From a virus: a stretch of 64,000 nt of DNA. The stretch is taken from positions 124,001 to 188,000 of the IMG/VR virus record IMGVR_UViG_3300046171_000231; one strand, 5' to 3'. Within the stretch, counting starts at the first letter, position 1; every line of letters begins with the position of its first letter. The notes beneath the pieces are model-generated. The model ran no database searches and had not been told where the DNA came from. It was given only the letters and a program-made list of their open reading frames with translations. The position numbers and the translations under genes were made by a program. This document shows, piece after piece, positions 1 to 64,000 of the stretch.

Positions 1-285
1 AACGACTTTAACTTTGTTGTTAGCCAATCCAAGAAAGCCACCCTTCGTATTGCTATCCCTTTCCACACGCATCACTTTTGGATCGTTTGCTTTATAACTT
101 ATCTTATATCCATTATGTCCAACTTCTGCTTCATATGATGTATAAGGACCAACTGGTAAGTTGATACTTGGTAATTTACTTTGACGATTTGATAAAGAAC
201 CTATCATACCAATGTGAGATAATCCAATAAGTCCACCTAATCCCAAGGCGAACCATCTACCCCATTTCACTTCTTTCTTTTCCAT
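1..285 (-). CDS. Small membrane-anchored protein, 3' end off window
   Basis: The frame opens with ATG at 285 and stays open to the left edge, so the C-terminus is missing. The visible 95 residues start with a charged KKEVKWGRW segment, followed by one Gly/Leu-rich hydrophobic stretch (about residues 12-30) that looks like a signal anchor. A polar, probably beta-rich tail follows. The start overlaps the stop of the upstream gene (TAATG), typical of translational coupling in this phage. I do not recognise the family. A virion or envelope-associated role would only be a guess. Confidence 0.6.
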   Translation of the reverse strand, partial: MEKKEVKWGRWFALGLGGLIGLSHIGMIGSLSNRQSKLPSINLPVGPYTSYEAEVGHNGYKISYKANDPKVMRVERDSNTKGGFLGLANNKVKVV

Positions 286-698
286 TATTTTTTAGGTGGT
301 ACTTGTGGTGCAAGAACCATAGGTGCTTGCTCAATTCTGATTGTTTGTGCTGGTGCTGTATTTGCTGCTTTCTCGATTAATATTTCCATATCTTTCTTTG
401 ATATGTTTGCTCCCCCGCCACCAGATCCATCTTTCTTCTTACCTCCTGCTTGGACACCGAAGGTAGCTAAAGTTCCTGTAAAAATCGAAGCTATGAAAGT
501 TGGATCAATTTTTTCTCCTTGCTCATATCCTGGTATTTTAACGTAGTTTAAAGTTAATATTCCTGCAGACCAAGTGAGCACTGCCAATCTAATAATTGTA
601 GAGAGGAATGCCATTTGCTCGTCTTTATCATCTATTGTCTCTTTAAGTTTACCTAGAGGACCTTTAGGTTTTACTTCTTCTTTCTTTGCTTCAGCCAT
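285..698 (-). CDS. Two-helix membrane protein, holin-like
   Basis: 137 residues with a Lys/Glu-rich N-terminus, two hydrophobic segments (about 33-52 and 68-84), a Lys/Gly-rich linker and a Pro/Ala-rich tail. Two short membrane helices with charged ends resemble phage holins and similar small membrane proteins of marine T4-like phages. There is no diagnostic motif, so holin is a possibility and not a call. It lies between two other small membrane proteins, which may form a membrane or lysis cluster. Confidence 0.6.
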   Translation of the reverse strand: MAEAKKEEVKPKGPLGKLKETIDDKDEQMAFLSTIIRLAVLTWSAGILTLNYVKIPGYEQGEKIDPTFIASIFTGTLATFGVQAGGKKKDGSGGGGANISKKDMEILIEKAANTAPAQTIRIEQAPMVLAPQVPPKK

Positions 699-737
699 GG
701 GATCAATATGTCTATATTATATATAGACGCTTAATCC

Positions 738-1001
738 TTAGAAACCTAATGGTATTGGTGACATAGGTGATGCAGCAGGTGCGTCTGGTGTTGATGGTGA
801 TGGTAAACCTAGACTACCTCCACCTAAACCACCAAGGTCTCCAAGACTACCAAGTTTATCGGTGACTGCTTCCATTACCTTGCCTTTGACGTTTTCGATA
901 ATCGCATCCTTGCGTATGAATACGTAACCGCCAAGACCAACAACGGTGAGAGATATAACACCACTTGCAATAGCGATTCCATTTACTATCTTTTGTAACA
1001 T
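738..1001 (-). CDS. Small single-pass membrane protein with Gly/Pro tail
   Basis: 87 residues. One hydrophobic helix (about residues 8-29) is followed by a short amphipathic region and a low-complexity tail rich in Gly, Leu, Ser and Pro. The family is not recognised. It is one of three consecutive minus-strand genes with N-terminal membrane segments (1-1001). Confidence 0.55.
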   Translation of the reverse strand: MLQKIVNGIAIASGVISLTVVGLGGYVFIRKDAIIENVKGKVMEAVTDKLGSLGDLGGLGGGSLGLPSPSTPDAPAASPMSPIPLGF

Positions 1002-1021
1002 AATTCTATTTACTCAACAAA

Positions 1022-2432
1022 TTATATAGACAAACTTTTAATGAGTTCTTTATATGAAAGAAAAGAAGTATTTGTAAAGGTTGTGTGCAATTCACTGGAT
1101 ATCTCTTTAACTTCTTCATAAAGATTCATTTCAGATAAAAAATTATGACACTCTTGTTTTGTTAAATGATTTAATCCAAGTAAAGTATGTCCCCATAGTC
1201 CTATTCCAGAACAACCATATAATTGAGGTAAGTCTTCAAAAAATAATCCTCTTACTTTCAGAAGACTAATAATTTTTTTATTGTAGTCAGTTAGGAGTTA
1301 CTCTACTGTCACGACTATAATGAATATTAATAAAATTTTTAAAATCCTCAATCAAATTATCAATATGTTTATTATAAATGGATATGACATTAGGATTTAA
1401 TGTTCTATCTTTAGTTTCTCTAATACATCTTTGACATAAGATATCAATTTGAACTAATGTAAGATGAATATTAGTTGCTTGTAATGGCTCTAAAAAATGA
1501 TATGCAAGACCTAAAGAAATCACATTTTGGTTCCATGATTTTTTTAACTTGCCAGAATCAAATTTAAATGATTTTAATATTTCAGCATCTGGATAGTTAG
1601 ATTTAATTTCATCTACCACATTATTTCCCCATTCATCACAACTTACATATCCACATCCTATTCTTTCTTGAGTTGGTATCTGCCAACACCATCCTAAATT
1701 TAATTTATCTGCCTTCGTCACCATACTAACACTATGTTTTCTAGTAAAAGTCGTAACAGAATTCATTGGTAAGTTATCTTTAAATGATACCCAATCTGAT
1801 TTCTCTGAAAATATTCTACTATATCCTGTACAATCAATAAAAATATCACCCTCTATGATATGATTACTACAAATTATTTTTGATACTTTACCAGTTTCAT
1901 CTCTTTTAATTTTAGATACTGTATCTGAAATATACTTAATATTTTTTCTTTTTAATGATTTATTCTTTAGATATTGAATTGTTAATTTATTATCTAAGTG
2001 CAAGGCACTATTATAATCTTCTAATCTTCCTGTGTAAGGTGATTTATTTTTCCTTTTCAACAATCCATGTAGAGAAGAGGTATCTAATGATTGATTTTGA
2101 ATATATGTAAAATATAAAAAAGAATCAAAGTCTTCGTTTGTAGTTGGAGTTCCATCTATGGGATTGAAGAAAGTAGAACCTTTACCACTCCAATTATTAA
2201 ATTCAATACCAATTTTTGGTGTTGCCTTTGTTTCTCTTAAAAACTCTGCAACATTTATATCAGGTAATTCCTCTATAGTTTCTACAAAGAGTCCAGTTGT
2301 ACCTTCACCAACACCTATAGTGTTTACATCTGGACTTTCTATAATTACATATTCATGATTTGATTGTCTATGTGAAAATATAAGTGCAGATAACCAACCA
2401 GATATTCCACCTCCAACAATTACAAACTTCAT
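1022..2432 (-). CDS. FAD-dependent tryptophan-halogenase-like protein, frameshifted near the C-terminus
   Basis: The intact frame (1287-2432, 381 residues) has the N-terminal FAD-binding GGGxxGW motif, a GVGEGT segment, the conserved Lys in a TPKIGIEFNNW context and the flavin-dependent halogenase signature WCWQIP. The frame stops early at 1287, but the next frame continues without a stop to 1022, encoding a plausible C-terminus (for example YGCSGIGLWGH). Dropping one A of the AA pair near 1291 joins the two parts. Members of this family use FADH2 to halogenate tryptophan or other aromatic compounds; the phage substrate is unknown. A second, intact paralogue lies at 36708-38252. The break may be a sequencing error. 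Confidence 0.8.
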
Positions 2433-2638
2433 TTATCAAATTCACTTCCCTCTCCCATATATTGAAGAGAGATAATATCGTGATGAACTTCCTTATCCTC
2501 TCTTAATAACCATTCTGCAAATTCCTCACGGATTGAAATTGCATCTTTTAATTGTTCTACATCACCGTCAGTACATAGATCATTCATTCGGTCTATTGAC
2601 CAATCGTAAGTTGTTCTAAGAGTCTTTGTTAAATTCAC
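2429..2638 (-). CDS. Conserved-type small protein, function unknown
   Basis: 69 acidic residues, predicted largely helical, with no recognisable motif. The start overlaps the end of the GIY-YIG gene and the stop overlaps the halogenase start (ATGA-type overlap at 2429-2432), so the three are probably co-translated. Confidence 0.5.
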   Translation of the reverse strand: MNLTKTLRTTYDWSIDRMNDLCTDGDVEQLKDAISIREEFAEWLLREDKEVHHDIISLQYMGEGSEFDK

Positions 2639-3071
2639 CGTAGTCTTTACGCATATAGCGTCCTAATATGTTGCTATTATAATACATTGGTGTCCCGTCG
2701 TCAAGTGACTCCATCAACACATTATGTAAAAACAATTGTTTTGTTTCTTCGTAGTTTACTTTTCCAAGGGTTGCGTGGAGGGAGATAATTTCTCTTCTGA
2801 AAGAGTCTTTTCCAATTTCTCTAATATCTCGTTTAAGATCGTCAGAACTTCCATAGTACTTTTTCCAGTCAGACTCTGATGTAACTCTTCGCTTTCCTCC
2901 TTTTGGTTTTCTTTTTTGAGTAAAGTACTTTCTTCCGATATATTGTTTTCCGTTTGTAGTATTGGTGATGCGATAGACGAACCCATAGTAATTCCCGATA
3001 TCATCAGAGGTAAAAGGATTACCTTCATACATCCAAGGGTTTTCATAATCGACTTCCAAAGTAGTAATCAT
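2616..3071 (-). CDS. GIY-YIG-type nuclease-domain protein
   Basis: 151 residues. Residues about 28-50 show the GIY-YIG pattern as YGFVYRITN followed by QYIGRKYF, with a downstream Lys/Arg-rich region and a conserved Glu (NYEETKQLF) in the position expected for the metal-binding Glu. Similar short stand-alone GIY-YIG proteins are common in T4-like phages. Some are homing endonucleases (Seg type), others housekeeping nucleases. No DNA-binding extension is obvious. There is no interrupted gene next to it to indicate homing. Confidence 0.7.
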   Translation of the reverse strand: MITTLEVDYENPWMYEGNPFTSDDIGNYYGFVYRITNTTNGKQYIGRKYFTQKRKPKGGKRRVTSESDWKKYYGSSDDLKRDIREIGKDSFRREIISLHATLGKVNYEETKQLFLHNVLMESLDDGTPMYYNSNILGRYMRKDYGEFNKDS

Positions 3072-3098
3072 ATATTAACACATTCATATCTATATATC

Positions 3099-3106
3099 CA
3101 TAAATA
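3099..3106 (+). promoter_or_regulatory. Candidate late promoter octamer (CATAAATA)
   Basis: CATAAATA differs from the T4 late -10 octamer TATAAATA at one position and lies 20 bases before the plus-strand ATG at 3126. The same octamer occurs before the next gene. Confidence 0.45.
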
Positions 3107-3125
3107 TCAATAAACGATTATATAA

Positions 3126-3488
3126 ATGACTGTTTACAGAAAAAACATAACAATCAATGTCGGTGAGACTTTTAGTGAAGATTTAACATTAATGGGTGCT
3201 GATGGTTCTGGTGTTGTTGATTTAACAGGTTATTCTGCACAATCAAAATTAAGAAAGAGTCCCACAAACTATAGGTTTGCAGATATTCAAGTTGGTATTG
3301 TAAATGCATCTCAAGGATTAGTTAATATCTCAATCGCAAGCACAGTAACTAAATTTCTTCAAGGTGGTAGACACGTATATGATATAGTTCTAATCAAACC
3401 TAATGGATTCAAATCTGTTGCAGTTGAAGGTAATGCACTGGTAAGATCAGGTATCAATACCTTTGTACATTACTTTGGTTCTCCATAA
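3126..3488 (+). CDS. BppU-N-like baseplate/tail adaptor protein
   Basis: 120 residues, predicted all-beta. The pattern DLTGYSAQSKLRK, a Gly-rich turn, then a GxxxYDIVL segment and a final VEGNALV strand resembles the N-terminal domain of BppU-type baseplate or receptor-binding adaptors found in many tail genes. It is one of only three plus-strand genes in the window. The following gene shares the same fold pattern, so the two look like a tandem duplication. The exact tail position is inference. Confidence 0.55.
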   Translation: MTVYRKNITINVGETFSEDLTLMGADGSGVVDLTGYSAQSKLRKSPTNYRFADIQVGIVNASQGLVNISIASTVTKFLQGGRHVYDIVLIKPNGFKSVAVEGNALVRSGINTFVHYFGSP

Positions 3489-3491
3489 ATA
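3484..3491 (+). promoter_or_regulatory. Candidate late promoter octamer (CATAAATA)
   Basis: The octamer overlaps the stop codon of the preceding gene and lies 15 bases before the ATG at 3506, matching the arrangement before the first plus-strand tail-type gene. Confidence 0.45.
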
Positions 3492-3505
3492 AAAGTAAAA
3501 ATATA

Positions 3506-3889
3506 ATGGCAGTTTTTAGTACAAATTTAGTAATATACAAACATACTGACTTTGAGCAAACCTTTGCACTTGAAGATAGTAACACGAATAGTGTCAAAAA
3601 TTTAACAGGTTTTTCTGCCACTTGCAAAATGCAAAGGACATTAAATCTTGGTAGTTTGACAGAGTTTACAATATCATTTTTGAATGATCGAACACTAGGT
3701 AAAGTTAGAATATCATTAACAGATACACAAACAGCAGCGATTGAAGAAGGTAAATATTTTTATGAGCTAATGTTGACTGACCCAAGTAGCGTTGTAGAAA
3801 GAGTAATTGAAGGAATTGTAATCGTAAAACATCCTGTTACTTGGGATTCACCAACTCCCCTAACTCCTTTTGACGCTCAAGTTCCTTAA
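3506..3889 (+). CDS. BppU-N-like baseplate/tail adaptor protein, second copy
   Basis: 127 residues with the same beta pattern as the previous gene: NLTGFSATCKMQR, a Gly-containing hairpin, GKYFYELMLTD and a final IEGIVIVK strand. Probably a paralogue from tandem duplication; the DNA is clearly diverged. Its stop codon and that of the minus-strand gene 3886-4095 share the palindrome TTAA, so the genes converge with a 4-base overlap and no room for a terminator. Confidence 0.55.
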   Translation: MAVFSTNLVIYKHTDFEQTFALEDSNTNSVKNLTGFSATCKMQRTLNLGSLTEFTISFLNDRTLGKVRISLTDTQTAAIEEGKYFYELMLTDPSSVVERVIEGIVIVKHPVTWDSPTPLTPFDAQVP

Positions 3890-4095
3890 TCTTCAGGAAA
3901 ATCATAAGGTCCATTCAACTTTTTTTCCATATCTCTTTCGTCTAGGACTTCATTAATAAGTTCTTTGAGTTCTATCTTAAGTGCATCAGATATAAGATTC
4001 ATTTTATTCACCTTCAAAGGTGGAATAGCATCTCTTTGACGCTGTACATCATCAGGAGTCGAACTACTCCCAAAGGTCATCGCTTGTGTATCCAT
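3886..4095 (-). CDS. Small protein, function unknown
   Basis: 69 residues with a polar N-terminus and a charged helical C-terminus ending in PYDFPED. Not recognised. It follows a 44-residue gene with no spacer and probably belongs to the virion-protein transcription unit starting near 6.7 kb. Confidence 0.5.
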   Translation of the reverse strand: MDTQAMTFGSSSTPDDVQRQRDAIPPLKVNKMNLISDALKIELKELINEVLDERDMEKKLNGPYDFPED

Positions 4096-4097
4096 AA

Positions 4098-4232
4098 TTA
4101 TTTTTTATTATATATTAACTCAAAATCCTCAGACACACCAACACCAGGTTGATAGTTCTGAGGATTAAGTTTTGCAAGTTTAACTGACTTTAGACCACCG
4201 ATAATGTCAGCACGATTAATAACAGGTTTCAT
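4098..4232 (-). CDS. 44-residue protein, function unknown
   Basis: Short frame from ATG at 4232 to TAA at 4098. It fills the gap between two genes, with 2-base spacing on both sides. The sequence begins MKPVINRADIIGG and includes KLAKLNPQNY. Packing and clean codon structure support it as a real gene. Family unknown. Confidence 0.5.
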   Translation of the reverse strand: MKPVINRADIIGGLKSVKLAKLNPQNYQPGVGVSEDFELIYNKK

Positions 4233-4234
4233 AA

Positions 4235-5185
4235 TTATCTAAAGTAACCATCCTCTTTAGTGGTTCCACTTTTCTTTTCATACTCTGTAGCTTTTTTATC
4301 TTGATATTTTTTCCTTGCATCACCTACAGGATCAAATTTCTTTAATTTATCAATACCTTTTTTAGCAAGAACACCACCAAGAACAGCAGCACCAGTTTTT
4401 AATGCCATACCTGCTAATCCTTCATCAAGATTTTTTTTTTGCTCCTCGACAATTGCTTGAATAGTTTCTGCATCCATTTCAGTCATTACATAGTTTGCTT
4501 CTTCGATTGTAGCAGCTTGCTCTGAAGATAACAAGTAATCAAGAACAAAATCATAAGGAGTATACTCTTCCTTTGCCATTTCTGCCTTCTTAGCAAGTCT
4601 TGCCTTTGCCATTGCCTGTGCTTTAAGTTTTTGTTTCTCCTGAAATTCTGCTCTCTGTGCACCAGGAGTTCCTCTCCTATAAAAACCAACTCCTGCACCT
4701 TTCTCTCTTTTGATAAACTTTTTATCAAACTTTTGTTTTTTTGTTAGTGGTTCAGGTTTCTTATCAGGAAAATCTTTTTTGAAATCTCCCTCTGATGGTT
4801 TTCCACCACCCTGTGCACCAACCTCATTAGTTCTCTGTCCAAAGACTACACCTTTTTCTGGTTTGTACTCTGGTTCTGGTTTGGGTTTACCCGACATATT
4901 CTGACTACTTCGAGAAATTCTACCTTGAAATGGTTTTGGTTTTAGACCCAATTCTTCTCTAGTCTTTGGTTTATTTGAATTTCTTGTTATTTTTAATTTA
5001 TCTCTATTTTGTTGATATTTTGGTTTGATCTTTGGTTCATTTGATACTGGTGGTTTTTCTGCAAGTCTTTTTGCAGCAAGTTCTGAACCTCTTGTATTAC
5101 GGTTCTCTTCAAGATTTTCAGGTTTAGAAACCTTGTCAGCATAAATCTTTGCAATCTCTTGATATTCTTTTAAGTCTCTAAACAT
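4235..5185 (-). CDS. Lys-rich probable virion protein
   Basis: 316 residues, very rich in Lys, Pro, Gly and Gln. The N-terminus is helical (RDLKEYQEIAKIYADKV), the middle is disordered and basic, and an Ala/Gly-rich hydrophobic segment lies near residues 255-275 (LKTGAAVLGGVLAKKG). Short helical N-termini of the MxTF/MxDLxEY kind recur in structural-type genes of this window. A late promoter octamer lies directly upstream (5209-5216). An internal head or DNA-associated role is inference. Confidence 0.55.
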   Translation of the reverse strand: MFRDLKEYQEIAKIYADKVSKPENLEENRNTRGSELAAKRLAEKPPVSNEPKIKPKYQQNRDKLKITRNSNKPKTREELGLKPKPFQGRISRSSQNMSGKPKPEPEYKPEKGVVFGQRTNEVGAQGGGKPSEGDFKKDFPDKKPEPLTKKQKFDKKFIKREKGAGVGFYRRGTPGAQRAEFQEKQKLKAQAMAKARLAKKAEMAKEEYTPYDFVLDYLLSSEQAATIEEANYVMTEMDAETIQAIVEEQKKNLDEGLAGMALKTGAAVLGGVLAKKGIDKLKKFDPVGDARKKYQDKKATEYEKKSGTTKEDGYFR

Positions 5186-5208
5186 TTTAATTAAATATTC
5201 TACTAACT

Positions 5209-5216
5209 TATTTATA
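5209..5216 (-). promoter_or_regulatory. T4-type late promoter (TATAAATA)
   Basis: Exact match to the gp55-dependent late -10 octamer, in the 39-base gap between two genes and 24 bases before the ATG at 5185. Confidence 0.7.
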
Positions 5217-5224
5217 TCTAAAAT

Positions 5225-6691
5225 TTATCCAGTGTATTTTGAACCGTATGGTGCGACTTTTTGACGTTTTTTAAGATAGTCTACTTCAGTTGCAATGGAT
5301 TGTGCTGTTCTTCCTTTATCCTTTTTCTTTGGTTTACTAATATCAGATAAGTTAAGTCCCATTCTTGTTACTGTTTTGATTTCTTTTCCATCCTTATCTT
5401 TTACAAATTCTGGTTTTAAGTTTTTCTTAATACGTTCTTTATCTGTTTCTTTTTGAGATGCAGCAGCTCCTCCAACTATTCCTCCTAAACCTGCACCTGT
5501 TAATGCTCTCTTAGCAAAACTACTCATACCTTTTCTAGCAGCGGGACTTAATGCTGCAACTGCACCTACTGTAGCAGCAACTCTACCAACTGGTCCTGCT
5601 TTTGCAAGAGCTTTAATAACTGGAGCTGCTTTCTTTGCACCTGGTAATGAAATTGCTTTTTTAAAGAATGCTCTGTTTTGTGGTCCAATTGCTGCTTTGA
5701 CAACATCTTTCTGTACTAATCTCTTTGTTTTTAAAGCACTTTTTTGTGTTTTACTAAGAATATTTTCAGGTTTTATACCATACTTTTTACTTACGGTTCT
5801 TCTGTATTCAGCAGTAGTAACTTTTTTTCCTACGTCTGGTAGTTTAACTTTTGTTGTTTTTTTTGTAATTTTTTTTATAGGTTCTGTAAAACCTCTATTC
5901 TTCCTAGTAAGATTTTTTGTGATTTTCTTTTTCTTTACAGTTCCTGATTTATCATCAAACGGTGTTTGATCAACTACTTCTGATGGTGTTACTGATGTTT
6001 TAGGTTTCACTCTTTTAAATAAAGTTGGTTCTGAACCTGGTTTCGGTTTGTTTGTCTGACTATAACCAGAAGAACTTACTCTTTTTTGATTTACGTCTTT
6101 TGTAAAATCTTTTGCTTTCTTTGATACTTCAGATTGCTTAACTACCTTTGTTTTAGAACTACCACTTGCTCCTGCAGATCCTTCAGTTGATCCAGATGTG
6201 CCAGTTGCCCTAGAGAAAGCATCTCCTCTTGTAGTTTGACGACTTAATTCTTTTATTTTAGCTATTGTTAATTTTCTTTGCTGAACTAAAGATGGTTTTT
6301 TACCGACTCCTGCATCATATAATCTCTTCTCACTTGCCCTTACGTCTGCGATGGATTTTTTTAAACCAGTTCTATCAGGTGCCTTACTTGTAGTTTTAGG
6401 TTTTCCAAACTGTGGTTTAGGTTCCATACTAGGAACCTTTTTACCTGTGTTTTTAAATGTCGTTTTATCTGGTACAAAAGGACCGCCAGCTTTATATAAA
6501 TCTAATCCTGGTTGTACAACTGTTGGTTTTATATTTTTTCCAAATCCCTTCTGAAAACTCTTCTGACTCTTTTTATATTGCTTTAATGCTTCTGAATCTT
6601 TTTCTAGTAATATTTCAAGATACCTTTGTGCCTCCGACAAAATATAATCAGATTCATTAACAACTTTTCTAAAATTCTCAAACGTCCTCAT
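5225..6691 (-). CDS. Long Lys/Ser/Thr-rich probable virion protein
   Basis: 488 residues, strongly basic, with a helical N-terminus (RTFENFRKVVNESDYILSEA) and a long low-complexity Lys/Thr/Pro/Ser middle. A hydrophobic Ala/Gly/Val segment lies around residues 365-415 (VGRVAATVGAVAALSP, LGGIVGGAAAS). The C-terminus is charged. It resembles the preceding gene in composition and design, and the two may be distant paralogues. An exact late promoter lies upstream. Function unknown; DNA-condensing or injected protein is a hypothesis. Confidence 0.55.
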   Translation of the reverse strand: MRTFENFRKVVNESDYILSEAQRYLEILLEKDSEALKQYKKSQKSFQKGFGKNIKPTVVQPGLDLYKAGGPFVPDKTTFKNTGKKVPSMEPKPQFGKPKTTSKAPDRTGLKKSIADVRASEKRLYDAGVGKKPSLVQQRKLTIAKIKELSRQTTRGDAFSRATGTSGSTEGSAGASGSSKTKVVKQSEVSKKAKDFTKDVNQKRVSSSGYSQTNKPKPGSEPTLFKRVKPKTSVTPSEVVDQTPFDDKSGTVKKKKITKNLTRKNRGFTEPIKKITKKTTKVKLPDVGKKVTTAEYRRTVSKKYGIKPENILSKTQKSALKTKRLVQKDVVKAAIGPQNRAFFKKAISLPGAKKAAPVIKALAKAGPVGRVAATVGAVAALSPAARKGMSSFAKRALTGAGLGGIVGGAAASQKETDKERIKKNLKPEFVKDKDGKEIKTVTRMGLNLSDISKPKKKDKGRTAQSIATEVDYLKKRQKVAPYGSKYTG

Positions 6692-7079
6692 TATTTTCAG
6701 ACACTTTCTTTTTATTTATATCAAATGATTCATAGGCATCATAGTCTCCAAACAACCAAGCATCTGCTTTTGCTGCTTCACGATATGCTTCAATACTCAT
6801 ATCTTTGAGTCCTTTTACTTCTGATTCTGTTTCAACAACTTTAACTCTGGGTTGAGTATAACCATCCCAACTCTTATGAATCTCTTTCACTTGCTCATCT
6901 ACACTTGCCATTTCCATCTGTATCTTACCCTCGATCCATATCTTTTTCAACCAAGCAACAATACCTAATGCAAGATGTTGTAGATATGGGTTCTTAAATT
7001 TCTTCTTGACCCATCTTTCTGCTTTTGCATACCAAGGATCTGTGCCCTTACCAAATTGTTTCTGAAATTGTATTTTCAT
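6678..7079 (-). CDS. Conserved-type protein, function unknown
   Basis: 133 residues with a basic Trp-rich N-terminal half (KAERWVKKKFKNPYLQHLALG) and an acidic C-terminal half. No motif recognised. The end carries the late promoter for the next gene, and the start abuts the oxygenase gene. Confidence 0.5.
   Translation of the reverse strand: MKIQFQKQFGKGTDPWYAKAERWVKKKFKNPYLQHLALGIVAWLKKIWIEGKIQMEMASVDEQVKEIHKSWDGYTQPRVKVVETESEVKGLKDMSIEAYREAAKADAWLFGDYDAYESFDINKKKVSENNEDV
6713..6720 (-). promoter_or_regulatory. T4-type late promoter (TATAAATA)
   Basis: Exact TATAAATA inside the 3' end of the upstream gene, 22 bases before the ATG at 6691. Confidence 0.7.
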
Positions 7080-7672
7080 TTGCTTAATCGGATATTGAAT
7101 GAAACTGAGATACGATCTCCATATGATTTATTTTCATTTACTGAATGACTTAAATGTGCAGGAAAAACTAATATTCTACCCTCTACAGGATTAAAACAAT
7201 AAGTGTGATGAAATTTGTTTTGAATTTTAAATTGTGGATTATATGATTCAATTTCATTATATGTCTCAAAATCATTTGGTGACTCAAACACTATATCTCC
7301 AGAATTTTGAGGACATTGAATCCATAAAACTCCTGCCAAGTTACTATTTGGATGATTATGTTTTATATTATAATCACCTGGTTTATTAATATTAATCCAA
7401 GCTTCAACTTTGATATTAGTAGATTCAAGAATTGCAGGAAATCCTGATAGACAATTTATAATAAATTTTTGTAAGACATCATCTTCATTTTTTACTTGAA
7501 ATGGAGGTGACTGCCACCCCCCATAATTTGAAATTAAAACACTTTGAACACCGCTGTGCTTTATGTCGTAAGCATATTTAATTAAATCATCTTTTATTTC
7601 ATCAAATTCATTTACATCAAACTGATGTATTATGGTAGGAAAAAGATTTGTAGTGCTATAACTTAAATCCAC
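7076..7672 (-). CDS. 2OG-Fe(II) oxygenase superfamily protein (TIGR02466-like)
   Basis: 198 residues. The core has NIKHNHPNSNLAGVLW, providing the first iron-binding His, then a G-D-I-V-F strand and FPAHLSHSVNENKSYGDR with the distal His and the 2-oxoglutarate-binding Arg. This matches the small putative 2OG oxygenase family common in marine phages. The substrate is unknown; protein or nucleic-acid hydroxylation is possible. It overlaps the end of nrdB by 17 bases, so it is read with the ribonucleotide reductase genes. One of four such enzymes in this window. Confidence 0.75.
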   Translation of the reverse strand: MDLSYSTTNLFPTIIHQFDVNEFDEIKDDLIKYAYDIKHSGVQSVLISNYGGWQSPPFQVKNEDDVLQKFIINCLSGFPAILESTNIKVEAWININKPGDYNIKHNHPNSNLAGVLWIQCPQNSGDIVFESPNDFETYNEIESYNPQFKIQNKFHHTYCFNPVEGRILVFPAHLSHSVNENKSYGDRISVSFNIRLSK

Positions 7673-8849
7673 TAAAAGTATCCTTTTTCACATCCTGTTT
7701 AATACCACCGACAATGTAGGATTCTACTTCTGTCTCCTGTGGTGCCACTTGTAATCCTTTTGAAGATATCCAATGCTCTGTCCAAGGTAATGGATTGTTT
7801 CTTGCTGCAATGTCATAAACTGGTTTCAATCCAATTGCTCTCATTCTACGATTTGCTATCCATTCAACATATTGATGAAGTAGTTTGTCATTGAGACCAA
7901 TCATACTTCCATTTGTAAATAGATACTCTGCCCATCGCTTCTCTTCGTTTACACAACGATCAAACATACTATAAGTCCACTGCTCTTCTTCTTTGATGAT
8001 TTCCTTCATCTGTTTGTCGTCACCCTTTCTCCAGTTGTTTATAATATTTTGAGTTATTGCCAAATGGAGGTTTTCATCTCTAGCAATAAGCGAAATGATT
8101 TTCGCAGATCCTTCCATGAGTTTAAGCTCACCAAAAGCAAAACTACAAGCGAAAGATACGTAAAAGCGGATACCTTCCAAAATGTTGACATTAGTAACTG
8201 CACGATAAAGTTTCCTCTTTAATTCTTTTGTTTCCCACTCTGCTGTAGGACTTCCTTTCCAACCTTCTTTCCAGAAGTTACCTGTATCATACTGATGTGC
8301 TTCGTTTATAAAGGTATCATATGACTCTGTAACACTTGATGCTCTGTCTAGGATACGATCATCAGATAGTATCTTATCAAAGACTTCAGATGGGTCTGAG
8401 TATACATTCTTAATAACATATGTGTATGAACGTGAGTGTATCATTTCCATAAATGACCATACTTCCATACAAGCTTCTAACTCAGGTAGAGAACAATATG
8501 GTAAAAATGCCATACCTGGTGCACGACCCTGTACTGAGTCGAGCATAATCTGATACTTAAGATTAGATGTATAAATGTGTTTCTGCTCTGGACGTAGTGA
8601 TTGATAATCGCCACGATCTTTTTGTAATGATACCTCTTCTGGTCTCCAGAAATATCCTAATTGAGACTTTGTTAAATTCTCAAATGCAGGATACTTAAAG
8701 TTATCATATCTTTGAACTCCTAAAGGTTTGCCAAAAAACATAGGTTGTTTTTTTGTGTCGCATTCCTCTGTGTTAAAGACAGTCATGCCTTTAAGATTTG
8801 TCATTGATTTTTTTCCGATAGGTGAAACTTTAAATTGAACAGGATTCAC
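7656..8849 (-). CDS. nrdB: Ribonucleotide reductase class Ia, beta subunit
   Basis: 397 residues. Recognisable are MFFGKPLGVQRYD, FWRPEEV, the metal ligand Asp in LDSVQGR, and MEMIHSRSYTYV, which holds a Glu, a His and the radical Tyr. ARDENLHL supplies the second ligand set. The protein houses the di-iron/tyrosyl radical that starts ribonucleotide reduction by NrdA. The ATG at 8849 overlaps nrdA. Internal starts at 8804 or 8786 (MTVFN) fit the usual family N-terminus better, so the first 15-21 residues are doubtful. It lies directly downstream of nrdA. Confidence 0.93.
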   Translation of the reverse strand: MNPVQFKVSPIGKKSMTNLKGMTVFNTEECDTKKQPMFFGKPLGVQRYDNFKYPAFENLTKSQLGYFWRPEEVSLQKDRGDYQSLRPEQKHIYTSNLKYQIMLDSVQGRAPGMAFLPYCSLPELEACMEVWSFMEMIHSRSYTYVIKNVYSDPSEVFDKILSDDRILDRASSVTESYDTFINEAHQYDTGNFWKEGWKGSPTAEWETKELKRKLYRAVTNVNILEGIRFYVSFACSFAFGELKLMEGSAKIISLIARDENLHLAITQNIINNWRKGDDKQMKEIIKEEEQWTYSMFDRCVNEEKRWAEYLFTNGSMIGLNDKLLHQYVEWIANRRMRAIGLKPVYDIAARNNPLPWTEHWISSKGLQVAPQETEVESYIVGGIKQDVKKDTFSGFKL

Positions 8850-11142
8850 ACTCTTCCTCCTTTGCGTTACTTAATTCGTTTAATAAACATTCTAGTTTGT
8901 CACTCTTTTCATTTTCTAAGGTGTCACCAACTTCATCAGTTTTAATATCATAAGTGTTTTGGTAGTAAGATGTTTTCCAACCATATTTGTATGTGGTTAG
9001 AAAATCATTTGCCATTACACTAACTGGAACTTCTGAATTATCATAGTGTTGTGGATTGTACGACCAGTTCCCAGAAATCGCTTGGTCAAAGAACTTTTGC
9101 ATAACAGCAACAATATTAATATACCCTGTATTATCAGGCATATCCCAGAGCAACGTATAATTATTCTTTAAGGTATTGTAAGAGGGAACAATCTGCTTGA
9201 GAGGTCCTTTCTTTGACTTCTTGATTGAAAGATATCCTCTTGGAGGTTCTATACCATTAGTTGCGTTGCTAACAACGGAAGATGATTCCGAAGGCATTTG
9301 TGCGGATAATGTGCTGTTTCTTACACCGTATTTCTTTACATCCTGACGAAGAGATTCCCAGTCAAAGTTTAACTTATTTGGAACTAATTCATCAACATCT
9401 GTTTTGTAAGTATCGATTGGAAGTACACCGTGAGAATATTTAGTACGATCAGAATATTGACATGCACCTTTCTCTTTGGCTAGGTTCACAGTGGACTTTA
9501 TCAAATAATATTGGAATGCTTCTGTCAAGTCATGTACCAATTTCCATGCCTCTGGGTCTCCATAAGATACCCCTTGCTTGGCAAGGTAATGTGCTAGACC
9601 AATGTAACCAATTCCGAGGGAGCGTCTTGCTTTAGTAGCGACTTCTGCTGCTCCGACTGGGTATTGTTGAAAATCAATGAGTTCATCAAGACTCCGAACA
9701 CTAAGATCGCAAAGCATTTCAAAATCCGAAACATCCCTAATTTTGCCAATATTAATAGCAGAAAGGATACAGAGAGCAATTTCCCCAGTTTCATCGTCAA
9801 TATGTTGTATAGGTTTGGTTGGTAATGTAATTTCTTGACATAGATTACTCATCTCAACCTTATCAGTAAATGATGAGTGAGAATTGCAATGGTCAATATT
9901 CATTAAATATAGTCTACCAGTTTCTGCTCTTTCTTTCAATAGGTCGAGTATAAGTTCTTGAGCACCTATTGTTTTCTTTGGTATTGTGTCATCATTTTCA
10001 TACTTTAAGTATAGTTCATCAAAATCATCTGTACCAAAACTATCATAAAGCCCTGGCACATCATGAGGAGAAAACAGGGTAATCTCTTTATTCTCAATGA
10101 ACCTCTCATAAAATAATTTACTCAATTGAATACTATAGTCTAATTTACGAACTCTATTATCTTCTGTTCCCTTATTATTCTTTAGAACAATTATATCTTC
10201 TATTTCTTGGTGCCAGATTGGAAAGTGGACAGTTGCTGATCCACCTCTGATGCCATTTTGAGTGCAGCATCTGACAGTTGATTCAAACTTTTTAAGAAAC
10301 GGGACGACACCTGTGTGTTGAACTTCTCCACCCCTGATTTTAGCGTTGATCCCCCTGATCCTACCAGCGTTGATACCGATACCAGCCCTTTGTGCGACAT
10401 ACTTACCAATGGCCATGTCAGAACTAAAAATACTATCCAAGGTGTCGTCAATATCAACCAGAACGCAAGACGCATACTGCCGAAGGGGTGTACGGACTCC
10501 CGCCATGATTGGTGTTGGGATGTTGATTCTGTGTTTGGAAATGGCATCGTAATACTTTTTAACGTAATCTAATCGGATATCTGGTGAATACTTTGAAAAT
10601 ATAGAAGCAGATATCAAAAGATACATGAACTGTGGAGACTCATAAAGCAATCCTTCACTTCTATCTTGTACCAAATATTTATCGACTACTTGGCGAAGTC
10701 CAGCATATGTGAAGAGATAATCTCTTTCGTGGTCTATGAATGTTTCGAGTTTAACAAATTCCTCTTCAGAATACAAATCAAGTAACTCTTTGTCATATAC
10801 TCCTGCATCTACGCACTTCTTAACGTGATCAATAAGTTTTGGGTGGTCGTGTATTCTACCAAAGATTTGTTTACGAACAGAGTATAATAATAGTCTTGCT
10901 GCAACATATTGATAATTTGGATGATCTAAATCTATTAAATCACTTGCTGAACGGATTAATATTTCTTGTATCTCTCCAGTTGAAATACCATCATAGAACT
11001 GTATACCTGATTGTATCTCTACTTGACTTGCAGAGACCCCTGCAAGACCCTTACACGCTTCTTCTACCATTACGTGCATCTTTTCAAGGTTCAATGGTTC
11101 AATAGCACCATTTCTCTTTTTAACCTTTGTTCCGTTGGTCAT
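8830..11142 (-). CDS. nrdA: Ribonucleotide reductase class Ia, alpha subunit
   Basis: About 770 residues. An N-terminal ATP-cone-like segment (KKRNGAIEPLNLEKMH) precedes the catalytic barrel with SNLCQEI, the NATNGIEPPRGYLS region and the C-terminal redox pair ECESC. It reduces ribonucleoside diphosphates to deoxy forms for phage DNA synthesis. Start chosen at 11142: this ATG overlaps the primase stop as ATGA, while the longer frame only adds four residues. Sits between primase and nrdB, a single nucleotide/replication unit. Confidence 0.95.
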   Translation of the reverse strand: MTNGTKVKKRNGAIEPLNLEKMHVMVEEACKGLAGVSASQVEIQSGIQFYDGISTGEIQEILIRSASDLIDLDHPNYQYVAARLLLYSVRKQIFGRIHDHPKLIDHVKKCVDAGVYDKELLDLYSEEEFVKLETFIDHERDYLFTYAGLRQVVDKYLVQDRSEGLLYESPQFMYLLISASIFSKYSPDIRLDYVKKYYDAISKHRINIPTPIMAGVRTPLRQYASCVLVDIDDTLDSIFSSDMAIGKYVAQRAGIGINAGRIRGINAKIRGGEVQHTGVVPFLKKFESTVRCCTQNGIRGGSATVHFPIWHQEIEDIIVLKNNKGTEDNRVRKLDYSIQLSKLFYERFIENKEITLFSPHDVPGLYDSFGTDDFDELYLKYENDDTIPKKTIGAQELILDLLKERAETGRLYLMNIDHCNSHSSFTDKVEMSNLCQEITLPTKPIQHIDDETGEIALCILSAINIGKIRDVSDFEMLCDLSVRSLDELIDFQQYPVGAAEVATKARRSLGIGYIGLAHYLAKQGVSYGDPEAWKLVHDLTEAFQYYLIKSTVNLAKEKGACQYSDRTKYSHGVLPIDTYKTDVDELVPNKLNFDWESLRQDVKKYGVRNSTLSAQMPSESSSVVSNATNGIEPPRGYLSIKKSKKGPLKQIVPSYNTLKNNYTLLWDMPDNTGYINIVAVMQKFFDQAISGNWSYNPQHYDNSEVPVSVMANDFLTTYKYGWKTSYYQNTYDIKTDEVGDTLENEKSDKLECLLNELSNAKEEECESCSI

Positions 11143-12113
11143 ATTTTTTTCCAATTGTTAAATTTTACTTTTGCTTGTAAACCAGAGTATGTATTTGATT
11201 CTAGCACACTCATGATTTTGTGTCCACCCAATACCATATCGTTGATGTCCTTTTCAACAATAGACGTTGGCCAGATTACTACTTTGTATCCTCCATTAAT
11301 GGTTTTGTCGATTCTGTTGACGATTTCTCTGTTGCGAGGTTCATTATCATAAACGTAAATACAATCGCTCCAACCAAACGACCTAATATCAAGATCGGAG
11401 CCGCACATAGCAACACCGTTTTGTACCAAGGTCGCATCGAAGGGTCCTTCAATGATGTATATGGGTTTTTCATTATCAACTTTATCGAGTCCATAAATTT
11501 TTGGAGCATCTTCATTAATCATCACAGTGATATATTTAACAGAGTTAGGACCTAGACTCCTGCCTTGAAATCCGATCAAATTCTTTTCTGTATCATGTAG
11601 TGGTATTATGATACGTGATTCTTCCCTACCGATAGTGTCAAAGGTCTGTTTTTGTGTATTTGCCCACTCTTTAAACTTATGTGCAAAGTAAAATTTTGAT
11701 GGGTCTAATTTTCTCTTTTCAAGATATTCCTTTGCAATCGGAACTTCAGTTGCCTTTGGTAAATCTAACTTCTTTCTGAATACTGGTTTCTTAAATTCTA
11801 ATTTTGGTTCATCAACAACGAAGTTTCTACCACCTGCAAACCCTTCTTTAAACTTCTCCATAGTGTATTGTTTATGAAGAGTTGCATCTATTTGTTTTAG
11901 AAAATTATTAAATGAAGAACTTGCACCGCAGTTATGGCACTTGAAGTTTGTATTTGTCTTAACCTGATAGAAATATCCTCTTGCTTTATTCTTATGTTTT
12001 TGAGAGTCACCACAAATCGGACAACGAAAGTTAAAGAGATTTGGTTTAACTCTTTTAAACTTCTGAAGTCTTGAGGATACGAGACCAATATACTTGGAAT
12101 CAATTATATCCAT
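11139..12113 (-). CDS. 61: DNA primase (T4 gp61-like)
   Basis: 324 residues. A zinc ribbon lies near the N-terminus (FRCPICGDS then FKCHNCGASSS). A TOPRIM-type domain follows, with IYIIEGPFDATLV, then SDLDIRSFGW and a CIYVYDNEPRN acidic motif. It makes RNA primers for lagging-strand synthesis together with the gp41 helicase. It overlaps nrdA by 4 bases. The assignment rests on domain order and T4-like context. Confidence 0.9.
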   Translation of the reverse strand: MDIIDSKYIGLVSSRLQKFKRVKPNLFNFRCPICGDSQKHKNKARGYFYQVKTNTNFKCHNCGASSSFNNFLKQIDATLHKQYTMEKFKEGFAGGRNFVVDEPKLEFKKPVFRKKLDLPKATEVPIAKEYLEKRKLDPSKFYFAHKFKEWANTQKQTFDTIGREESRIIIPLHDTEKNLIGFQGRSLGPNSVKYITVMINEDAPKIYGLDKVDNEKPIYIIEGPFDATLVQNGVAMCGSDLDIRSFGWSDCIYVYDNEPRNREIVNRIDKTINGGYKVVIWPTSIVEKDINDMVLGGHKIMSVLESNTYSGLQAKVKFNNWKKI

Positions 12114-12586
12114 TACTCACCTAAAGTGTGTACCACTGGTTTCTCGTGCATCAATACCTTGTATAACTTATGAGTATCTGCACAGGATACTGGTATAAAC
12201 TCGGTTTCACTATCAAAACCTTCATACCTATGAGATTGATTGATGACAATAGAACCCTTTTCTCCTGATACTGACCTATGATAAGTCAGTTTAGGTATAA
12301 GTAGAGCACCACTGGCACGATTAAGATGAACTATATGATATGGATACTTCCAATCAAAGTTAACTAACTCAAACTGTCTTTGACCAGAGACAACCCTATT
12401 ATAGTCGTCCTGATACTTGTGTATATAAAATTGCTTCGCACCCACTCTATCGTTCGGTGGTGATGTTGCAGCACCTGTATGAACAACTAAATCAGAAGCA
12501 TTTGATTCTTCAACTGATATATCATAAAAGATCACATCATCTGTTTCACGAAACACTCTGTGCTTCTTGAAATGAACTTCACTCAT
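12113..12586 (-). CDS. Conserved-type protein, possibly cupin-fold
   Basis: 157 residues, predicted mostly beta. A central segment (YHIVHLNRASGALLIPKLTYH) and a later INQSHRYEGFD are compatible with a small beta-barrel, but no metal or substrate motif is certain. Not recognised as a named family. It abuts the primase gene (the two share one base at 12113). Confidence 0.5.
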   Translation of the reverse strand: MSEVHFKKHRVFRETDDVIFYDISVEESNASDLVVHTGAATSPPNDRVGAKQFYIHKYQDDYNRVVSGQRQFELVNFDWKYPYHIVHLNRASGALLIPKLTYHRSVSGEKGSIVINQSHRYEGFDSETEFIPVSCADTHKLYKVLMHEKPVVHTLGE

Positions 12587-12596
12587 TGTATAGTAA

Positions 12597-13001
12597 TTAC
12601 TTTTCTACTATTATACTTGATTGTGGTGGCACTGTCAATGATCTCATAAATCTCTGTCCGATAGGAGATACTACAAAACTAATCACAGTTAATGCACCTG
12701 CGATTGTCCACATCTTTTTCTCCATCATACGGAGTCTTTGGTCAACTAAACGTATATCTCTTTCACATCCTTTCTTAATTTCATTGGTTGCACGATCCAT
12801 ATCCTTGTGCAATCCATCTATTTTCTCAAATAAAACTGCATCAATACGATCTTGCTTATCTAATTTCTCATTATGTACAGCAAGAAGTTCGCCCATCTTT
12901 ACAGAATTTTCCTGTAATGATTGAACTACTTTCTCTAATCTTTCTAAAATAGCAGCGTTTACACCCGTATTATCGTCCACTTTGAGTATTTTTACCTTCA
13001 A
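12597..13001 (-). CDS. Coiled-coil protein with C-terminal membrane helix
   Basis: 134 residues. A long amphipathic helix region (about 15-90, heptad-like ILERLEKVVQSLQEN and ERDIRLVDQRLRMMEKK) is followed by one membrane helix (TIAGALTVISFVVS) and a short tail. This layout resembles XhlA-type and other holin-associated proteins, though spanin-like or virion roles are also possible. A near-late octamer (AATAAATA) occurs just upstream around 13008. Confidence 0.5.
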   Translation of the reverse strand: MKVKILKVDDNTGVNAAILERLEKVVQSLQENSVKMGELLAVHNEKLDKQDRIDAVLFEKIDGLHKDMDRATNEIKKGCERDIRLVDQRLRMMEKKMWTIAGALTVISFVVSPIGQRFMRSLTVPPQSSIIVEK

Positions 13002-13002
13002 T

Positions 13003-13424
13003 TTATTTATTATTCATCCACATTTTACGAGAACCTGTCCCACCATAAGCATATGTCTTTTTCTTTTTCTTTACAGGAGGTTCATCACCTGCCTCTACTG
13101 AACCTGCAATACCACCACCACTCATAGAGTTTGCTATCGCTACTTCTTCTTTACGAAAATTCTTTATTGCACTAGTTACCTTTTCTTTCGGAGTCATTCT
13201 AGAATCAGCAAATTTTTCTGTAGGGTCTGGTTTTGATTTAATGTTTAGTAAAAATCTAGCAGGGACAGTTGCCATTTTACCAGCATCTATAACTCTCTTT
13301 TTAAGAGATTTACCTTTTGCTTTAGACAGTGATTGCAGTCAGTACCACCACCTCCACCACCAAGACTCATCACTGGTGGAACTTTTTTATTCATCTCTTC
13401 TTGAAATTCACTGAAGGATTTCAT
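13003..13424 (-). CDS. Conserved-type virion-like protein, frameshifted
   Basis: The ATG at 13424 overlaps the upstream stop (ATGA) and opens with MKSFSEFQEEMNKK, the MxxFxxF N-terminus seen in other structural-type genes here. That frame ends at 13287. A second frame, open from about 13335 to 13003, continues with SLSKAKGKSLKKR and a Lys-rich segment ending TYAYGGTGSRKMW. The combined length is 422 bases, not divisible by three, so one base is missing or two are extra near 13335. The merged product would be about 140 residues. Function unknown. Confidence 0.5.
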
Positions 13425-13765
13425 TCTCCTCCACCTCCTCCATTACCACCGCCACCGTTGCCACCGCCACCGTTGCCACCGCCATTTCCACCACCGTTAC
13501 CACCGTTTCCATTACCACCATTACCATTGCCATTACCACCATTACCATTTCCGTTGCCATTACCATTATCACCATTACCACTATCGGAACGATTATCTCC
13601 TCCACGACCATATCCACCCATATAATATCCTCTTACACCATATCCTTTTCCTTTTCTCTTAATAGGGACGCAAGACTTCAACTTCTTGCTATACTTAAAT
13701 CCTTTCGGACACTTAGCCTTCTTCTTTGCTTCTCTTAAATTTTGTATGACTCTATCGATGTCCAT
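13421..13765 (-). CDS. Gly/Asn-repeat protein with Cys-containing N-domain
   Basis: 114 residues. The N-terminal 40 residues include CPKGFKYSKKLKSCVP, a small disulphide- or metal-like loop. From about residue 50 the protein is almost pure Gly and Asn with NG, NGG and NGGG repeats, ending in GGGGE. Low-complexity Gly-rich tails occur in phage fibre and capsid-decorating proteins, but there is no direct evidence of function. Overlaps both neighbours by 1-4 bases. Confidence 0.55.
   Translation of the reverse strand: MDIDRVIQNLREAKKKAKCPKGFKYSKKLKSCVPIKRKGKGYGVRGYYMGGYGRGGDNRSDSGNGDNGNGNGNGNGGNGNGNGGNGNGGNGGGNGGGNGGGGNGGGGNGGGGGE
13434..13590 (-). repeat. Degenerate GGN/AAY codon repeat encoding Gly-Asn runs
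   Basis: A run of short, imperfect trinucleotide-based repeats (ACC-GCC-ACC-type units on the plus strand) encodes the Gly/Asn tail. It also creates spurious open frames on the opposite strand, such as a poly-Pro frame at 13329-13625. Such tracts are prone to slippage and to assembly errors. Confidence 0.7.
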
Positions 13766-14136
13766 TAGAGATTGTTGAGTTGATCGAGACAGTCTTGATC
13801 TACATCAATTGTGTCTACTTTTGTTTTTGGATATTCTGGTATCCGTTTTAAAAAAACTAAAAAACTCTTGACGATTGGCCAGAGTTCTTCTTCTAAATTA
13901 TAAAATAATAAAGGAACTGCAGCATCATGAAAAACATTAAACAATATAATTAAATGATTCATAATCAAATGAATCTTCAACTCTCCAGTATTCTTATACC
14001 TTTTAAGCAATCTTTTAATATAACGAATCCTCTTCAAGTCACTTTCAAAGTCATCTTTGGTAACTGCTTGAGGATTGTCATAGAATTTTATAGCGAAGAG
14101 CATATAGTTGCTCTCATTCAATTCATCAAATCTCAT
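13765..14136 (-). CDS. Conserved-type T4-like phage protein
   Basis: 123 residues, helical, beginning MRFDELNESNYMLFAIKFYDNPQ. The middle is basic (KRIRYIKRLLKRY). I recognise the pattern as a conserved protein of marine T4-like phages found close to structural genes, without known function. Confidence 0.6.
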   Translation of the reverse strand: MRFDELNESNYMLFAIKFYDNPQAVTKDDFESDLKRIRYIKRLLKRYKNTGELKIHLIMNHLIILFNVFHDAAVPLLFYNLEEELWPIVKSFLVFLKRIPEYPKTKVDTIDVDQDCLDQLNNL

Positions 14137-14146
14137 ATTATGTCAT

Positions 14147-14431
14147 TTAACTATCTGGGAGAATGGTGTCATCGGATGCATCACCAGTAATTGAACTACA
14201 AGAAACTATCGTTTCAGTCTTAACTCTTAAATTACCGTGCATATCCATGTAAGTTGTAATACCTACATATCCTGCGTGTGCAGGAGTATACTGAGAACCA
14301 GCAGTATTTGCTACTCCTTGTTCAGTAGTATCTACACCATACATCGTGAAGTTGGACGAATCCATACCTTCATGATGTGATGTAAACTTCGGTTCACCAG
14401 CAGTATTATCAGTTTTTCCCCAGAGAGACAT
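14147..14431 (-). CDS. Probable virion protein, MSLWG family
   Basis: 94 residues. The N-terminus MSLWGKTDN is shared with the upstream gene (MSLWGATDS), indicating a shared N-terminal peptide or paralogy. The remainder is polar and predicted beta. Such MSLWG proteins recur among structural proteins of marine T4-like phages; the position in the virion is unknown. Confidence 0.55.
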   Translation of the reverse strand: MSLWGKTDNTAGEPKFTSHHEGMDSSNFTMYGVDTTEQGVANTAGSQYTPAHAGYVGITTYMDMHGNLRVKTETIVSCSSITGDASDDTILPDS

Positions 14432-14465
14432 AATTATACCTCGTTAATATATTATATAGTTGTTA

Positions 14466-15059
14466 TTATGCAACAACTGTAACTGTTCCAGCAGCAGTAC
14501 CAATACTAGCAGCAGAAGTAATTGTAGATGCAGTGTTTGTTCCAGCATCCTTAATTGTTCCACTATTCAAGTTCATTGGGTTTGTTCCAATTGAAAGAAC
14601 ATCATCTGCGTTAGTTGCAGCGTTTGCAGCAGCAATTGCTAATGTAAATACTAATTCATTAGTACCTGTACCAGATGCATAAGGTAAGTTATGTGGTCCA
14701 CGACCTGAACCTGTACCTTGGTTTCCGTTTGTAACTGCTAAGTATGGAGTACCACCTGATGTATCAACATCAACTGCCTCGTTAAATCTAGCACGAACAG
14801 ATAAACTAAATCCAGCTGACTTATCAGCAGTAGTTGTAATCCATTCAATTTCTGTGATATCAGCAGCACCAATAGATGTTGTTAATTCACCGATTGCAAC
14901 CAGAACTTCTGGTGTTGCACTTGTATTATCGTTACCACTAAGAGATGAACCAGCTTCCAACACCCAACCACTTGAGTTTGCGAATACTAGTTTCTTCTCA
15001 GCAGTGGTCAAATTCTTAGGTTTTGACTCATCTGAGTCTGTTGCTCCCCATAAAGACAT
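14466..15059 (-). CDS. Probable virion structural protein, MSLWG family
   Basis: 197 residues, starting MSLWGATDSDESKPK, then Ala/Thr/Gly/Ser-rich and predicted beta (for example SGFSLSVRARFNEAV resembles an Ig-like or adhesin-like repeat). There are no Cys residues. An exact late promoter lies 28 bases upstream, supporting a late structural role. It is possibly a head decoration or fibre component. Confidence 0.6.
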   Translation of the reverse strand: MSLWGATDSDESKPKNLTTAEKKLVFANSSGWVLEAGSSLSGNDNTSATPEVLVAIGELTTSIGAADITEIEWITTTADKSAGFSLSVRARFNEAVDVDTSGGTPYLAVTNGNQGTGSGRGPHNLPYASGTGTNELVFTLAIAAANAATNADDVLSIGTNPMNLNSGTIKDAGTNTASTITSAASIGTAAGTVTVVA

Positions 15060-15086
15060 GATTCTCTGTATTATTATTATCAGAGA

Positions 15087-15094
15087 TATTTATA
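15087..15094 (-). promoter_or_regulatory. T4-type late promoter (TATAAATA)
   Basis: Exact late octamer between genes, 28 bases before the ATG at 15059. Confidence 0.7.
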
Positions 15095-15289
15095 TTATCT
15101 TGTCTTTATTGCTGCCTCTACTTGTTCAAGTAACTTGTCATCCATCTCAGTTTTAGTTAATTTAACTGCTTTTTTAAGGATAACTAGGCATAAATCGATA
15201 AGTTTTTCTCCCAATTCTGCATCGTCGGGAATCTTGTCAATAGCATCTGATACAATCTTGGATGCGATTGGTAATAAAAATGAAAACAT
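15095..15289 (-). CDS. Small helical protein, function unknown
   Basis: 64 residues, amphipathic helix-rich (FSFLLPIASKIVSDAIDKI, then an acidic and a Lys-rich helix). Not recognised. Its 3' end abuts the late promoter for the MSLWG genes. Confidence 0.5.
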   Translation of the reverse strand: MFSFLLPIASKIVSDAIDKIPDDAELGEKLIDLCLVILKKAVKLTKTEMDDKLLEQVEAAIKTR

Positions 15290-15317
15290 TGTTAATAATA
15301 AGAACTATATTATATAG

Positions 15318-16793
15318 CTATGGTCTGCCTGGTGCCATGTTTGAGGGGTTGGCAGTTCCTGGTCCGTATGGATTATACTTTGGTTTTCTTGTCTTAGGTG
15401 CTGTATCTTTTTTAATTTCACCTGATGGTTCTTTCTTCTTTTTAGTTCCATCTTCATTATATGGACTATTCTTTCCACCTGGTCTCATAATATCAAATGC
15501 AGGGTCATCCTTTGCAGGAGTTCTTTCTGTATTCTTTGGTGCATTATCTCTTTTAGGTGCACCGTGTGTTGGTGTTCCATCTTTTCTAATTATTGTTTCA
15601 TCTATCTTCTCTTCACAAGCATCAACTGCCATCACCATTGGATCTCTTTGACCAGCAGCACGAAGTTTATTCTTGATTAAATTAATCATTGCATACTTGC
15701 TACGAAGATCTGGTTTCTCTTCTTCTTTCTCATCTTCTTTCTTCACAGAAGTTTTAGTCATCATACTCGATACTTTATCTTTCTTTGCTAATTCTTCCTT
15801 TTTCTTTTTCTCATCATACATTTCTATCATTCTTTTCTGTGCTTCAGAAAGAGTAGAACCTTTTAAAAGATGATGAGCATATTGCATACTCTTAGTTTTC
15901 TTCTCCTCTTCTTTTTGAGGATCAGGAGAAAGTGTTACAGCACCTGATGCATAATTGTCAACACCTTTACCAGTTATTTTATCTTTTCCTCTTGGTTCTG
16001 TTGAGATAGTTCCATCTGCTAAGTATGCTTCTGCTTGAGTACGAATTGCTTTACCAATTGCCTTCCTTCTTTTCATAAGATACTTATCAGATTTATTCAC
16101 CTTACCATCATTATTAACATCAGCATCTTCTTTTCCAACTGGATCTAATCCACCACCTTTTGCTTTTGCAGTCATACTACCTTTCTTTCTTTCACCTTCA
16201 TATGGTTCACCGTGGTCTGTCATCTCAACAGATTCAATATTAGGATTACCACGAAGTTCTGTAATCTTAGCACGGTCTGCAAATCTTACATATGATTTAC
16301 CATTCTTATCTGTAACTCTTACTTTATATTTCTGACCAGGTTCTTCATCTAACTGTTGTAGATATGCAAGTTCAAGTTCTTTCTCCGAATCATTCTTTTC
16401 TACGAATACCTTATATAATGCATTTGCAACACCATCAACTGCTAATTCATCTGCACTGTTAATATACTTCTCTGACATACCACCAGTCTTACCAAATAGT
16501 TTTTCTCTAACAGCAGTTCTTTCTGCCTGACCTAATGAACTGTTAGACATATATTGAGCGAAAGCAGCTTTCAAATCTATATCTTCTCTTCTTGCACGAT
16601 ATCTAATATCATAAACTGCCTGACGAATTTTCTTTTCAGAACCTTCTTCAGACGCACCTTTTCCACCACCACCTTTTGCTGCTGGTTTTCCACCACCTTT
16701 CGCTTCAAGAGGTGCAGATTTTCCTTTAGATTTTGCCATTGCAGCAGGTGCAAACTTTCTTGCTGGAAGACTTTCAGCTATATCAGTGCTCAT
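15318..16793 (-). CDS. Large charged virion-type protein with EF-hand-like loop
   Basis: 491 residues, low-complexity Lys/Glu/Gly-rich with several short ordered segments. Around residues 222-236 is DVNNDGKVNKSD, a good DxNxDGxxxxxD calcium-binding loop of EF-hand/dockerin type, followed by a basic helix. The C-terminus is Pro/Gly/Lys-rich. A late promoter octamer lies upstream at 16825. Large proteins of this type occur in the structural region of marine T4-like phages. Function unknown, Ca2+ binding inferred from the motif alone. Confidence 0.55.
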   Translation of the reverse strand: MSTDIAESLPARKFAPAAMAKSKGKSAPLEAKGGGKPAAKGGGGKGASEEGSEKKIRQAVYDIRYRARREDIDLKAAFAQYMSNSSLGQAERTAVREKLFGKTGGMSEKYINSADELAVDGVANALYKVFVEKNDSEKELELAYLQQLDEEPGQKYKVRVTDKNGKSYVRFADRAKITELRGNPNIESVEMTDHGEPYEGERKKGSMTAKAKGGGLDPVGKEDADVNNDGKVNKSDKYLMKRRKAIGKAIRTQAEAYLADGTISTEPRGKDKITGKGVDNYASGAVTLSPDPQKEEEKKTKSMQYAHHLLKGSTLSEAQKRMIEMYDEKKKKEELAKKDKVSSMMTKTSVKKEDEKEEEKPDLRSKYAMINLIKNKLRAAGQRDPMVMAVDACEEKIDETIIRKDGTPTHGAPKRDNAPKNTERTPAKDDPAFDIMRPGGKNSPYNEDGTKKKKEPSGEIKKDTAPKTRKPKYNPYGPGTANPSNMAPGRP

Positions 16794-16804
16794 TTTAATG
16801 ATAA

Positions 16805-18076
16805 TTACTTTCTAACTTTATATTTATTTATAAATTGAAATCCATAAGAACTTCCAGGAACCATAGTTTCGACGTATTTACGGAGTTTATCAGTGCCAGT
16901 TAATCTCTGATCTGCTGAAACACCCGATGGAGTTGTTGCATTTACAACTGCTTCTTGCAAATCTTTCACCCAAGATTTAAACATTATATTATTCTCTGCA
17001 ACACATATCAAATGATTTGCACCACGACGAATAATACGTCCTATTAGACCTGTATTTAAGTTTTCAACTTTATCACCAATATTAAAAATCTCCTTCTTAA
17101 CGTATGATTCTCTTAAATTTTCTGTATCATATTTTGGTGCAATCTCCCATATATTCCAAAACTCTTTCATCTCCTTAACATTCATTGTTTGTCTTACTGT
17201 ATCAAACAATGTCATTGCCATTTTTCTTGGAGTGTCTTCTGGTAATCCTGCACGGAATGATTTGAAATCTCCTTCTGCTGCTGCAAGTCTCATTCTTGAA
17301 GATGATAAACCTTCCATACCTTCTGCATCAGGATCACGATCACCTGATGAAACAACTTCCATATTATCGAATTGATAGAGTTGACCATTATAATTTTGTG
17401 ATAATTTATCAAACTCTTTTACACGATCCTGTCCTGCGACTATTCTAACATTAGTATATCCATCATTATGTGCTTTCTTTAATACATCAAAAATAGTACG
17501 ATTCGCTCCGTCATTTATAATTCTTTCACTGTGTTGTGGGAACATTTGTCTCATCATTGATACTTTAGTGTCAGCATCAAGTGGATTTTTCTTAGGATCT
17601 TGTGACCTTGATGGGACAATTATATAATCACTTTCTTCTTGCTCTGCTGATTGTGCAGCTATATCCATTAATTGTTGATGACCTGCGTGTGGTGGATTAA
17701 ATCTACCAAATGCAAGAGTTAATGTTCCTTTTGTTTTTTCAACTGGTGGCGGACCTGCTGCTAAATCGGGACTTTGAACTTGTTGTTGCTGCTGCTGTTG
17801 ATCTGGTGCAGGTTCTTGTTGTGGTGCTTGTTGACCCTCTGGTGGAACCTCCATATTAGGATCAGATAAATTCTTTTCCTTTTCTGATTGCTCTGGATCT
17901 TTTCCACCTACTTTCTGTCTCTTATTATAAAACTTTAACTTACCTTTCTCTGTCTTCGCTACAAATTCTCCTGTATTTCTATCAGTCCATCCACCATGAC
18001 CGTCACCAACTAAACCCAATCTTGCTGCTTGTTGGGTTGCAGTGCTCTCAGTAATAAATTGTAAAAATGATTTCAT
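16805..18076 (-). CDS. Nucleotidyltransferase (cytidylyltransferase fold) in a virion-type protein
   Basis: 423 residues. An N-terminal MKSFLQFITES peptide like those of structural genes and a Gln/Pro-rich linker (about 75-115) precede a nucleotidyltransferase domain. That domain has GRFNPPHAGH (the HxGH motif, near 125-134) and the C-terminal LSSSRMR (near 262), equivalent to the ISSTxxR signature of NMN/pantetheine-phosphate adenylyltransferases. A basic C-terminal segment (IGDKVENLNTGLIGRIIRRG) looks like a KOW/SH3-type barrel. The enzyme would transfer a nucleotidyl group from NTP; the substrate is unknown. The combination of structural-type ends and a catalytic core suggests packaging into the virion. 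Confidence 0.7.
   Translation of the reverse strand: MKSFLQFITESTATQQAARLGLVGDGHGGWTDRNTGEFVAKTEKGKLKFYNKRQKVGGKDPEQSEKEKNLSDPNMEVPPEGQQAPQQEPAPDQQQQQQQVQSPDLAAGPPPVEKTKGTLTLAFGRFNPPHAGHQQLMDIAAQSAEQEESDYIIVPSRSQDPKKNPLDADTKVSMMRQMFPQHSERIINDGANRTIFDVLKKAHNDGYTNVRIVAGQDRVKEFDKLSQNYNGQLYQFDNMEVVSSGDRDPDAEGMEGLSSSRMRLAAAEGDFKSFRAGLPEDTPRKMAMTLFDTVRQTMNVKEMKEFWNIWEIAPKYDTENLRESYVKKEIFNIGDKVENLNTGLIGRIIRRGANHLICVAENNIMFKSWVKDLQEAVVNATTPSGVSADQRLTGTDKLRKYVETMVPGSSYGFQFINKYKVRK
16825..16832 (-). promoter_or_regulatory. T4-type late promoter (TATAAATA)
   Basis: Exact late octamer within the 3' end of the upstream gene, 32 bases before the ATG at 16793. Confidence 0.65.
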
Positions 18077-18279
18077 CAGTCTTTTATTAGTTTCAATAAG
18101 ATTTCATTCTTATTGTGCGTCATATACTCAAGAATAGACGCTCTGGTATGTTTATATTTATCATCTTTGTCAGCACCCAATATTCTATAAGAAAAAAACA
18201 TAAAGTTATCGTAGATATTTCCTCGGATAATTTTTTGTTTTTTAAACTGAATTATTAGTGATTCAATTAAATCATTCAT
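18076..18279 (-). CDS. Small protein, function unknown
   Basis: 67 residues, charged and helical. It overlaps its neighbours by 1 and 4 bases. No motif recognised. Confidence 0.5.
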   Translation of the reverse strand: MNDLIESLIIQFKKQKIIRGNIYDNFMFFSYRILGADKDDKYKHTRASILEYMTHNKNEILLKLIKD

Positions 18280-19652
18280 GAGCTTGTTACAGGATTTTCA
18301 TTTGCAGAAGAACCTATAAGTTCTTTTAGAAAGGCACCCTTCTCTACGTAATTACGATAATATAAGTATGGTCTACCTTTAGAGTCTTTTAAATTTTGAA
18401 CCATAGACCTCAACTGAATCAGAGTTTTATTAGACTCTGCCTCTTCAATAACTATTGTTGGCAGACCACTTTTACCAACATTAAATTTTACATCAAAGTT
18501 ATAATCTAATAATTTTTGAGACACATTTTTAAAATCATAAATTGTTGCTTCACCCCTATTTAAGTCAATTATTTCAACAGTGTTACCATTTTCATCAACT
18601 ACTCCTGCATTATCTCGTGTTGCAAATTGTTTAATTCCTGAACCCAATATAGACTTTGCTCCTTGTGGATTTAATTTTAATTTACTTCTAAGTTTATCTG
18701 CTGCTTGTTTATAGATATATTCCATTTTTTTTGCACCACTAGTTTTAGTTTGAAATTGTTGTTGTTCTGCTGACATATTTTCTTGAATAGCCGTAGAAAA
18801 AAATGTAGAGACAGCGGAAAATTCACCTCCACTTACTTGTCCAAATAAGGCAGTATCGTCAACTTTGAGAGATACATTTATATTAACACCTTTTAAAAGA
18901 CCTTTATCATTTGTTATTTTGACTTGTACATCAATCTTTGTACTCCTAGAATCTGATACTCCATCAGCTTTAACTTCAACTGTGTCAATTCTTTTATTAT
19001 AATATATTGTATTTACCCACTCTCTTACAACTTGTCTATCAGCATATTGGATTGACGCAGTAATATATTGTGCTAATGCCTCTATATTAGCAGGGTTTGT
19101 AAGAAAATTCATATTAGTTGGTTTCAGAACTATTGTAAGTCGTATTACATCTTGACCAGGTATACCAACATTAGGTGCAGTTCCAGTAAAAGTTGCAGTA
19201 TTTCTTGCTGCATTTACACTCAAACTACGAATAATATTTTTTACTGCTGCTGCATCAGTTTGTTTATTTCTATTAATAAATCTTGCTGCTAACGCTGCTG
19301 CAAAGACACCTTCAGCAATATCTCCTAAGTTACCACTTACACTAGTAGGTGCTGACAGTGATCCAAACTTAATTAATTTATTTTCAGTTGTCAATAAATC
19401 TATACCCATCGCAGCAGATTTCTGCCTTTGAGCAACATTTGTCACAAATGAATTTATTAAATTTTCTTGTCCCTTTTTTATAACAACACTTTGTTTATTT
19501 GTATATCGATTTGGATCTAATCTACTATCTTTCTTTTCATCATTCTCTCTTTTTATAGACAATCCCCTTTCAATACTGGCATTTAAATCTTCTACAAGAT
19601 TTCCCAATAATTTTATTAAGTTAACAGAATCTTTACTATCTAATCTTGCCAC
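18276..19652 (-). CDS. Large protein of unknown function (GTG start)
   Basis: 458 residues; the start codon is GTG at 19652. An Ala-rich segment (LGDIAEGVFAAALAARF, near residue 105-125) and alternating beta segments such as STKIDVQVKITNDKG are visible. The ExxxAAxL and later D-x-Q-V-K could be read as a nuclease-like fold, but no complete PD-(D/E)XK motif can be defended. Probably a virion or late protein by position. Confidence 0.5.
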   Translation of the reverse strand: MARLDSKDSVNLIKLLGNLVEDLNASIERGLSIKRENDEKKDSRLDPNRYTNKQSVVIKKGQENLINSFVTNVAQRQKSAAMGIDLLTTENKLIKFGSLSAPTSVSGNLGDIAEGVFAAALAARFINRNKQTDAAAVKNIIRSLSVNAARNTATFTGTAPNVGIPGQDVIRLTIVLKPTNMNFLTNPANIEALAQYITASIQYADRQVVREWVNTIYYNKRIDTVEVKADGVSDSRSTKIDVQVKITNDKGLLKGVNINVSLKVDDTALFGQVSGGEFSAVSTFFSTAIQENMSAEQQQFQTKTSGAKKMEYIYKQAADKLRSKLKLNPQGAKSILGSGIKQFATRDNAGVVDENGNTVEIIDLNRGEATIYDFKNVSQKLLDYNFDVKFNVGKSGLPTIVIEEAESNKTLIQLRSMVQNLKDSKGRPYLYYRNYVEKGAFLKELIGSSANENPVTSS

Positions 19653-19790
19653 TTACTTTTTCTTTTTATTATTTATTTCTAGATACGCTAACTTAATTTC
19701 TTTATGTCTTAAAATAATTTTCTTTGCCTCTGTCATTTCTTCATGATAAAAGACAATTGGTTGTTCGTGTAATCCTGCATCGCCACTCAT
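19653..19790 (-). CDS. 45-residue protein, function unknown
   Basis: ATG at 19790 to TAA at 19653. It begins MSGDAGLHEQPIVFYHEEMTEA and ends with a basic NNKKKK tail. It overlaps the upstream stop (ATGA at 19787-19790) and ends one base before the next GTG, which supports expression. Confidence 0.5.
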   Translation of the reverse strand: MSGDAGLHEQPIVFYHEEMTEAKKIILRHKEIKLAYLEINNKKKK

Positions 19791-19966
19791 TCTTCTTCTC
19801 CTAAACTTAACGGTTTACCAAAAGTTTTATATGTTAGTTGCTCTTTTAGGAAGTCAACTTGTAACTTTAAACTTTTGTTTTCTTTCTCAAGAACATCTAT
19901 GTGCTCTTCATATACATGAATCATACTTTGTAGTTCATTATTTTTTAATTCTAAGTCCCAGTCCAT
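19787..19966 (-). CDS. Short coiled-coil protein
   Basis: 59 residues from ATG at 19966. A continuous heptad pattern (LQSMIHVYEEHIDVLEKENK and onward) suggests a coiled coil of about 45 residues. Function unknown. Confidence 0.5.
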   Translation of the reverse strand: MDWDLELKNNELQSMIHVYEEHIDVLEKENKSLKLQVDFLKEQLTYKTFGKPLSLGEEE

Positions 19967-20004
19967 ACGGGTTATAGTATATTATAAATTTAATGTTTTC
20001 TTTA

Positions 20005-20415
20005 TTATCTGTCGTCTGCTGAACGATTCTCTGATTCATACACATTAAACTCTCCACCAGGATATCTTTTCTTTAACTTTTCTACGTTTCCTGCAACCAC
20101 ATCTTCAAGTGAAACATCGAGTGCTGCACAAGCTTGCATCACGTACCACATAACGTCACCCAACTCAATAATAAGATGTTCTCGATTGTCGTCGTTCCAA
20201 GGCTTACCTTGGAAAACCATCTTCTTGACGATTTCCATAAACTCACCACCTTCAGCACTAATCCCAACAGCAGCAGTAAGGAGCCTGTGAATATTGGCAC
20301 CCTTTCCGTCAAGGGAACTAATACTCTCAATAAAGCATTGATAATCCTTACTGGAATCGGATGTGACACCATCCACGAATAGAGCATACTTATCAAAGTC
20401 AATTTTTTTAGTCAT
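20005..20415 (-). CDS. mazG: MazG-like nucleotide pyrophosphohydrolase
   Basis: 136 residues. All-alpha NTP-PPase pattern: EGGEFMEIVKKM (ExxE-type), then ELGDVMWYV (ExxD) about 30 residues later, and a C-terminal LKKRYPGGEF characteristic of phage MazG-like enzymes. It hydrolyses nucleoside triphosphates or alarmone-like nucleotides. Cyanophage and pelagiphage MazG proteins are widely discussed as host-metabolism genes, but in vivo substrates are unsettled. Its ATG overlaps the end of the gp41 gene. Confidence 0.8.
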   Translation of the reverse strand: MTKKIDFDKYALFVDGVTSDSSKDYQCFIESISSLDGKGANIHRLLTAAVGISAEGGEFMEIVKKMVFQGKPWNDDNREHLIIELGDVMWYVMQACAALDVSLEDVVAGNVEKLKKRYPGGEFNVYESENRSADDR

Positions 20416-21793
20416 TAAAATTTAAATTCTGCGAACGATTTTTTAAAGGTTTCTTCTCTTCATCATTATACTCTTGTTCTGTTTTATTGTCAAGAATATC
20501 ATCCTGTGCTTTTTGTTCACAGTCATATAATCTCATCTTTGCACGATCTACACCCACAACAAATCTTTTGTAGATGGTTGGATCATTATATCTATTCTTC
20601 AATTGTTTGACCATTATTTGCCCAAGACCCTCAAGCTCCTCTGTACTAATAAGAGCAAACATAAGATCAGCAGTGGCGGGAAGACCGAACGACTCGCTTG
20701 TGTCAGTAAGATCAACATCACTACTACCGAAACCAGAACGAGTCGTCTGAGTAGCGGAGACGATAGGTACATTAGCCTCAACTGCAAGACCACGGAGTTC
20801 TTCAGCAATGGCTTTAATATACGAGTAAGAATTGACATTGTTGTTTGTGCGATAACGAGATGATGCACATATATTCAGATAATCTATGAATATTATATCA
20901 GGAGTAAATGACTTCTTCAGTGCGAGTTCATTTAACAATGATTTAAAATGACCTGAATGTGCAGATGCAGTAGGATACTCTTTAATTATAAGAGTTCCTT
21001 GAGTTTTTTTACTAATATTATTTACCTTATTTTCAAACATAGGTTTGGGTAAATCAGTAATGTCTTGTATATTAACATTCAATAAATTTGCATCTATTCT
21101 TTCTGCAATCTTTTCTTCTGCCATTTCAAGAGTAATGTATAGAACATTTTTACCTTCTAGAAGGACAGAACTAGCGTGATGGCACATAAACAAAGACTTA
21201 CCTACACCAGTACCCGCAAGTGCAATATTAAGTGTTTTGTTTGGGAGACCTCCCTTTGTAATTTTATTAAAGAGTTCTAGATCAAATTGAACCCTACTTT
21301 CTTTTCTATGATATGACTCGTATCTTGCTTCATAGTCTTCTAAGTAATCGTGCCCTACATGATTATCGAAAGAAACAGCCAGAGCATCAGAGAGAATGTT
21401 AGGAATAGCATCCCTTCCTTTTTTGTCATCTTGTCCATCTGCTAGTGCAATCGACTCCATAAGTGCCAAATATATAGCACGATCACGACACCATTTCTCA
21501 GTTGAATCAAGTAACCATTGACTATCTATTGGTGCATCATCAAATATTTTTGTAGTATCTCTTGCTTCTTTTATTTCTGTTTCTGTTAAGTCAGTACGAT
21601 TCTCAATCTCAATATTCAGTGCTTCAACTGTAATCGCAGCATCATACTTGACAATGAATTGTGTTACCTCTTCAAATATTATCTTTTCAGTTTTATTCTC
21701 AAAATATTCTGGTTCAATGAATGGAATTACTTTACGAGAGTATTCTTCATCAAAAATCAGATTACGAAGAATAGTGGTCTCAATTCGTTCCAT
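20408..21793 (-). CDS. 41: Replicative DNA helicase (T4 gp41-like, DnaB family)
   Basis: About 461 residues. An N-terminal helical domain precedes a RecA-like ATPase with Walker A GTGVGKS, Walker B IIFIDYLNI, the H-loop Gln in SATQTTRSGF, and LKNRYNDPT near the end. It unwinds DNA ahead of the fork and works with the gp61 primase. The start at 21793 ([12 protein letters not shown]) fits the family; a further ATG at 21814 lies in the uvsX reading frame. It is directly downstream of uvsX, which it overlaps. Confidence 0.9.
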   Translation of the reverse strand: MERIETTILRNLIFDEEYSRKVIPFIEPEYFENKTEKIIFEEVTQFIVKYDAAITVEALNIEIENRTDLTETEIKEARDTTKIFDDAPIDSQWLLDSTEKWCRDRAIYLALMESIALADGQDDKKGRDAIPNILSDALAVSFDNHVGHDYLEDYEARYESYHRKESRVQFDLELFNKITKGGLPNKTLNIALAGTGVGKSLFMCHHASSVLLEGKNVLYITLEMAEEKIAERIDANLLNVNIQDITDLPKPMFENKVNNISKKTQGTLIIKEYPTASAHSGHFKSLLNELALKKSFTPDIIFIDYLNICASSRYRTNNNVNSYSYIKAIAEELRGLAVEANVPIVSATQTTRSGFGSSDVDLTDTSESFGLPATADLMFALISTEELEGLGQIMVKQLKNRYNDPTIYKRFVVGVDRAKMRLYDCEQKAQDDILDNKTEQEYNDEEKKPLKNRSQNLNFND

Positions 21794-22789
21794 ATGAATA
21801 CTGTTCTTTTGCAATATTATCTAACTTTTCCATTATATCATCTGTAAAATATTTGTCTGGATTTTTATATATTTCTTTAGCATATACTTTTTTTCCATTC
21901 ATTTCATATCTACCTGCAACATTTTTCCAGAGACCACCTATCTCCCCTAAGTCTAAAAGACCATAGTATTTGTCTAGTCCTCTTTCATCATAATAAAGAC
22001 GAACTTCAACTTCTTTATTTTCTCTACTTAAACGTGACTTATGAGTCTTTGCCTTGATAATGTTTCCAATGACATCTTTTCCGTCTTTTTCTTTCTTCTT
22101 GGTAAGATAGATGATTGTAGATGCAGCATACTTGAGACCGCTGCCTCCTCCCATTTCTTTAGTTGGGACGTAAGATCCGATAACGTCATAGGTGTGATTA
22201 GTTACTATAAGTGGAATGTTTGCTTGACCAAGTTTGAGTGTAAGCATTCTGAATGCTCCTTTGACAAGTTGAGATTTGGTCATATCTCGAACCATCTTAT
22301 CATTTAATGTGTCGGTAATTTCTTTCTCAGTTGAAAGCATACCTAGAGAGTCTAACACAAACATACAAGGTTTGCGATTCTCTTCTTCTGTCTTAAGGTA
22401 TATATCTACTGCCTTTAGTGCCTTACCACGAAACTGTTCGATTCGTTACGACATTGACAACAACCAACCGTGCTGTATCAATTCCACGAGACTGCCAAAA
22501 GTCCTTTGGTGACTGCAGCTTCAGTGTCAAAATAGAGGCAATACCCATCAGGATTAGTGTCCAAAAAGTTTTTGACGACAGCGAGAGAGAAGTAAGTCTT
22601 TCCAGTAGAGCTTTCGCCAGCGATAGCAGTGATCTTATTACTAGAAACACCACCATAAATGGAACCGCTAACCACTGCATTAAAGATGTGTGATCCTGTG
22701 TCGATGAATCTTTCTGTTTCATCTATGTCTGCTGCAATTTTGGTGAAATCATCTCCGATCTCCTTAACTATTTCTTTCAAAAAATCCAT
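21780..22789 (-). CDS. uvsX: UvsX recombinase (RecA family), interrupted by two frameshifts
   Basis: The N-terminal part (22478-22789) has [14 protein letters not shown], Walker A GESSTGKT and [10 protein letters not shown]. The middle lies in another frame ([20 protein letters not shown]), and the C-terminal part (to 21780) has [11 protein letters not shown], Walker B FVLDSLG and the DNA-binding loop region ending [11 protein letters not shown]. Removing one G of a GG pair near 22503 and one A of an AA pair near 22443 restores an uninterrupted frame of about 335 residues. UvsX drives strand exchange with UvsY and is normally essential, so assembly error is more likely than true inactivation. 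Confidence 0.88.
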
Positions 22790-22790
22790 A

Positions 22791-22949
22791 CTAACTTTCT
22801 TTGCGATGATGTACTTCAACGTATGCTTGGCACTTAGGACAAGAGAGATTACTTACAAAGTCATATGCATGATCTTTGCCATAAAACTCTTCTTCTAAAT
22901 CGTGGTCTCCACCCCAGATGAGTTCAGTACCACAGTGCCAACAATCCAT
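22791..22949 (-). CDS. Small zinc-ribbon protein
   Basis: 52 residues from ATG at 22949, with two CxxC pairs (CWHCG near the start and CPKCQ near residue 38) separated by an acidic loop. It is the first gene after a strong promoter (22959-22987) and ends one base before the uvsX ATG. A nucleic-acid or protein-binding zinc ribbon is likely; the role is unknown. Confidence 0.65.
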
Positions 22950-22958
22950 TTTATTTTT

Positions 22959-22987
22959 ATTATACTATTTTTTCACTCAAACGTCAA
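22959..22987 (-). promoter_or_regulatory. Sigma-70-type promoter for the zinc-ribbon/uvsX/gp41 unit
   Basis: -35 TTGACG (22982-22987), 17-base spacer, -10 TATAAT (22959-22964). The start codon at 22949 is about 10 bases from the -10, so the leader must be extremely short. Confidence 0.7.
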
Positions 22988-22989
22988 GG

Positions 22990-23160
22990 TTATATTGATA
23001 TTCCTTTTTCTTCACGCAGTATTTTTTTGTAAGGTCCGTCAGGGTTGTTATCTCTAACATCTTTGACTTCTTTCAGTAAATGATACAATCGTGCATCTCC
23101 TCCAAGAGAAAGAGCATTTACGATTGTTTCTAAATCGTTATCATTAATAGGTAATTCCAT
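22990..23160 (-). CDS. 56-residue protein, function unknown
   Basis: ATG at 23160 overlaps the stop of the polymerase gene (TAATG). The sequence begins MELPINDNDLETIVNALSLGG and is predicted helical. It ends just before the promoter of the uvsX unit. Not recognised. Confidence 0.5.
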   Translation of the reverse strand: MELPINDNDLETIVNALSLGGDARLYHLLKEVKDVRDNNPDGPYKKILREEKGISI

Positions 23161-25661
23161 TAGGAAAAAAATAGTTCTAAGTTTACAGTTTTTTCAACAT
23201 TCCACCCAATTGCATCTAAGATTGTTCTGAGTGGTTCAACAAAACTTTTGTCAAATTGTAAGTCGTAATCGACATACTTTTCAAGGTCAAGTTCTCTAGG
23301 AAAATCTTGAATGAATGATATTACATTCTCTTGAATAATATTTGGTTTTTTCAAATAGAGAAATTTGACCTTTTCTCCATTTCCAATAAGTGAGTACTTA
23401 TTATCAATCTTTTTCGCTTTAACATAATGATTAAACAATAATGCACCCCGTATATGTATAGGAGTTCCCTTTGCATAAATCGTAGAAGTCGCTTTATACT
23501 TCTGAACATTTGATGCAGTGCGAGGAAAAGCAATCTCTTCTGGTGGTAGCTTTTTGAATTGTTTTCTGGACTCATCAATAAATTCAATGACATCTTCTTC
23601 AGTGCCATTCATCATCAACTTGAGTGCACTTTTAATTAATGCACGACAAGGTGCAGGAGTTGAAGATTTAACTGCTTCAATACCCATCATCTTGAGATTT
23701 GGTTTTTCATATCGAACACCTTCACTATCCCACACATTTAAAATATATCTTTTCTTTGCTGTCCAGATGCCACGGTCTGCGATATTCTCTCGCTTCATAA
23801 ACATCTTTTGATCATAAGCATTTACGTAGTTCGCCAACGTTTCATAAGAACTCGTAATATACTTCTCAAGTTCCATTTCACAGATCTTATTAAGGAACGA
23901 CACAATGCTTTGATTAGTCGTCTCTCTCCCTTTGTATACAGTTTCGACCAAAGGACCAAGATTAAGGTAGATGGAATCAGTATCGCTGGCAATAACATAG
24001 TCTTCACCCTCCGTTTTGAGTATTTTGTTTAAGTATGCATTCATTTTGTTTTCTATCCAACGAATAGAAACCTGCCCTGATAAGGTAATTGCTTCCGCAT
24101 TTGCTAATTTGTAATAGCGGAAGTATTGATTACCAATCGCACCATAGGCAGAGTTAAGAGAAATCTTCTTTGCCATCTGGATATTATTGCAACGGGCAAT
24201 CTCTTTAGTCAGTTCAACTGTAGGAGTTTTTTCATATGCTTTCTTTGCCTTAATCATCCTCTTCTTGAAGATGACCCTTTCATTATACATCTTCTCCATC
24301 AGCTCTGGTAAGAAACCACGAACATCCTTTCGATACATTGCACCATTTGCACAAACAGCATTTTCTTTGTACATCTCAAAAGTCAAATCTTCATTAAGAA
24401 TTTTATCAACCGTAACAGAAGGATGTCTTGTATCTAATAAAGTTTCTGGTGAAATATTGTATTGCATAATCAAATGCGGATATAGACTATTCAAGTCAAA
24501 TGATACTACCCAATCATATTTGCCAGGTATTGGTTCTTTTACATATGCACCTGCATACTTATCATTTTTATGTGACCTATTCTTTGGAGGTATAACAATA
24601 TTTCTTCTCTTCAAATAATTGTAGATAATCGTATCCCACATTCTTACCTGATAAAATACATCTTCATAGTTGACCTTCGCATCATATGCCATTGTCAATG
24701 CAAGCTCAATCAACTTCATCTTGTCCTCAAGACGGTCAACAAGTTCCACGTCAATGATGTTATATTCTACAAACTTTTGCCATCCTTGAGTATAGAAGTC
24801 TTTGAATGTATCAAATTCTGAGTGGTCAAGTTTCTTTTGTCCAAGTTCAACAGATGCAATATAATCTAATCGATATGACTCTTGTGCCTTATAAGTAAAC
24901 TTCTTATATAAGTCAAGATAATCTAACTGCGATACACCACCAATATCATAAGAAATTTGTTTACGACCCATTATATGAGTTTCTTCTTCAGTTACGAGAC
25001 CCCAAGGTGACATTCTCTTCTTAAGTTTCTCACCAAGTATTCTGTCAATACGACGACAGAGATATGGAATATCATAAAACTTACTATTCCAACCAGTGAT
25101 AACTTCTGGTGTATTATCTTCAATCATCCACCAGTTGATGAAATCTGTTAGAAGTTCATATTCTGTAGTGAATGATTTATAAGTAACATTCTCTTGCTTA
25201 TTATTAAATGCACCAAGACCCCAAGTGCGTATTTGTTTTGTTGTATAATCTTGTAATGAGATAAGTAATATTTCTTCTGCAGCAGATTCTACATCAGGGA
25301 ATCCATATTCTGATTTAACCTCAATATCAATTGTAGTTAATTTAATTCTTTCAATATCAAACTTTAATTCTTGCTCTGGATATTTGTCCGAAATATATTG
25401 ATAGATAAATCTTTCATTACCATAGATGTTAAAGTTTTCAACCTCATTATAATTTTTAATAAAGTCTCTACATTCACGAACTGTACCAGGTTCAATTGGT
25501 TCAACGGGCAAACCGTCAAGTGTTTTATATTTTGTCTTTCTTTTTGAATCTACAAATAATGTTGGATAGAACTTTTCACGAGTAGCAAAGTGCTTTCCAT
25601 CTTCATATCCACGAACCAAGAAATTATCTCCGACCATTTGGACGTTGGTATAAAATCTCAT
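23160..25661 (-). CDS. 43: DNA polymerase, family B (T4 gp43-like)
   Basis: 833 residues. The exonuclease domain shows TIDIEVKSEYGFPD (Exo I) and GWNSKFYDIPYL (Exo II). The polymerase domain shows FDLNSLYPHLIMQ (motif A), KISLNSAYGAIGN (motif B) and ASDTDSIYL (motif C). All catalytic Asp residues are present and the length is close to T4 gp43 (about 900). Replicates the phage genome with proofreading and works with the gp45 clamp and the gp44/62 loader. It follows two Sm-like genes in one unit that begins at a strong promoter with a pseudoknot leader. Confidence 0.95.
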   Translation of the reverse strand: MRFYTNVQMVGDNFLVRGYEDGKHFATREKFYPTLFVDSKRKTKYKTLDGLPVEPIEPGTVRECRDFIKNYNEVENFNIYGNERFIYQYISDKYPEQELKFDIERIKLTTIDIEVKSEYGFPDVESAAEEILLISLQDYTTKQIRTWGLGAFNNKQENVTYKSFTTEYELLTDFINWWMIEDNTPEVITGWNSKFYDIPYLCRRIDRILGEKLKKRMSPWGLVTEEETHIMGRKQISYDIGGVSQLDYLDLYKKFTYKAQESYRLDYIASVELGQKKLDHSEFDTFKDFYTQGWQKFVEYNIIDVELVDRLEDKMKLIELALTMAYDAKVNYEDVFYQVRMWDTIIYNYLKRRNIVIPPKNRSHKNDKYAGAYVKEPIPGKYDWVVSFDLNSLYPHLIMQYNISPETLLDTRHPSVTVDKILNEDLTFEMYKENAVCANGAMYRKDVRGFLPELMEKMYNERVIFKKRMIKAKKAYEKTPTVELTKEIARCNNIQMAKKISLNSAYGAIGNQYFRYYKLANAEAITLSGQVSIRWIENKMNAYLNKILKTEGEDYVIASDTDSIYLNLGPLVETVYKGRETTNQSIVSFLNKICEMELEKYITSSYETLANYVNAYDQKMFMKRENIADRGIWTAKKRYILNVWDSEGVRYEKPNLKMMGIEAVKSSTPAPCRALIKSALKLMMNGTEEDVIEFIDESRKQFKKLPPEEIAFPRTASNVQKYKATSTIYAKGTPIHIRGALLFNHYVKAKKIDNKYSLIGNGEKVKFLYLKKPNIIQENVISFIQDFPRELDLEKYVDYDLQFDKSFVEPLRTILDAIGWNVEKTVNLELFFS

Positions 25662-25909
25662 TACGCAGTTAGTTCAGTATATTTGTCCTTAATTGTACCA
25701 TTTGGGTCTGCAATCGTCAATATATCTTCAGCACGAATCATAAACTCTGTTTGATTTGTAATATCTGCTTTCCAAGGCTTCATATCATCAATACCATTAT
25801 AGACATATGGTTTGATTAGTTTACAATTAGGATCACCCAATTGAGCATCTACTTCTACAATCTCTGTAATCAAAGTACAGTGAGCATTTAACATTACACA
25901 TTTAATCAT
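25661..25909 (-). CDS. Sm-like fold phage protein (short member)
   Basis: 82 residues. The pattern MIKCVMLNAHCTLITEIVE, then KPYVY, a Trp-containing strand (MKPWKAD) and FMIRAEDILTIADPN parallels the neighbouring 115-residue gene and two others in this window (32985, 49692). The layout suits an Sm/LSm-type beta barrel, a family known from a structure of putative cyanophage origin. RNA or protein binding is inferred only from the fold. Confidence 0.55.
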   Translation of the reverse strand: MIKCVMLNAHCTLITEIVEVDAQLGDPNCKLIKPYVYNGIDDMKPWKADITNQTEFMIRAEDILTIADPNGTIKDKYTELTA

Positions 25910-26249
25910 CTTCTTCTTCCTCTTCTTCCTTCATTTCAAAAGTCTTCAATTTATCTAGGTATAATTGAGTTACTGAATTAAGCGGTTCAACAACAGTTAA
26001 TACACTATCTACAGGTATTATCATTTGGGTATCTTGAGATAATATTATCCACGGTAGTAAAGTAACATTAATACCAAAGTCACCATCTTTCTTTTCTTCC
26101 TCAGTCATAAATTGTTTTTCATTTATCTCAACTGTATGAGGATTTTCAAGTAAGTATGCTTGTGGTTCATCTTTTCCCTCTGCAGATAATTCTTTCATTT
26201 CTGAAATTAATTGCTCACCAGTTTTAAGTAAAGTAAGTTTGATTGACAT
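25902..26249 (-). CDS. Sm-like fold phage protein
   Basis: 115 residues. The pattern IKLTLLKTGEQLISEMKE, LENPHTVEI, LLPWIILSQDTQMIIPVDSVL and VVEPLNSV, followed by an amphipathic helix and a poly-acidic tail. It is the first coding gene behind the pseudoknot leader and overlaps the next Sm-like gene by 8 bases. Four such genes are present. An Hfq-like RNA-binding role is a hypothesis. Confidence 0.6.
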   Translation of the reverse strand: MSIKLTLLKTGEQLISEMKELSAEGKDEPQAYLLENPHTVEINEKQFMTEEEKKDGDFGINVTLLPWIILSQDTQMIIPVDSVLTVVEPLNSVTQLYLDKLKTFEMKEEEEEEDD

Positions 26250-26267
26250 TTTTCTATCTAATTAACT

Positions 26268-26320
26268 GGTAGATTCCTATAGCCGCTTATGCTGAACCTA
26301 CCAAAGGGCATAACCGCAGC
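26268..26320 (-). ncRNA. H-type pseudoknot in the 5' leader of the Sm-like/DNA polymerase operon
   Basis: Read 5' to 3' on the minus strand. Stem P1 pairs GCUGC-(GG bulge)-UUAUGC (26308-26320) with GCAUAAGCGGC (26282-26292), 11 base pairs. The P1 loop contains GGUAGGUUC (26294-26302), which pairs with GAAUCUACC (26268-26276) downstream of P1, 9 base pairs with one G-U. Together these form a classic pseudoknot, 18 bases before the ATG at 26249. It lies between a strong promoter and an operon that includes gp43. It matches no riboswitch class that I can identify. It may be a riboswitch, or a binding site for a phage protein as in the T4 gene 32 leader. Confidence 0.65.
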
Positions 26321-26341
26321 CAGTATTTCTCTGACAAATAT

Positions 26342-26370
26342 ATTATAGCACAACTTTTCCAATTGTCCAA
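26342..26370 (-). promoter_or_regulatory. Extended -10 sigma-70-type promoter for the pseudoknot-leader operon
   Basis: -10 TATAAT (26342-26347) preceded by TGC, 17-base spacer, -35 TTGGAC (26365-26370) inside the last codons of purM. The predicted start near 26335 gives an 86-nt leader carrying the pseudoknot. Confidence 0.7.
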
Positions 26371-27275
26371 CTTTTATATCCAAATGCATCTATTGTATCG
26401 TGAGTATCAATTTCACTTTGCTCTGGTATTACCACACAATACCCAATACCAAGATTAAAAACTTTTTTCATTTCCTCTTCTGGTATCTCACCTGCTGACA
26501 TTATCTTTTGAAATATTTTAGGTAACGGCCAAGAATTATAATCAATATCTGCCTTTAATCCATCAGGTAAACATCGTGGTAGATTCTCTGGAATACCACC
26601 CCCAGTAATATGTGCCATACCTAATATAGGAACTTCATTTATAAGTTCCATTACAAGTGGAGCATAGATATGAGTTGGTGTTAAAAGTTTTTTCGTTGCT
26701 TTTAATTTTTTCTGTCTTATTAAATGATTAACTAAACTGTAACCATTGCTATGAATACCACTACTTTCGATTCCGATTATAAGGTCTCCTTCTTGAATAA
26801 TTGAACCATCAATTATTTCAGATGACTCAACGATTCCTGTACTAAATCCTGCGAGGTCAATATCAAAAGTCATTGGATGTTCAGCAGTTTCACCACCAAT
26901 AAGTTCAACACCTGCTAACTCACAACCTTTAATGATACCTGTCATAATATCATCTACAACAGGGTTTATTGTGTTTAGAGAAATGTAATCTAAAAAATAT
27001 AAAGGTTTTGCACCACAAGTAATAATATCATTGACACACATTGCAACCAAGTCAATACCTATAGTTTTATAGTTATCTAAACGATTACAAATACAAATCT
27101 TTGTTCCAACTCCATCAGTACCAGAAACTAAAATAGGTTCCTCATATCCACGAGGAACCTTATACATACCACCGAATCCACCGATGGTAGGTACTTTTTG
27201 TTTTAGTCTTTCAACGAAAGCATTACCTGCTTCAATATCAACACCCGATGATTTATAGGTAGTTTTTTCTTGCAT
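26343..27275 (-). CDS. purM: Phosphoribosylformylglycinamidine cyclo-ligase (AIR synthetase)
   Basis: 310 residues. PurM/AIRS signatures are present: GTDGVGTKICI near residue 53, GGETAEHPMTFD, GLxSSGIHSNGYSLV-type ATP loop and AHITGGGIPENLPR. It is slightly shorter than bacterial PurM (about 345). It closes the imidazole ring to form AIR in purine synthesis. PurM is a known auxiliary gene in marine T4-like phages. It overlaps hsp20 and precedes the Sm-like/polymerase promoter. PurS is encoded at 36443. Confidence 0.92.
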   Translation of the reverse strand: MQEKTTYKSSGVDIEAGNAFVERLKQKVPTIGGFGGMYKVPRGYEEPILVSGTDGVGTKICICNRLDNYKTIGIDLVAMCVNDIITCGAKPLYFLDYISLNTINPVVDDIMTGIIKGCELAGVELIGGETAEHPMTFDIDLAGFSTGIVESSEIIDGSIIQEGDLIIGIESSGIHSNGYSLVNHLIRQKKLKATKKLLTPTHIYAPLVMELINEVPILGMAHITGGGIPENLPRCLPDGLKADIDYNSWPLPKIFQKIMSAGEIPEEEMKKVFNLGIGYCVVIPEQSEIDTHDTIDAFGYKSWTIGKVVL

Positions 27276-27687
27276 GATGTTCTGGAACTATCTTACCCAA
27301 TTTGACGGTAAGTAATCCATCTTTAAATAGAACCTCTCTGACTTCAATATCTTCTGATAGTGACCAGGTTCTGTTGAAAGATCTCTGAGCCAGTCCTTGA
27401 TAGACATACTCGGATTCTTTCTCTTTTTCTTTTTTCTTTCCTTCAACAATAAGTTTTCCATATTCAGTATAAACATGAAGTTCATTTTTACTAAATCCTG
27501 CTAATGCTATTTCTAGTATTGATTCAACATTATTTACGTGAATAAGATTGTAGGGTGGATAGTTTGTTGCGGTTTCGTAAGAATTGAAAAAATTATCTAG
27601 GTATGAGTCCATACCAATTCCATTCTTAGAAATAATCTTCATTAGTTCTGGAAGATTAGCAGAGTGATACTTCTGTAGTGAAGTCAT
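27253..27687 (-). CDS. hsp20: Small heat shock protein (Hsp20/alpha-crystallin family)
   Basis: 144 residues. The alpha-crystallin domain spans about 40-130, including VHTYTEYGKLIVEGKKK-type strand pairs, LAQRSFNRTWSLSEDI and LKDGLLTVKL, the conserved G-L motif near the end. It prevents aggregation of unfolded proteins; Hsp20 is common in marine T4-like phages. A strong Shine-Dalgarno (AAGGAG) precedes ATG 27687, and the leader carries a UUCG hairpin. Confidence 0.88.
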   Translation of the reverse strand: MTSLQKYHSANLPELMKIISKNGIGMDSYLDNFFNSYETATNYPPYNLIHVNNVESILEIALAGFSKNELHVYTEYGKLIVEGKKKEKEKESEYVYQGLAQRSFNRTWSLSEDIEVREVLFKDGLLTVKLGKIVPEHHARKNYL

Positions 27688-27719
27688 AATAGTTCTCCTT
27701 TAAAAGCGAGTGTAAATTG

Positions 27720-27748
27720 TGTCCCCGAAGGCGACATTACTAATTATA
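27720..27748 (-). promoter_or_regulatory. hsp20 promoter -10 and UUCG-hairpin leader
   Basis: TATAAT with an upstream TGT (extended -10) at 27743-27748. No clear -35. The leader then forms a hairpin, UGUC-G-CC(UUCG)GG-G-GACA (27720-27736), starting close to the expected transcript 5' end. Such CUUCGG hairpins are well known in T4 transcripts and could protect the 5' end or set translation rate. Confidence 0.55.
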
Positions 27749-27785
27749 ACACTAACGTCTTAATTAAGAGTGTAGAAAACCGCAT

Positions 27786-27830
27786 AAAAAAAGACCCTCT
27801 GCCCCACTCTCTGAGTTGCATCTTAGGTCT
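27786..27830 (-). terminator. Rho-independent terminator ending the intergenic RNA
   Basis: AGACC (27826-27830) pairs with GGUCU near 27793-27797, enclosing an inner ACUC/GAGU hairpin and further short pairs, followed by seven U residues. It lies 5' to the hsp20 promoter. Confidence 0.6.
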
Positions 27831-28020
27831 AAAAAAGGAGGGAGGTTGGGTTCCTGTGTACCAACAAAAGATGGGCATTACTACAGAGTAAATACATCTT
27901 TGCCTGAGACCCGACTGGTAAGTCGATTCTGACTCGCATCAGCAGCACCACCTGTGTCTCATCACCTTAACCAGCGATTGCCAGTAAGTTTATTCAGTCA
28001 CTCCCATTGTTGCGTCCAAC
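27786..28020 (-). ncRNA. Predicted stand-alone structured small RNA between regA and hsp20
   Basis: A 363-base gap (27688-28050) without a convincing gene holds a consensus-like promoter (TTGACA, 16 bases, TATACT) and a terminator about 235 bases later. In between are successive hairpins: a 7-bp stem with a GACG loop at the 5' end (28006-28023), a CUUACUGGC(AAUC)GCUGGUUAAG stem, a UGAGAC/GUCUCA-closed multibranch region with a CGACU(UACC)AGUCG hairpin, a long AAAGAUG/CAUCUUU stem-loop and a GUUGG/CCAAC stem. A 36-codon frame inside lacks a ribosome-binding site. It matches no RNA family I recognise. Confidence 0.6.
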
Positions 28021-28026
28021 AATATA

Positions 28027-28054
28027 AGTATAGCATAAAAAAAGGAGGTGTCAA
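28027..28054 (-). promoter_or_regulatory. Strong sigma-70-type promoter of the intergenic RNA
   Basis: Perfect -35 TTGACA (28049-28054), 16-base spacer, -10 TATACT (28027-28032) with upstream TGC. The -35 lies in the loop of the regA terminator. Confidence 0.75.
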
Positions 28055-28060
28055 CCCTCC
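28036..28060 (-). terminator. Rho-independent terminator of the regA unit
   Basis: GGAGG (28056-28060) pairs with CCUCC (28044-28048) around a 7-base loop, then seven U residues. The regA stop codon TGA is in the loop, and the loop is also the -35 element of the next promoter. Confidence 0.7.
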
Positions 28061-28491
28061 CCTTCTTCTTTCTTCTTTTTAGCACCAATATTGTATTTCG
28101 TTTCTAAAATCCATTCACCTTTATCTTTAAATGATAACACTTTGATTTGATTAAGTGGTGCAATGTCCTGTATACGAACTACATCGACCACACCAACCAA
28201 TCCCCAATCAGCAAGAAGCTGAGCAATACGATTGCGACGCTGAACATCGTTAGAAGTAAGGTTAGCGTGTTTCCCGTCAAGAGCAAAAAGTTCTTTAAAG
28301 TGGACAAGATAGTACCTCCCTTGCTTATGAAGTATGTGACAACTTTGATATATTTTCTTTTCTTTCCTACTTGCTACACCAATTCTTGTGAGAGTTTCTC
28401 TGACTTTCAGGAAATCATCTGGTTCATTCAATGTTACCTCCACCATTTGGTCGGGAGACCATGTGACGACAGGTTCTTTAACAACACTCAT
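28051..28491 (-). CDS. regA: RegA translational repressor
   Basis: 146 residues. Clear family signatures are EVTLNEPDDFLKVRETLTRIG, YQSCHILHKQGRYYLVHFKELF, a DWGL segment and a final WxLxxKYNIG block, with a Lys/Glu-rich tail. RegA binds translation-initiation regions of early mRNAs, including clamp and clamp-loader genes in T4, and represses them. The N-terminal 15 residues are longer than in T4; a start nearer MVEVTL is possible. It follows gp62 as in T4. Confidence 0.92.
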   Translation of the reverse strand: MSVVKEPVVTWSPDQMVEVTLNEPDDFLKVRETLTRIGVASRKEKKIYQSCHILHKQGRYYLVHFKELFALDGKHANLTSNDVQRRNRIAQLLADWGLVGVVDVVRIQDIAPLNQIKVLSFKDKGEWILETKYNIGAKKKKEEGEG

Positions 28492-28857
28492 TTCGCTCCT
28501 CCAGTATCAAATTTAGATTTTATAAAGTTGAGTTGTTTTTTTGTCAGAATTTTTAAAGCTTGTTTTGCTTTTTCGTTACTATAACCATAATAACGTTTTA
28601 CATAATCAAGGTCTTTAATCATATCCTTACGAAGCCAAGGAGAGAATCTCTTCTTAGTTCTGAGAGTATTTATATAAAAGTCGTATTGCATACGCTTTGG
28701 TAAGAAATTATACTTATTCATTTCGTTTGCAAAAAGGACTGCATCTAAGTGTCCAGAGAAACAACGATTAATAATATATGGAGGATAATCTTTCTCTACT
28801 AAAGGGTCTTCATCTATTAAATTTTTCTTTGTTTGGTTGATTGAATTTAACCAATCT

Positions 28858-28868
<11 letters not shown>
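28488..28868 (-). CDS. 62: Clamp-loader small subunit (T4 gp62-like)
   Basis: 126 residues from ATG at 28868 ([17 protein letters not shown]). A longer frame to 28991 is rejected because its first 41 residues overlap gcvP. Signatures include [20 protein letters not shown] and the C-terminal basic helix with [10 protein letters not shown]. With gp44 it opens and loads the gp45 clamp. The gene sits before regA as in T4, but here it is separated from gp44 by more than 4.8 kb of inserted genes, among them gcvP. Confidence 0.85.
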
Positions 28869-31608
<2,740 letters not shown>

Positions 31609-31616
<8 letters not shown>

Positions 31617-31776
31617 TCACCATTTCATCATCCATAGTTTTATTTCGGATGACAATTGTATTACTATCATAGTCAGGATAAAATTCAATTATATCCTCGG
31701 TGTCCCAACACATTTCCTCATAAAGCATATTGAGTTTTTGCATGTCTTGGTACATATCTGATGGTCTTTCATCCAT
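31609..31776 (-). CDS. 55-residue acidic protein, function unknown
   Basis: ATG at 31776 to TAA at 31609, directly abutting Dam upstream and overlapping the gcvP start. Met- and Asp-rich, with a short beta segment (NTIVIRNKT). No family recognised. Confidence 0.5.
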
Positions 31777-32634
31777 TTAAAAAATTCCTAGTTTGTAATT
31801 AAAAAGAAGTAATTCCTTTCTAGTTTTTTGATTTCTCATATACTCCCCGACAGAACGCATTGTATATGTCAAATCAAATTCAGCAACATTCCAATTTGTA
31901 AATCTATCTTTTACTAATTGGTCTGAATTGTAACTTATAAGCATTTCAGAATTATATATTTCACAAGCTTTTGCAAAATTATCGTGGTCAAACTTTTTAT
32001 GCATTGAACCCTTTCTACCATACAAATTATCCTTAATATCGTATGGTGGGTCAAGATAAATAAATGTTTTTTCTTTATCTCCTAACAAATGACGATAATC
32101 AACATTAGTAATATACCAATCCTCAATCAGTTTACTATAAACTGGTAATTTATCAATACCTCTCATTGAGAAGTTTGCATCACTGGCTTGTGCTGAAAAG
32201 GATGATGATTCAGTAAGACCGCTGAAAGAACATTTGTTTATAATGTAGAAACAAACAGCACGGTCTTTATCTACAATATCAAGGTCATATAATTTTTCTT
32301 TTGCATCTTCAAACAATCCTTTCGCAGAACCACGATCAGGAAATCTTGATTTTAATTGTTGCAATTCACTATGAACATAGTCACCATTAACCTGTAACTG
32401 TAACCAGAAATTATATAATGGTTCATACAAATCATTAACTACAATCTTAAGTTTTGGATACTTCTTAGTAATATGTAATGCTACACTTCCACCACCTAAA
32501 AATGGTTCATAATAAACATCATAAAATCTTAAGTCTGGAATAAATGGTTCCATCTTTTTGCAAGCACGAGACTTGCCACCAGGATAACGAAGTGGTGTCT
32601 TATATGATTTAAGTGATTTAATCGTCGTGGTCAT
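31777..32634 (-). CDS. dam: DNA adenine methyltransferase (Dam, D12 class)
   Basis: 285 residues. Motif I-like PLRYPGGKSRACKK near the N-terminus and FLGGGSVAL follow the D12 pattern; catalytic DPPY occurs as YLDPPYDIKDN. It methylates adenine N6, probably at a GATC-like site, and may protect phage DNA or mark it. It is of T4 Dam type. It follows a gene for a tiny membrane protein in a compact cluster. Confidence 0.9.
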   Translation of the reverse strand: MTTTIKSLKSYKTPLRYPGGKSRACKKMEPFIPDLRFYDVYYEPFLGGGSVALHITKKYPKLKIVVNDLYEPLYNFWLQLQVNGDYVHSELQQLKSRFPDRGSAKGLFEDAKEKLYDLDIVDKDRAVCFYIINKCSFSGLTESSSFSAQASDANFSMRGIDKLPVYSKLIEDWYITNVDYRHLLGDKEKTFIYLDPPYDIKDNLYGRKGSMHKKFDHDNFAKACEIYNSEMLISYNSDQLVKDRFTNWNVAEFDLTYTMRSVGEYMRNQKTRKELLLFNYKLGIF

Positions 32635-32764
32635 CCCAAGGGTCAGTTAAATTTTCATTAGCAAAGAATCCCTTATACACACCATAAGCAGCTAACAAAA
32701 TAGTAATAACTGCAATTGATATACCAAATGTGTAATCAGGATTTAAATTAAGATGCGGAATCAA
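32618..32764 (-). CDS. Tiny membrane protein (TTG start)
   Basis: 48 residues with one membrane helix (FGISIAVITILLAAYGVY) and an acidic tail ending DPWDDHDD. The TTG start overlaps the preceding stop (TTGA), an arrangement seen elsewhere in the window with ATGA. No ATG alternative exists in the same frame. Call depends on this coupling. Confidence 0.45.
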   Translation of the reverse strand: MIPHLNLNPDYTFGISIAVITILLAAYGVYKGFFANENLTDPWDDHDD

Positions 32765-32985
32765 TATATAATTCCTCCACCTGTTCTTCTCTGTCTTAAT
32801 TCTTCAAGTTCAATTTTAATCTCAATTATTTCGGTAAGGTCATTTACTGAATTAGACATCGATTGATATCCTGCACCAACAAAGATTTGTCCTGCCATTA
32901 CTGCAACAGTGCAAGCACCCCAGAACAAATAATATTGATAAGATTTGATTTGTGCTTTAGTTTTAGCGAAAGTTGATTTAGTCAT
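32761..32985 (-). CDS. Small membrane protein
   Basis: 74 residues with a basic N-terminus, one hydrophobic helix (YLFWGACTVAVMAGQIFVGAG) and a charged coiled segment at the C-terminus. It may act with the next tiny membrane protein. Not recognised. Confidence 0.5.
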   Translation of the reverse strand: MTKSTFAKTKAQIKSYQYYLFWGACTVAVMAGQIFVGAGYQSMSNSVNDLTEIIEIKIELEELRQRRTGGGIIY

Positions 32986-33269
32986 TATATAATTAATTTT
33001 TTAGTAGGTGTTGATAACTTACCAAACATTGTATTATATTGTTCGATAATCTCTTCTTGAGGATTTCCTTCATACACAACATATTTTTTAGTAACTTCAA
33101 TTTTATCTTTTTGAAGTAAAGGAGACCAAGGAGCAAAAGCAATTCTTCCCTCTTGTGGAGAAGGAACTGCTACGATTGGATTTTCGATTACATAAGAATC
33201 ATTTGTTTCTTCAACGATGTCGGTGATTACATCTTCACCAGACCACATACGAATTAGTTTTACAGTCAT
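32985..33269 (-). CDS. Sm-like fold phage protein
   Basis: 94 residues. MTVKLIRMWSGEDVITDIVE, ENPIVAV, FAPWSPLLQKDKIEV and YVVYEGNPQEEI follow the same block order as the Sm-like genes at 25902 and 49692. It is the first gene behind a consensus promoter. Function unknown. Confidence 0.6.
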   Translation of the reverse strand: MTVKLIRMWSGEDVITDIVEETNDSYVIENPIVAVPSPQEGRIAFAPWSPLLQKDKIEVTKKYVVYEGNPQEEIIEQYNTMFGKLSTPTKKLII

Positions 33270-33288
33270 TTAAATTTCCATTAATTAT

Positions 33289-33317
33289 ATTTTAGCAAGT
33301 AAACATTAAAAAGTCAA
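33289..33317 (-). promoter_or_regulatory. Extended -10 sigma-70-type promoter
   Basis: -35 TTGACT (33312-33317), 17-base spacer, -10 TAAAAT (33289-33294) preceded by TGC. It lies directly after the DoxX stop codon and drives the Sm-like/membrane-protein/Dam/gcvP unit. Confidence 0.7.
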
Positions 33318-33740
33318 TTATTCAAAAGGTAAATGTGGTCTTTTGAATTTTATTCTAAACTTTCTTAAAAATATATCAAGTGCAAAGTCTCCTCCACCAT
33401 AACAAAGGACACAGAATGCACCCCCAAAGTATAGTATTAAAAGTTCAAGTAAGTAGATATTAAAACCTGATGTGGCAACTGCGTGATATATTGCAACTGA
33501 TATTGTCCCAACAATAGATAATGCACCAAGTCTTGTAAGCAATCCAACAATTATTAACCAACTACCATATATTTCAGAGTATGCAGCAATATATGATAAG
33601 AAAATTGGAAATGGTAATCCAAGAGGTTTTACAAAAGCGTTTGCAAAATTTTCTATATCTGCTGTTTTTTCGTATCCGTGATGTATCAACATAGTTCCTA
33701 TTGATAATCTTAGAATTAATAAACCGAAAGATTTAATCAT
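33318..33740 (-). CDS. DoxX family membrane protein
   Basis: 140 residues with four predicted membrane helices. The N-terminus LLILRLSIGTMLIHHGYEK matches DoxX proteins, with SEIYGSWLIIVGLLTR and a later ALSIVGTISVA segment. DoxX-like proteins are linked to redox and quinone-related membrane functions in bacteria; the phage role is unknown. It follows gp44 with a 4-base overlap. Confidence 0.75.
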   Translation of the reverse strand: MIKSFGLLILRLSIGTMLIHHGYEKTADIENFANAFVKPLGLPFPIFLSYIAAYSEIYGSWLIIVGLLTRLGALSIVGTISVAIYHAVATSGFNIYLLELLILYFGGAFCVLCYGGGDFALDIFLRKFRIKFKRPHLPFE

Positions 33741-34678
33741 TTGAATTCACACTCCACCATAATTTCTGTTAACGCTGCCAAAAGATTAATTTCTTGATCT
33801 GCGACGAACGCAATTTGGTATTGATATTTTGCAATAATAAGGACAGCAGCAGGTATAGTGCTATGCTCCAAGGAATCATATAAGCTATCGTAAATACGAC
33901 GCAATAACATAGAAGTGTCGTTGTCCAAGTTGGAAACAACCCACTTACGAACTTCCGAAAAGTTTTTTTGTTTGAGACTTTTAATGAGATCATTTACTGC
34001 AACATCTGAGAAAACTGCTAATATACCACTATCTATTTTTCCACTTACTGAGTATCTCTGACACTCATTTAATACTCTTCTCCAATCAGGAAAATGACTA
34101 TTAATTAATTGTGCTACAACTTTTTTATCTGCCTCTATCTTTTCTTGTTCAAGAATATTTGTAAGTCTTGAAAAGAATTGAGTTGCTATTGCGGGTTTGT
34201 CTCTTTTGTGTATAGAGAAATCAACAACACTGCACCGAGAATGGAGTGGCTCAATAATCTTGTTTTTGTAGTTGCAGGTAAAGATAAACCTACAGTTTTT
34301 TGAGAACTCCTCAATAGACGCTCTGAGAAGGAGCTGTACATCGGAAGTGGTATTGTCTGCTTCATCAATGATGATGACTTTATGTTTCGACTCACTTGTA
34401 AGAGAGACGGTAGATGCAAAGTTCTTTGCGTTGTTCCGAACAGTGTCCAGAAAGCGTCCTTCATCCGATCCATTAATAACATAAAAATCTGCTCCAAGTT
34501 GATGGCACAATGCCTTTGCTACTGTGGTCTTACCAATACCTGGTGGACCTGACAATAACATATTTGGTATCTCACCTCTTTCAACAAAATCTTGAAATGT
34601 TTTCTTTATACCTTGCGGTAGAATACATTCATCAATTGTCTTGGGTCTGTATTTTTCAACCCATATAAAATCACTCAT
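33737..34678 (-). CDS. 44: Clamp-loader large subunit (T4 gp44-like AAA+ ATPase)
   Basis: 313 residues. N-terminal WVEKYRPKTIDECILP, Walker A SGPPGIGKTTVAKAL, Walker B VIIIDEADN and SRC motif LHSRCSV are all present. It assembles with gp62 and loads gp45 using ATP. The gene lies downstream of gp45 but is separated by several accessory genes. Confidence 0.93.
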   Translation of the reverse strand: MSDFIWVEKYRPKTIDECILPQGIKKTFQDFVERGEIPNMLLSGPPGIGKTTVAKALCHQLGADFYVINGSDEGRFLDTVRNNAKNFASTVSLTSESKHKVIIIDEADNTTSDVQLLLRASIEEFSKNCRFIFTCNYKNKIIEPLHSRCSVVDFSIHKRDKPAIATQFFSRLTNILEQEKIEADKKVVAQLINSHFPDWRRVLNECQRYSVSGKIDSGILAVFSDVAVNDLIKSLKQKNFSEVRKWVVSNLDNDTSMLLRRIYDSLYDSLEHSTIPAAVLIIAKYQYQIAFVADQEINLLAALTEIMVECEFK

Positions 34679-34902
34679 TATTTAAAACCTTTTGATTTTG
34701 GTTTTGGTTTGTCAAGAACATGAATAACTGTTCCTTGAAACCAAGGTGAATTACAATTATTCCACCAATATTCTTGAACCTCATCCCAAGATTCTACCAC
34801 AAAAGATTTATTTTGACAAACTATTCGATAATGATGACGATCATAAGAACCGTCAGAAGTTTGAGAAAAATATCTTGGGTCATCTTTAGCAATTAATTGC
34901 AT
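34678..34902 (-). CDS. Conserved-type small protein
   Basis: 74 residues, rich in Trp, Tyr and His (SWDEVQEYWWNNCN). It abuts gp44 and overlaps the DUF4385-like gene. Not recognised. Confidence 0.5.
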   Translation of the reverse strand: MQLIAKDDPRYFSQTSDGSYDRHHYRIVCQNKSFVVESWDEVQEYWWNNCNSPWFQGTVIHVLDKPKPKSKGFK

Positions 34903-35371
34903 TTTCTTTTGCCCTCCATTCTTTTCTCATTCTAACATACACATCACTTTTCGCAACAATATCACGAACTTTTTTAAATACTCTTGCAGATTCAGCATAT
35001 TTACTTGATAAGTTATCTGCTTCTTGAGGTAATACTTCTTTAGTTCCTTTTTTGTATTTCCTACCAGAGTTATGATTCGCATATCTTCTTGCTCTAGTAA
35101 ATCCCATTTCTAAAAATTTACGACACATATCCATACCAATGAAGTCTCCTTCATCACGGTAATCAAGATACAAAGCAAAAATTTTGTTAGAAGATATTAT
35201 TGCTTCTCTAGGAGTTTTGAATCTCCAATGATTACAAATAGTGTTAGTATAAGGGCGAACCAGTAAAACTCCTTGCTCTCCCCTTCCAATACGATAAAGT
35301 TCACGAGTTTCCGTATCTGTAAAATTAAGTTTTTTGTAATCGAGGTCATAGTCAAATTCTTTCATAGCCAA
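34886..35371 (-). CDS. DUF4385-like protein
   Basis: 161 residues. The blocks ETRELYRIGRGEQGVLLVRPY, HWRFKTPREA, FIGMDMCRKFLEMGFTRARRYANH and the Lys-rich GRKYKKG match the conserved phage/bacterial protein family I know as DUF4385. Function is unknown. Confidence 0.7.
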   Translation of the reverse strand: MAMKEFDYDLDYKKLNFTDTETRELYRIGRGEQGVLLVRPYTNTICNHWRFKTPREAIISSNKIFALYLDYRDEGDFIGMDMCRKFLEMGFTRARRYANHNSGRKYKKGTKEVLPQEADNLSSKYAESARVFKKVRDIVAKSDVYVRMRKEWRAKENAINC

Positions 35372-35896
35372 TTTGGTTTTTTGGATGGGTCACGTAAATA
35401 ATTAGATGCAGCCCAAGGTTTGGACGATATATAACGTTTGTAAGCAGTAAGAGTGTCAATGCTTGTGTCATATTTAAACTCATCGGGACCTGCGAATGCG
35501 AATGGTGTTGCTTCTCTGTAGGCATAGTAATGTCTTTCCTGTTTTTTCTTCAAACACTTTCTCTGCTGCATTCATTGCAGTTTGACAAGAGTGTACTTTA
35601 CCATACCTATGAGTATACTCTTCAAGTAATCCAAAACCATGTTGAATTAACCACGCAGTGTTTGCAATACTTTCTGCTGCCCAGATAGTGCAAGGATGTC
35701 CTCGAAAGGCACCTTTCTCTGTGTTGTATGGTGTTCCGTCTTTCTTGGGTAATAAATCATTACCCCAATCATAATACCATTTAGAAAAAACTACTGCTAA
35801 CATCTGGCAAGTTTCTAATGGCATTTTGACAATGTGTTTATCAGGTAGAACCTCTGCCGAAACAACAGGGTCAGGGTCTGTCACAAAAATGTTCAT
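35362..35896 (-). CDS. Conserved-type phage protein, frameshifted
   Basis: Starts MNIFVTDPDPVVSAEVLPDK at 35896. The first frame runs to 35480, with CQMLAVVFSKWYYDWGN and AAESIANTAWLIQHG. A second frame runs to 35362 with REATPFAFAGPDEF and SKPWAASNYLRDP. The total is 535 bases; removing one base near 35530, beside a run of six A residues, yields one 177-residue protein. The DPxxSAxxLxDKHIVKMxLE type N-terminus is shared by uncharacterised phage proteins. Function unknown. Confidence 0.6.
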
Positions 35897-35916
35897 AATA
35901 TAAGTTTGATACTTTT

Positions 35917-35945
35917 ATTATAACAGAACATTTATTATTTGACAA
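35917..35945 (-). promoter_or_regulatory. Extended -10 sigma-70-type promoter
   Basis: -35 TTGTCA (35940-35945) in the last codons of the upstream gene, 17-base spacer, -10 TATAAT (35917-35922) preceded by TGT. Confidence 0.7.
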
Positions 35946-36471
35946 TATAATAATTTATATTTACCACTATTCTTCTATCTTTATCCGTACAACTGACAGG
36001 AGCATGTTTTGTTGAGCAGTCAAATGTGACCATTCTATTTGCAACACTATTTACAAATGTACCATCTTCAAATTTTGTACCTCCATTATTAGTATTCATA
36101 TACAATATAGAAGTGGTAATTTTATCTTTTCTTTTATCTTCATAGTCTGTATGAAACCATCCCGTATTTTGCTCTGATGTTTTATAATTACAATTTGCTT
36201 TGAATTTATCTACTCTTTCTACGTTTAATTTTGAAAAACAACTACTACTTTTAAAATAAAAATAGTAGTGGCTATTTGTATCTCCATCTTCTACAAAACC
36301 ATGAATTAACTGAGGAACATTATCTCCTATAAATTTTCCATCAACTACGTTTCCATGACTATGTGGTTGCCAGTACCAAGGAAAATCTCTTCCCTCCATT
36401 TCATTTTTTATTTTATAAAATTCATTATCTGGTAAAAAATTATCAACTATCTTCATTTTCTTCCAAATCAT
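35935..36471 (-). CDS. 2OG-Fe(II) oxygenase (prolyl-hydroxylase-like)
   Basis: 178 residues. The metal and cosubstrate set is clear: WFHTDYED (HxD), TTSILYMNTNNGGTKF, a downstream His in CSTKHAPVS and Arg in DKDRRIVVNINYY. Likely hydroxylates a protein, peptide or nucleic acid; target unknown. It follows purS and overlaps it by 29 bases. Confidence 0.8.
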   Translation of the reverse strand: MIWKKMKIVDNFLPDNEFYKIKNEMEGRDFPWYWQPHSHGNVVDGKFIGDNVPQLIHGFVEDGDTNSHYYFYFKSSSCFSKLNVERVDKFKANCNYKTSEQNTGWFHTDYEDKRKDKITTSILYMNTNNGGTKFEDGTFVNSVANRMVTFDCSTKHAPVSCTDKDRRIVVNINYYIVK

Positions 36472-36706
36472 ATTCCCAATCTTCTATTACAATATTAGCA
36501 AACAATCTATCACTAAGTAAGTCTAATTGTTCCTTTGCTTTATCTCTACTCTCTGCATCAAAAGTTAATTCAATGAGTTTATTAATTCTTAAAGTATCTA
36601 CAGTAATATCAGATGCAACTCTATTTACATTCGCTCTTACAGCATTTCCTGCAGCATCAGATACTGACGCTCTTAATCTAATATAAACCTTTGCTTTGAA
36701 TTTCAT
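36443..36706 (-). CDS. purS: Phosphoribosylformylglycinamidine synthase subunit PurS
   Basis: 87 residues. AKVYIRLRASVSDAAGNAVR, a middle INKLIELTFDAES strand and the C-terminal LFANIVIEDWEYDLEE closely follow bacterial PurS. PurS bridges PurL and PurQ in FGAM synthesis. No purL or purQ is seen in the window, so host subunits, or phage genes elsewhere, would be needed. It sits between the intact halogenase and an oxygenase, about 9.5 kb from purM. Confidence 0.85.
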   Translation of the reverse strand: MKFKAKVYIRLRASVSDAAGNAVRANVNRVASDITVDTLRINKLIELTFDAESRDKAKEQLDLLSDRLFANIVIEDWEYDLEENEDS

Positions 36707-36707
36707 T

Positions 36708-38252
36708 TTAAGAATAAATGTTATCTTTTAGAAATTGATAGTGAGTTGGTTGATTATCAACCCACTTCATAATAGTCTTACGATGTTGTTGCCATTGTTC
36801 ATGTAATTTATCTATATTTTTATCATTTGAAATTTGTTGAAGAACATATTTTTCATTTAAAGGATTATTACCTAAACCAGCTGCGATATATAACCACCCA
36901 TCATTTTCACTTGAGTCAAACTTCATAATTTTATTCATAGAATCTTTACTTGTACTAACGTTTAAACAATCTCTCCAATATTCTGTATCTGTTCTTTGAG
37001 ACAGTGTATAGTGTGCAAGCACAAAATTTTTGTAAGTATCCATCATTGCATCTGTAGAATTATTAAAAAAGTCAATATCAAATTGTGTTACGAATGAATC
37101 TCTTCTTACAAGAGTATCACATAATACGATAGCACATTGATGAGATGTTAATAATCCAGTGGATTCTAATGGTTCTAGGAAACCATATGACAATCCAATT
37201 GCTACACAATTTTTCTTCCAAGCAACATCATGTTTTCCATGTTTAATTTTTATATGTTCAAATTCTACTTTTTCATCTACTTCAGAATTAAATCCTTTAG
37301 ATTTTTTCTTAAAAAATCTTTTACTTAAATATTGTTTAAATTCATTTTCTGCTTTTTCTTGACTTGTGTATTTACTACTATAAACATATCCTGTTCCAAT
37401 TCTATCCCAGAGAGGAATATTCCAACACCATCCATTTTCAAGAGCAACGTTATCTGTGTAAGTAGACATTTCACTCTCAATATTATTATACTCAATGTTT
37501 GCTTTTATTGCACTATCATTAAACAATTCATTTTGAAATGAGCGAAATGGAACATTTAAATATTTTTCTAAAAGTAAAGATTTAAATCCTGTACAATCAA
37601 CATATAAATCTGATTTAATACTTTCATTATCGACAGTTATTAATTTGCAAATACTTTCATCAGAATTCAATATAATATCTTTAATTTCAGTTATTTTATG
37701 AATTACTCCATTCGGAATACAATGTTCATCTCTTAAATATTTTCCAAATAATTCTGCATCTAAATGATAAGCTATATCATCTGCTAAATTAAAATTACCT
37801 ATACTCATATCTGAATTAACAGGTATTTTAGATTTCTCTGCTATAAATGTATTATGATTTACAAATCTAGAAAACTCTTCATATGGATATAATTTTTTTC
37901 CAAATTTAGAACGGAGTAGAAAAAATTCAATTGCATTATTTTTGTAAGTATCTTTTAAGTCATATTTTCCAAATGGATATTGAAATCTTTCTCCTTGACC
38001 TTCTCTCCAGTTTTTAAATGCAATAGATGTCTTATAAGTTGCTTTACATTTTGGCATCCACTCACTATCATCTAATTCTAATCTATTAAGTAATTCATTA
38101 AATTTTTGTAAGGTTGATTCACCAACACCTATAGTTTTTATCTTTTGAGATTCTATTAAGGTAATTTTTATATTTGAATACTTAGATAATAAGGCTGCTG
38201 TCATCCATCCTGCAGAACCACCACCAACTATAGTGACAGATTTTATCTTCAT
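36708..38252 (-). CDS. FAD-dependent tryptophan-halogenase-like protein
   Basis: 514 residues, intact. FAD motif VGGGSAGWMTA, GVGESTLQKF, conserved Lys in ATYKTSIAFKNW, the halogenase signature GWCWNIP (about residue 270) and SYGFLEPLESTGL, the last typical of the family. Predicted to use FADH2, oxygen and halide to halogenate an aromatic ring; a flavin reductase is not visible nearby. Such genes are common in marine T4-like phages, with unknown targets. It overlaps the next gene by 4 bases. Confidence 0.85.
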   Translation of the reverse strand: MKIKSVTIVGGGSAGWMTAALLSKYSNIKITLIESQKIKTIGVGESTLQKFNELLNRLELDDSEWMPKCKATYKTSIAFKNWREGQGERFQYPFGKYDLKDTYKNNAIEFFLLRSKFGKKLYPYEEFSRFVNHNTFIAEKSKIPVNSDMSIGNFNLADDIAYHLDAELFGKYLRDEHCIPNGVIHKITEIKDIILNSDESICKLITVDNESIKSDLYVDCTGFKSLLLEKYLNVPFRSFQNELFNDSAIKANIEYNNIESEMSTYTDNVALENGWCWNIPLWDRIGTGYVYSSKYTSQEKAENEFKQYLSKRFFKKKSKGFNSEVDEKVEFEHIKIKHGKHDVAWKKNCVAIGLSYGFLEPLESTGLLTSHQCAIVLCDTLVRRDSFVTQFDIDFFNNSTDAMMDTYKNFVLAHYTLSQRTDTEYWRDCLNVSTSKDSMNKIMKFDSSENDGWLYIAAGLGNNPLNEKYVLQQISNDKNIDKLHEQWQQHRKTIMKWVDNQPTHYQFLKDNIYS

Positions 38253-38512
38253 TTCTTCTTTAATTCTTTCATATATTCCTCTCTACCATCTTTAGTAAAG
38301 ACTTTCTTTTCGTAATCAAAGTAAGGATGAGGTTGGGCATTTTCAAAAGGATTCTTCGATACATTTTTCAATACAATAAATTTATCCTTTGCAAAAGTTC
38401 CTGCAACCTGTACTTCGATATTATCACCATCTTTCCAGTTTATTTGACCTTTCAGATTAGTATGAAGCATAGCTTCTTGTATCTGGTCAATAAGTTCTTG
38501 TGTCAGTTTCAT
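38249..38512 (-). CDS. Small protein, function unknown
   Basis: 87 residues, polar, with a beta segment DNIEVQVAGTFAKDKFIVLK and a basic tail. It follows the 73-residue gene with a 1-base overlap. Not recognised. Confidence 0.5.
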   Translation of the reverse strand: MKLTQELIDQIQEAMLHTNLKGQINWKDGDNIEVQVAGTFAKDKFIVLKNVSKNPFENAQPHPYFDYEKKVFTKDGREEYMKELKKK

Positions 38513-38733
38513 TAATCAAATATTCCGTATTGTGTTAGATCGTATTTTACTTTAGCAATACCTTCTTCTTTTACTCTATTAGGTTGTCCTATTTTTGCTA
38601 GAATATCAGCAGGTATTTTCTTTTTAGTAATGTCATAGGGTATAGGTGCGTTTGCTACACATACCCTTACACATTCTAATTCTTCATCAGTCAATGGTAT
38701 CATTGTCCAATCAATTTTATCCATATCAACCAA
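38512..38733 (-). CDS. Small conserved-type protein
   Basis: 73 residues containing IPLTDEELECVRVCVANAPIP. It overlaps the end of gp45 by 8 bases. Function unknown. Confidence 0.5.
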   Translation of the reverse strand: MVDMDKIDWTMIPLTDEELECVRVCVANAPIPYDITKKKIPADILAKIGQPNRVKEEGIAKVKYDLTQYGIFD

Positions 38734-39391
38734 ATGTTGAATCTGGTTCTAGTGCTATAAAGTACTTAAGATTATATTGCTTATTTGTAAACTCGGAAAG
38801 TAATTTAGATGAAATTACTACATCATATGCACCAGGTATAATTTTAATATTTTCTACCTTAAAGTTAAATTCAAAAGTCTGGTCTGTCTCTCCAACATAA
38901 ACTGCATATTCATTCGATGTATCATTCTTCTTATCACGAACAACCATATGAATATCTCCATCTTTACCTAGAACAGATAAGTCAGGTAGTTGATATACTG
39001 CTGCTGCCTTTACAAGTTTTTCTAATGAAGTACTTTCTAATTGAAAAGTTACTTCTTGAGTAGGTAAATTAATCTCCTTATCTGGTGGAGCAATAATTAC
39101 CTGTGGGTCTGCATAAAAATACTTGACTCTTCTTTTACCTTCTTCAATTGAAATGTATGCATCTTTTGAGAAGTCAAGATTAGGGTCTTGATGTAAACTT
39201 AATCCATTTAAGAACTGATTGAGATCATATATTGCAACGTCTCTAGGAAAGTCCTCTGGAATATCTGCTTCAGCAAGAATATTCTTTGCAACTGATATTG
39301 TGCGAAGTTGGTTCCCTTCTTTAACAAGAATTGAATTATTAATTCCTGCAAAGTTTTTAAGAACTGTAAGTGTACTGTCTGATAATTTCAT
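38726..39391 (-). CDS. 45: Sliding clamp (T4 gp45-like)
   Basis: About 221 residues starting MKLSDSTLTVLKNFAGINN. Two clamp domains are visible, with ISVAKNILAEADIPEDF, IAIYDLNQFL-type (IYDLNQFLNGLSL), and the C-terminal YNLKYFIALEPDSTF. It is the processivity clamp for gp43 and, in T4, the activator of late transcription with gp55. Start at 39391 (MKLSDST) preferred over the upstream ATG at 39400. Confidence 0.92.
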   Translation of the reverse strand: MKLSDSTLTVLKNFAGINNSILVKEGNQLRTISVAKNILAEADIPEDFPRDVAIYDLNQFLNGLSLHQDPNLDFSKDAYISIEEGKRRVKYFYADPQVIIAPPDKEINLPTQEVTFQLESTSLEKLVKAAAVYQLPDLSVLGKDGDIHMVVRDKKNDTSNEYAVYVGETDQTFEFNFKVENIKIIPGAYDVVISSKLLSEFTNKQYNLKYFIALEPDSTFG

Positions 39392-39402
39392 GAAATGCAT
39401 AA

Positions 39403-40792
<1,390 letters not shown>

Positions 40793-40812
<20 letters not shown>

Positions 40813-41899
40813 TAGTCTCAGGCATTTCAAAGTCTGCATCTACTTTATCATATAATTCCATAAATGATTGCTTTGTTTCATCATCAAAACGATTTATGCA
40901 AACTTGAATTGCTTTTGCTTTGTTCTTAAAGATAGAGAAAGCACGAACGATGTGAACAAGTCTACGAGTGCTGATTAGGTCTTCGATACCACCATCATAG
41001 AATGTCTTACGAATAATGTCTGCCCAATCTACAAGTTTCTTGATAAACTCAGCATCTTTAACACCGATTCTATCTGCATGTAATCCAAGTAGTTTGATTT
41101 CATTATTCACACTTGGGTATGCTTGCTCAAATGTTACTGGGAATCTTTCAAGGAAGGCTTCATTGAGCACGTTAGTTCCAATAAATCTTCCGTCGTCTGA
41201 ACCCTTACCTTTAGTATTTGCGGTGGCGAGTATGTTGAATCCTCTAGCTGGCTTAACGAATCTTCCAATTTTTTTAAGAAAAACTCCATTTCCCTCAAGG
41301 ACTGATTGAAGGCAGAGAATCTTGTTAGAGGCAAGGTCGATTTCGTCAAGGAGCAAGATTGCACCTCGCTCAAGTGCTTCGATGACTGGGCCATTGTGCC
41401 ATACTGTGGCACCATCAACAAGACGGAAACCGCCAATAAGATCATCTTCATCTGTTTCAATAGTAATGTTTACACGGATAAGTTCTCTACCTAACTGAGC
41501 ACAAGCTTGTTCTACAGAGAATGTTTTACCATTACCAGATAATCCAGTAATGAATGTTGGATAGAATTGTTTTGATTGTATTACTTTCTTTACATCATTG
41601 AAGTTTCCAAACTTGAAGAATGTTTCGTCAATTGCAGGAACTAAATTCTTTTCAGATGCAGGTAATACTGCAGGAGATTGGAATGTTCTTTCAATCTGCT
41701 CTACATCTTTTTGTGTGACTTCAAGATTCCACTTACCTTTTGATACTTTGAAACTCGCTAGTTTCTTAGTAACTGTTTGATAAGTAATATCATTCATTGC
41801 ACAAAATGCTTTGATATCTGCTGTTGTAATCTCAGTACCGTATAGGTTCTTAAGTTTTTCGATTGCTTGCTCGGAAGTCATTTTAGTTTCAAAGGGCAT
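40793..41899 (-). CDS. cobS: CobS-like MoxR-family AAA+ ATPase
   Basis: 368 residues. Walker A GLSGNGKT, ETDEDDLIGGF, Walker B ILLLDEIDLASN and an Arg-containing TANTKGKGSDDGRF sensor region match CobS/MoxR ATPases of T4-like marine phages. The N-terminal 90 residues are helical and may bind partners. Despite the name, a cobaltochelatase role is unproven. The VWA/CobT-like gene nearby suggests a MoxR-VWA pair remodelling a protein target. Confidence 0.85.
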
Positions 41900-41919
41900 A
41901 ATAATAAAAGGTTTGTTTC

Positions 41920-41944
41920 TTAACTATACCTATATTATAGTTAA
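41920..41944 (-). promoter_or_regulatory. cobS promoter -10 within a 9-bp inverted repeat
   Basis: TTAACTATA (41936-41944) and its complement TATAGTTAA (41920-41928) flank 7 bases. The -10 TATAAT lies at 41934-41939, so the repeat overlaps the promoter. A repressor operator or an mRNA 5' hairpin are both possible. The -35 is weak (TTTACC with an 18-base spacer). Confidence 0.45.
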
Positions 41945-41968
41945 AAAAAAGGGGTCGGTAAACCCCTT
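41943..41968 (-). terminator. Rho-independent terminator upstream of cobS
   Basis: AAGGGG (41963-41968) pairs with CCCCUU (41949-41954) around an 8-base loop and is followed by a run of eight U residues. It ends the small-gene unit at 41991-42391 and sits directly before the cobS promoter. Confidence 0.7.
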
Positions 41969-41990
41969 GTGTGCCAGTTTGTCAACTGGT

Positions 41991-42254
41991 TTACATTGTC
42001 TCCATATATTCGATATGGTCTTTCAATTGTTTAATTAGTTTTGATTTATTATGTCTTCTATCTAATTCAATACCGATTGTACGACCAAATGTTTCTAATT
42101 CTAGTTTTGACATAGAATCATAATCAAGAGGTTCTGGATTCACAGGGTCTTCTACTGAAGCAGGTGCTGTATCTTCTACTGAAGGTGTAGTAGTAACATC
42201 TTCATATGCAGAGTGAACTTCATTAGTTGATAGTAAATCTGTAAAACGTGTCAT
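41991..42254 (-). CDS. Small protein with SAP-like C-terminal domain
   Basis: 87 residues. An acidic, Pro-rich first half is followed by SKLELETFGRTIGIELDRRHNKSKLIKQL, which resembles a SAP or HeH helix-extension-helix motif that binds DNA or acts as a structural linker. The start overlaps the preceding stop (ATGA). It resembles accessory domains of T4 gp17- and endonuclease-related proteins. Function unknown. Confidence 0.5.
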   Translation of the reverse strand: MTRFTDLLSTNEVHSAYEDVTTTPSVEDTAPASVEDPVNPEPLDYDSMSKLELETFGRTIGIELDRRHNKSKLIKQLKDHIEYMETM

Positions 42255-42391
42255 TCTTCTGTACTTGCTTCGGGTTCTGTTGCAGGTTCCTCTGTTGGTT
42301 CTGCTTCAACCTTGGGTTCTTCCTTCGGTGCATATACTTTAGAATATGCATTCATCATGTCCTGTGCTTCTCTAGGTGTAATTCTAACCAT
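42251..42391 (-). CDS. 46-residue acidic protein
   Basis: ATG at 42391. It starts MVRITPREAQDMMNAYSKVYAP and ends in a low-complexity Glu/Pro/Thr tail. The MVRITPREA helix recurs in small proteins of marine T4-like phages. A GATAAATA octamer lies 28 bases upstream (about 42411-42418), a possible late promoter variant. Confidence 0.5.
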   Translation of the reverse strand: MVRITPREAQDMMNAYSKVYAPKEEPKVEAEPTEEPATEPEASTEE

Positions 42392-42418
42392 AATATTAAC
42401 GTAAGGTAACTTTATTTA

Positions 42419-44632
42419 TCAAGCTACCAATTCTATAAATTCACTTAATATCTTTTTATTCATCTTCTTACCCTTAAGACTTTTAGTAAATGCTCTCTTT
42501 ATCTCTGCTTTAGTTGCATCTTCTTTAACTTCAAACTCTCCATCATTATTCAAAGCAGATGATGCCATACCAAAGTAAGTGTGATATCCAGATGTAGTGA
42601 TTGCAAAAGACCTTTCCTTCTTCCAACGATGCATCATTTTTATTGATTCTGGAGTTTCATATCCACAATATCTACGAATGAATGAACCACCTTCACGACT
42701 TACAAGAACACGAATACCAATGAAATTAGTTTGTGGGAAACTATCTTTTAGATTTTCAAGTAACATATCAGTTGCTTCATATCTACCAGAGTCTTTTGAA
42801 AGATAAGTCTTACCTAACTTACGGTCACGCAATACACAACCATCACTAAAATAGTTTGTACCCATATATGGTTCATCTTCCCATTGTCTTTGAACCTCAC
42901 GATGATAACGAAGTGGTTGACTTTCTCCATCAGTAAGCACAACACATTGTACTTTCTCTGCACCAGTTCTCTTTTGAAAATCAGGAAGTAATGTGTGTAA
43001 AGTAACCATTGCTTCATTCAAAGGTGTTCCAGATAATCTATATCCATATGGCACATCTAGGTAAGGTGTATTCATATTCCAAGCAAATATACACGCAGAC
43101 CTCCAAATATTAATCATTTGTGTATCTAAATCTTTTGACCTAGTTTGATTACTAAACATATTCAATAAAGCAAATTGGTTGTTGACTTCTGCCATCATAT
43201 CCTTTGGTTCATAGAAAGTCTCTCCATTTGCATGCATAGCTGGTCTAGGATAGTCTGATGTAAATGCATATACATCATAAGGTATTTGAACTTTACGACA
43301 GAACCAGATTAGATTATAGAGTTGCTTAAGAGTATCGAGTAAAACATTGTTCATTGAACCAGACCAATCAAGTATGAATACAAGTCCGTGATTCTTACCA
43401 TCAGGAAGAACAGTAACTTTCTTGAAAAGGTCTTCACTAAATTTGTAATTGATAAGTTTAGTTGTATCAAGAACACCAGTGCGACTTGTAGTAGCACGAG
43501 CATATGCAGATGCAGACTTCTTACACTCAAACTCTTTGACAAGATAGTTTACTTCTTTCTGTGCAGACTTTTTGAATGCATAGAAGTCTTTATCTAATTC
43601 TGCAAATGGGTCATAAGATTCTGGGATTCTATCAGGATTGCAAAGTGAAGTAAAGTAGTTTGGATTTTCTTTGAACTGTTTTTGTATTCTCCAATTTAAA
43701 TTAGTCCAATGCTCATCAAATGCTTTATGTACTTTTTCATTTGAGATTACTACTTTTTTGATATCTACCTTTGGCAATTCAATGTAATGATTCTCACGAG
43801 TACCTTTGTTTACTAAATCTTTAAGTGCTTCATCAAGTGCATCCATAGTCTCAACTTCTGGTTCTTGTGGTTCATCAAGTGCCTGAGTGCCACCACTGAT
43901 TTTATCCATCATATTTTCAATCTCTTCAAGTGTTGGTTCTTGAGATTGTGGTTTCTGATAATCTAAATCTACTTCTTCTCCAGACTCTTCTGATTCTGAT
44001 TTAGGTGAACCACTTAAACCTTCATCACCTAAATCTATACCCATATCATTTTCTACTTCTTGTCTTTCTTGTCTATCTTCTTCTATCTTCTGCTTTGTTA
44101 AGTCATACAACTGCTTTGCAAGAACAAGGACTTCATCAAATGTCTCTGCTAATTCAATCTTACTTACAAGTAAATTCTCTTCAATATCAAAGTCAATATC
44201 TACAAAGTGACCAATCTTGAAGTGTAGATTAACTCTATCTGCAAGGTTTAACTCATCTAGGTCTTTGTTTTCAATCTCAAAGAAATCCTTATCTGATAAT
44301 TCGTGGTATGCATTATAGAATGTCTTGTTTAATCCTTCATATCTTCTCTTGATTAACTTTTCAATACGAGCATCTTCAACAACATTAACAAACTGTTGAG
44401 GTACTTTTACCTCTTTCCACCACTCTGTATCAGGTGTGTAGAGTGCGTGTCCAACTTCGTGACCAACTAACATATCAATTACTCCGTTACTTGCTTTCTC
44501 CCACATCGGAAGTGTAAGTACACGAGTTTGTACATTGAACTGTGCTGTTTCGACTTGCTTGTGCTCAACTACAATGTCTTCTGTGGCAAGTAACTTAGCA
44601 AGTTGTGATTTGATTTCGTGTTGGACTGTCAT
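42419..44632 (-). CDS. cobT: CobT-like VWA-domain protein with HExxH motif
   Basis: About 737 residues starting MTVQHEIKSQLAKLLA. An N-terminal MLVGHEVGHALYTP carries an HExxH zinc-peptidase-type motif. A long Glu/Ser/Pro-rich acidic linker follows (about 195-280). A VWA domain with MIDAS FILDWSGSMNN lies near residue 415. The protein pairs with the CobS-like ATPase downstream, as MoxR-VWA systems do. The start at 44632 is preferred because the -10 (44656-44661) predicts transcription from about 44649, after the upstream ATG at 44653. Confidence 0.82.
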   Translation of the reverse strand: MTVQHEIKSQLAKLLATEDIVVEHKQVETAQFNVQTRVLTLPMWEKASNGVIDMLVGHEVGHALYTPDTEWWKEVKVPQQFVNVVEDARIEKLIKRRYEGLNKTFYNAYHELSDKDFFEIENKDLDELNLADRVNLHFKIGHFVDIDFDIEENLLVSKIELAETFDEVLVLAKQLYDLTKQKIEEDRQERQEVENDMGIDLGDEGLSGSPKSESEESGEEVDLDYQKPQSQEPTLEEIENMMDKISGGTQALDEPQEPEVETMDALDEALKDLVNKGTRENHYIELPKVDIKKVVISNEKVHKAFDEHWTNLNWRIQKQFKENPNYFTSLCNPDRIPESYDPFAELDKDFYAFKKSAQKEVNYLVKEFECKKSASAYARATTSRTGVLDTTKLINYKFSEDLFKKVTVLPDGKNHGLVFILDWSGSMNNVLLDTLKQLYNLIWFCRKVQIPYDVYAFTSDYPRPAMHANGETFYEPKDMMAEVNNQFALLNMFSNQTRSKDLDTQMINIWRSACIFAWNMNTPYLDVPYGYRLSGTPLNEAMVTLHTLLPDFQKRTGAEKVQCVVLTDGESQPLRYHREVQRQWEDEPYMGTNYFSDGCVLRDRKLGKTYLSKDSGRYEATDMLLENLKDSFPQTNFIGIRVLVSREGGSFIRRYCGYETPESIKMMHRWKKERSFAITTSGYHTYFGMASSALNNDGEFEVKEDATKAEIKRAFTKSLKGKKMNKKILSEFIELVA

Positions 44633-44655
44633 AATGTTGTTTGCTTTATACATCT

Positions 44656-44661
44656 ATTATA
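44656..44661 (-). promoter_or_regulatory. cobT extended -10 promoter element
   Basis: TATAAT preceded by TGT. No convincing -35. A GC-rich hairpin (44671-44686, CCGUCC/GGGCGG) lies directly upstream and may be a weak terminator of the previous unit. This is another hairpin next to a promoter. Confidence 0.5.
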
Positions 44662-44713
44662 ACAACGAAACCGCCCCAAGGGACGGTCAAGTGGACACTT
44701 TATCAACTGTCTA

Positions 44714-44932
44714 CTATCTGACTTTTTTCTCAAATTCACCAAGCTTCTTCTTACCTTTATTTAATGCTTCATATCCTTTATTGATAAGCAAATTCATAGC
44801 ATTCTTTTTCAAGTCTTTAACTTCTTTACTTTTAGCAAAGGTTTTCATTTGTGGCACTATAGTATCAGCAAATCCTTTCATAGTTGCTTTCATACTATCA
44901 ACATCTTCTTGAAATTGTGAGAATGTTTTCAT
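44714..44932 (-). CDS. Small Lys-rich virion-type protein
   Basis: 72 residues beginning MKTFSQFQEDVDSMKA, matching the MxxFxxF N-terminus seen in other structural-type genes of this window. The remainder is a basic helix. Possibly an internal virion peptide; function unknown. Confidence 0.5.
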   Translation of the reverse strand: MKTFSQFQEDVDSMKATMKGFADTIVPQMKTFAKSKEVKDLKKNAMNLLINKGYEALNKGKKKLGEFEKKVR

Positions 44933-45195
44933 TTCTTTCCCTGTAATTTTTCTAAAACTGATACTTCTTGTATCGGTGCTACATCATTTAAACCATTTGC
45001 ATCAAACCACGGTGCATCTTCCCAACTAAATCCCTCACCAAAAGTATTATCAGGTGCGACAACATACCAATGACACTTTGCATCAGGTATATCTACAGCA
45101 CAAACTGCCCAATCATCTGCCCACTGAGGTACTTGAACATACATCACGGGTAAGTGATTCGCAAATAATGAAAGGATAAAGGAAAAAATAAACAT
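44929..45195 (-). CDS. Small secreted or membrane-anchored protein
   Basis: 88 residues. A hydrophobic N-terminus (MFIFSFILSLFANHLPVMYV) looks like a signal peptide or anchor; the rest is Trp-rich and acidic with two Cys residues (VCAVDIPDAKCHW). Not recognised. Confidence 0.5.
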   Translation of the reverse strand: MFIFSFILSLFANHLPVMYVQVPQWADDWAVCAVDIPDAKCHWYVVAPDNTFGEGFSWEDAPWFDANGLNDVAPIQEVSVLEKLQGKK

Positions 45196-45398
45196 TATGC
45201 GTTCTCATTTACAGCAGTAGTATCCCAACCAGCTGTTGTTTTCTTTTCCCAAATGTATGCTACTGCTTTTGCATTCGCTTGAGAACTATATGTAGAGCGA
45301 TCAGCGTAAGATTCAGTCCAACGATTATCACCTTTGTAATAAACCGTTCCAACTCCTGCTGAAGTCATCATACTAGTTTTTTTAATATGCCAAACCAT
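45195..45398 (-). CDS. Small protein, function unknown
   Basis: 67 residues, Ser/Thr/Ala-rich, with GVGTVYYKGDNRWTESY. A possible late octamer variant (AATAAATA) lies about 15-20 bases upstream, close to the gp46 stop. Not recognised. Confidence 0.5.
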   Translation of the reverse strand: MVWHIKKTSMMTSAGVGTVYYKGDNRWTESYADRSTYSSQANAKAVAYIWEKKTTAGWDTTAVNENA

Positions 45399-45421
45399 TT
45401 TATCAGTTTTTTAGGTATTTA

Positions 45422-47134
45422 TTAAGAAACAACACGAGAGAAACCTTTGACTTTCTCAAACCTTATCACACTATTAAATTTATCATGTAAGTCTACTTTA
45501 TGAGATATTACAAATACATTCGCATCTTTAATTACAAACCTGATTATCTTTAAGAATTCTTCAGTTCCCATACCATCAAGAGAACTATCAAATACCTCAT
45601 CCATAATCAATAGATTAGTATTTACTGAGTTCTTAACTCTTGCAACTTCTCTCCAAGTGAATAGTAATGCTAAGTCAATACGCATCTTCTCACCTTCACT
45701 AAAAGAGCTATAAGAAAAGTTCTCGTGAATTGGAGATTCTATCGTCTCACAAAATTCCTCATCTAACTTAAAGTTGATATAGAAATCCATCATCTGCAGA
45801 TAACGATTGACCTGTTGATTAATAAGTGGTAGATATTTTTTAATTATTTTTGTCTTAACTCCGTCATCTTTCAATAGCGAATATGCAAAATCATGATAAA
45901 TGATTTCTTCTTTCTTATCTGCTATTTCTTTAAAAATGTTTTGGAGATTTTGATTAAACTCTTTTAATTTTTCATCCTCAGTATTTCTGTTTGCAAGTTG
46001 AGTGGTAAGTTTTTGAATTTCTGATTCCAAATCTCTGACCTGTCGTTGACATCCAGAAATTCGAGTATTGTTTTGAGAAATGCCATTATTGAGTTTAGTA
46101 ATCTCCTTTGAAAGTTTGGTGAAAAGATGCTCTCTTTCTTCTTCGTTTTTAATTGCTTTTTCTAGTTCTTGATAACCAGATTGCAACTCTTTTGCTTTAG
46201 TTTGAGCATCACTAATTCTATTTAAACGAAACGATTCTTCTATCTCTTGAGTGCATGTAGGACATGTTACATTATCAGTAAAGAACTTATGTTCCTTCGT
46301 AATGGTTGCTACTTTCTGACTTAATTGACCCTTATATTTGTTAAGAGTCCGTAACTTTTTATTAGTTCCTGTGACCTTTTCTTGCTCTTCAGTTAACTCT
46401 ACAACTTGATTTTCTAATCCTTGATTATTAGATGAATACTCATCTTGTTCTTCGAGGAGGGTTGTAATTTTATCTTTTTTTCCTTGAATATTTGCCTTTC
46501 CACGATTCTCCAACTCTTCAATAAACTTCTTTTGCATATCTAACTTATCTTTTATATTCTCTCTAGCTAAGTCTAAAACTCTTATCTCATCCTTCTGTTT
46601 TCTTATCTTATCACGAATAATTACATTCATCGCAGAGAAAATACGAATATCTAATAAGTCTTCAATCACTTCTCTTCGATTTGTTCCTGACAATTGCATA
46701 AAAGGAACAAAAGCACTACTACCCAGAATTACTATCTGAGTAAAGGACTTATAGTTTACTTTAAGTATATTTTCCTCTAAAATCTTTTGAGTTGCACGGT
46801 CATCTGCCTGTTTGTGCATCTTTTGACCATCAACTTCTATTTCAAATAAATTTGGTTTGATTGATCTTCTTACAAGATATTGTCTTCCACTAATATCAAA
46901 CTCAACTTCAACACAACAATCTTTCTCATTCGTTGCATTTATGAGTTGAGACTTATTAATTTTACGAAAAGGTTTATTAAACAAACTAAAAGTCAAGGCA
47001 TCCAACACAGTGGATTTACCTGTACCGTTTGTTCCTACTATCAAATTCGTTGCATTTTTTTGGAAATCTATTTCCGAAAACTGGTCTCCAGTTGACAGAA
47101 AATTCTTCCATCTAATCTTTTGAAACGTTATCAT
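45422..47134 (-). CDS. 46: SbcC-like recombination endonuclease subunit (T4 gp46-like)
   Basis: 570 residues of Rad50/SbcC type. Walker A VGTNGTGKSTVLDAL near the start, long coiled coils with a zinc-hook CPTC in the centre (CPTCTQEIE), and a C-terminal signature SEGEKMRIDLALLF with Walker B LLIMDEVFD. It acts with gp47 in double-strand-break processing and recombination-dependent replication. Preceded by the DUF3110-like gene and gp47. Confidence 0.93.
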   Translation of the reverse strand: MITFQKIRWKNFLSTGDQFSEIDFQKNATNLIVGTNGTGKSTVLDALTFSLFNKPFRKINKSQLINATNEKDCCVEVEFDISGRQYLVRRSIKPNLFEIEVDGQKMHKQADDRATQKILEENILKVNYKSFTQIVILGSSAFVPFMQLSGTNRREVIEDLLDIRIFSAMNVIIRDKIRKQKDEIRVLDLARENIKDKLDMQKKFIEELENRGKANIQGKKDKITTLLEEQDEYSSNNQGLENQVVELTEEQEKVTGTNKKLRTLNKYKGQLSQKVATITKEHKFFTDNVTCPTCTQEIEESFRLNRISDAQTKAKELQSGYQELEKAIKNEEEREHLFTKLSKEITKLNNGISQNNTRISGCQRQVRDLESEIQKLTTQLANRNTEDEKLKEFNQNLQNIFKEIADKKEEIIYHDFAYSLLKDDGVKTKIIKKYLPLINQQVNRYLQMMDFYINFKLDEEFCETIESPIHENFSYSSFSEGEKMRIDLALLFTWREVARVKNSVNTNLLIMDEVFDSSLDGMGTEEFLKIIRFVIKDANVFVISHKVDLHDKFNSVIRFEKVKGFSRVVS

Positions 47135-47390
47135 TCTTAGGTGGTGGAACGACTATATCGTTCGGTGTGATCACAGCGTACTTATAATTATACAGCTTAC
47201 AAGTCTTTATGGCAACTGTATCTTCAATTTCTATAACATTTAAGTCAGTGTCTTCATCATCATTCAACATCATAGCATATCTTTCCGCATCATCCTCTTC
47301 CTCAAACATAAAGAGAACTTTTTCCCCATACCGATTTAAAACAGCATAGGCACCATCGTCCCGTCTGTCTTTAAGTGAAAGAAGATACAT
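47112..47390 (-). CDS. DUF3110-like protein
   Basis: 92 residues from ATG at 47390, whose A overlaps the gp47 stop (TAATG). It has FMFEEEDDAERYAMMLNDDED, typical of the short DUF3110 proteins of cyanobacteria and their phages. Located between gp47 and gp46; function unknown. Confidence 0.6.
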   Translation of the reverse strand: MYLLSLKDRRDDGAYAVLNRYGEKVLFMFEEEDDAERYAMMLNDDEDTDLNVIEIEDTVAIKTCKLYNYKYAVITPNDIVVPPPKNDNVSKD

Positions 47391-48433
47391 TAGTCTACCT
47401 CGCAAGCTTCTGTGTATATTTTTTGTAGAATTCCTTTAATGAGAGTTTTATCTCCTTCAAACTCAGATTCATCAATATAGCGATTCAATATACCAATCGT
47501 ATTCTCAGTTTCTTCAACTTCAAAGTCTGCACTTTCTGTTAAAACAAAATTTTCAATTATCTTTAAGTCTTGAATACCAGAGTTGTATAATTTATCTATA
47601 AACTTTTCAAATTGCTTTTGGTCGGTTTTCTTCTTTACAACTACTTTAATAATCTTATCTTTAAAATCTCTAGTATCAAATAACTTATAATTCGTATCTT
47701 CATAGTAAATATTATAAAATAGTCTATAAGGGTTGTTTACGGGTTTGTGTTCAATTGTTTTGGTATCAAAGATGTGAAACCCTCTTGTGTCCATAACATC
47801 ATTCCAGTACATTTCATAAGGGTTTCCGAGATAATATATCTTTCCATTATTAGAACGAGTATGATAATGACCTGAGTAAACACGATAAAATTTATCAAAT
47901 ACCTTTGTGTCCATTCCGTGTTCCATTGTATGACCACGAGTTGCTACAAAACCATTTAATTCAAGATGACCCATTATTACATCAGCAGATGTAGTATCCA
48001 TCATCTCAAGAGTTTGTAATTTATTCTCTTCATTAATCCAAGGAAGAAACAATATATCTAATCCACCAAGATTTACAGTAGTTGGTTCTGAATAAACTTT
48101 TACATTCTCATATTCCTTTAATAAAAGTTCGACTGTATTAATTTCATTTGTATCTTTATAGTATGCAGTATGATTACCAACGATTGTATGGACTGTTATA
48201 CCCATTGCTTGCAATCGGTCATAGTAGTTCTTTTTTGACCACTCAAGCGTTGCTAGGTCAATATTACGACGATTATCAAAAGTATCACCCATATCCACAA
48301 CAGTATCAATCTTATTTTTCTCCAAGTATGGAAAAAAGGTATTATCGTAAAACTTTTTGAAATATTTGTGTATATAATCAGCACCTTTTCTTGCACCGAA
48401 GTGCTGGTCTGTAATGATTGCTAACTTTTCTAT
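47390..48433 (-). CDS. 47: SbcD-like recombination endonuclease subunit (T4 gp47-like), start uncertain
   Basis: About 347 residues of Mre11/SbcD type: AIITDQHFGARKG (metal site I), VVDMGDTFDNRRN, VGNHTAYYKDTN and GHYHTRSNN are the phosphoesterase motifs. The nuclease partner of gp46. No ATG, GTG or TTG occurs near the expected start; the family N-terminus would begin at an ATA (48433). The frame stays open to an ATG at 48508, inside gp55, which would add 25 unlikely residues. A sequence error is possible. Confidence 0.88.
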   Translation of the reverse strand: MEKLAIITDQHFGARKGADYIHKYFKKFYDNTFFPYLEKNKIDTVVDMGDTFDNRRNIDLATLEWSKKNYYDRLQAMGITVHTIVGNHTAYYKDTNEINTVELLLKEYENVKVYSEPTTVNLGGLDILFLPWINEENKLQTLEMMDTTSADVIMGHLELNGFVATRGHTMEHGMDTKVFDKFYRVYSGHYHTRSNNGKIYYLGNPYEMYWNDVMDTRGFHIFDTKTIEHKPVNNPYRLFYNIYYEDTNYKLFDTRDFKDKIIKVVVKKKTDQKQFEKFIDKLYNSGIQDLKIIENFVLTESADFEVEETENTIGILNRYIDESEFEGDKTLIKGILQKIYTEACEVD

Positions 48434-48905
48434 TTGAGGACTTGTACTGAATATTATCTTTAATTGTATTATAATCAGAACTACTACCTGCCATTGCACT
48501 ATCATCAACTGTCATCACTTCTTCAAATCCTGTCTTCTCAATTATCTTTGTTTTAATTTCTAATTGCTTCTTTTCCTTCTGTATTCTTCTTAGAAATGCA
48601 TAGTGTATGATTTGAGTAAAGTAAGCAAATGGATTTCTTGACTTCTCTGGGTCAAAGTTATGAATATACTGAACACAATTCTCTATTCCATCAGATATCA
48701 TATCATCACGAAACATATAGTTTACAAAGTTTGGTTTATATGATAAGTGTGTGGCAATCTTTAAAAAACAAGAACCTAAGTAATTTGTAATGCGTGGTTT
48801 AGGTAAATCATTTTCCTTTGCTTCTTTTACCTGTGCACGATATACAATTAATGCTTCTAACAGTTCACGATTATTTACATAATGCTCTGATTTTTTCTTT
48901 GCCAT
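48378..48905 (-). CDS. 55: Late sigma factor (T4 gp55-like)
   Basis: 175 residues. Sigma-region-2-like blocks: DMISDGIENCVQYIHNFDPEKS, then NPFAYFTQIIHYAFLRRIQKEKK. It directs host RNA polymerase to late promoters with the TATAAATA -10, which occur upstream of several virion genes here. The C-terminus overlaps gp47 and is atypical (RCKKRC), so the stop may be affected by a sequence error. Preceded by a strong early-type promoter. Confidence 0.92.
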   Translation of the reverse strand: MAKKKSEHYVNNRELLEALIVYRAQVKEAKENDLPKPRITNYLGSCFLKIATHLSYKPNFVNYMFRDDMISDGIENCVQYIHNFDPEKSRNPFAYFTQIIHYAFLRRIQKEKKQLEIKTKIIEKTGFEEVMTVDDSAMAGSSSDYNTIKDNIQYKSSNRKVSNHYRPALRCKKRC

Positions 48906-48927
48906 ATACCTGACTTAATATATTGAT

Positions 48928-48956
48928 AGTATAACATATTTTATAAGACTTGACAA
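48928..48956 (-). promoter_or_regulatory. Extended -10 sigma-70-type promoter for gp55
   Basis: -35 TTGTCA (48951-48956), 17-base spacer, -10 TATACT (48928-48933) preceded by TGT. It drives gp55, gp47, DUF3110 and gp46. Confidence 0.72.
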
Positions 48957-48960
48957 GTTA

Positions 48961-49647
48961 CTACTGATTCAAGATAAAATTTGCTACATTATTATATTCA
49001 TCAGTTGTTAACTCAGTTTTATTAGTATTACGTATATTAAAAGACATTATAATTCTTTCACCATCTGTGGGTGGAACTTCATGTTGTGTTTGAGGTGAAA
49101 ACAAAACTAAAGAGTCATTCTTCGGATAAACTGGTTTTTGACCATCAAATATTATTGGAGATGCATTATCTTCAACATAAGCATAATAACATCCTGATAT
49201 AAGAAATCCATCTAATAAGTTACCATGATCATGCTTCACTGTAAAGTTACCTTTCCGATAATGTGCTACCCAGAACTCTCCTACCTCTAAAACTTCTTTT
49301 GTAGAAAATAACTTATTATATAAATTTTGAGAATATTGTAATATCAAATTTAAATAGTTTGAAAATATATCAGTTAGTAAATGAGTTTCGTATACACTAG
49401 CCCAAGCTTTTACATTTGACTCCATTCCAACTGGATTTTCTCTCTCATAATCTATTATTAAATCTTTAATATGATTACTTCTATCTTTACCAAATAAATT
49501 GGTAGTCATTGATGTAGGAAGAAGATTTGATTTATTATACAACTTAGCTAACTTTGCAAGTTTATCATTAGTCAGATAACCTTCATCATACAAATGTGTA
49601 TACTGTTGTACTATTTGGTCAATGTTTATCTGCTTTTTCTCACTCAC
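48961..49647 (-). CDS. 2OG-Fe(II) oxygenase superfamily protein (TIGR02466-like)
   Basis: 228 residues. KHDHGNLLDGFLISGCYY provides the first iron-binding His; LFSPQTQHEV the second; and GERIIMSFNIRN the Arg. The N-terminal helical extension is about 100 residues longer than the core. Similar in motif layout to the gene at 7076. Confidence 0.72.
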   Translation of the reverse strand: MSEKKQINIDQIVQQYTHLYDEGYLTNDKLAKLAKLYNKSNLLPTSMTTNLFGKDRSNHIKDLIIDYERENPVGMESNVKAWASVYETHLLTDIFSNYLNLILQYSQNLYNKLFSTKEVLEVGEFWVAHYRKGNFTVKHDHGNLLDGFLISGCYYAYVEDNASPIIFDGQKPVYPKNDSLVLFSPQTQHEVPPTDGERIIMSFNIRNTNKTELTTDEYNNVANFILNQ

Positions 49648-49691
49648 TTGACAAGTTCCATAAATTTATGTACAATAACCTTTGTAGAGGT

Positions 49692-50108
49692 TCAAGGGTT
49701 GTTAGGCTTATCTATATTATTCTTAAAGATATTCTCAAGGCTCTCACGAGCATCTTCAACTGTAGTCAATAATCCCATCTTATTATTTAAGGATACTTGA
49801 CCATCAATTTCAATATCAATATCATCTTCATTTAAATATCTGGTATAAAATTTAATCATCTGTTCATCAGTTACTTCAGACATCGTAATAATTTTATCAT
49901 ACTTTATTAAAAATAAATCTTGATCTGGTAACTCTAACCAAGGTTTGACTTTAACATATTTTCCTGCAGGACTAGAAAGCATTTTCATTATTACTGGATT
50001 TGAAAGCATGATAATAGAGTCTCCATCATTCTCATCGACAGAAACAAGTGAGAAGATTTCCTCCCCTGTAATAAGTTTTAGAACTGCGTGAAATTCGTCT
50101 CCCATCAT
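49692..50108 (-). CDS. Sm-like fold phage protein
   Basis: 138 residues. FHAVLKLITGEEIFSLVSV, LSNPVIMKML, KVKPWLELPDQDLFLI and DKIITMSEV correspond block by block to the Sm-like genes at 25902 and 32985, with a helical C-terminal extension. A TATAAATA octamer occurs about 40 bases upstream, in the 3' end of the oxygenase gene. Confidence 0.6.
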   Translation of the reverse strand: MMGDEFHAVLKLITGEEIFSLVSVDENDGDSIIMLSNPVIMKMLSSPAGKYVKVKPWLELPDQDLFLIKYDKIITMSEVTDEQMIKFYTRYLNEDDIDIEIDGQVSLNNKMGLLTTVEDARESLENIFKNNIDKPNNP

Positions 50109-50743
50109 ACTCCTATATTATAATTGACAATGCATCTAGTATTACTATTTATAGGTTGTTTTGCTGCGTGATATAACCGACCATCAAATATAACCATTCG
50201 TCCTTGTTTTGGTGTTACACTTTCTTTTATAGTATATTTTTCATTAGGAAGTTCCTCTCTTTCATTGTATATGACAGTATCACCATCACTATCACAAACA
50301 TAATAAAGAGCCACCATAAAATTAATATCCTCTTCTATATCAATATGTGCTGTATCTATTGTTCCGTCCGTGTTTATTGGAAATTGTAAAAAAGAACGTC
50401 CTTGAAGAACTTGTACATTAGAAAGTCCTAGTTTTAAACCAACTCTTTGTAGCATAGGTACAAATAATTCATGATAGTCACTATGTACCCTACCTAGTAA
50501 GTTAGGTTTATGAGGTTCATAATTATCTTCTGTCCATTCTTTAGGTAGGTTAACATATTGATGAGAAAGACCAGGTCTATGTTTACTATCATCATCAAAA
50601 GCTACTGTAACATCTTCAATATAATGCCAAGGAAACTGTAGTCCAGTATGATCTATTCCACCAAGTAATTCTGTTTTTATTTTATTTTGATAATCTTTTT
50701 CAATAAAGTCATCAATGACCATAATTTGATTTTTAAATTTCAT
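50105..50743 (-). CDS. 2OG-Fe(II) oxygenase (prolyl-hydroxylase-like)
   Basis: 212 residues. AHIDIEEDINFMVALYY carries the HxD pair, RLYHAAKQP the distal His and TRCIVNYNI the Arg. Probably acts on a protein or nucleic acid; target unknown. It overlaps uvsW at its start and carries a late-promoter octamer (50146-50153) near its 3' end. Confidence 0.78.
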   Translation of the reverse strand: MKFKNQIMVIDDFIEKDYQNKIKTELLGGIDHTGLQFPWHYIEDVTVAFDDDSKHRPGLSHQYVNLPKEWTEDNYEPHKPNLLGRVHSDYHELFVPMLQRVGLKLGLSNVQVLQGRSFLQFPINTDGTIDTAHIDIEEDINFMVALYYVCDSDGDTVIYNEREELPNEKYTIKESVTPKQGRMVIFDGRLYHAAKQPINSNTRCIVNYNIGV

Positions 50744-52209
50744 TAATTTTTCAAAGGTATTTTTACAATGTCATAGTTAAAATTCTCTTCATTATACACT
50801 TTTATTCTCTCAATGAGATGGTTCAGTGTATAATTTCTTCTTGATTTGTAACTAATATCATCGGCAATATCATATAGAGTTGCCTTTGTTTTATTGTTTC
50901 CCTTTCTTAAGACTCTTCCGATTGATTGAAGGTTTCGTATTCGAGATTTAGATGGGGAAGCAAAGATGACATTATGAAGGTTCTTAATGTTGATTCCTGT
51001 TGAGAAGGTTCCGTATGAGGCAATAATGATTGCGTTATTCTCCATCTCTGTAATTGAGCGAACCTCTTCTCGATCTTCTGTTGCAACTCCTCCGTGTACG
51101 AAGAAGACTTGTCGTTGTTCAAGTACATTGCTCTCCTGTATTAAATTATATAGCGGTTCTCCGTGTCCTTCGACCCTTGCAAATAGAATTAATGTATTAC
51201 CTTTAAGATCAAGGGCAAGATTTTTAATAAAATTATTTCTCTTTTGATGTCCAATAATATATTGAATCTCATCCTCAAATGTCTCAAATTTATTTGGTGA
51301 GTGTTTCAATAGAAGCACATTAATATCCAACGTCGCTACATGACCTTTCTTCATAAGCTCGTCTGTCTTAATAATTTTATAAGAAGGACCAAATAAACCT
51401 TCTAATACCCACTTATGGGTCTGTGTTCCATCAAGAGTTCCTGTGAAACCAAAACGATACTTGGCATTATCAAGTTTTGACATTATAGATATTAATGACT
51501 TTGATTTAAACTGATGTGCCTCATCTCCGATTACACATCCAAAACGATTAAAGTACTTACGAGGAAGTTTGTAGATCGATTGCCAAGTTGTAATGATTAC
51601 TTGAGAATCTGTTTCTCTTTCTTTACCTGCATATATCTTGTGACAAAATGAGCCAACTTCCCAACCATAATCCTCGAAATCTTTATACATCTGTTCTACT
51701 AAAGATGTCGTCGGAACTACTATCAGAATACTTAGTTTTCTTTCAACGTAATATCTCACAATCCCGTATATCATCAGCGACTTTCCTGAAGCAGTTGGAG
51801 ATATCAATAACCTACGATTGTATTTTAAAGCGTCGTGTACTCCCTGAATCTGATAATCTCTAGGTTTATATTTACTTACAGCGTTTAAATAATCTTTGAC
51901 ACCCTCTTCACATATACCATCATTTACCTCAAAAGGTAAACCATAGAACTTGCTTGGTTGAAAATCATATGTATATCCGTGGTCTTTACAGAACTGTACG
52001 ATCTTATCTAACAGTCCGACATATATTTGATTGTTCTGAATATTAAATAACCTTATCTTTCCGTCCCAATACTTATTCTTATAAGTTGGCATAAACTTTG
52101 CACCTGGTACTTCAAAGGTGAAATAGTCTGCTAACTCATAATAAACATGCATTTCAGACTCAATCTGAAGATGCACTTCATTCTTTTTTGATATTATCAA
52201 ATGCGACAT
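50743..52209 (-). CDS. uvsW: UvsW-like DNA/RNA helicase (SF2)
   Basis: About 488 residues from MSHLIISKKNEVHLQI. Motif I ISPTASGKSLM, motif II GDEAHQFKS, motif III-like FTGTLDG and motif VI QSIGRVLRKGNN define an SF2 helicase of UvsW type. It unwinds branched DNA and R-loops and shifts replication from origin- to recombination-dependent mode. The ATG at 52227 is longer by six residues and less likely. Confidence 0.92.
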   Translation of the reverse strand: MSHLIISKKNEVHLQIESEMHVYYELADYFTFEVPGAKFMPTYKNKYWDGKIRLFNIQNNQIYVGLLDKIVQFCKDHGYTYDFQPSKFYGLPFEVNDGICEEGVKDYLNAVSKYKPRDYQIQGVHDALKYNRRLLISPTASGKSLMIYGIVRYYVERKLSILIVVPTTSLVEQMYKDFEDYGWEVGSFCHKIYAGKERETDSQVIITTWQSIYKLPRKYFNRFGCVIGDEAHQFKSKSLISIMSKLDNAKYRFGFTGTLDGTQTHKWVLEGLFGPSYKIIKTDELMKKGHVATLDINVLLLKHSPNKFETFEDEIQYIIGHQKRNNFIKNLALDLKGNTLILFARVEGHGEPLYNLIQESNVLEQRQVFFVHGGVATEDREEVRSITEMENNAIIIASYGTFSTGINIKNLHNVIFASPSKSRIRNLQSIGRVLRKGNNKTKATLYDIADDISYKSRRNYTLNHLIERIKVYNEENFNYDIVKIPLKN

Positions 52210-52250
52210 AACATCGATCAATATCAATTATTTAGTCGTGTTTTATAAAC

Positions 52251-52406
52251 CTATCCTACAATAGTATCAAACCAATCTTGACTCATTCCTGAGATAATTT
52301 TGTCTGCTGAATCATTATCTATTGCATAGTTTTCATCTATGAGATGCTGTTTCACTTTCTCATAGTTCTCGTGAATCTTTTTTGTTTCTTTTGGTGTTGG
52401 TTTCAT
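52251..52406 (-). CDS. 51-residue conserved-type protein
   Basis: ATG at 52406. Begins MKPTPKETKKIHENYEKVK and ends IISGMSQDWFDTIVG. This short pattern (MKPT..., then a SADxIIxGMS block) is familiar from marine T4-like phages; function unknown. It lies divergently from the plus-strand gene at 52467. Confidence 0.55.
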   Translation of the reverse strand: MKPTPKETKKIHENYEKVKQHLIDENYAIDNDSADKIISGMSQDWFDTIVG

Positions 52407-52466
52407 AGTAATCTCTTTCGTCCTGAATATTCTATATTCTAAATAAATTAGTTTTGCTTTAAATTC

Positions 52467-53267
52467 ATGACAAAGTTAATTGAACCTAAAAAATATACGA
52501 AGACACTTGACCTTTTGAGGTCATTTTTTTTGTCTAGAGGTTTTTTAGAAGTCCATACCCAAAACCGTCTAAGTATTCTCGCTGCTTGTGAAGATCCAGA
52601 AACAGTAGCAACATATGAATATAATGGTGAAGTGTGGCCGTTACCACAAACGGGACAAATGTGGTTGGAGTATGAGTTACTTAAAAATCCTGATGTGCCT
52701 GGTTTCTTTTGTTTATCGACTTCATATCGACAAGAACCAAATCCAGTTGCTGGTAGACACGAAGTAATCTTTCCCATGTTTGAGTTTGAAATGCATGGTG
52801 GTGTTGATGCACTCGAAGAGATGGAGAAAGATTTAGTTGCACATTTAGGAATTGATCTTAATCATTCTCAGATAAAAAGTTATAAACTATGGCAGAAAAT
52901 ATTTGGTCATGAAGAATTAGATCACGCTGATGAATCTCTCATACAAACAGGTATGATTACAGATTTTCCTGAGTGGACTTCACCTTTCTGGAATATGGCA
53001 AGAAATGAGGATGATACTAGTAAAAAGATTGATGTAATCTTAAATGGTATGGAAACAATTGGTAGTGCAGAACGCAGTACTGACAAAAAACAAATGCGTG
53101 ATACCTTTCATACAATATCTGATGGACAGTATGCTGACCTTCTTTTCAAATTATTTGGTAAGGAAAGAGTTGAGAAAGAATTAGAAGAGTTCTTAGAGTT
53201 CGATTTCTTCCCCAGAAGTGGTGGAGGTATTGGTGTTACTCGTATAATGGATGCGATTCCTGATTAA
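52467..53267 (+). CDS. Class IIb aminoacyl-tRNA-synthetase-like catalytic core
   Basis: 266 residues, without an anticodon-binding domain. Motif 2 is recognisable as STSYRQEPNPVAGRHEVIFPMFEFE-like text split around the RxE and GRHE sites, an IDVILNGMETIGSAER block recalls the E-x-GG-S-x-R of Asp/Asn-RS, and motif 3 is GGGIGVTRIMD. Such stand-alone cores include AsnA/EpmA-like paralogues that modify proteins or make amino acids. The specific reaction is unknown. The gene is on the opposite strand to its neighbours and may have been acquired separately. Confidence 0.65.
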   Translation: MTKLIEPKKYTKTLDLLRSFFLSRGFLEVHTQNRLSILAACEDPETVATYEYNGEVWPLPQTGQMWLEYELLKNPDVPGFFCLSTSYRQEPNPVAGRHEVIFPMFEFEMHGGVDALEEMEKDLVAHLGIDLNHSQIKSYKLWQKIFGHEELDHADESLIQTGMITDFPEWTSPFWNMARNEDDTSKKIDVILNGMETIGSAERSTDKKQMRDTFHTISDGQYADLLFKLFGKERVEKELEEFLEFDFFPRSGGGIGVTRIMDAIPD

Positions 53268-53695
53268 TTATATCCTGATTGAAACTTATTCCATTCAATT
53301 GCATTTTTAATTTGATATGTTCGATTAGATACTGCTCTTATAACTTCTTCTAAAAATTTAAGCATAATATCATAGTATTTAATTTTCATATCAACTTTAT
53401 TCATTCTATCGTCTGCTTCAAGATGTCTTTGGATAGCATCTTTTTCACGAACCTTATATGGAAATGGTTCTTCGATATATGCTTCTGCTGGTGCCTTACC
53501 TGTGTAATAATTATATCTTTCTAATCTAACTTTACTATATTGTGTTCTTGCCTTCTCTCTCATTAAAGTAATTGTATTATAAAGTGTATAATACTTTGAG
53601 TGAAGTTGAGGTATTTTTAAAGATTCATCATGTAAATTATCAGGATCGATATGAGAATCTTTTTCCCACATCTCCTGTATTTGTTCAAGATTCAT
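53264..53695 (-). CDS. uvsY: UvsY recombination mediator
   Basis: 143 residues. The pattern matches T4 UvsY: MNLEQIQEMWEKDSHIDPDNL at the start, LHSKYYTLYNTI, LERYNYYTGKAP, then DDRMNKVDMKIKYYDIML and a last ISRxYQIKNAIEWxKF-type block. It loads UvsX on gp32-coated single-stranded DNA. It lies close to uvsW, as in T4, and overlaps the next gene by 4 bases. Confidence 0.88.
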   Translation of the reverse strand: MNLEQIQEMWEKDSHIDPDNLHDESLKIPQLHSKYYTLYNTITLMREKARTQYSKVRLERYNYYTGKAPAEAYIEEPFPYKVREKDAIQRHLEADDRMNKVDMKIKYYDIMLKFLEEVIRAVSNRTYQIKNAIEWNKFQSGYN

Positions 53696-54231
53696 GTAGT
53701 GCTACTTACTAAATCGTATATTGTATATTTGAATGTTGCCTCTGCTGTAAAAAATTGTACGTCAGTATTTGTTGCATCAAATTCTAAAGAAGTTAAAGAT
53801 ATTGGAAATAAATCATTAAATTTAACTTTTGCAACTTCTCTATAATTACTATTCAGTATTCTTAGAGTGCCATCACAAAATGCTTCTTTGGGATCTCTTT
53901 GTCCATCAGGGTCTGTAATTATTTCTTTAAATTGTTTTCCAGACTCTGGAAATCCTAATCCTTTTAACCAACCATATACAGAAAGATAATTTTCCATATT
54001 TTCATCAACTAAAAAACGAAGAGTAAAATCTCCAAAAGTTAGTCTTTCACCAGGCACATCAATATTTTTTAAGTATGATGCTTGAGTAGTAAGTTCGAGG
54101 CTTAACTCTGGTATTCTAGCAGAATTTGAGAAAAAGTCAACCTTCGGAAACTTAGTCAAATTAAATTTAAATCCTACTCCCGAAAGAAAATTTCTATTAT
54201 CTATTTGCTTTACAAATGCCGAATTAGTCAT
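53692..54231 (-). CDS. gp19-fold tail-tube-like or baseplate protein
   Basis: 179 residues. FKFNLTKFPKVDFFSNSARIP, IDVPGERLTFGDFTLRFLVD and NYLSVYGWLKGLGFP parallel the tail-tube protein at 61321 (FEVVLTFP, IEVPFRGR, WTVTVINDTD). The tube fold is shared by gp19 and baseplate tube components (gp54/gp48-related); this could be one of those. It ends next to uvsY, the position of structural genes in T4-like maps. Confidence 0.6.
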   Translation of the reverse strand: MTNSAFVKQIDNRNFLSGVGFKFNLTKFPKVDFFSNSARIPELSLELTTQASYLKNIDVPGERLTFGDFTLRFLVDENMENYLSVYGWLKGLGFPESGKQFKEIITDPDGQRDPKEAFCDGTLRILNSNYREVAKVKFNDLFPISLTSLEFDATNTDVQFFTAEATFKYTIYDLVSSTT

Positions 54232-54249
54232 TATCTTTTTGATTATTTA

Positions 54250-54687
54250 TTATCTTTGAGTGAAATCAATCCCTTCCAAGTGGTCATATTCGTGTTGAAA
54301 GACTCTTGCTGCAAAACCATCTAGTTTTATTTTATGCTCTTTTTTATCCTCGTCCTCATATTTTACAATGATTCGATTTGGTCTATTGACATTTATAATC
54401 TCATCAGGATAGGATAAACATCCTTCTTCAAACCAACCACAATCTTTATATCTTTTGATAATACGAGGATTAAAACAAGTGATTATTTCCTCTGTTTCCA
54501 TATGTATTATCATCACAAATACTCTTTCACTAATACCAATTTGATTTGCAGACAGACCGACCCCCTCGTAATGAATCATATTCTCTTTCAGAATTCGAGA
54601 AATTTCACGACGATCTAAATCCTCACTACACGGTTTCATTTTTTCGTGTAGTATTGGGTGTGTGTTAGGTGTTAGTTGTAGTATCAT
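54250..54687 (-). CDS. pdf: Peptide deformylase
   Basis: 145 residues. All three PDF motifs are present: GVGLSANQIG, EEGCLSYP and QHEYDHLEGIDF. It removes the formyl group from nascent proteins. Phage deformylases are common in marine myoviruses and cyanophages and are thought to help protein turnover or maturation during infection. It is short, lacking the C-terminal extension of many bacterial forms. Confidence 0.92.
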   Translation of the reverse strand: MILQLTPNTHPILHEKMKPCSEDLDRREISRILKENMIHYEGVGLSANQIGISERVFVMIIHMETEEIITCFNPRIIKRYKDCGWFEEGCLSYPDEIINVNRPNRIIVKYEDEDKKEHKIKLDGFAARVFQHEYDHLEGIDFTQR

Positions 54688-54856
54688 CTTTCCTTGGATT
54701 ATTTAGAAACCAAGAAGGAGACTCCATAATAACATCTATATAAACCGTTTTTGCATAGTGAATCCCACGGTAACACAGAAAAGCAAAGACCTCATCTATA
54801 TCGTGCTTATCTTCGTCCCATTCTGGTTCTTGTCCTCTACCTAATAAGTGTAACAT
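54665..54856 (-). CDS. Small protein, function unknown
   Basis: 63 residues, acidic and aromatic-rich (DIDEVFAFLCYRGIHYAKTV). It overlaps the start of the deformylase gene by 23 bases. Not recognised. Confidence 0.5.
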   Translation of the reverse strand: MLHLLGRGQEPEWDEDKHDIDEVFAFLCYRGIHYAKTVYIDVIMESPSWFLNNPRKDDTTTNT

Positions 54857-54900
54857 TTGTCTTAGCCTCCCGTAACATTATTTAGGTTTCCAAACATTGA

Positions 54901-54929
54901 CAAAAAAAGAGACCCCCGAAGGAGTCTCT
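54901..54929 (-). terminator. Rho-independent terminator with UUCG tetraloop
   Basis: AGAGACUCC(UUCG)GGGGUCUCU (54908-54929) with seven U residues. It terminates the 54945-56039 gene. Confidence 0.78.
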
Positions 54930-54944
54930 GATATCTCGAACGAG

Positions 54945-56039
54945 TTATTTATCTTCTGGAAAAACTACTCTTATAGCATCAGTTTCTCCTTCAATTTGAG
55001 GAACCCAATAAAGTTCTAATGGAAGTTTGTTAAGTTCAATTTTTGGAAGTCCAACCTTCCAAAGAGGATTCGTATTAATCAGTTTGTTTGCGTAAGAAAT
55101 ATACCAATTAATTGTGTTGTTAAGAATATCTTGAATTGTATCAATCATTTCTTGCCTCTCTGCTTCAATCTGATGTTCGCATATAGATTTACTTGAAGCA
55201 CATACTCGAACTGTTTCACCTTTTGTCCACGCTGCCCAAGTCCACTTTAGAACATCATTAGCATAACGATAATAAAATCCTTCATCAAGTATTTTGTGAT
55301 AACACATAAGACCATCTAAATCTGATACTTTATTTTTGTTAAAACGTGGATTTGATAATATCCATTCTTTTATTTCTTCTGGAGTTGTGTTAAAAACTCT
55401 TGATGACTTTTGTTTAGTATCTAGAATTTTGTTAATTATTCCTCCAATAGTTCCTTTGTGACCTTTCTTTGGAAAACGAAGGTAAGCACCCGATACTTCA
55501 AGTAATAATTTGATATTACTTTTAGTTAGTGGAATATTATCATCTATCATGCATTTCTGTATCTGATAAAAATCTGCTACCTTTGCATTTTCAGAATGAT
55601 CAGTTGCATTTGCTCTCATACCCATTAAGGTCATTGCTGTTGCATCTGATAATCTATCAAGAATAGCATTACCTGTTAACTTGCGTTCATATTTTGCAAT
55701 AGGAGCATGCCTCCATCCATTTTCGTTAAGTGCTCTCACAAGATGACGATGATCAAAATACCATTCTCCATCTGTGTTTATAAAAACACTAACTGGCCAA
55801 CCAAAAAATAACCATAAAAAGTTCATAGTTGATGCAACTAATGATTCAAATTTTTCTTGAATCAGTTCACTTTTACGTGGTGTGTTTTTTGAAGGAGGTG
55901 CTTTTAAGTCCGCTACAGGTCTTGATTCAAACCCCTTAAACGAAAAAAGAGGGTAATCAGGTCCATCTGATTCTCCTACTCCGAGTTGATCAATAGGAAA
56001 ATCTTCCCTATTTTGATCTATTTTTACTGTTTTGTACAT
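54945..56039 (-). CDS. Protein of unknown function, possible ParB-like N-domain
   Basis: 364 residues from ATG at 56039 (MYKTVKIDQNREDFPID); a longer frame to 56081 includes an unlikely N-terminal peptide. A segment around FINTDGEWYFDHRHLVRALNENGW resembles the GxxRxxAxxExGW-type core of ParB/Srx folds, but the match is weak. The rest is helical with several Trp and Cys residues. It has its own promoter and terminator between gp23 and the deformylase. Confidence 0.5.
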   Translation of the reverse strand: MYKTVKIDQNREDFPIDQLGVGESDGPDYPLFSFKGFESRPVADLKAPPSKNTPRKSELIQEKFESLVASTMNFLWLFFGWPVSVFINTDGEWYFDHRHLVRALNENGWRHAPIAKYERKLTGNAILDRLSDATAMTLMGMRANATDHSENAKVADFYQIQKCMIDDNIPLTKSNIKLLLEVSGAYLRFPKKGHKGTIGGIINKILDTKQKSSRVFNTTPEEIKEWILSNPRFNKNKVSDLDGLMCYHKILDEGFYYRYANDVLKWTWAAWTKGETVRVCASSKSICEHQIEAERQEMIDTIQDILNNTINWYISYANKLINTNPLWKVGLPKIELNKLPLELYWVPQIEGETDAIRVVFPEDK

Positions 56040-56092
56040 ATTCTTATTGATATGAATTTGGATTGAACATTGACTCACCAACGCTCCCCCAA

Positions 56093-56121
56093 ATTATAAC
56101 ACAAAGGCAATAAAAAAGCAA
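56093..56121 (-). promoter_or_regulatory. Extended -10 sigma-70-type promoter sharing bases with a terminator
   Basis: -35 TTGCTT (56116-56121), 17-base spacer, -10 TATAAT (56093-56098) preceded by TGT. The -35 is formed by the 3' stem of the gp23 terminator. Confidence 0.68.
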
Positions 56122-56138
56122 CCCCGAAGGATTGCTTT
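56110..56138 (-). terminator. Rho-independent terminator after gp23 with UUCG tetraloop
   Basis: AAAGCAAUCC(UUCG)GGGUUGCUUU (about 56115-56138) followed by U residues. The major capsid gene ends at 56162. Confidence 0.78.
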
Positions 56139-56161
56139 GTTTTAAAATTGTAATATTTAAA

Positions 56162-57556
56162 TTACATAAGGTTGGAAACCTTAACTCTTCTGTAGTAACG
56201 GTTTGTGTTACGTGTAAGTGTTCCAAGTCCTTGAGTTGTTCCTTGTGAGAATGGGTTCTCAACCATACCATATCTGGTCTTGAATCCAATTTTTGGTTGG
56301 AATGTATCCTGACCAACCGCACGAACCATCTGTAATGGTACATATGGGCAGTAGAATAATCCAGCGTCATAAGGAGATGAACCTTTGTATCCGATAACAT
56401 AGTACTGAGTAGCAGCAACGTTAGCAGCAAATGGGTCAATGTACACTCTGTACTTACCTTGTAATACACCAGCAAATGTATTGCCTGTGTCATCTACATT
56501 AAGGTTAGCGTTAAGAGCAGGAGTGTAGTCTAATACACCAGCCATTGTCAATGCAGAAGCAACGTCAGCAGAACAAAGGATCATGTTACCCTTTCCTCTA
56601 CGAGTCTCTTGTGCGATTGCGTTAGCATCTCTTTCCATCTGGAATATGAGACCTTTGAACTTCTCAACTGACCATCTTCCGTTGGAGTCTGTGTCTAAGT
56701 CGAATGTTCCACCAGAAGCAACGTTTGCTTGAGCACCAGGCTTCGCTACGTTGTAAATTGTTCTGATAACTTCTCTGTTGATTTCAGCAAGTATCTCTGT
56801 TGAAAGGATATTTGCTAACTCAGCCTCTGCGTTCAATCCGTGGATTGCCTTAAGGTCTTGAGCAAGTTCTAAACTGTACTCTGCCTTTAGTGCTCTGGAC
56901 TTCGCTGTAACGGTCACTTTCTCGATTGAGAATGCCATTTCGTTGAAGTTATCACCAGTTGTACCTAGATCTTCAGAATCTCCAGTTGTCATACCCTGAC
57001 CTACGTTGTAGTCAGTAGCATTTGCTTGAGATGCAGTTCCACCAAGTAATCCTGGATTTGTACCACTTTGAGCAGTTGTACCTAAACCAACGTTAGATGC
57101 ACCAGTAGCAGTGAAACCTGCTGTGTTGTCAAATCCTTCATTCTGACCAGAGAATGCTGAATCTGCTTCGTTGAATAGTGCTTCTGAACCAGACTGAGTT
57201 TTGAATCTGGATCTCATTGCAAAGATTAGTCCAGTTGGACCATTCATTGGTTGTACACCAGCCAAATCGTATGCCACCAAGTTAGGCATTGAACGACGAA
57301 TTAGACTGATAAGTACTGGGTCGAAACCAGCAACAGGACCTGCAGCAGTTGCACCAGCGGTGAATCCACCTGTGCCAGCAGCGTTTGTTGGTTGTTCTGC
57401 AAGGAATGATGCTTCCTCACGTAATTCTTTTTCTTGGTTTTCTAACAGGATAGCGGTTGTAGCTCTTCTATGAGCGTCTTTGATTGGATCAACTCCATCA
57501 TAGTCGAGAATAGGTCCCCACTTTTCCTGCAAATGTTCTGTGTTATACATTTGCAT
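56162..57556 (-). CDS. 23: Major capsid protein (T4 gp23-like)
   Basis: 464 residues. The N-terminal region is a helical prohead-cleaved segment; the mature body includes GVQPMNGPTGLIFAMRSRF, KSRALKAEYSLELAQDLKAIHG, KGNMILCSADVASALTMAG and YRVYIDPFA, typical of gp23. The C-terminus ends RYYRRVKVSNLM. It assembles the HK97-fold shell and is processed by gp21. It follows the scaffold gp22 and ends at a strong terminator. Its ribosome-binding site is AAGAGG before ATG 57556. Confidence 0.96.
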   Translation of the reverse strand: MQMYNTEHLQEKWGPILDYDGVDPIKDAHRRATTAILLENQEKELREEASFLAEQPTNAAGTGGFTAGATAAGPVAGFDPVLISLIRRSMPNLVAYDLAGVQPMNGPTGLIFAMRSRFKTQSGSEALFNEADSAFSGQNEGFDNTAGFTATGASNVGLGTTAQSGTNPGLLGGTASQANATDYNVGQGMTTGDSEDLGTTGDNFNEMAFSIEKVTVTAKSRALKAEYSLELAQDLKAIHGLNAEAELANILSTEILAEINREVIRTIYNVAKPGAQANVASGGTFDLDTDSNGRWSVEKFKGLIFQMERDANAIAQETRRGKGNMILCSADVASALTMAGVLDYTPALNANLNVDDTGNTFAGVLQGKYRVYIDPFAANVAATQYYVIGYKGSSPYDAGLFYCPYVPLQMVRAVGQDTFQPKIGFKTRYGMVENPFSQGTTQGLGTLTRNTNRYYRRVKVSNLM

Positions 57557-57602
57557 TTTGATTTTTACCTCTTACGGTTTGTTGTTTGAATAAATGTTAA
57601 AT

Positions 57603-58682
57603 TCACTTTTTGGCAGCTCTGGATAGAACGTTCAAATAGGCTTGCATTCTAGGAGTAGTCTCTTCCGAGATTACTTCATCTGTTGAAACCTCTTCTGATA
57701 AGTTCTCAGAGGTGCTCTTTGGAGCACTAGTTTTTGATGGGAAATAAGATTCCTTCAATGTAACTAGTTTCTCACGATAGTCTGTCTCACTTTCAAACTC
57801 AACATTTTCGGCAAGAGTAGCGAGTTTTTCCTTCTGAGTGTCTGCAAGACCTTCAGCTACAGCAGTGAAAACACCGTCTGCATTGGATTCTGCCAATCTA
57901 CGATTTAGAGCAACGTTACGATCTATTTGCTCATTGAGTTTTGATTCCATTTCATCAAGTTTGTCTACCATGCTATTGAGTACATCGTATTTTTCTTCAG
58001 GGATTGTTACATAATGTTCTTCAAAAAGTGACTTCATACCTTCCAAGAAGGATTCTGTCATCTCTGTTTTAAGTCCTGCTTCTACTTGGAGTGCATTTTC
58101 TTGCATCCACTCGTCAGCGACATACTCAAGGTATCCATCAACTCTTTCAGTTAATCCTGCCTTGATTGTGTCTAACTCTTCAACGAGAGCAGTAGCATAA
58201 GACTCTTGTAATTCTTCTTTGATTTCTGCAACTTTAGTTTTGATTGCAGCTTCAAAAATTGTCTTTGCTTTGTTTTGGAACTCTTCGGAAAGTTCTTCAC
58301 CTTCAAGAAGTGCTGCAACGTCTGCTTCGACATCATAACTTTCTTCTTCTTCGATGACTTCTTCCTCAGAAGTTTCTTCTTCAGCGACTACTTCATCTGT
58401 AGTTGCTTCTTCTTCAGCGACTACTTCATCTGTAGTTGCTTCTTCTTCCTCGATAACTTCCTCCTCTGTTTCTGCCTCTTCTGCTTTCATAGCTTTGGCA
58501 TTAACAACATCTTTCACTTGTGCAAGTGTAAGTGCAGGATCTTTCAGCTTTGCTGAATCGTCATCAGGTTTATAGTTTTCTGGTGTAGGTCCACCTAGAT
58601 CTTCTACTGGAATGCCTGATGAAGGCATTGGATCTGCAGGTTTTGCACCTTTGGTGACTACGTTTTCTTCGATGTTTTCCAT
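57603..58682 (-). CDS. 22: Prohead core scaffolding protein (T4 gp22-like)
   Basis: 359 residues, strongly acidic and helical, as expected for an internal scaffold. It has a long Glu/Val/Ala/Thr-rich region with a direct 11-residue repeat (EEATTDEVVAE) and coiled-coil segments. Order gp21-gp22-gp23 matches T4. A late promoter lies just upstream. It is degraded by gp21 during maturation. Confidence 0.9.
   Translation of the reverse strand: MENIEENVVTKGAKPADPMPSSGIPVEDLGGPTPENYKPDDDSAKLKDPALTLAQVKDVVNAKAMKAEEAETEEEVIEEEEATTDEVVAEEEATTDEVVAEEETSEEEVIEEEESYDVEADVAALLEGEELSEEFQNKAKTIFEAAIKTKVAEIKEELQESYATALVEELDTIKAGLTERVDGYLEYVADEWMQENALQVEAGLKTEMTESFLEGMKSLFEEHYVTIPEEKYDVLNSMVDKLDEMESKLNEQIDRNVALNRRLAESNADGVFTAVAEGLADTQKEKLATLAENVEFESETDYREKLVTLKESYFPSKTSAPKSTSENLSEEVSTDEVISEETTPRMQAYLNVLSRAAKK
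58381..58446 (-). repeat. 22: 33-bp perfect tandem repeat inside gp22
   Basis: Two identical 33-base units (58381-58413 and 58414-58446) encode two copies of an 11-residue acidic block. Copy number is likely to vary among relatives. Confidence 0.85.
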
Positions 58683-58733
58683 TTAGTGTAAAAAGTTACC
58701 GTGGATTTATTGAAATTCGTAAGAATCTATACT

Positions 58734-58741
58734 TATTTATA
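58734..58741 (-). promoter_or_regulatory. T4-type late promoter (TATAAATA) for gp22
   Basis: Exact octamer in the gap between gp21 and gp22, 52 bases before the ATG at 58682. Confidence 0.7.
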
Positions 58742-58753
58742 GCTTTCTTAAAT

Positions 58754-59404
58754 TTAGAGATTATTTAGAAAATCTTGAAACAGACTAAGTTTCTTTTCTT
58801 CTAATCTATTTTGTGTGACAAGTGTGTTAATACGCTTCTCAGTTTTTGCTGCGAGTTCTTCACGAAGACTTCCACCTTCCCAAACCCACTCTCTTCCTTC
58901 CATTATTCCATTCACAAAAGCGTCTGGTGCGGAAGGGTCTGCTACTATATCAGCAGCGGTTGCTAATTGAAAATCTTCTCCAACCATTTTACAACCATTA
59001 CTACTTTCTCTTAGTGATCCGATACCACGAGAAGACACTCCAAGTTTTACTCCTTCATCTAAAAGAGAAGATGCAATTTTACCCATTGGAGTAGATAGTA
59101 AAGTCGCTTTTCCTCTAAAATTATTTCCCTCTCTTACGAGCGAGGTAATTTTGTGGGATACACGATCTAAGTTAACTGTTGGACCTTCAGGATGACCAAG
59201 TTCACCAAGTGCTCTGCCTTGAGAGACAAAAGTTTTGTTGTATCTTCTGACTTCATTTTCAAGAATATCAACAGGATACATTCTACCATTACGATTTTTG
59301 ATACCACCTTGAAGAAACACACCCTCGATACAGAGACGTTTTGATTTCCCTTTACCTTCGGTGATAAATTTTACTTGTGAGACTTCTTCTGTGATAAGTT
59401 TCAT
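58754..59404 (-). CDS. 21: Prohead protease (T4 gp21-like)
   Basis: 216 residues. The His of LGELGHPEGPTVNLDRVSH and the Ser of LGVSSRGIGSL match the His-Ser protease of T4 prohead maturation; GVFLQGGIKNRNGRMYP forms the early strand block. It cleaves gp22, gp23 and other core proteins. It follows gp67 with a 1-base overlap. Confidence 0.93.
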   Translation of the reverse strand: MKLITEEVSQVKFITEGKGKSKRLCIEGVFLQGGIKNRNGRMYPVDILENEVRRYNKTFVSQGRALGELGHPEGPTVNLDRVSHKITSLVREGNNFRGKATLLSTPMGKIASSLLDEGVKLGVSSRGIGSLRESSNGCKMVGEDFQLATAADIVADPSAPDAFVNGIMEGREWVWEGGSLREELAAKTEKRINTLVTQNRLEEKKLSLFQDFLNNL

Positions 59405-59601
59405 TATTCTGATTCCTCTTCAGTTGGTTGTTCATCTGACACTTCTTCTTCCTCTGGTACTTCATCAAATATAGTTGAAGCAACATCAGGTCTAAAAGCA
59501 TCAATACGAGCAGCTGCTTTTGCCATTAATGTATCTTTTATTTTATTAGATACATCACTAGCACTAGCGTCAGTCGCAATCAAATCCACTAATTCTTCCA
59601 T
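59404..59601 (-). CDS. 67: Small prohead core protein (T4 gp67-like)
   Basis: 65 residues: a helical N-terminal part (MEELVDLIATDASASDVSNK) and a strongly acidic tail. Size, composition and position between gp20 and gp21 match T4 gp67. A late promoter overlaps the gp20 stop upstream. Confidence 0.75.
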   Translation of the reverse strand: MEELVDLIATDASASDVSNKIKDTLMAKAAARIDAFRPDVASTIFDEVPEEEEVSDEQPTEEESE

Positions 59602-59625
59602 AAGATTAAATTATAGCAATATGTT

Positions 59626-59633
59626 TATTTATA
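59626..59633 (-). promoter_or_regulatory. T4-type late promoter (TATAAATA) for gp67/gp21
   Basis: Exact octamer overlapping the gp20 stop codon, 25 bases before the ATG at 59601. Confidence 0.7.
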
Positions 59634-61293
59634 TCTCTGCTGATTTGGTATCTTTTTGATACTCAGCATCAGTAATTTGTGCTTCTGCTTCTACATCTGG
59701 ATCTTGTGGTACATCACCTAAATCTTCACCACCTTCTTGAGGTAATGGTTCTCCAGTTATTGGGTCAACCTCTGCAGGATTTGGAATGATACCTTTTTGT
59801 ATTTCATCTTCAATCTGCATATCAATCTCTTCAATTTCCTGATCTGTTTGACGTAATACTCTCTTTCTTACAAATTCAGTTGAATAATACTTACCAATAT
59901 AAGGTTCAATTTGTGCAAGATTACCTAAACGACCTTGTATCATTTCAGTTTCTTTGAGCTCTGCAAACTGATTATCATATAAGAAGTCATATTGAATATG
60001 ATCTTCCATCTTATTCCAGTCTTCTGGAGTTACAATATTCTTTAATATTAACTGAGTTTTGAGCATATCATTGAACATATGTGCAAAACGCTTTCTTAAA
60101 CGACCTACAAACTTTGCAAATTTAAGTTCGTCTCTTAATATTTCTGATGAACGACCTAAGTTAAACCCACCTTCTGCAGCAATTCTTGACTCAGGAATAC
60201 CTAATGCACGATATAATTTCTTCTGAAAATATTCAATATCGGAAAGTTCACCAAGATTTTGTCCACCTGGTAGAGTTGTGATTTCAGTTCCACGACCACC
60301 TTCTCTTCTTGGCAACCAAAAATCTTCCATCATACTCATAAATTTACGATCATCACGAACTTCACCAGTTTGTGCGTTGTAAGTTAACTTATTACGATAG
60401 CGACTCATTACCTCTTTAAGATATTGTTCTGCCTTAACTTTTGGTAAATTTCCAACATCAATATAAAATATTCTTCTTTCTGGTGCTCTTGATAAACGAT
60501 AGATAACAAGACTATCTTCAATCATTCTTAATTGATTGAGTGCTTTGATTGCTTTATGAAGATATGAAAGAACACGATTCTTATTTCGATCTACTAAACC
60601 AGATGTACACATAGTAATTGAATCTTTTGCAATTTTAGTCGATCCTTTACCTGCTTGTGCAATCATCCCTGTTGGATAATTAGGTTTCATTGAATAGATG
60701 TAGTATTCATCAAATTCAGGACTCATAATACTATCGTCCTTACTATTAATTCTTATGTAAGGATCATCTTTACCATTCTTCCTTTTTTCTTGTTTAACAA
60801 ACTTCAACTTCATCGGGTCAATATATCTTAAATCCTTGAGTCCTTCCTGTGGATTTTTTGTATCGATTACCTTTAGATAATATAAACGACCATCTATATA
60901 CCAATTTCTAAAAATTTCGTGAGACTTCTTATCAAAGTCCATCAATTCTTTAATATATCTGAACTCTTCTCTAATTTTTTTCTTTATGCCATCACTCGCA
61001 TTAAGATTTGATAGTTCAACTTCAACAGGAGAATCATATAGATCACTTACAATTGCTTCATTAACAACATCTTCAATGGCACCATCTGCTTCTGGATGCA
61101 GAGCCATCTCTCTATATCTTTTAATTAATTCGTGTTCAGAACGATATGCACCTTCAATATCTACGTATTGACCATAAAATCCACTTGCTATATAATTATC
61201 AACCCCGTCCTCATTATTTTTGGGGACAGGGGAGACAATAGAAGTTGATTTATCTTCTGTTTCTTCAATAGAAAAACCGAAAAGTTTTGCCAT
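59629..61293 (-). CDS. 20: Portal protein (T4 gp20-like)
   Basis: 554 residues. Blocks seen in gp20 proteins: IASGFYGQYVDIEGAYRSEHEL, EADGAIEDVVNEAIV, YIDVGNLPKVKAEQYL, MMEDFWLPRREGGRGTEI and RALGIPESRIAAEGGFNLG. It forms the dodecameric portal at the packaging vertex. A strong, conserved marker for phylogeny of marine myoviruses. It lies upstream of gp67. Confidence 0.96.
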   Translation of the reverse strand: MAKLFGFSIEETEDKSTSIVSPVPKNNEDGVDNYIASGFYGQYVDIEGAYRSEHELIKRYREMALHPEADGAIEDVVNEAIVSDLYDSPVEVELSNLNASDGIKKKIREEFRYIKELMDFDKKSHEIFRNWYIDGRLYYLKVIDTKNPQEGLKDLRYIDPMKLKFVKQEKRKNGKDDPYIRINSKDDSIMSPEFDEYYIYSMKPNYPTGMIAQAGKGSTKIAKDSITMCTSGLVDRNKNRVLSYLHKAIKALNQLRMIEDSLVIYRLSRAPERRIFYIDVGNLPKVKAEQYLKEVMSRYRNKLTYNAQTGEVRDDRKFMSMMEDFWLPRREGGRGTEITTLPGGQNLGELSDIEYFQKKLYRALGIPESRIAAEGGFNLGRSSEILRDELKFAKFVGRLRKRFAHMFNDMLKTQLILKNIVTPEDWNKMEDHIQYDFLYDNQFAELKETEMIQGRLGNLAQIEPYIGKYYSTEFVRKRVLRQTDQEIEEIDMQIEDEIQKGIIPNPAEVDPITGEPLPQEGGEDLGDVPQDPDVEAEAQITDAEYQKDTKSAEI

Positions 61294-61320
61294 AGTATAA
61301 TATTTTTGTTATATGTTTAT

Positions 61321-61908
61321 TTAGCTGATGTCTACACCGCCTGATACGGGACTGTCTCCCTTAAGAATTTCAATATACTGAACCTGAAGTTCAACAGTAA
61401 ATTCTTGAATACCTTGAGCGTCATATGATAATTCGATAGGACCGACCTGTGTTGGGAAGGTATCATAGAAACGATATTTCCTGATACTTTGTCCATCACG
61501 ATCAAGTTGGAATACAAATGCGTCAGACTGATATGCAGCAGGATTAACTAATCCAGTGTTATCACTTAACTTGTTGATTGTATTCATCCAGTTCTCAAAT
61601 GCAGATCTTATTGCAAAGTCTGTATCGTTGATTACTGTGACTGTCCATGAATCGAACGTTCTGTCACCTGCGATTTTAAGAACCCTTCCTCGGAAAGGAA
61701 CTTCTATTTGTGCAATGTTTGATGCGGGTAATCTTGCTCCTTTAACCAAGAACCTTGATTTGTCAAGAACATCCTGTGCTGGTTGAGCAGCATCTGGGAA
61801 TGTGAGGACTACTTCAAACAGATTAGCACGAGCACCGCCACCTGTCAACTTACTTTTAAAGTCTGAAATCGTTCTTAATGGTGGTGGATTGACCTGATTT
61901 CTAGCCAT
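61321..61908 (-). CDS. 19: Tail tube protein (T4 gp19-like)
   Basis: 195 residues. FKSKLTGGGARANLFEVVLTFP, KGARLPASNIAQIEVPFRGR, DSWTVTVINDTDF and YRFYDTFPTQVGPIELSYD are typical of gp19. Hexamers stack into the inner tail tube. It follows the sheath gene. A gp19-like paralogue is at 53692. Confidence 0.93.
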   Translation of the reverse strand: MARNQVNPPPLRTISDFKSKLTGGGARANLFEVVLTFPDAAQPAQDVLDKSRFLVKGARLPASNIAQIEVPFRGRVLKIAGDRTFDSWTVTVINDTDFAIRSAFENWMNTINKLSDNTGLVNPAAYQSDAFVFQLDRDGQSIRKYRFYDTFPTQVGPIELSYDAQGIQEFTVELQVQYIEILKGDSPVSGGVDIS

Positions 61909-61929
61909 AGTTGATTAAACCTCTGTTAA

Positions 61930-64000
61930 TTAAACGGAACCGATTACTTCTTCAAAATCAACACCAGTTCTGGTGGCGACAAAGGTTAGACCAATGAAGT
62001 TGATAGAACGTGCTGGTTTGATAAAGATGTCAGCAACAAATTCATTACGATCAATGACTGCTGCAGTATTATTTGTTTCATCGCAAATCACAACAAAGTC
62101 AAATATACCTCTGTTGGATTGAACCTCTCTTAGGAATGGTTCAATGATATTTACGAAGTTTGTCCTTGTTAGTTCGTCGTTGAACTCAAAGAGTTGATCC
62201 TTTGCTGCTGCTGAAATAGCATCTTCAAGGAAAATAAACAATCTACGAACGTTAATTCGGTCAAATGCCGAAGACTTACCAAATGAAGTTTTGTCTCCAA
62301 AGAGAACAATACCAGCACCTGGTGAGAGCATAACAGGATTAACTCTATTTGAATATAGAATGTCTCTCTGTTTTTTGCCTGGATTATAGGCAAGTTTCAC
62401 TGAGTTTAGAATTGCACCTCTTGCAGTACCTGCAGGAGAGAACCAAGGGAACTGTTCAATATCAGTTCTTGCACAAGTTCCAGCAATATCACCATTCAAT
62501 GGCACATATCTAAATGTATTATTGAATCTATCGAACATATATTTGTATCCACTATCGAATACACCATATGTTGAAGATGATATTGGAGCATAGTAACTTA
62601 CGATGTTTTCAGTCATCGTATCAATGTTATTGACAGTTACAGAACCTACTGAACTATCATTCAAGAATGCTTGACGATAAGGTGAAATAAATGCGACTGC
62701 ATCTTTTCTTGCTTCAGCAACTGCAATACATTTTTCTGCAAGAGCTTGTGACTGCTCTTTTGGATGATGAGCAGCACCCATCATTATAAAGTCAACTTCA
62801 ATTTCCTCTGTGTTTGAGAATAATTCATAACCACTGATTAAGTCATCAACACCTGATGTCAAAGCACCAACTGTTGTATAGTCTGTCTTATCTCCGTAGT
62901 TTGTACCACCTGCTAGAGATGATGTAACTACACCTGAAGCACCAAAGTTAACTCCACTTGCATCTTGATCCCATCCACTATCTGCATCTAAATTACCGAT
63001 TGCAGTTGCAGTTCCAGCAGTAAATCCAGTTGTTGTAATTCCTGCAGGAGCACTACCACCGTAAATGTATTGTGAGTTTGTTGCAAGATATTTTCTCCAG
63101 TATGCAGTTGAACCTACTGAATATTCGGCATCTTTTGCTTTTGAAAGATTTAGATGCTTTTCAAGAATTGTTCCAGCATTACCTGTAATTGTTCCTTTAT
63201 CATCTATGACAACAACGTGAAGTTCATCAAATCTACCACCTCTTGAGGAAGCATAAGATGATGTGCCAGGTGCGTCTGCTATTTGATCCCACTCTAAACT
63301 TAGTGGATTACCATTTGCATCTGTTTTTGTTAACACTATGTTTTGTCGTTCAAACCAGTCAACTGCTGCAGTAACACTCTGTACTGTTCCTCCAATATTT
63401 GAACCAGCAGCACTTGCTTCAACGTTTCCAGTATTAAATTTGTAGACACCACCATTTTGGTAACTTACATTTGTAACTGTTCCAGCAGTTGAAACGTGTG
63501 CTATTGTTTTTACACTTATAGTACCTGAACCAACTTCAGTAACAATACCCTTAACGTAACCATCAAGAACACTTGTTCCTCCAGCACCAGCAACGATTCT
63601 ACCAGCAGCAGATTGTGTGATTCCTAATCCAACTGTACTGATACCAGATACTGTTAATATTTGGTCTGCTTTTGCATCAATGATTGCAACTCTAAGTCCG
63701 TTTGCATATGTACCAGGTGTTTTTGATGCAACTGTAACACCAGTAATTGTATTGTCATCATAACCTAATTGGTTATAGTGAGTATCACTCTTGATTCTTA
63801 TAGAAGAAGCAGCTCCTACAAAAGCATTCTTCAGACCAACACCAGTTAATGTGTCGTAATCGTCAGCACGAATAACTTGAAGTGTGCCACCGTATGCTAG
63901 GTAAGAAGATGCAACCATCCAATATTCATAGTGATTATCTATTGAATATGGTTGTCCAAAAGTCTGTAATAGATCCTCCTCACTCTCAATGAGTTGTGCG
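61930..64000 (-). CDS. 18: Contractile tail sheath protein (T4 gp18-like), 5' end off window
   Basis: The frame stays open to the right edge; an internal Met at 63918 is not the start, since upstream codons (ESEEDLLQTFGQPYS, then YEYWMVASSYLAYGG) fit the sheath N-terminal domain. At least 689 residues. C-terminal landmarks include YNPGKKQRDILYSNRVNPVM, GIVLFGDKTSFGKSSAFDRINVRRLF and ARSINFIGLTFVATRTGVDFEEV. It contracts to drive tail-tube penetration. It is the most upstream visible gene of the head-tail cluster. Confidence 0.93.
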   Translation of the reverse strand, partial: AQLIESEEDLLQTFGQPYSIDNHYEYWMVASSYLAYGGTLQVIRADDYDTLTGVGLKNAFVGAASSIRIKSDTHYNQLGYDDNTITGVTVASKTPGTYANGLRVAIIDAKADQILTVSGISTVGLGITQSAAGRIVAGAGGTSVLDGYVKGIVTEVGSGTISVKTIAHVSTAGTVTNVSYQNGGVYKFNTGNVEASAAGSNIGGTVQSVTAAVDWFERQNIVLTKTDANGNPLSLEWDQIADAPGTSSYASSRGGRFDELHVVVIDDKGTITGNAGTILEKHLNLSKAKDAEYSVGSTAYWRKYLATNSQYIYGGSAPAGITTTGFTAGTATAIGNLDADSGWDQDASGVNFGASGVVTSSLAGGTNYGDKTDYTTVGALTSGVDDLISGYELFSNTEEIEVDFIMMGAAHHPKEQSQALAEKCIAVAEARKDAVAFISPYRQAFLNDSSVGSVTVNNIDTMTENIVSYYAPISSSTYGVFDSGYKYMFDRFNNTFRYVPLNGDIAGTCARTDIEQFPWFSPAGTARGAILNSVKLAYNPGKKQRDILYSNRVNPVMLSPGAGIVLFGDKTSFGKSSAFDRINVRRLFIFLEDAISAAAKDQLFEFNDELTRTNFVNIIEPFLREVQSNRGIFDFVVICDETNNTAAVIDRNEFVADIFIKPARSINFIGLTFVATRTGVDFEEVIGSV

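Follow-up and report, generated by a model that had tools for sequence, protein, structure and literature searches.

A capsid-targeting-like N-terminus on the T4-GC190 nucleotidyltransferase points to a probable NMNAT-like internal head protein in T4-type cyanophages

The internal proteins IPI, IPII and IPIII of phage T4 share a short N-terminal tag (MKxFxxFIxE|A/S) that ends in Glu10 and is processed by gp21, with variable cargo behind this constant end. The first ten residues of IPIII, its capsid targeting sequence (CTS), are enough for packaging, and mutations within the CTS have assigned targeting to residues 4 and 7 and processing to residues 8 and 10 (PMC9026906). The cargo of these T4 proteins is small, IPI being an inhibitor of GmrSD. 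T4 Alt, which is known to be injected, is an enzyme carried in the head with an N-terminal propeptide that also contains Glu10; it is an ADP-ribosyltransferase, a class other than the nucleotidyltransferases, and cyanophages lack alt, modA and modB. In cyanophages, the core gene T4-GC190 encodes a protein of the S-SM1 virion, where it was one of two core cyanophage proteins detected for the first time (Sullivan et al. 2010, PMC3037559). A cytidylyltransferase was likewise detected in virions of S-SZBM1 (PMC9146016) and S-CREM2 (PMC10665884), and an NMNAT-like protein has been reported for S-CBWM1. The authors of the virion proteomes proposed a role in NAD metabolism, but cautioned that enzymes of this kind might have co-purified as contaminants. 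The presence of this enzyme in virions of relatives is thus already published, and the family itself is not new. A CTS reading of the T4-GC190 N-terminus was not found in the published work searched, where the route of entry into the virion is likewise unexplained; our search, which covered non-subscription papers, turned up none that connects the CTS with cyanophage cargo.

The T4-GC190 orthologue described here lies in a 64,000-nt stretch (the window; positions 124,001 to 188,000) of the 235,761-base IMG/VR virus record IMGVR_UViG_3300046171_000231, a close relative of Prochlorococcus phage P-SSM2. The gene occupies 16805–18076 on the minus strand as an exact open reading frame of 423 codons with an ATG start, and its product matches phrog_395 (“cytidyltransferase”) over its full length (1.4e-102, PHROGs). 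Its nearest annotated relative is PSSM2_194 (80% identity, 100% query coverage by tblastn), which carries the label T4-GC190 in the P-SSM2 record, and relatives are present in 554 phage records (tblastn). In family, architecture and tag, the protein shows no material difference from PSSM2_194, SSM1_190 and S-SCSM1 ORF91.

The gene belongs to a same-strand run (18276–19652, 18076–18279 and 16805–18076) whose members adjoin by overlapping start and stop codons; it is followed by a gene at 15318–16793 (minus strand). A 76-aa region of this downstream neighbor is 57% identical to SSCSM1_92, an annotated virion protein, with which it also has a dockerin-like “DVNNDGKVNKSDKYLMKRRKAIGKA” motif in common. 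The upstream gene at 18276–19652 was considered as a homologue of the virion protein SSCSM1_90 and dropped, as blastp gave no match. A TATAAATA late-promoter-like site was found at 16825–16832, just ahead of the downstream neighbor; no such site was seen directly upstream of 16805–18076, which we count against the main reading. PADLOC returned no match. The same genome encodes both a gp21 prohead protease (58754–59404, minus strand; PF03420, 4.7e-35; 79% identical to PSSM2 gp21), which itself carries KFITE|G near its N-terminus, and a gp22 prohead core scaffold (57603–58682, minus strand). The major capsid protein gp23 was assigned to 56162–57556 (minus strand) from its position next to gp22 and gp21 and its T4-like N-terminus; FLAE|Q is its candidate maturation site.

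The first ten residues of the 423-aa protein, MKSFLQFITE (18047–18076, minus strand), resemble the T4 CTS, and gp21 cleavage is predicted to fall between E10 and S11. Compared with MKTYQEFIAE|A of IPII and IPIII, the sequence MKSFLQFITE|S agrees at every position known to matter (F4, F7, I8 and E10). The sequence-only reading had described virion-type ends on this enzyme and proposed looking for a gp21-type cleavage site; its MKSFLQF structural-type N-terminus does appear to be an end of the head-protein type, and I-x-E|S stands directly behind the tag. Of 161 distinct family members, 155 retain the tag (154 by regular expression, plus the S-CREM2 member), and orthologues fetched through the catalytic domain, not the N-terminus, also keep it. 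Among the 154 members matching the expression, F4 is present in 152, F7 in 154, L or I at position 8 in 145, and E10 in 148. Examples include S-SSM4 (MKKFSDFLTE|A), Syn10 (MKKFSAFLSE|A), S-SM1 (MKKFSAFLNE|A), S-CRM01 (MKLFNQFFKE|A) and P-RSM6 (MITFHVFITE|A), and in the latter two the tag runs almost directly into the catalytic domain. Counted against the main reading, the P1′ residue is more often Ser, Thr or Asn than Ala. A conserved N-terminus could instead serve translation initiation, or act as a membrane or host-compartment signal, and the beginning of a highly expressed phage gene can be under constraint. However, codons for the conserved tag residues differ synonymously (TTT/TTC, GAA/GAG), and therefore selection acts on the protein; moreover, the invariant residues are those that matter in T4. 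We consider such another function of the N-terminus very improbable.

Evidence that the family is found in virions comes from orthologues. The S-SCSM1 orthologue (ORF91), which is 51% identical to the 423-aa protein, is an annotated virion protein, as are its neighbors SSCSM1_89, 90 and 92. The suggestion, made from sequence, that the enzyme travels in the virion is thus borne out by mass spectrometry (MS) for orthologues in S-SM1, S-SCSM1, S-SZBM1 and S-CREM2, while the present phage is known from its sequence. The concern raised by the proteome authors themselves would make this protein an ordinary auxiliary metabolic enzyme, produced in the infected cell and merely adhering to purified virions. 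Few peptides were recovered in S-CREM2 and S-SZBM1, and the tag is absent from the relatives encoded by jumbo coliphage PBECO4 and Caulobacter phage Cr30, which would suit such an enzyme. Nevertheless, the recurrence of orthologues across four or more independent virion proteomes, the conservation of CTS and cleavage residues, the virion proteins adjoining the S-SCSM1 gene, and the ability of the tag alone to predict virion membership in S-CREM2 (below) lead us to regard adhesion to virions as unlikely.

We assessed the chance occurrence of the tag by counting a strict expression (^MK.[FYL]..[FYL][LIVMQ].[ED]) at each in-frame ATG of the six reading frames. There were 4 matches against 0.19 expected in this genome, 3 against 0.15 in P-SSM2 (3/3 at annotated gene starts: PSSM2_115, 194 and 211) and 4 against 0.21 in T4, IPII and IPIII included, counts that lie far above chance but are partly circular, because the expression was shaped after our own sequence had been seen and in knowledge of the T4 tag. 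A looser N-terminal expression gave mostly noise in P-SSM2 and in this genome. Two further open reading frames in the window, of 45 aa (13287–13424, minus strand; MKSFSEFQEE) and 72 aa (44714–44932, minus strand; MKTFSQFQED), begin with the same type of tag. The independent test was run on S-CREM2, a cluster C phage that is distant and had not been seen before, with the expression fixed beforehand. The expression matched 4 of 219 annotated coding sequences, and all four are among the 52 proteins placed in the virion by MS (hypergeometric P = 0.003), a test that rests on four proteins: ORF6 (a SAM hydrolase), ORF13, ORF14 (a kinase) and ORF154, itself the T4-GC190 orthologue. S-SCSM1, a weak second proteome test, has two tag carriers at annotated starts, of which one is a virion protein; the other, SSCSM1_30 (106 aa), carries no virion label, and we count it against the main reading.

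Behind the tag lies a second conserved segment (residues 12–53; 17918–18043, minus strand; LGLxGDGHGGWxDxxTGEFVAKTxxGKLKF) that is common to otherwise unrelated virion enzymes. A profile of this module, trained on the nucleotidyltransferase family only, matched two copies in the S-CREM2 kinase ORF14 (9.8e-17) and also matched S-CREM2 ORF12 (8.7e-11), S-CRM01 g128 (2.1e-11), an open reading frame in viral contig L201 (4.9e-7) and, more weakly, the S-CRM01 kinase PKN8 (0.0017). Both ORF12 and ORF14 are virion proteins (PMC10665884), and the S-CRM01 kinase has been reported as one. The 40-residue module is probably a shared head-cargo adaptor. ORF12 (L315:7704-10313) is annotated as Cas9, for which Pfam gave no supporting match, and it combines a CTS-like FASFMAE|A with the GDGHG module. 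In the L201 frame (L201:9932-10774), the module precedes an ADP-ribosyltransferase domain (PF03496, 1.3e-16), and the product may be an Alt-like injected enzyme.

A nucleotide pattern encoding MK[ST]Fx[QE]F[hydrophobic]xE, which we ran against IMG/VR, hit at least 120 stretches, several of which may come from related contigs. Among the matches listed (at least 123), 121 of 123 stood at the start of an open reading frame, no more than 28 codons from an upstream stop; by comparison, plain ATGAAR lay this near to an upstream stop in 58% of cases over the first 79 loci. The listed matches included 117 tagged proteins of at least 45 aa, whose bodies fell into at least 55 mutually dissimilar clusters, and 84 of 120 stretches among the matches listed also carried a T4-type core gene. 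Pfam searches on 63 of the tagged proteins, again among the matches listed, identified six nucleotidyltransferases, five SAM lyases and one protein each of GNAT, methyltransferase and HNH type, and S-CRM01 encodes a tagged acetyltransferase. The largest tagged cluster among these matches was a family of ~105 aa (MKSFKQFISESVNISGDFNGNLYI...) found in L105, L112 and ~30 other loci, and S-SCSM1 ORF30 resembles one of its members. Three small tagged frames (in L128, L135 and L164) look like ADP-ribosyltransferases by eye, with a YHGT motif in two and no Pfam match. In T4 itself, gp61.1 (54 aa; L096:18966-19130) has a CTS-like start, MKTFKEFIKED, and could be an unrecognized T4 internal protein. 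Taken together, we lean towards the view that marine and freshwater T4-type phages share a CTS-like decapeptide as a general head-loading address on dozens of unrelated proteins (nucleotidyltransferases, SAM lyases, GNAT, kinase, methyltransferase and HNH), and that the Kyanoviridae mix the second cargo module with nucleotidyltransferase, kinase, nuclease-annotated and ADP-ribosyltransferase domains, in which case the tag would list injected proteins from sequence.

The enzyme itself occupies residues 116–297 (17186–17731, minus strand), as delimited by Pfam, NCBIfam, AlphaFold2 and Foldseek. The sequence-only reading had called it a cytidylyltransferase-fold enzyme with HxGH and SSSRMR motifs, and both are present: HAGH at residues 130–133 (17678–17689, minus strand), within GRFNPPHAGH, and SSSRMR at residues 258–263 (17288–17305, minus strand), corresponding to an ISSTxxR-like second motif. 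Pfam CTP_transf_like scored 3.2e-11 on residues 121–263, over its curated cut-off. A lack of conservation at the HxGH site had been named beforehand as grounds for giving up the proposal; across the family the site is kept as [H/T]xGH, as is S[AS]S[RK][MLQ]R, so this objection fails. Many orthologues have Thr in place of the first His, a substitution that also occurs in other members of the superfamily. AlphaFold2 predicted a confident domain at ~116–300 (pLDDT about 85–93 in most blocks), with the linker and ends disordered.

Foldseek placed human NMNAT and bacterial NadD in the eight top PDB positions, ahead of FAD synthetases; a PDB sequence search using the family profile gave no relevant match, and this placement came from fold comparison alone. 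The best NCBIfam model was TIGR00482 (NaMN/NMN adenylyltransferase; 8.8e-7, 29 bits against a cut-off of 112), and all NCBIfam scores of the enzyme lay far below the curated cut-offs of the specific NMNAT models. We therefore label the enzyme NMNAT-like, not NMNAT. With NMNAT, NadD and NadM it has in common the Rossmann fold and the [H/T]xGH and SxSxxR (S/TxxxxR-type) motifs expected of NMN/NaMN adenylyltransferases, and it differs from them in its sub-cut-off scores and its extra N- and C-terminal domains. Fold and sequence thus put it nearest to the NMN/NaMN adenylyltransferases, with its substrate a prediction. A CTS-packaged nucleotidyltransferase might instead act on another acceptor, whether a host protein or RNA (AMPylation-like), or yield FAD, CoA or CDP compounds. 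The partial NCBIfam matches under every cut-off, the FAD synthetases soon after the NMNATs in the Foldseek list, the linker, module and barrel that a plain NMNAT would not need, and the tag on SAM lyase, GNAT and methyltransferase proteins all fit this alternative, whereas NMN/NaMN adenylyltransferases account for all eight top structural matches and for the best curated sequence model. We regard another acceptor as possible but doubtful.

Two candidate links to NAD metabolism were dropped. The cyanophage “NAD synthetase” T4-GC213, which has a homologue in this genome, was considered as a pathway partner but proved to be a SegE-type GIY-YIG endonuclease (PF19835, 5.6e-54), and the label is a standing misannotation (copies at L002:38569-39006, PSSM2_218, and L224:39998-40459, SSM1_208; homologue at L009:12625-13059). 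A connection to phage NAD reconstitution (NARP1) was set aside as well, since Namat is a Nampt homologue with a fold other than that of this enzyme.

The module and the enzyme are joined by a Gln/Pro/acid-rich linker (residues 56–113; 17738–17911, minus strand), predicted to be mostly disordered (low pLDDT at 50–64 and 70–104); the poly-Gln linker noted earlier corresponds to its Q-rich stretch. Beyond the enzyme, residues 328–372 (16961–17095, minus strand) model with low confidence as a small barrel of five short strands. Foldseek matched it weakly to the KOW barrels of SPT5/DSIF and eS4 and to Tudor barrels (best E 3e-3), and Pfam found no KOW domain in the 423-aa protein, so that “KOW-like” (KOW/SH3-like) is a plausible, low-confidence label for the model. 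Of the virion-type ends proposed from sequence, the C-terminal one was not upheld; the barrel occurs in the T4-GC190 family and on split-off neighboring frames; in S-RIM44 and contig L213 it lies on a frame unjoined to the catalytic domain. This region is labeled a ribonucleotide reductase subunit in phrog_4808 and in GenBank cyanophage records (H75, H105 and H107), apparently in error.

We conclude that the protein is best read, and quite probably so, as a CTS-loaded, injected NMNAT-like internal head protein of a T4-type cyanophage. We strongly infer that the first ten residues would act as a CTS recruiting the protein to the gp22/gp21 prohead core, and that gp21 would cut after Glu10 (ITE|S), releasing the mature enzyme into the head of this phage. 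Compared with the T4 internal proteins, the cargo would be a folded enzyme with an added module. The later steps are speculative, including injection itself. The mature enzyme might be ejected into the host along with the DNA, where its Rossmann-fold domain would move a nucleotide, most likely AMP from ATP, onto a small acceptor that carries a phosphate, with NMN and NaMN the likeliest candidates, so that NAD or its precursor would be made as infection begins; the C-terminal barrel would probably serve as a binding domain. A possible benefit to the phage would be the maintenance of NAD levels as infection sets in or in the face of an NAD-depleting defense.

This reading offers a possible mechanism for a puzzle that has stood since 2010, namely the presence of a metabolic-type enzyme among the core virion proteins of ocean cyanophages. 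Should the tag prove real, the set of proteins that T4-type phages inject would become readable from their genomes, and the resulting list would include possible anti-defense enzymes (SAM lyase and NAD-related) acting ahead of all phage gene expression.
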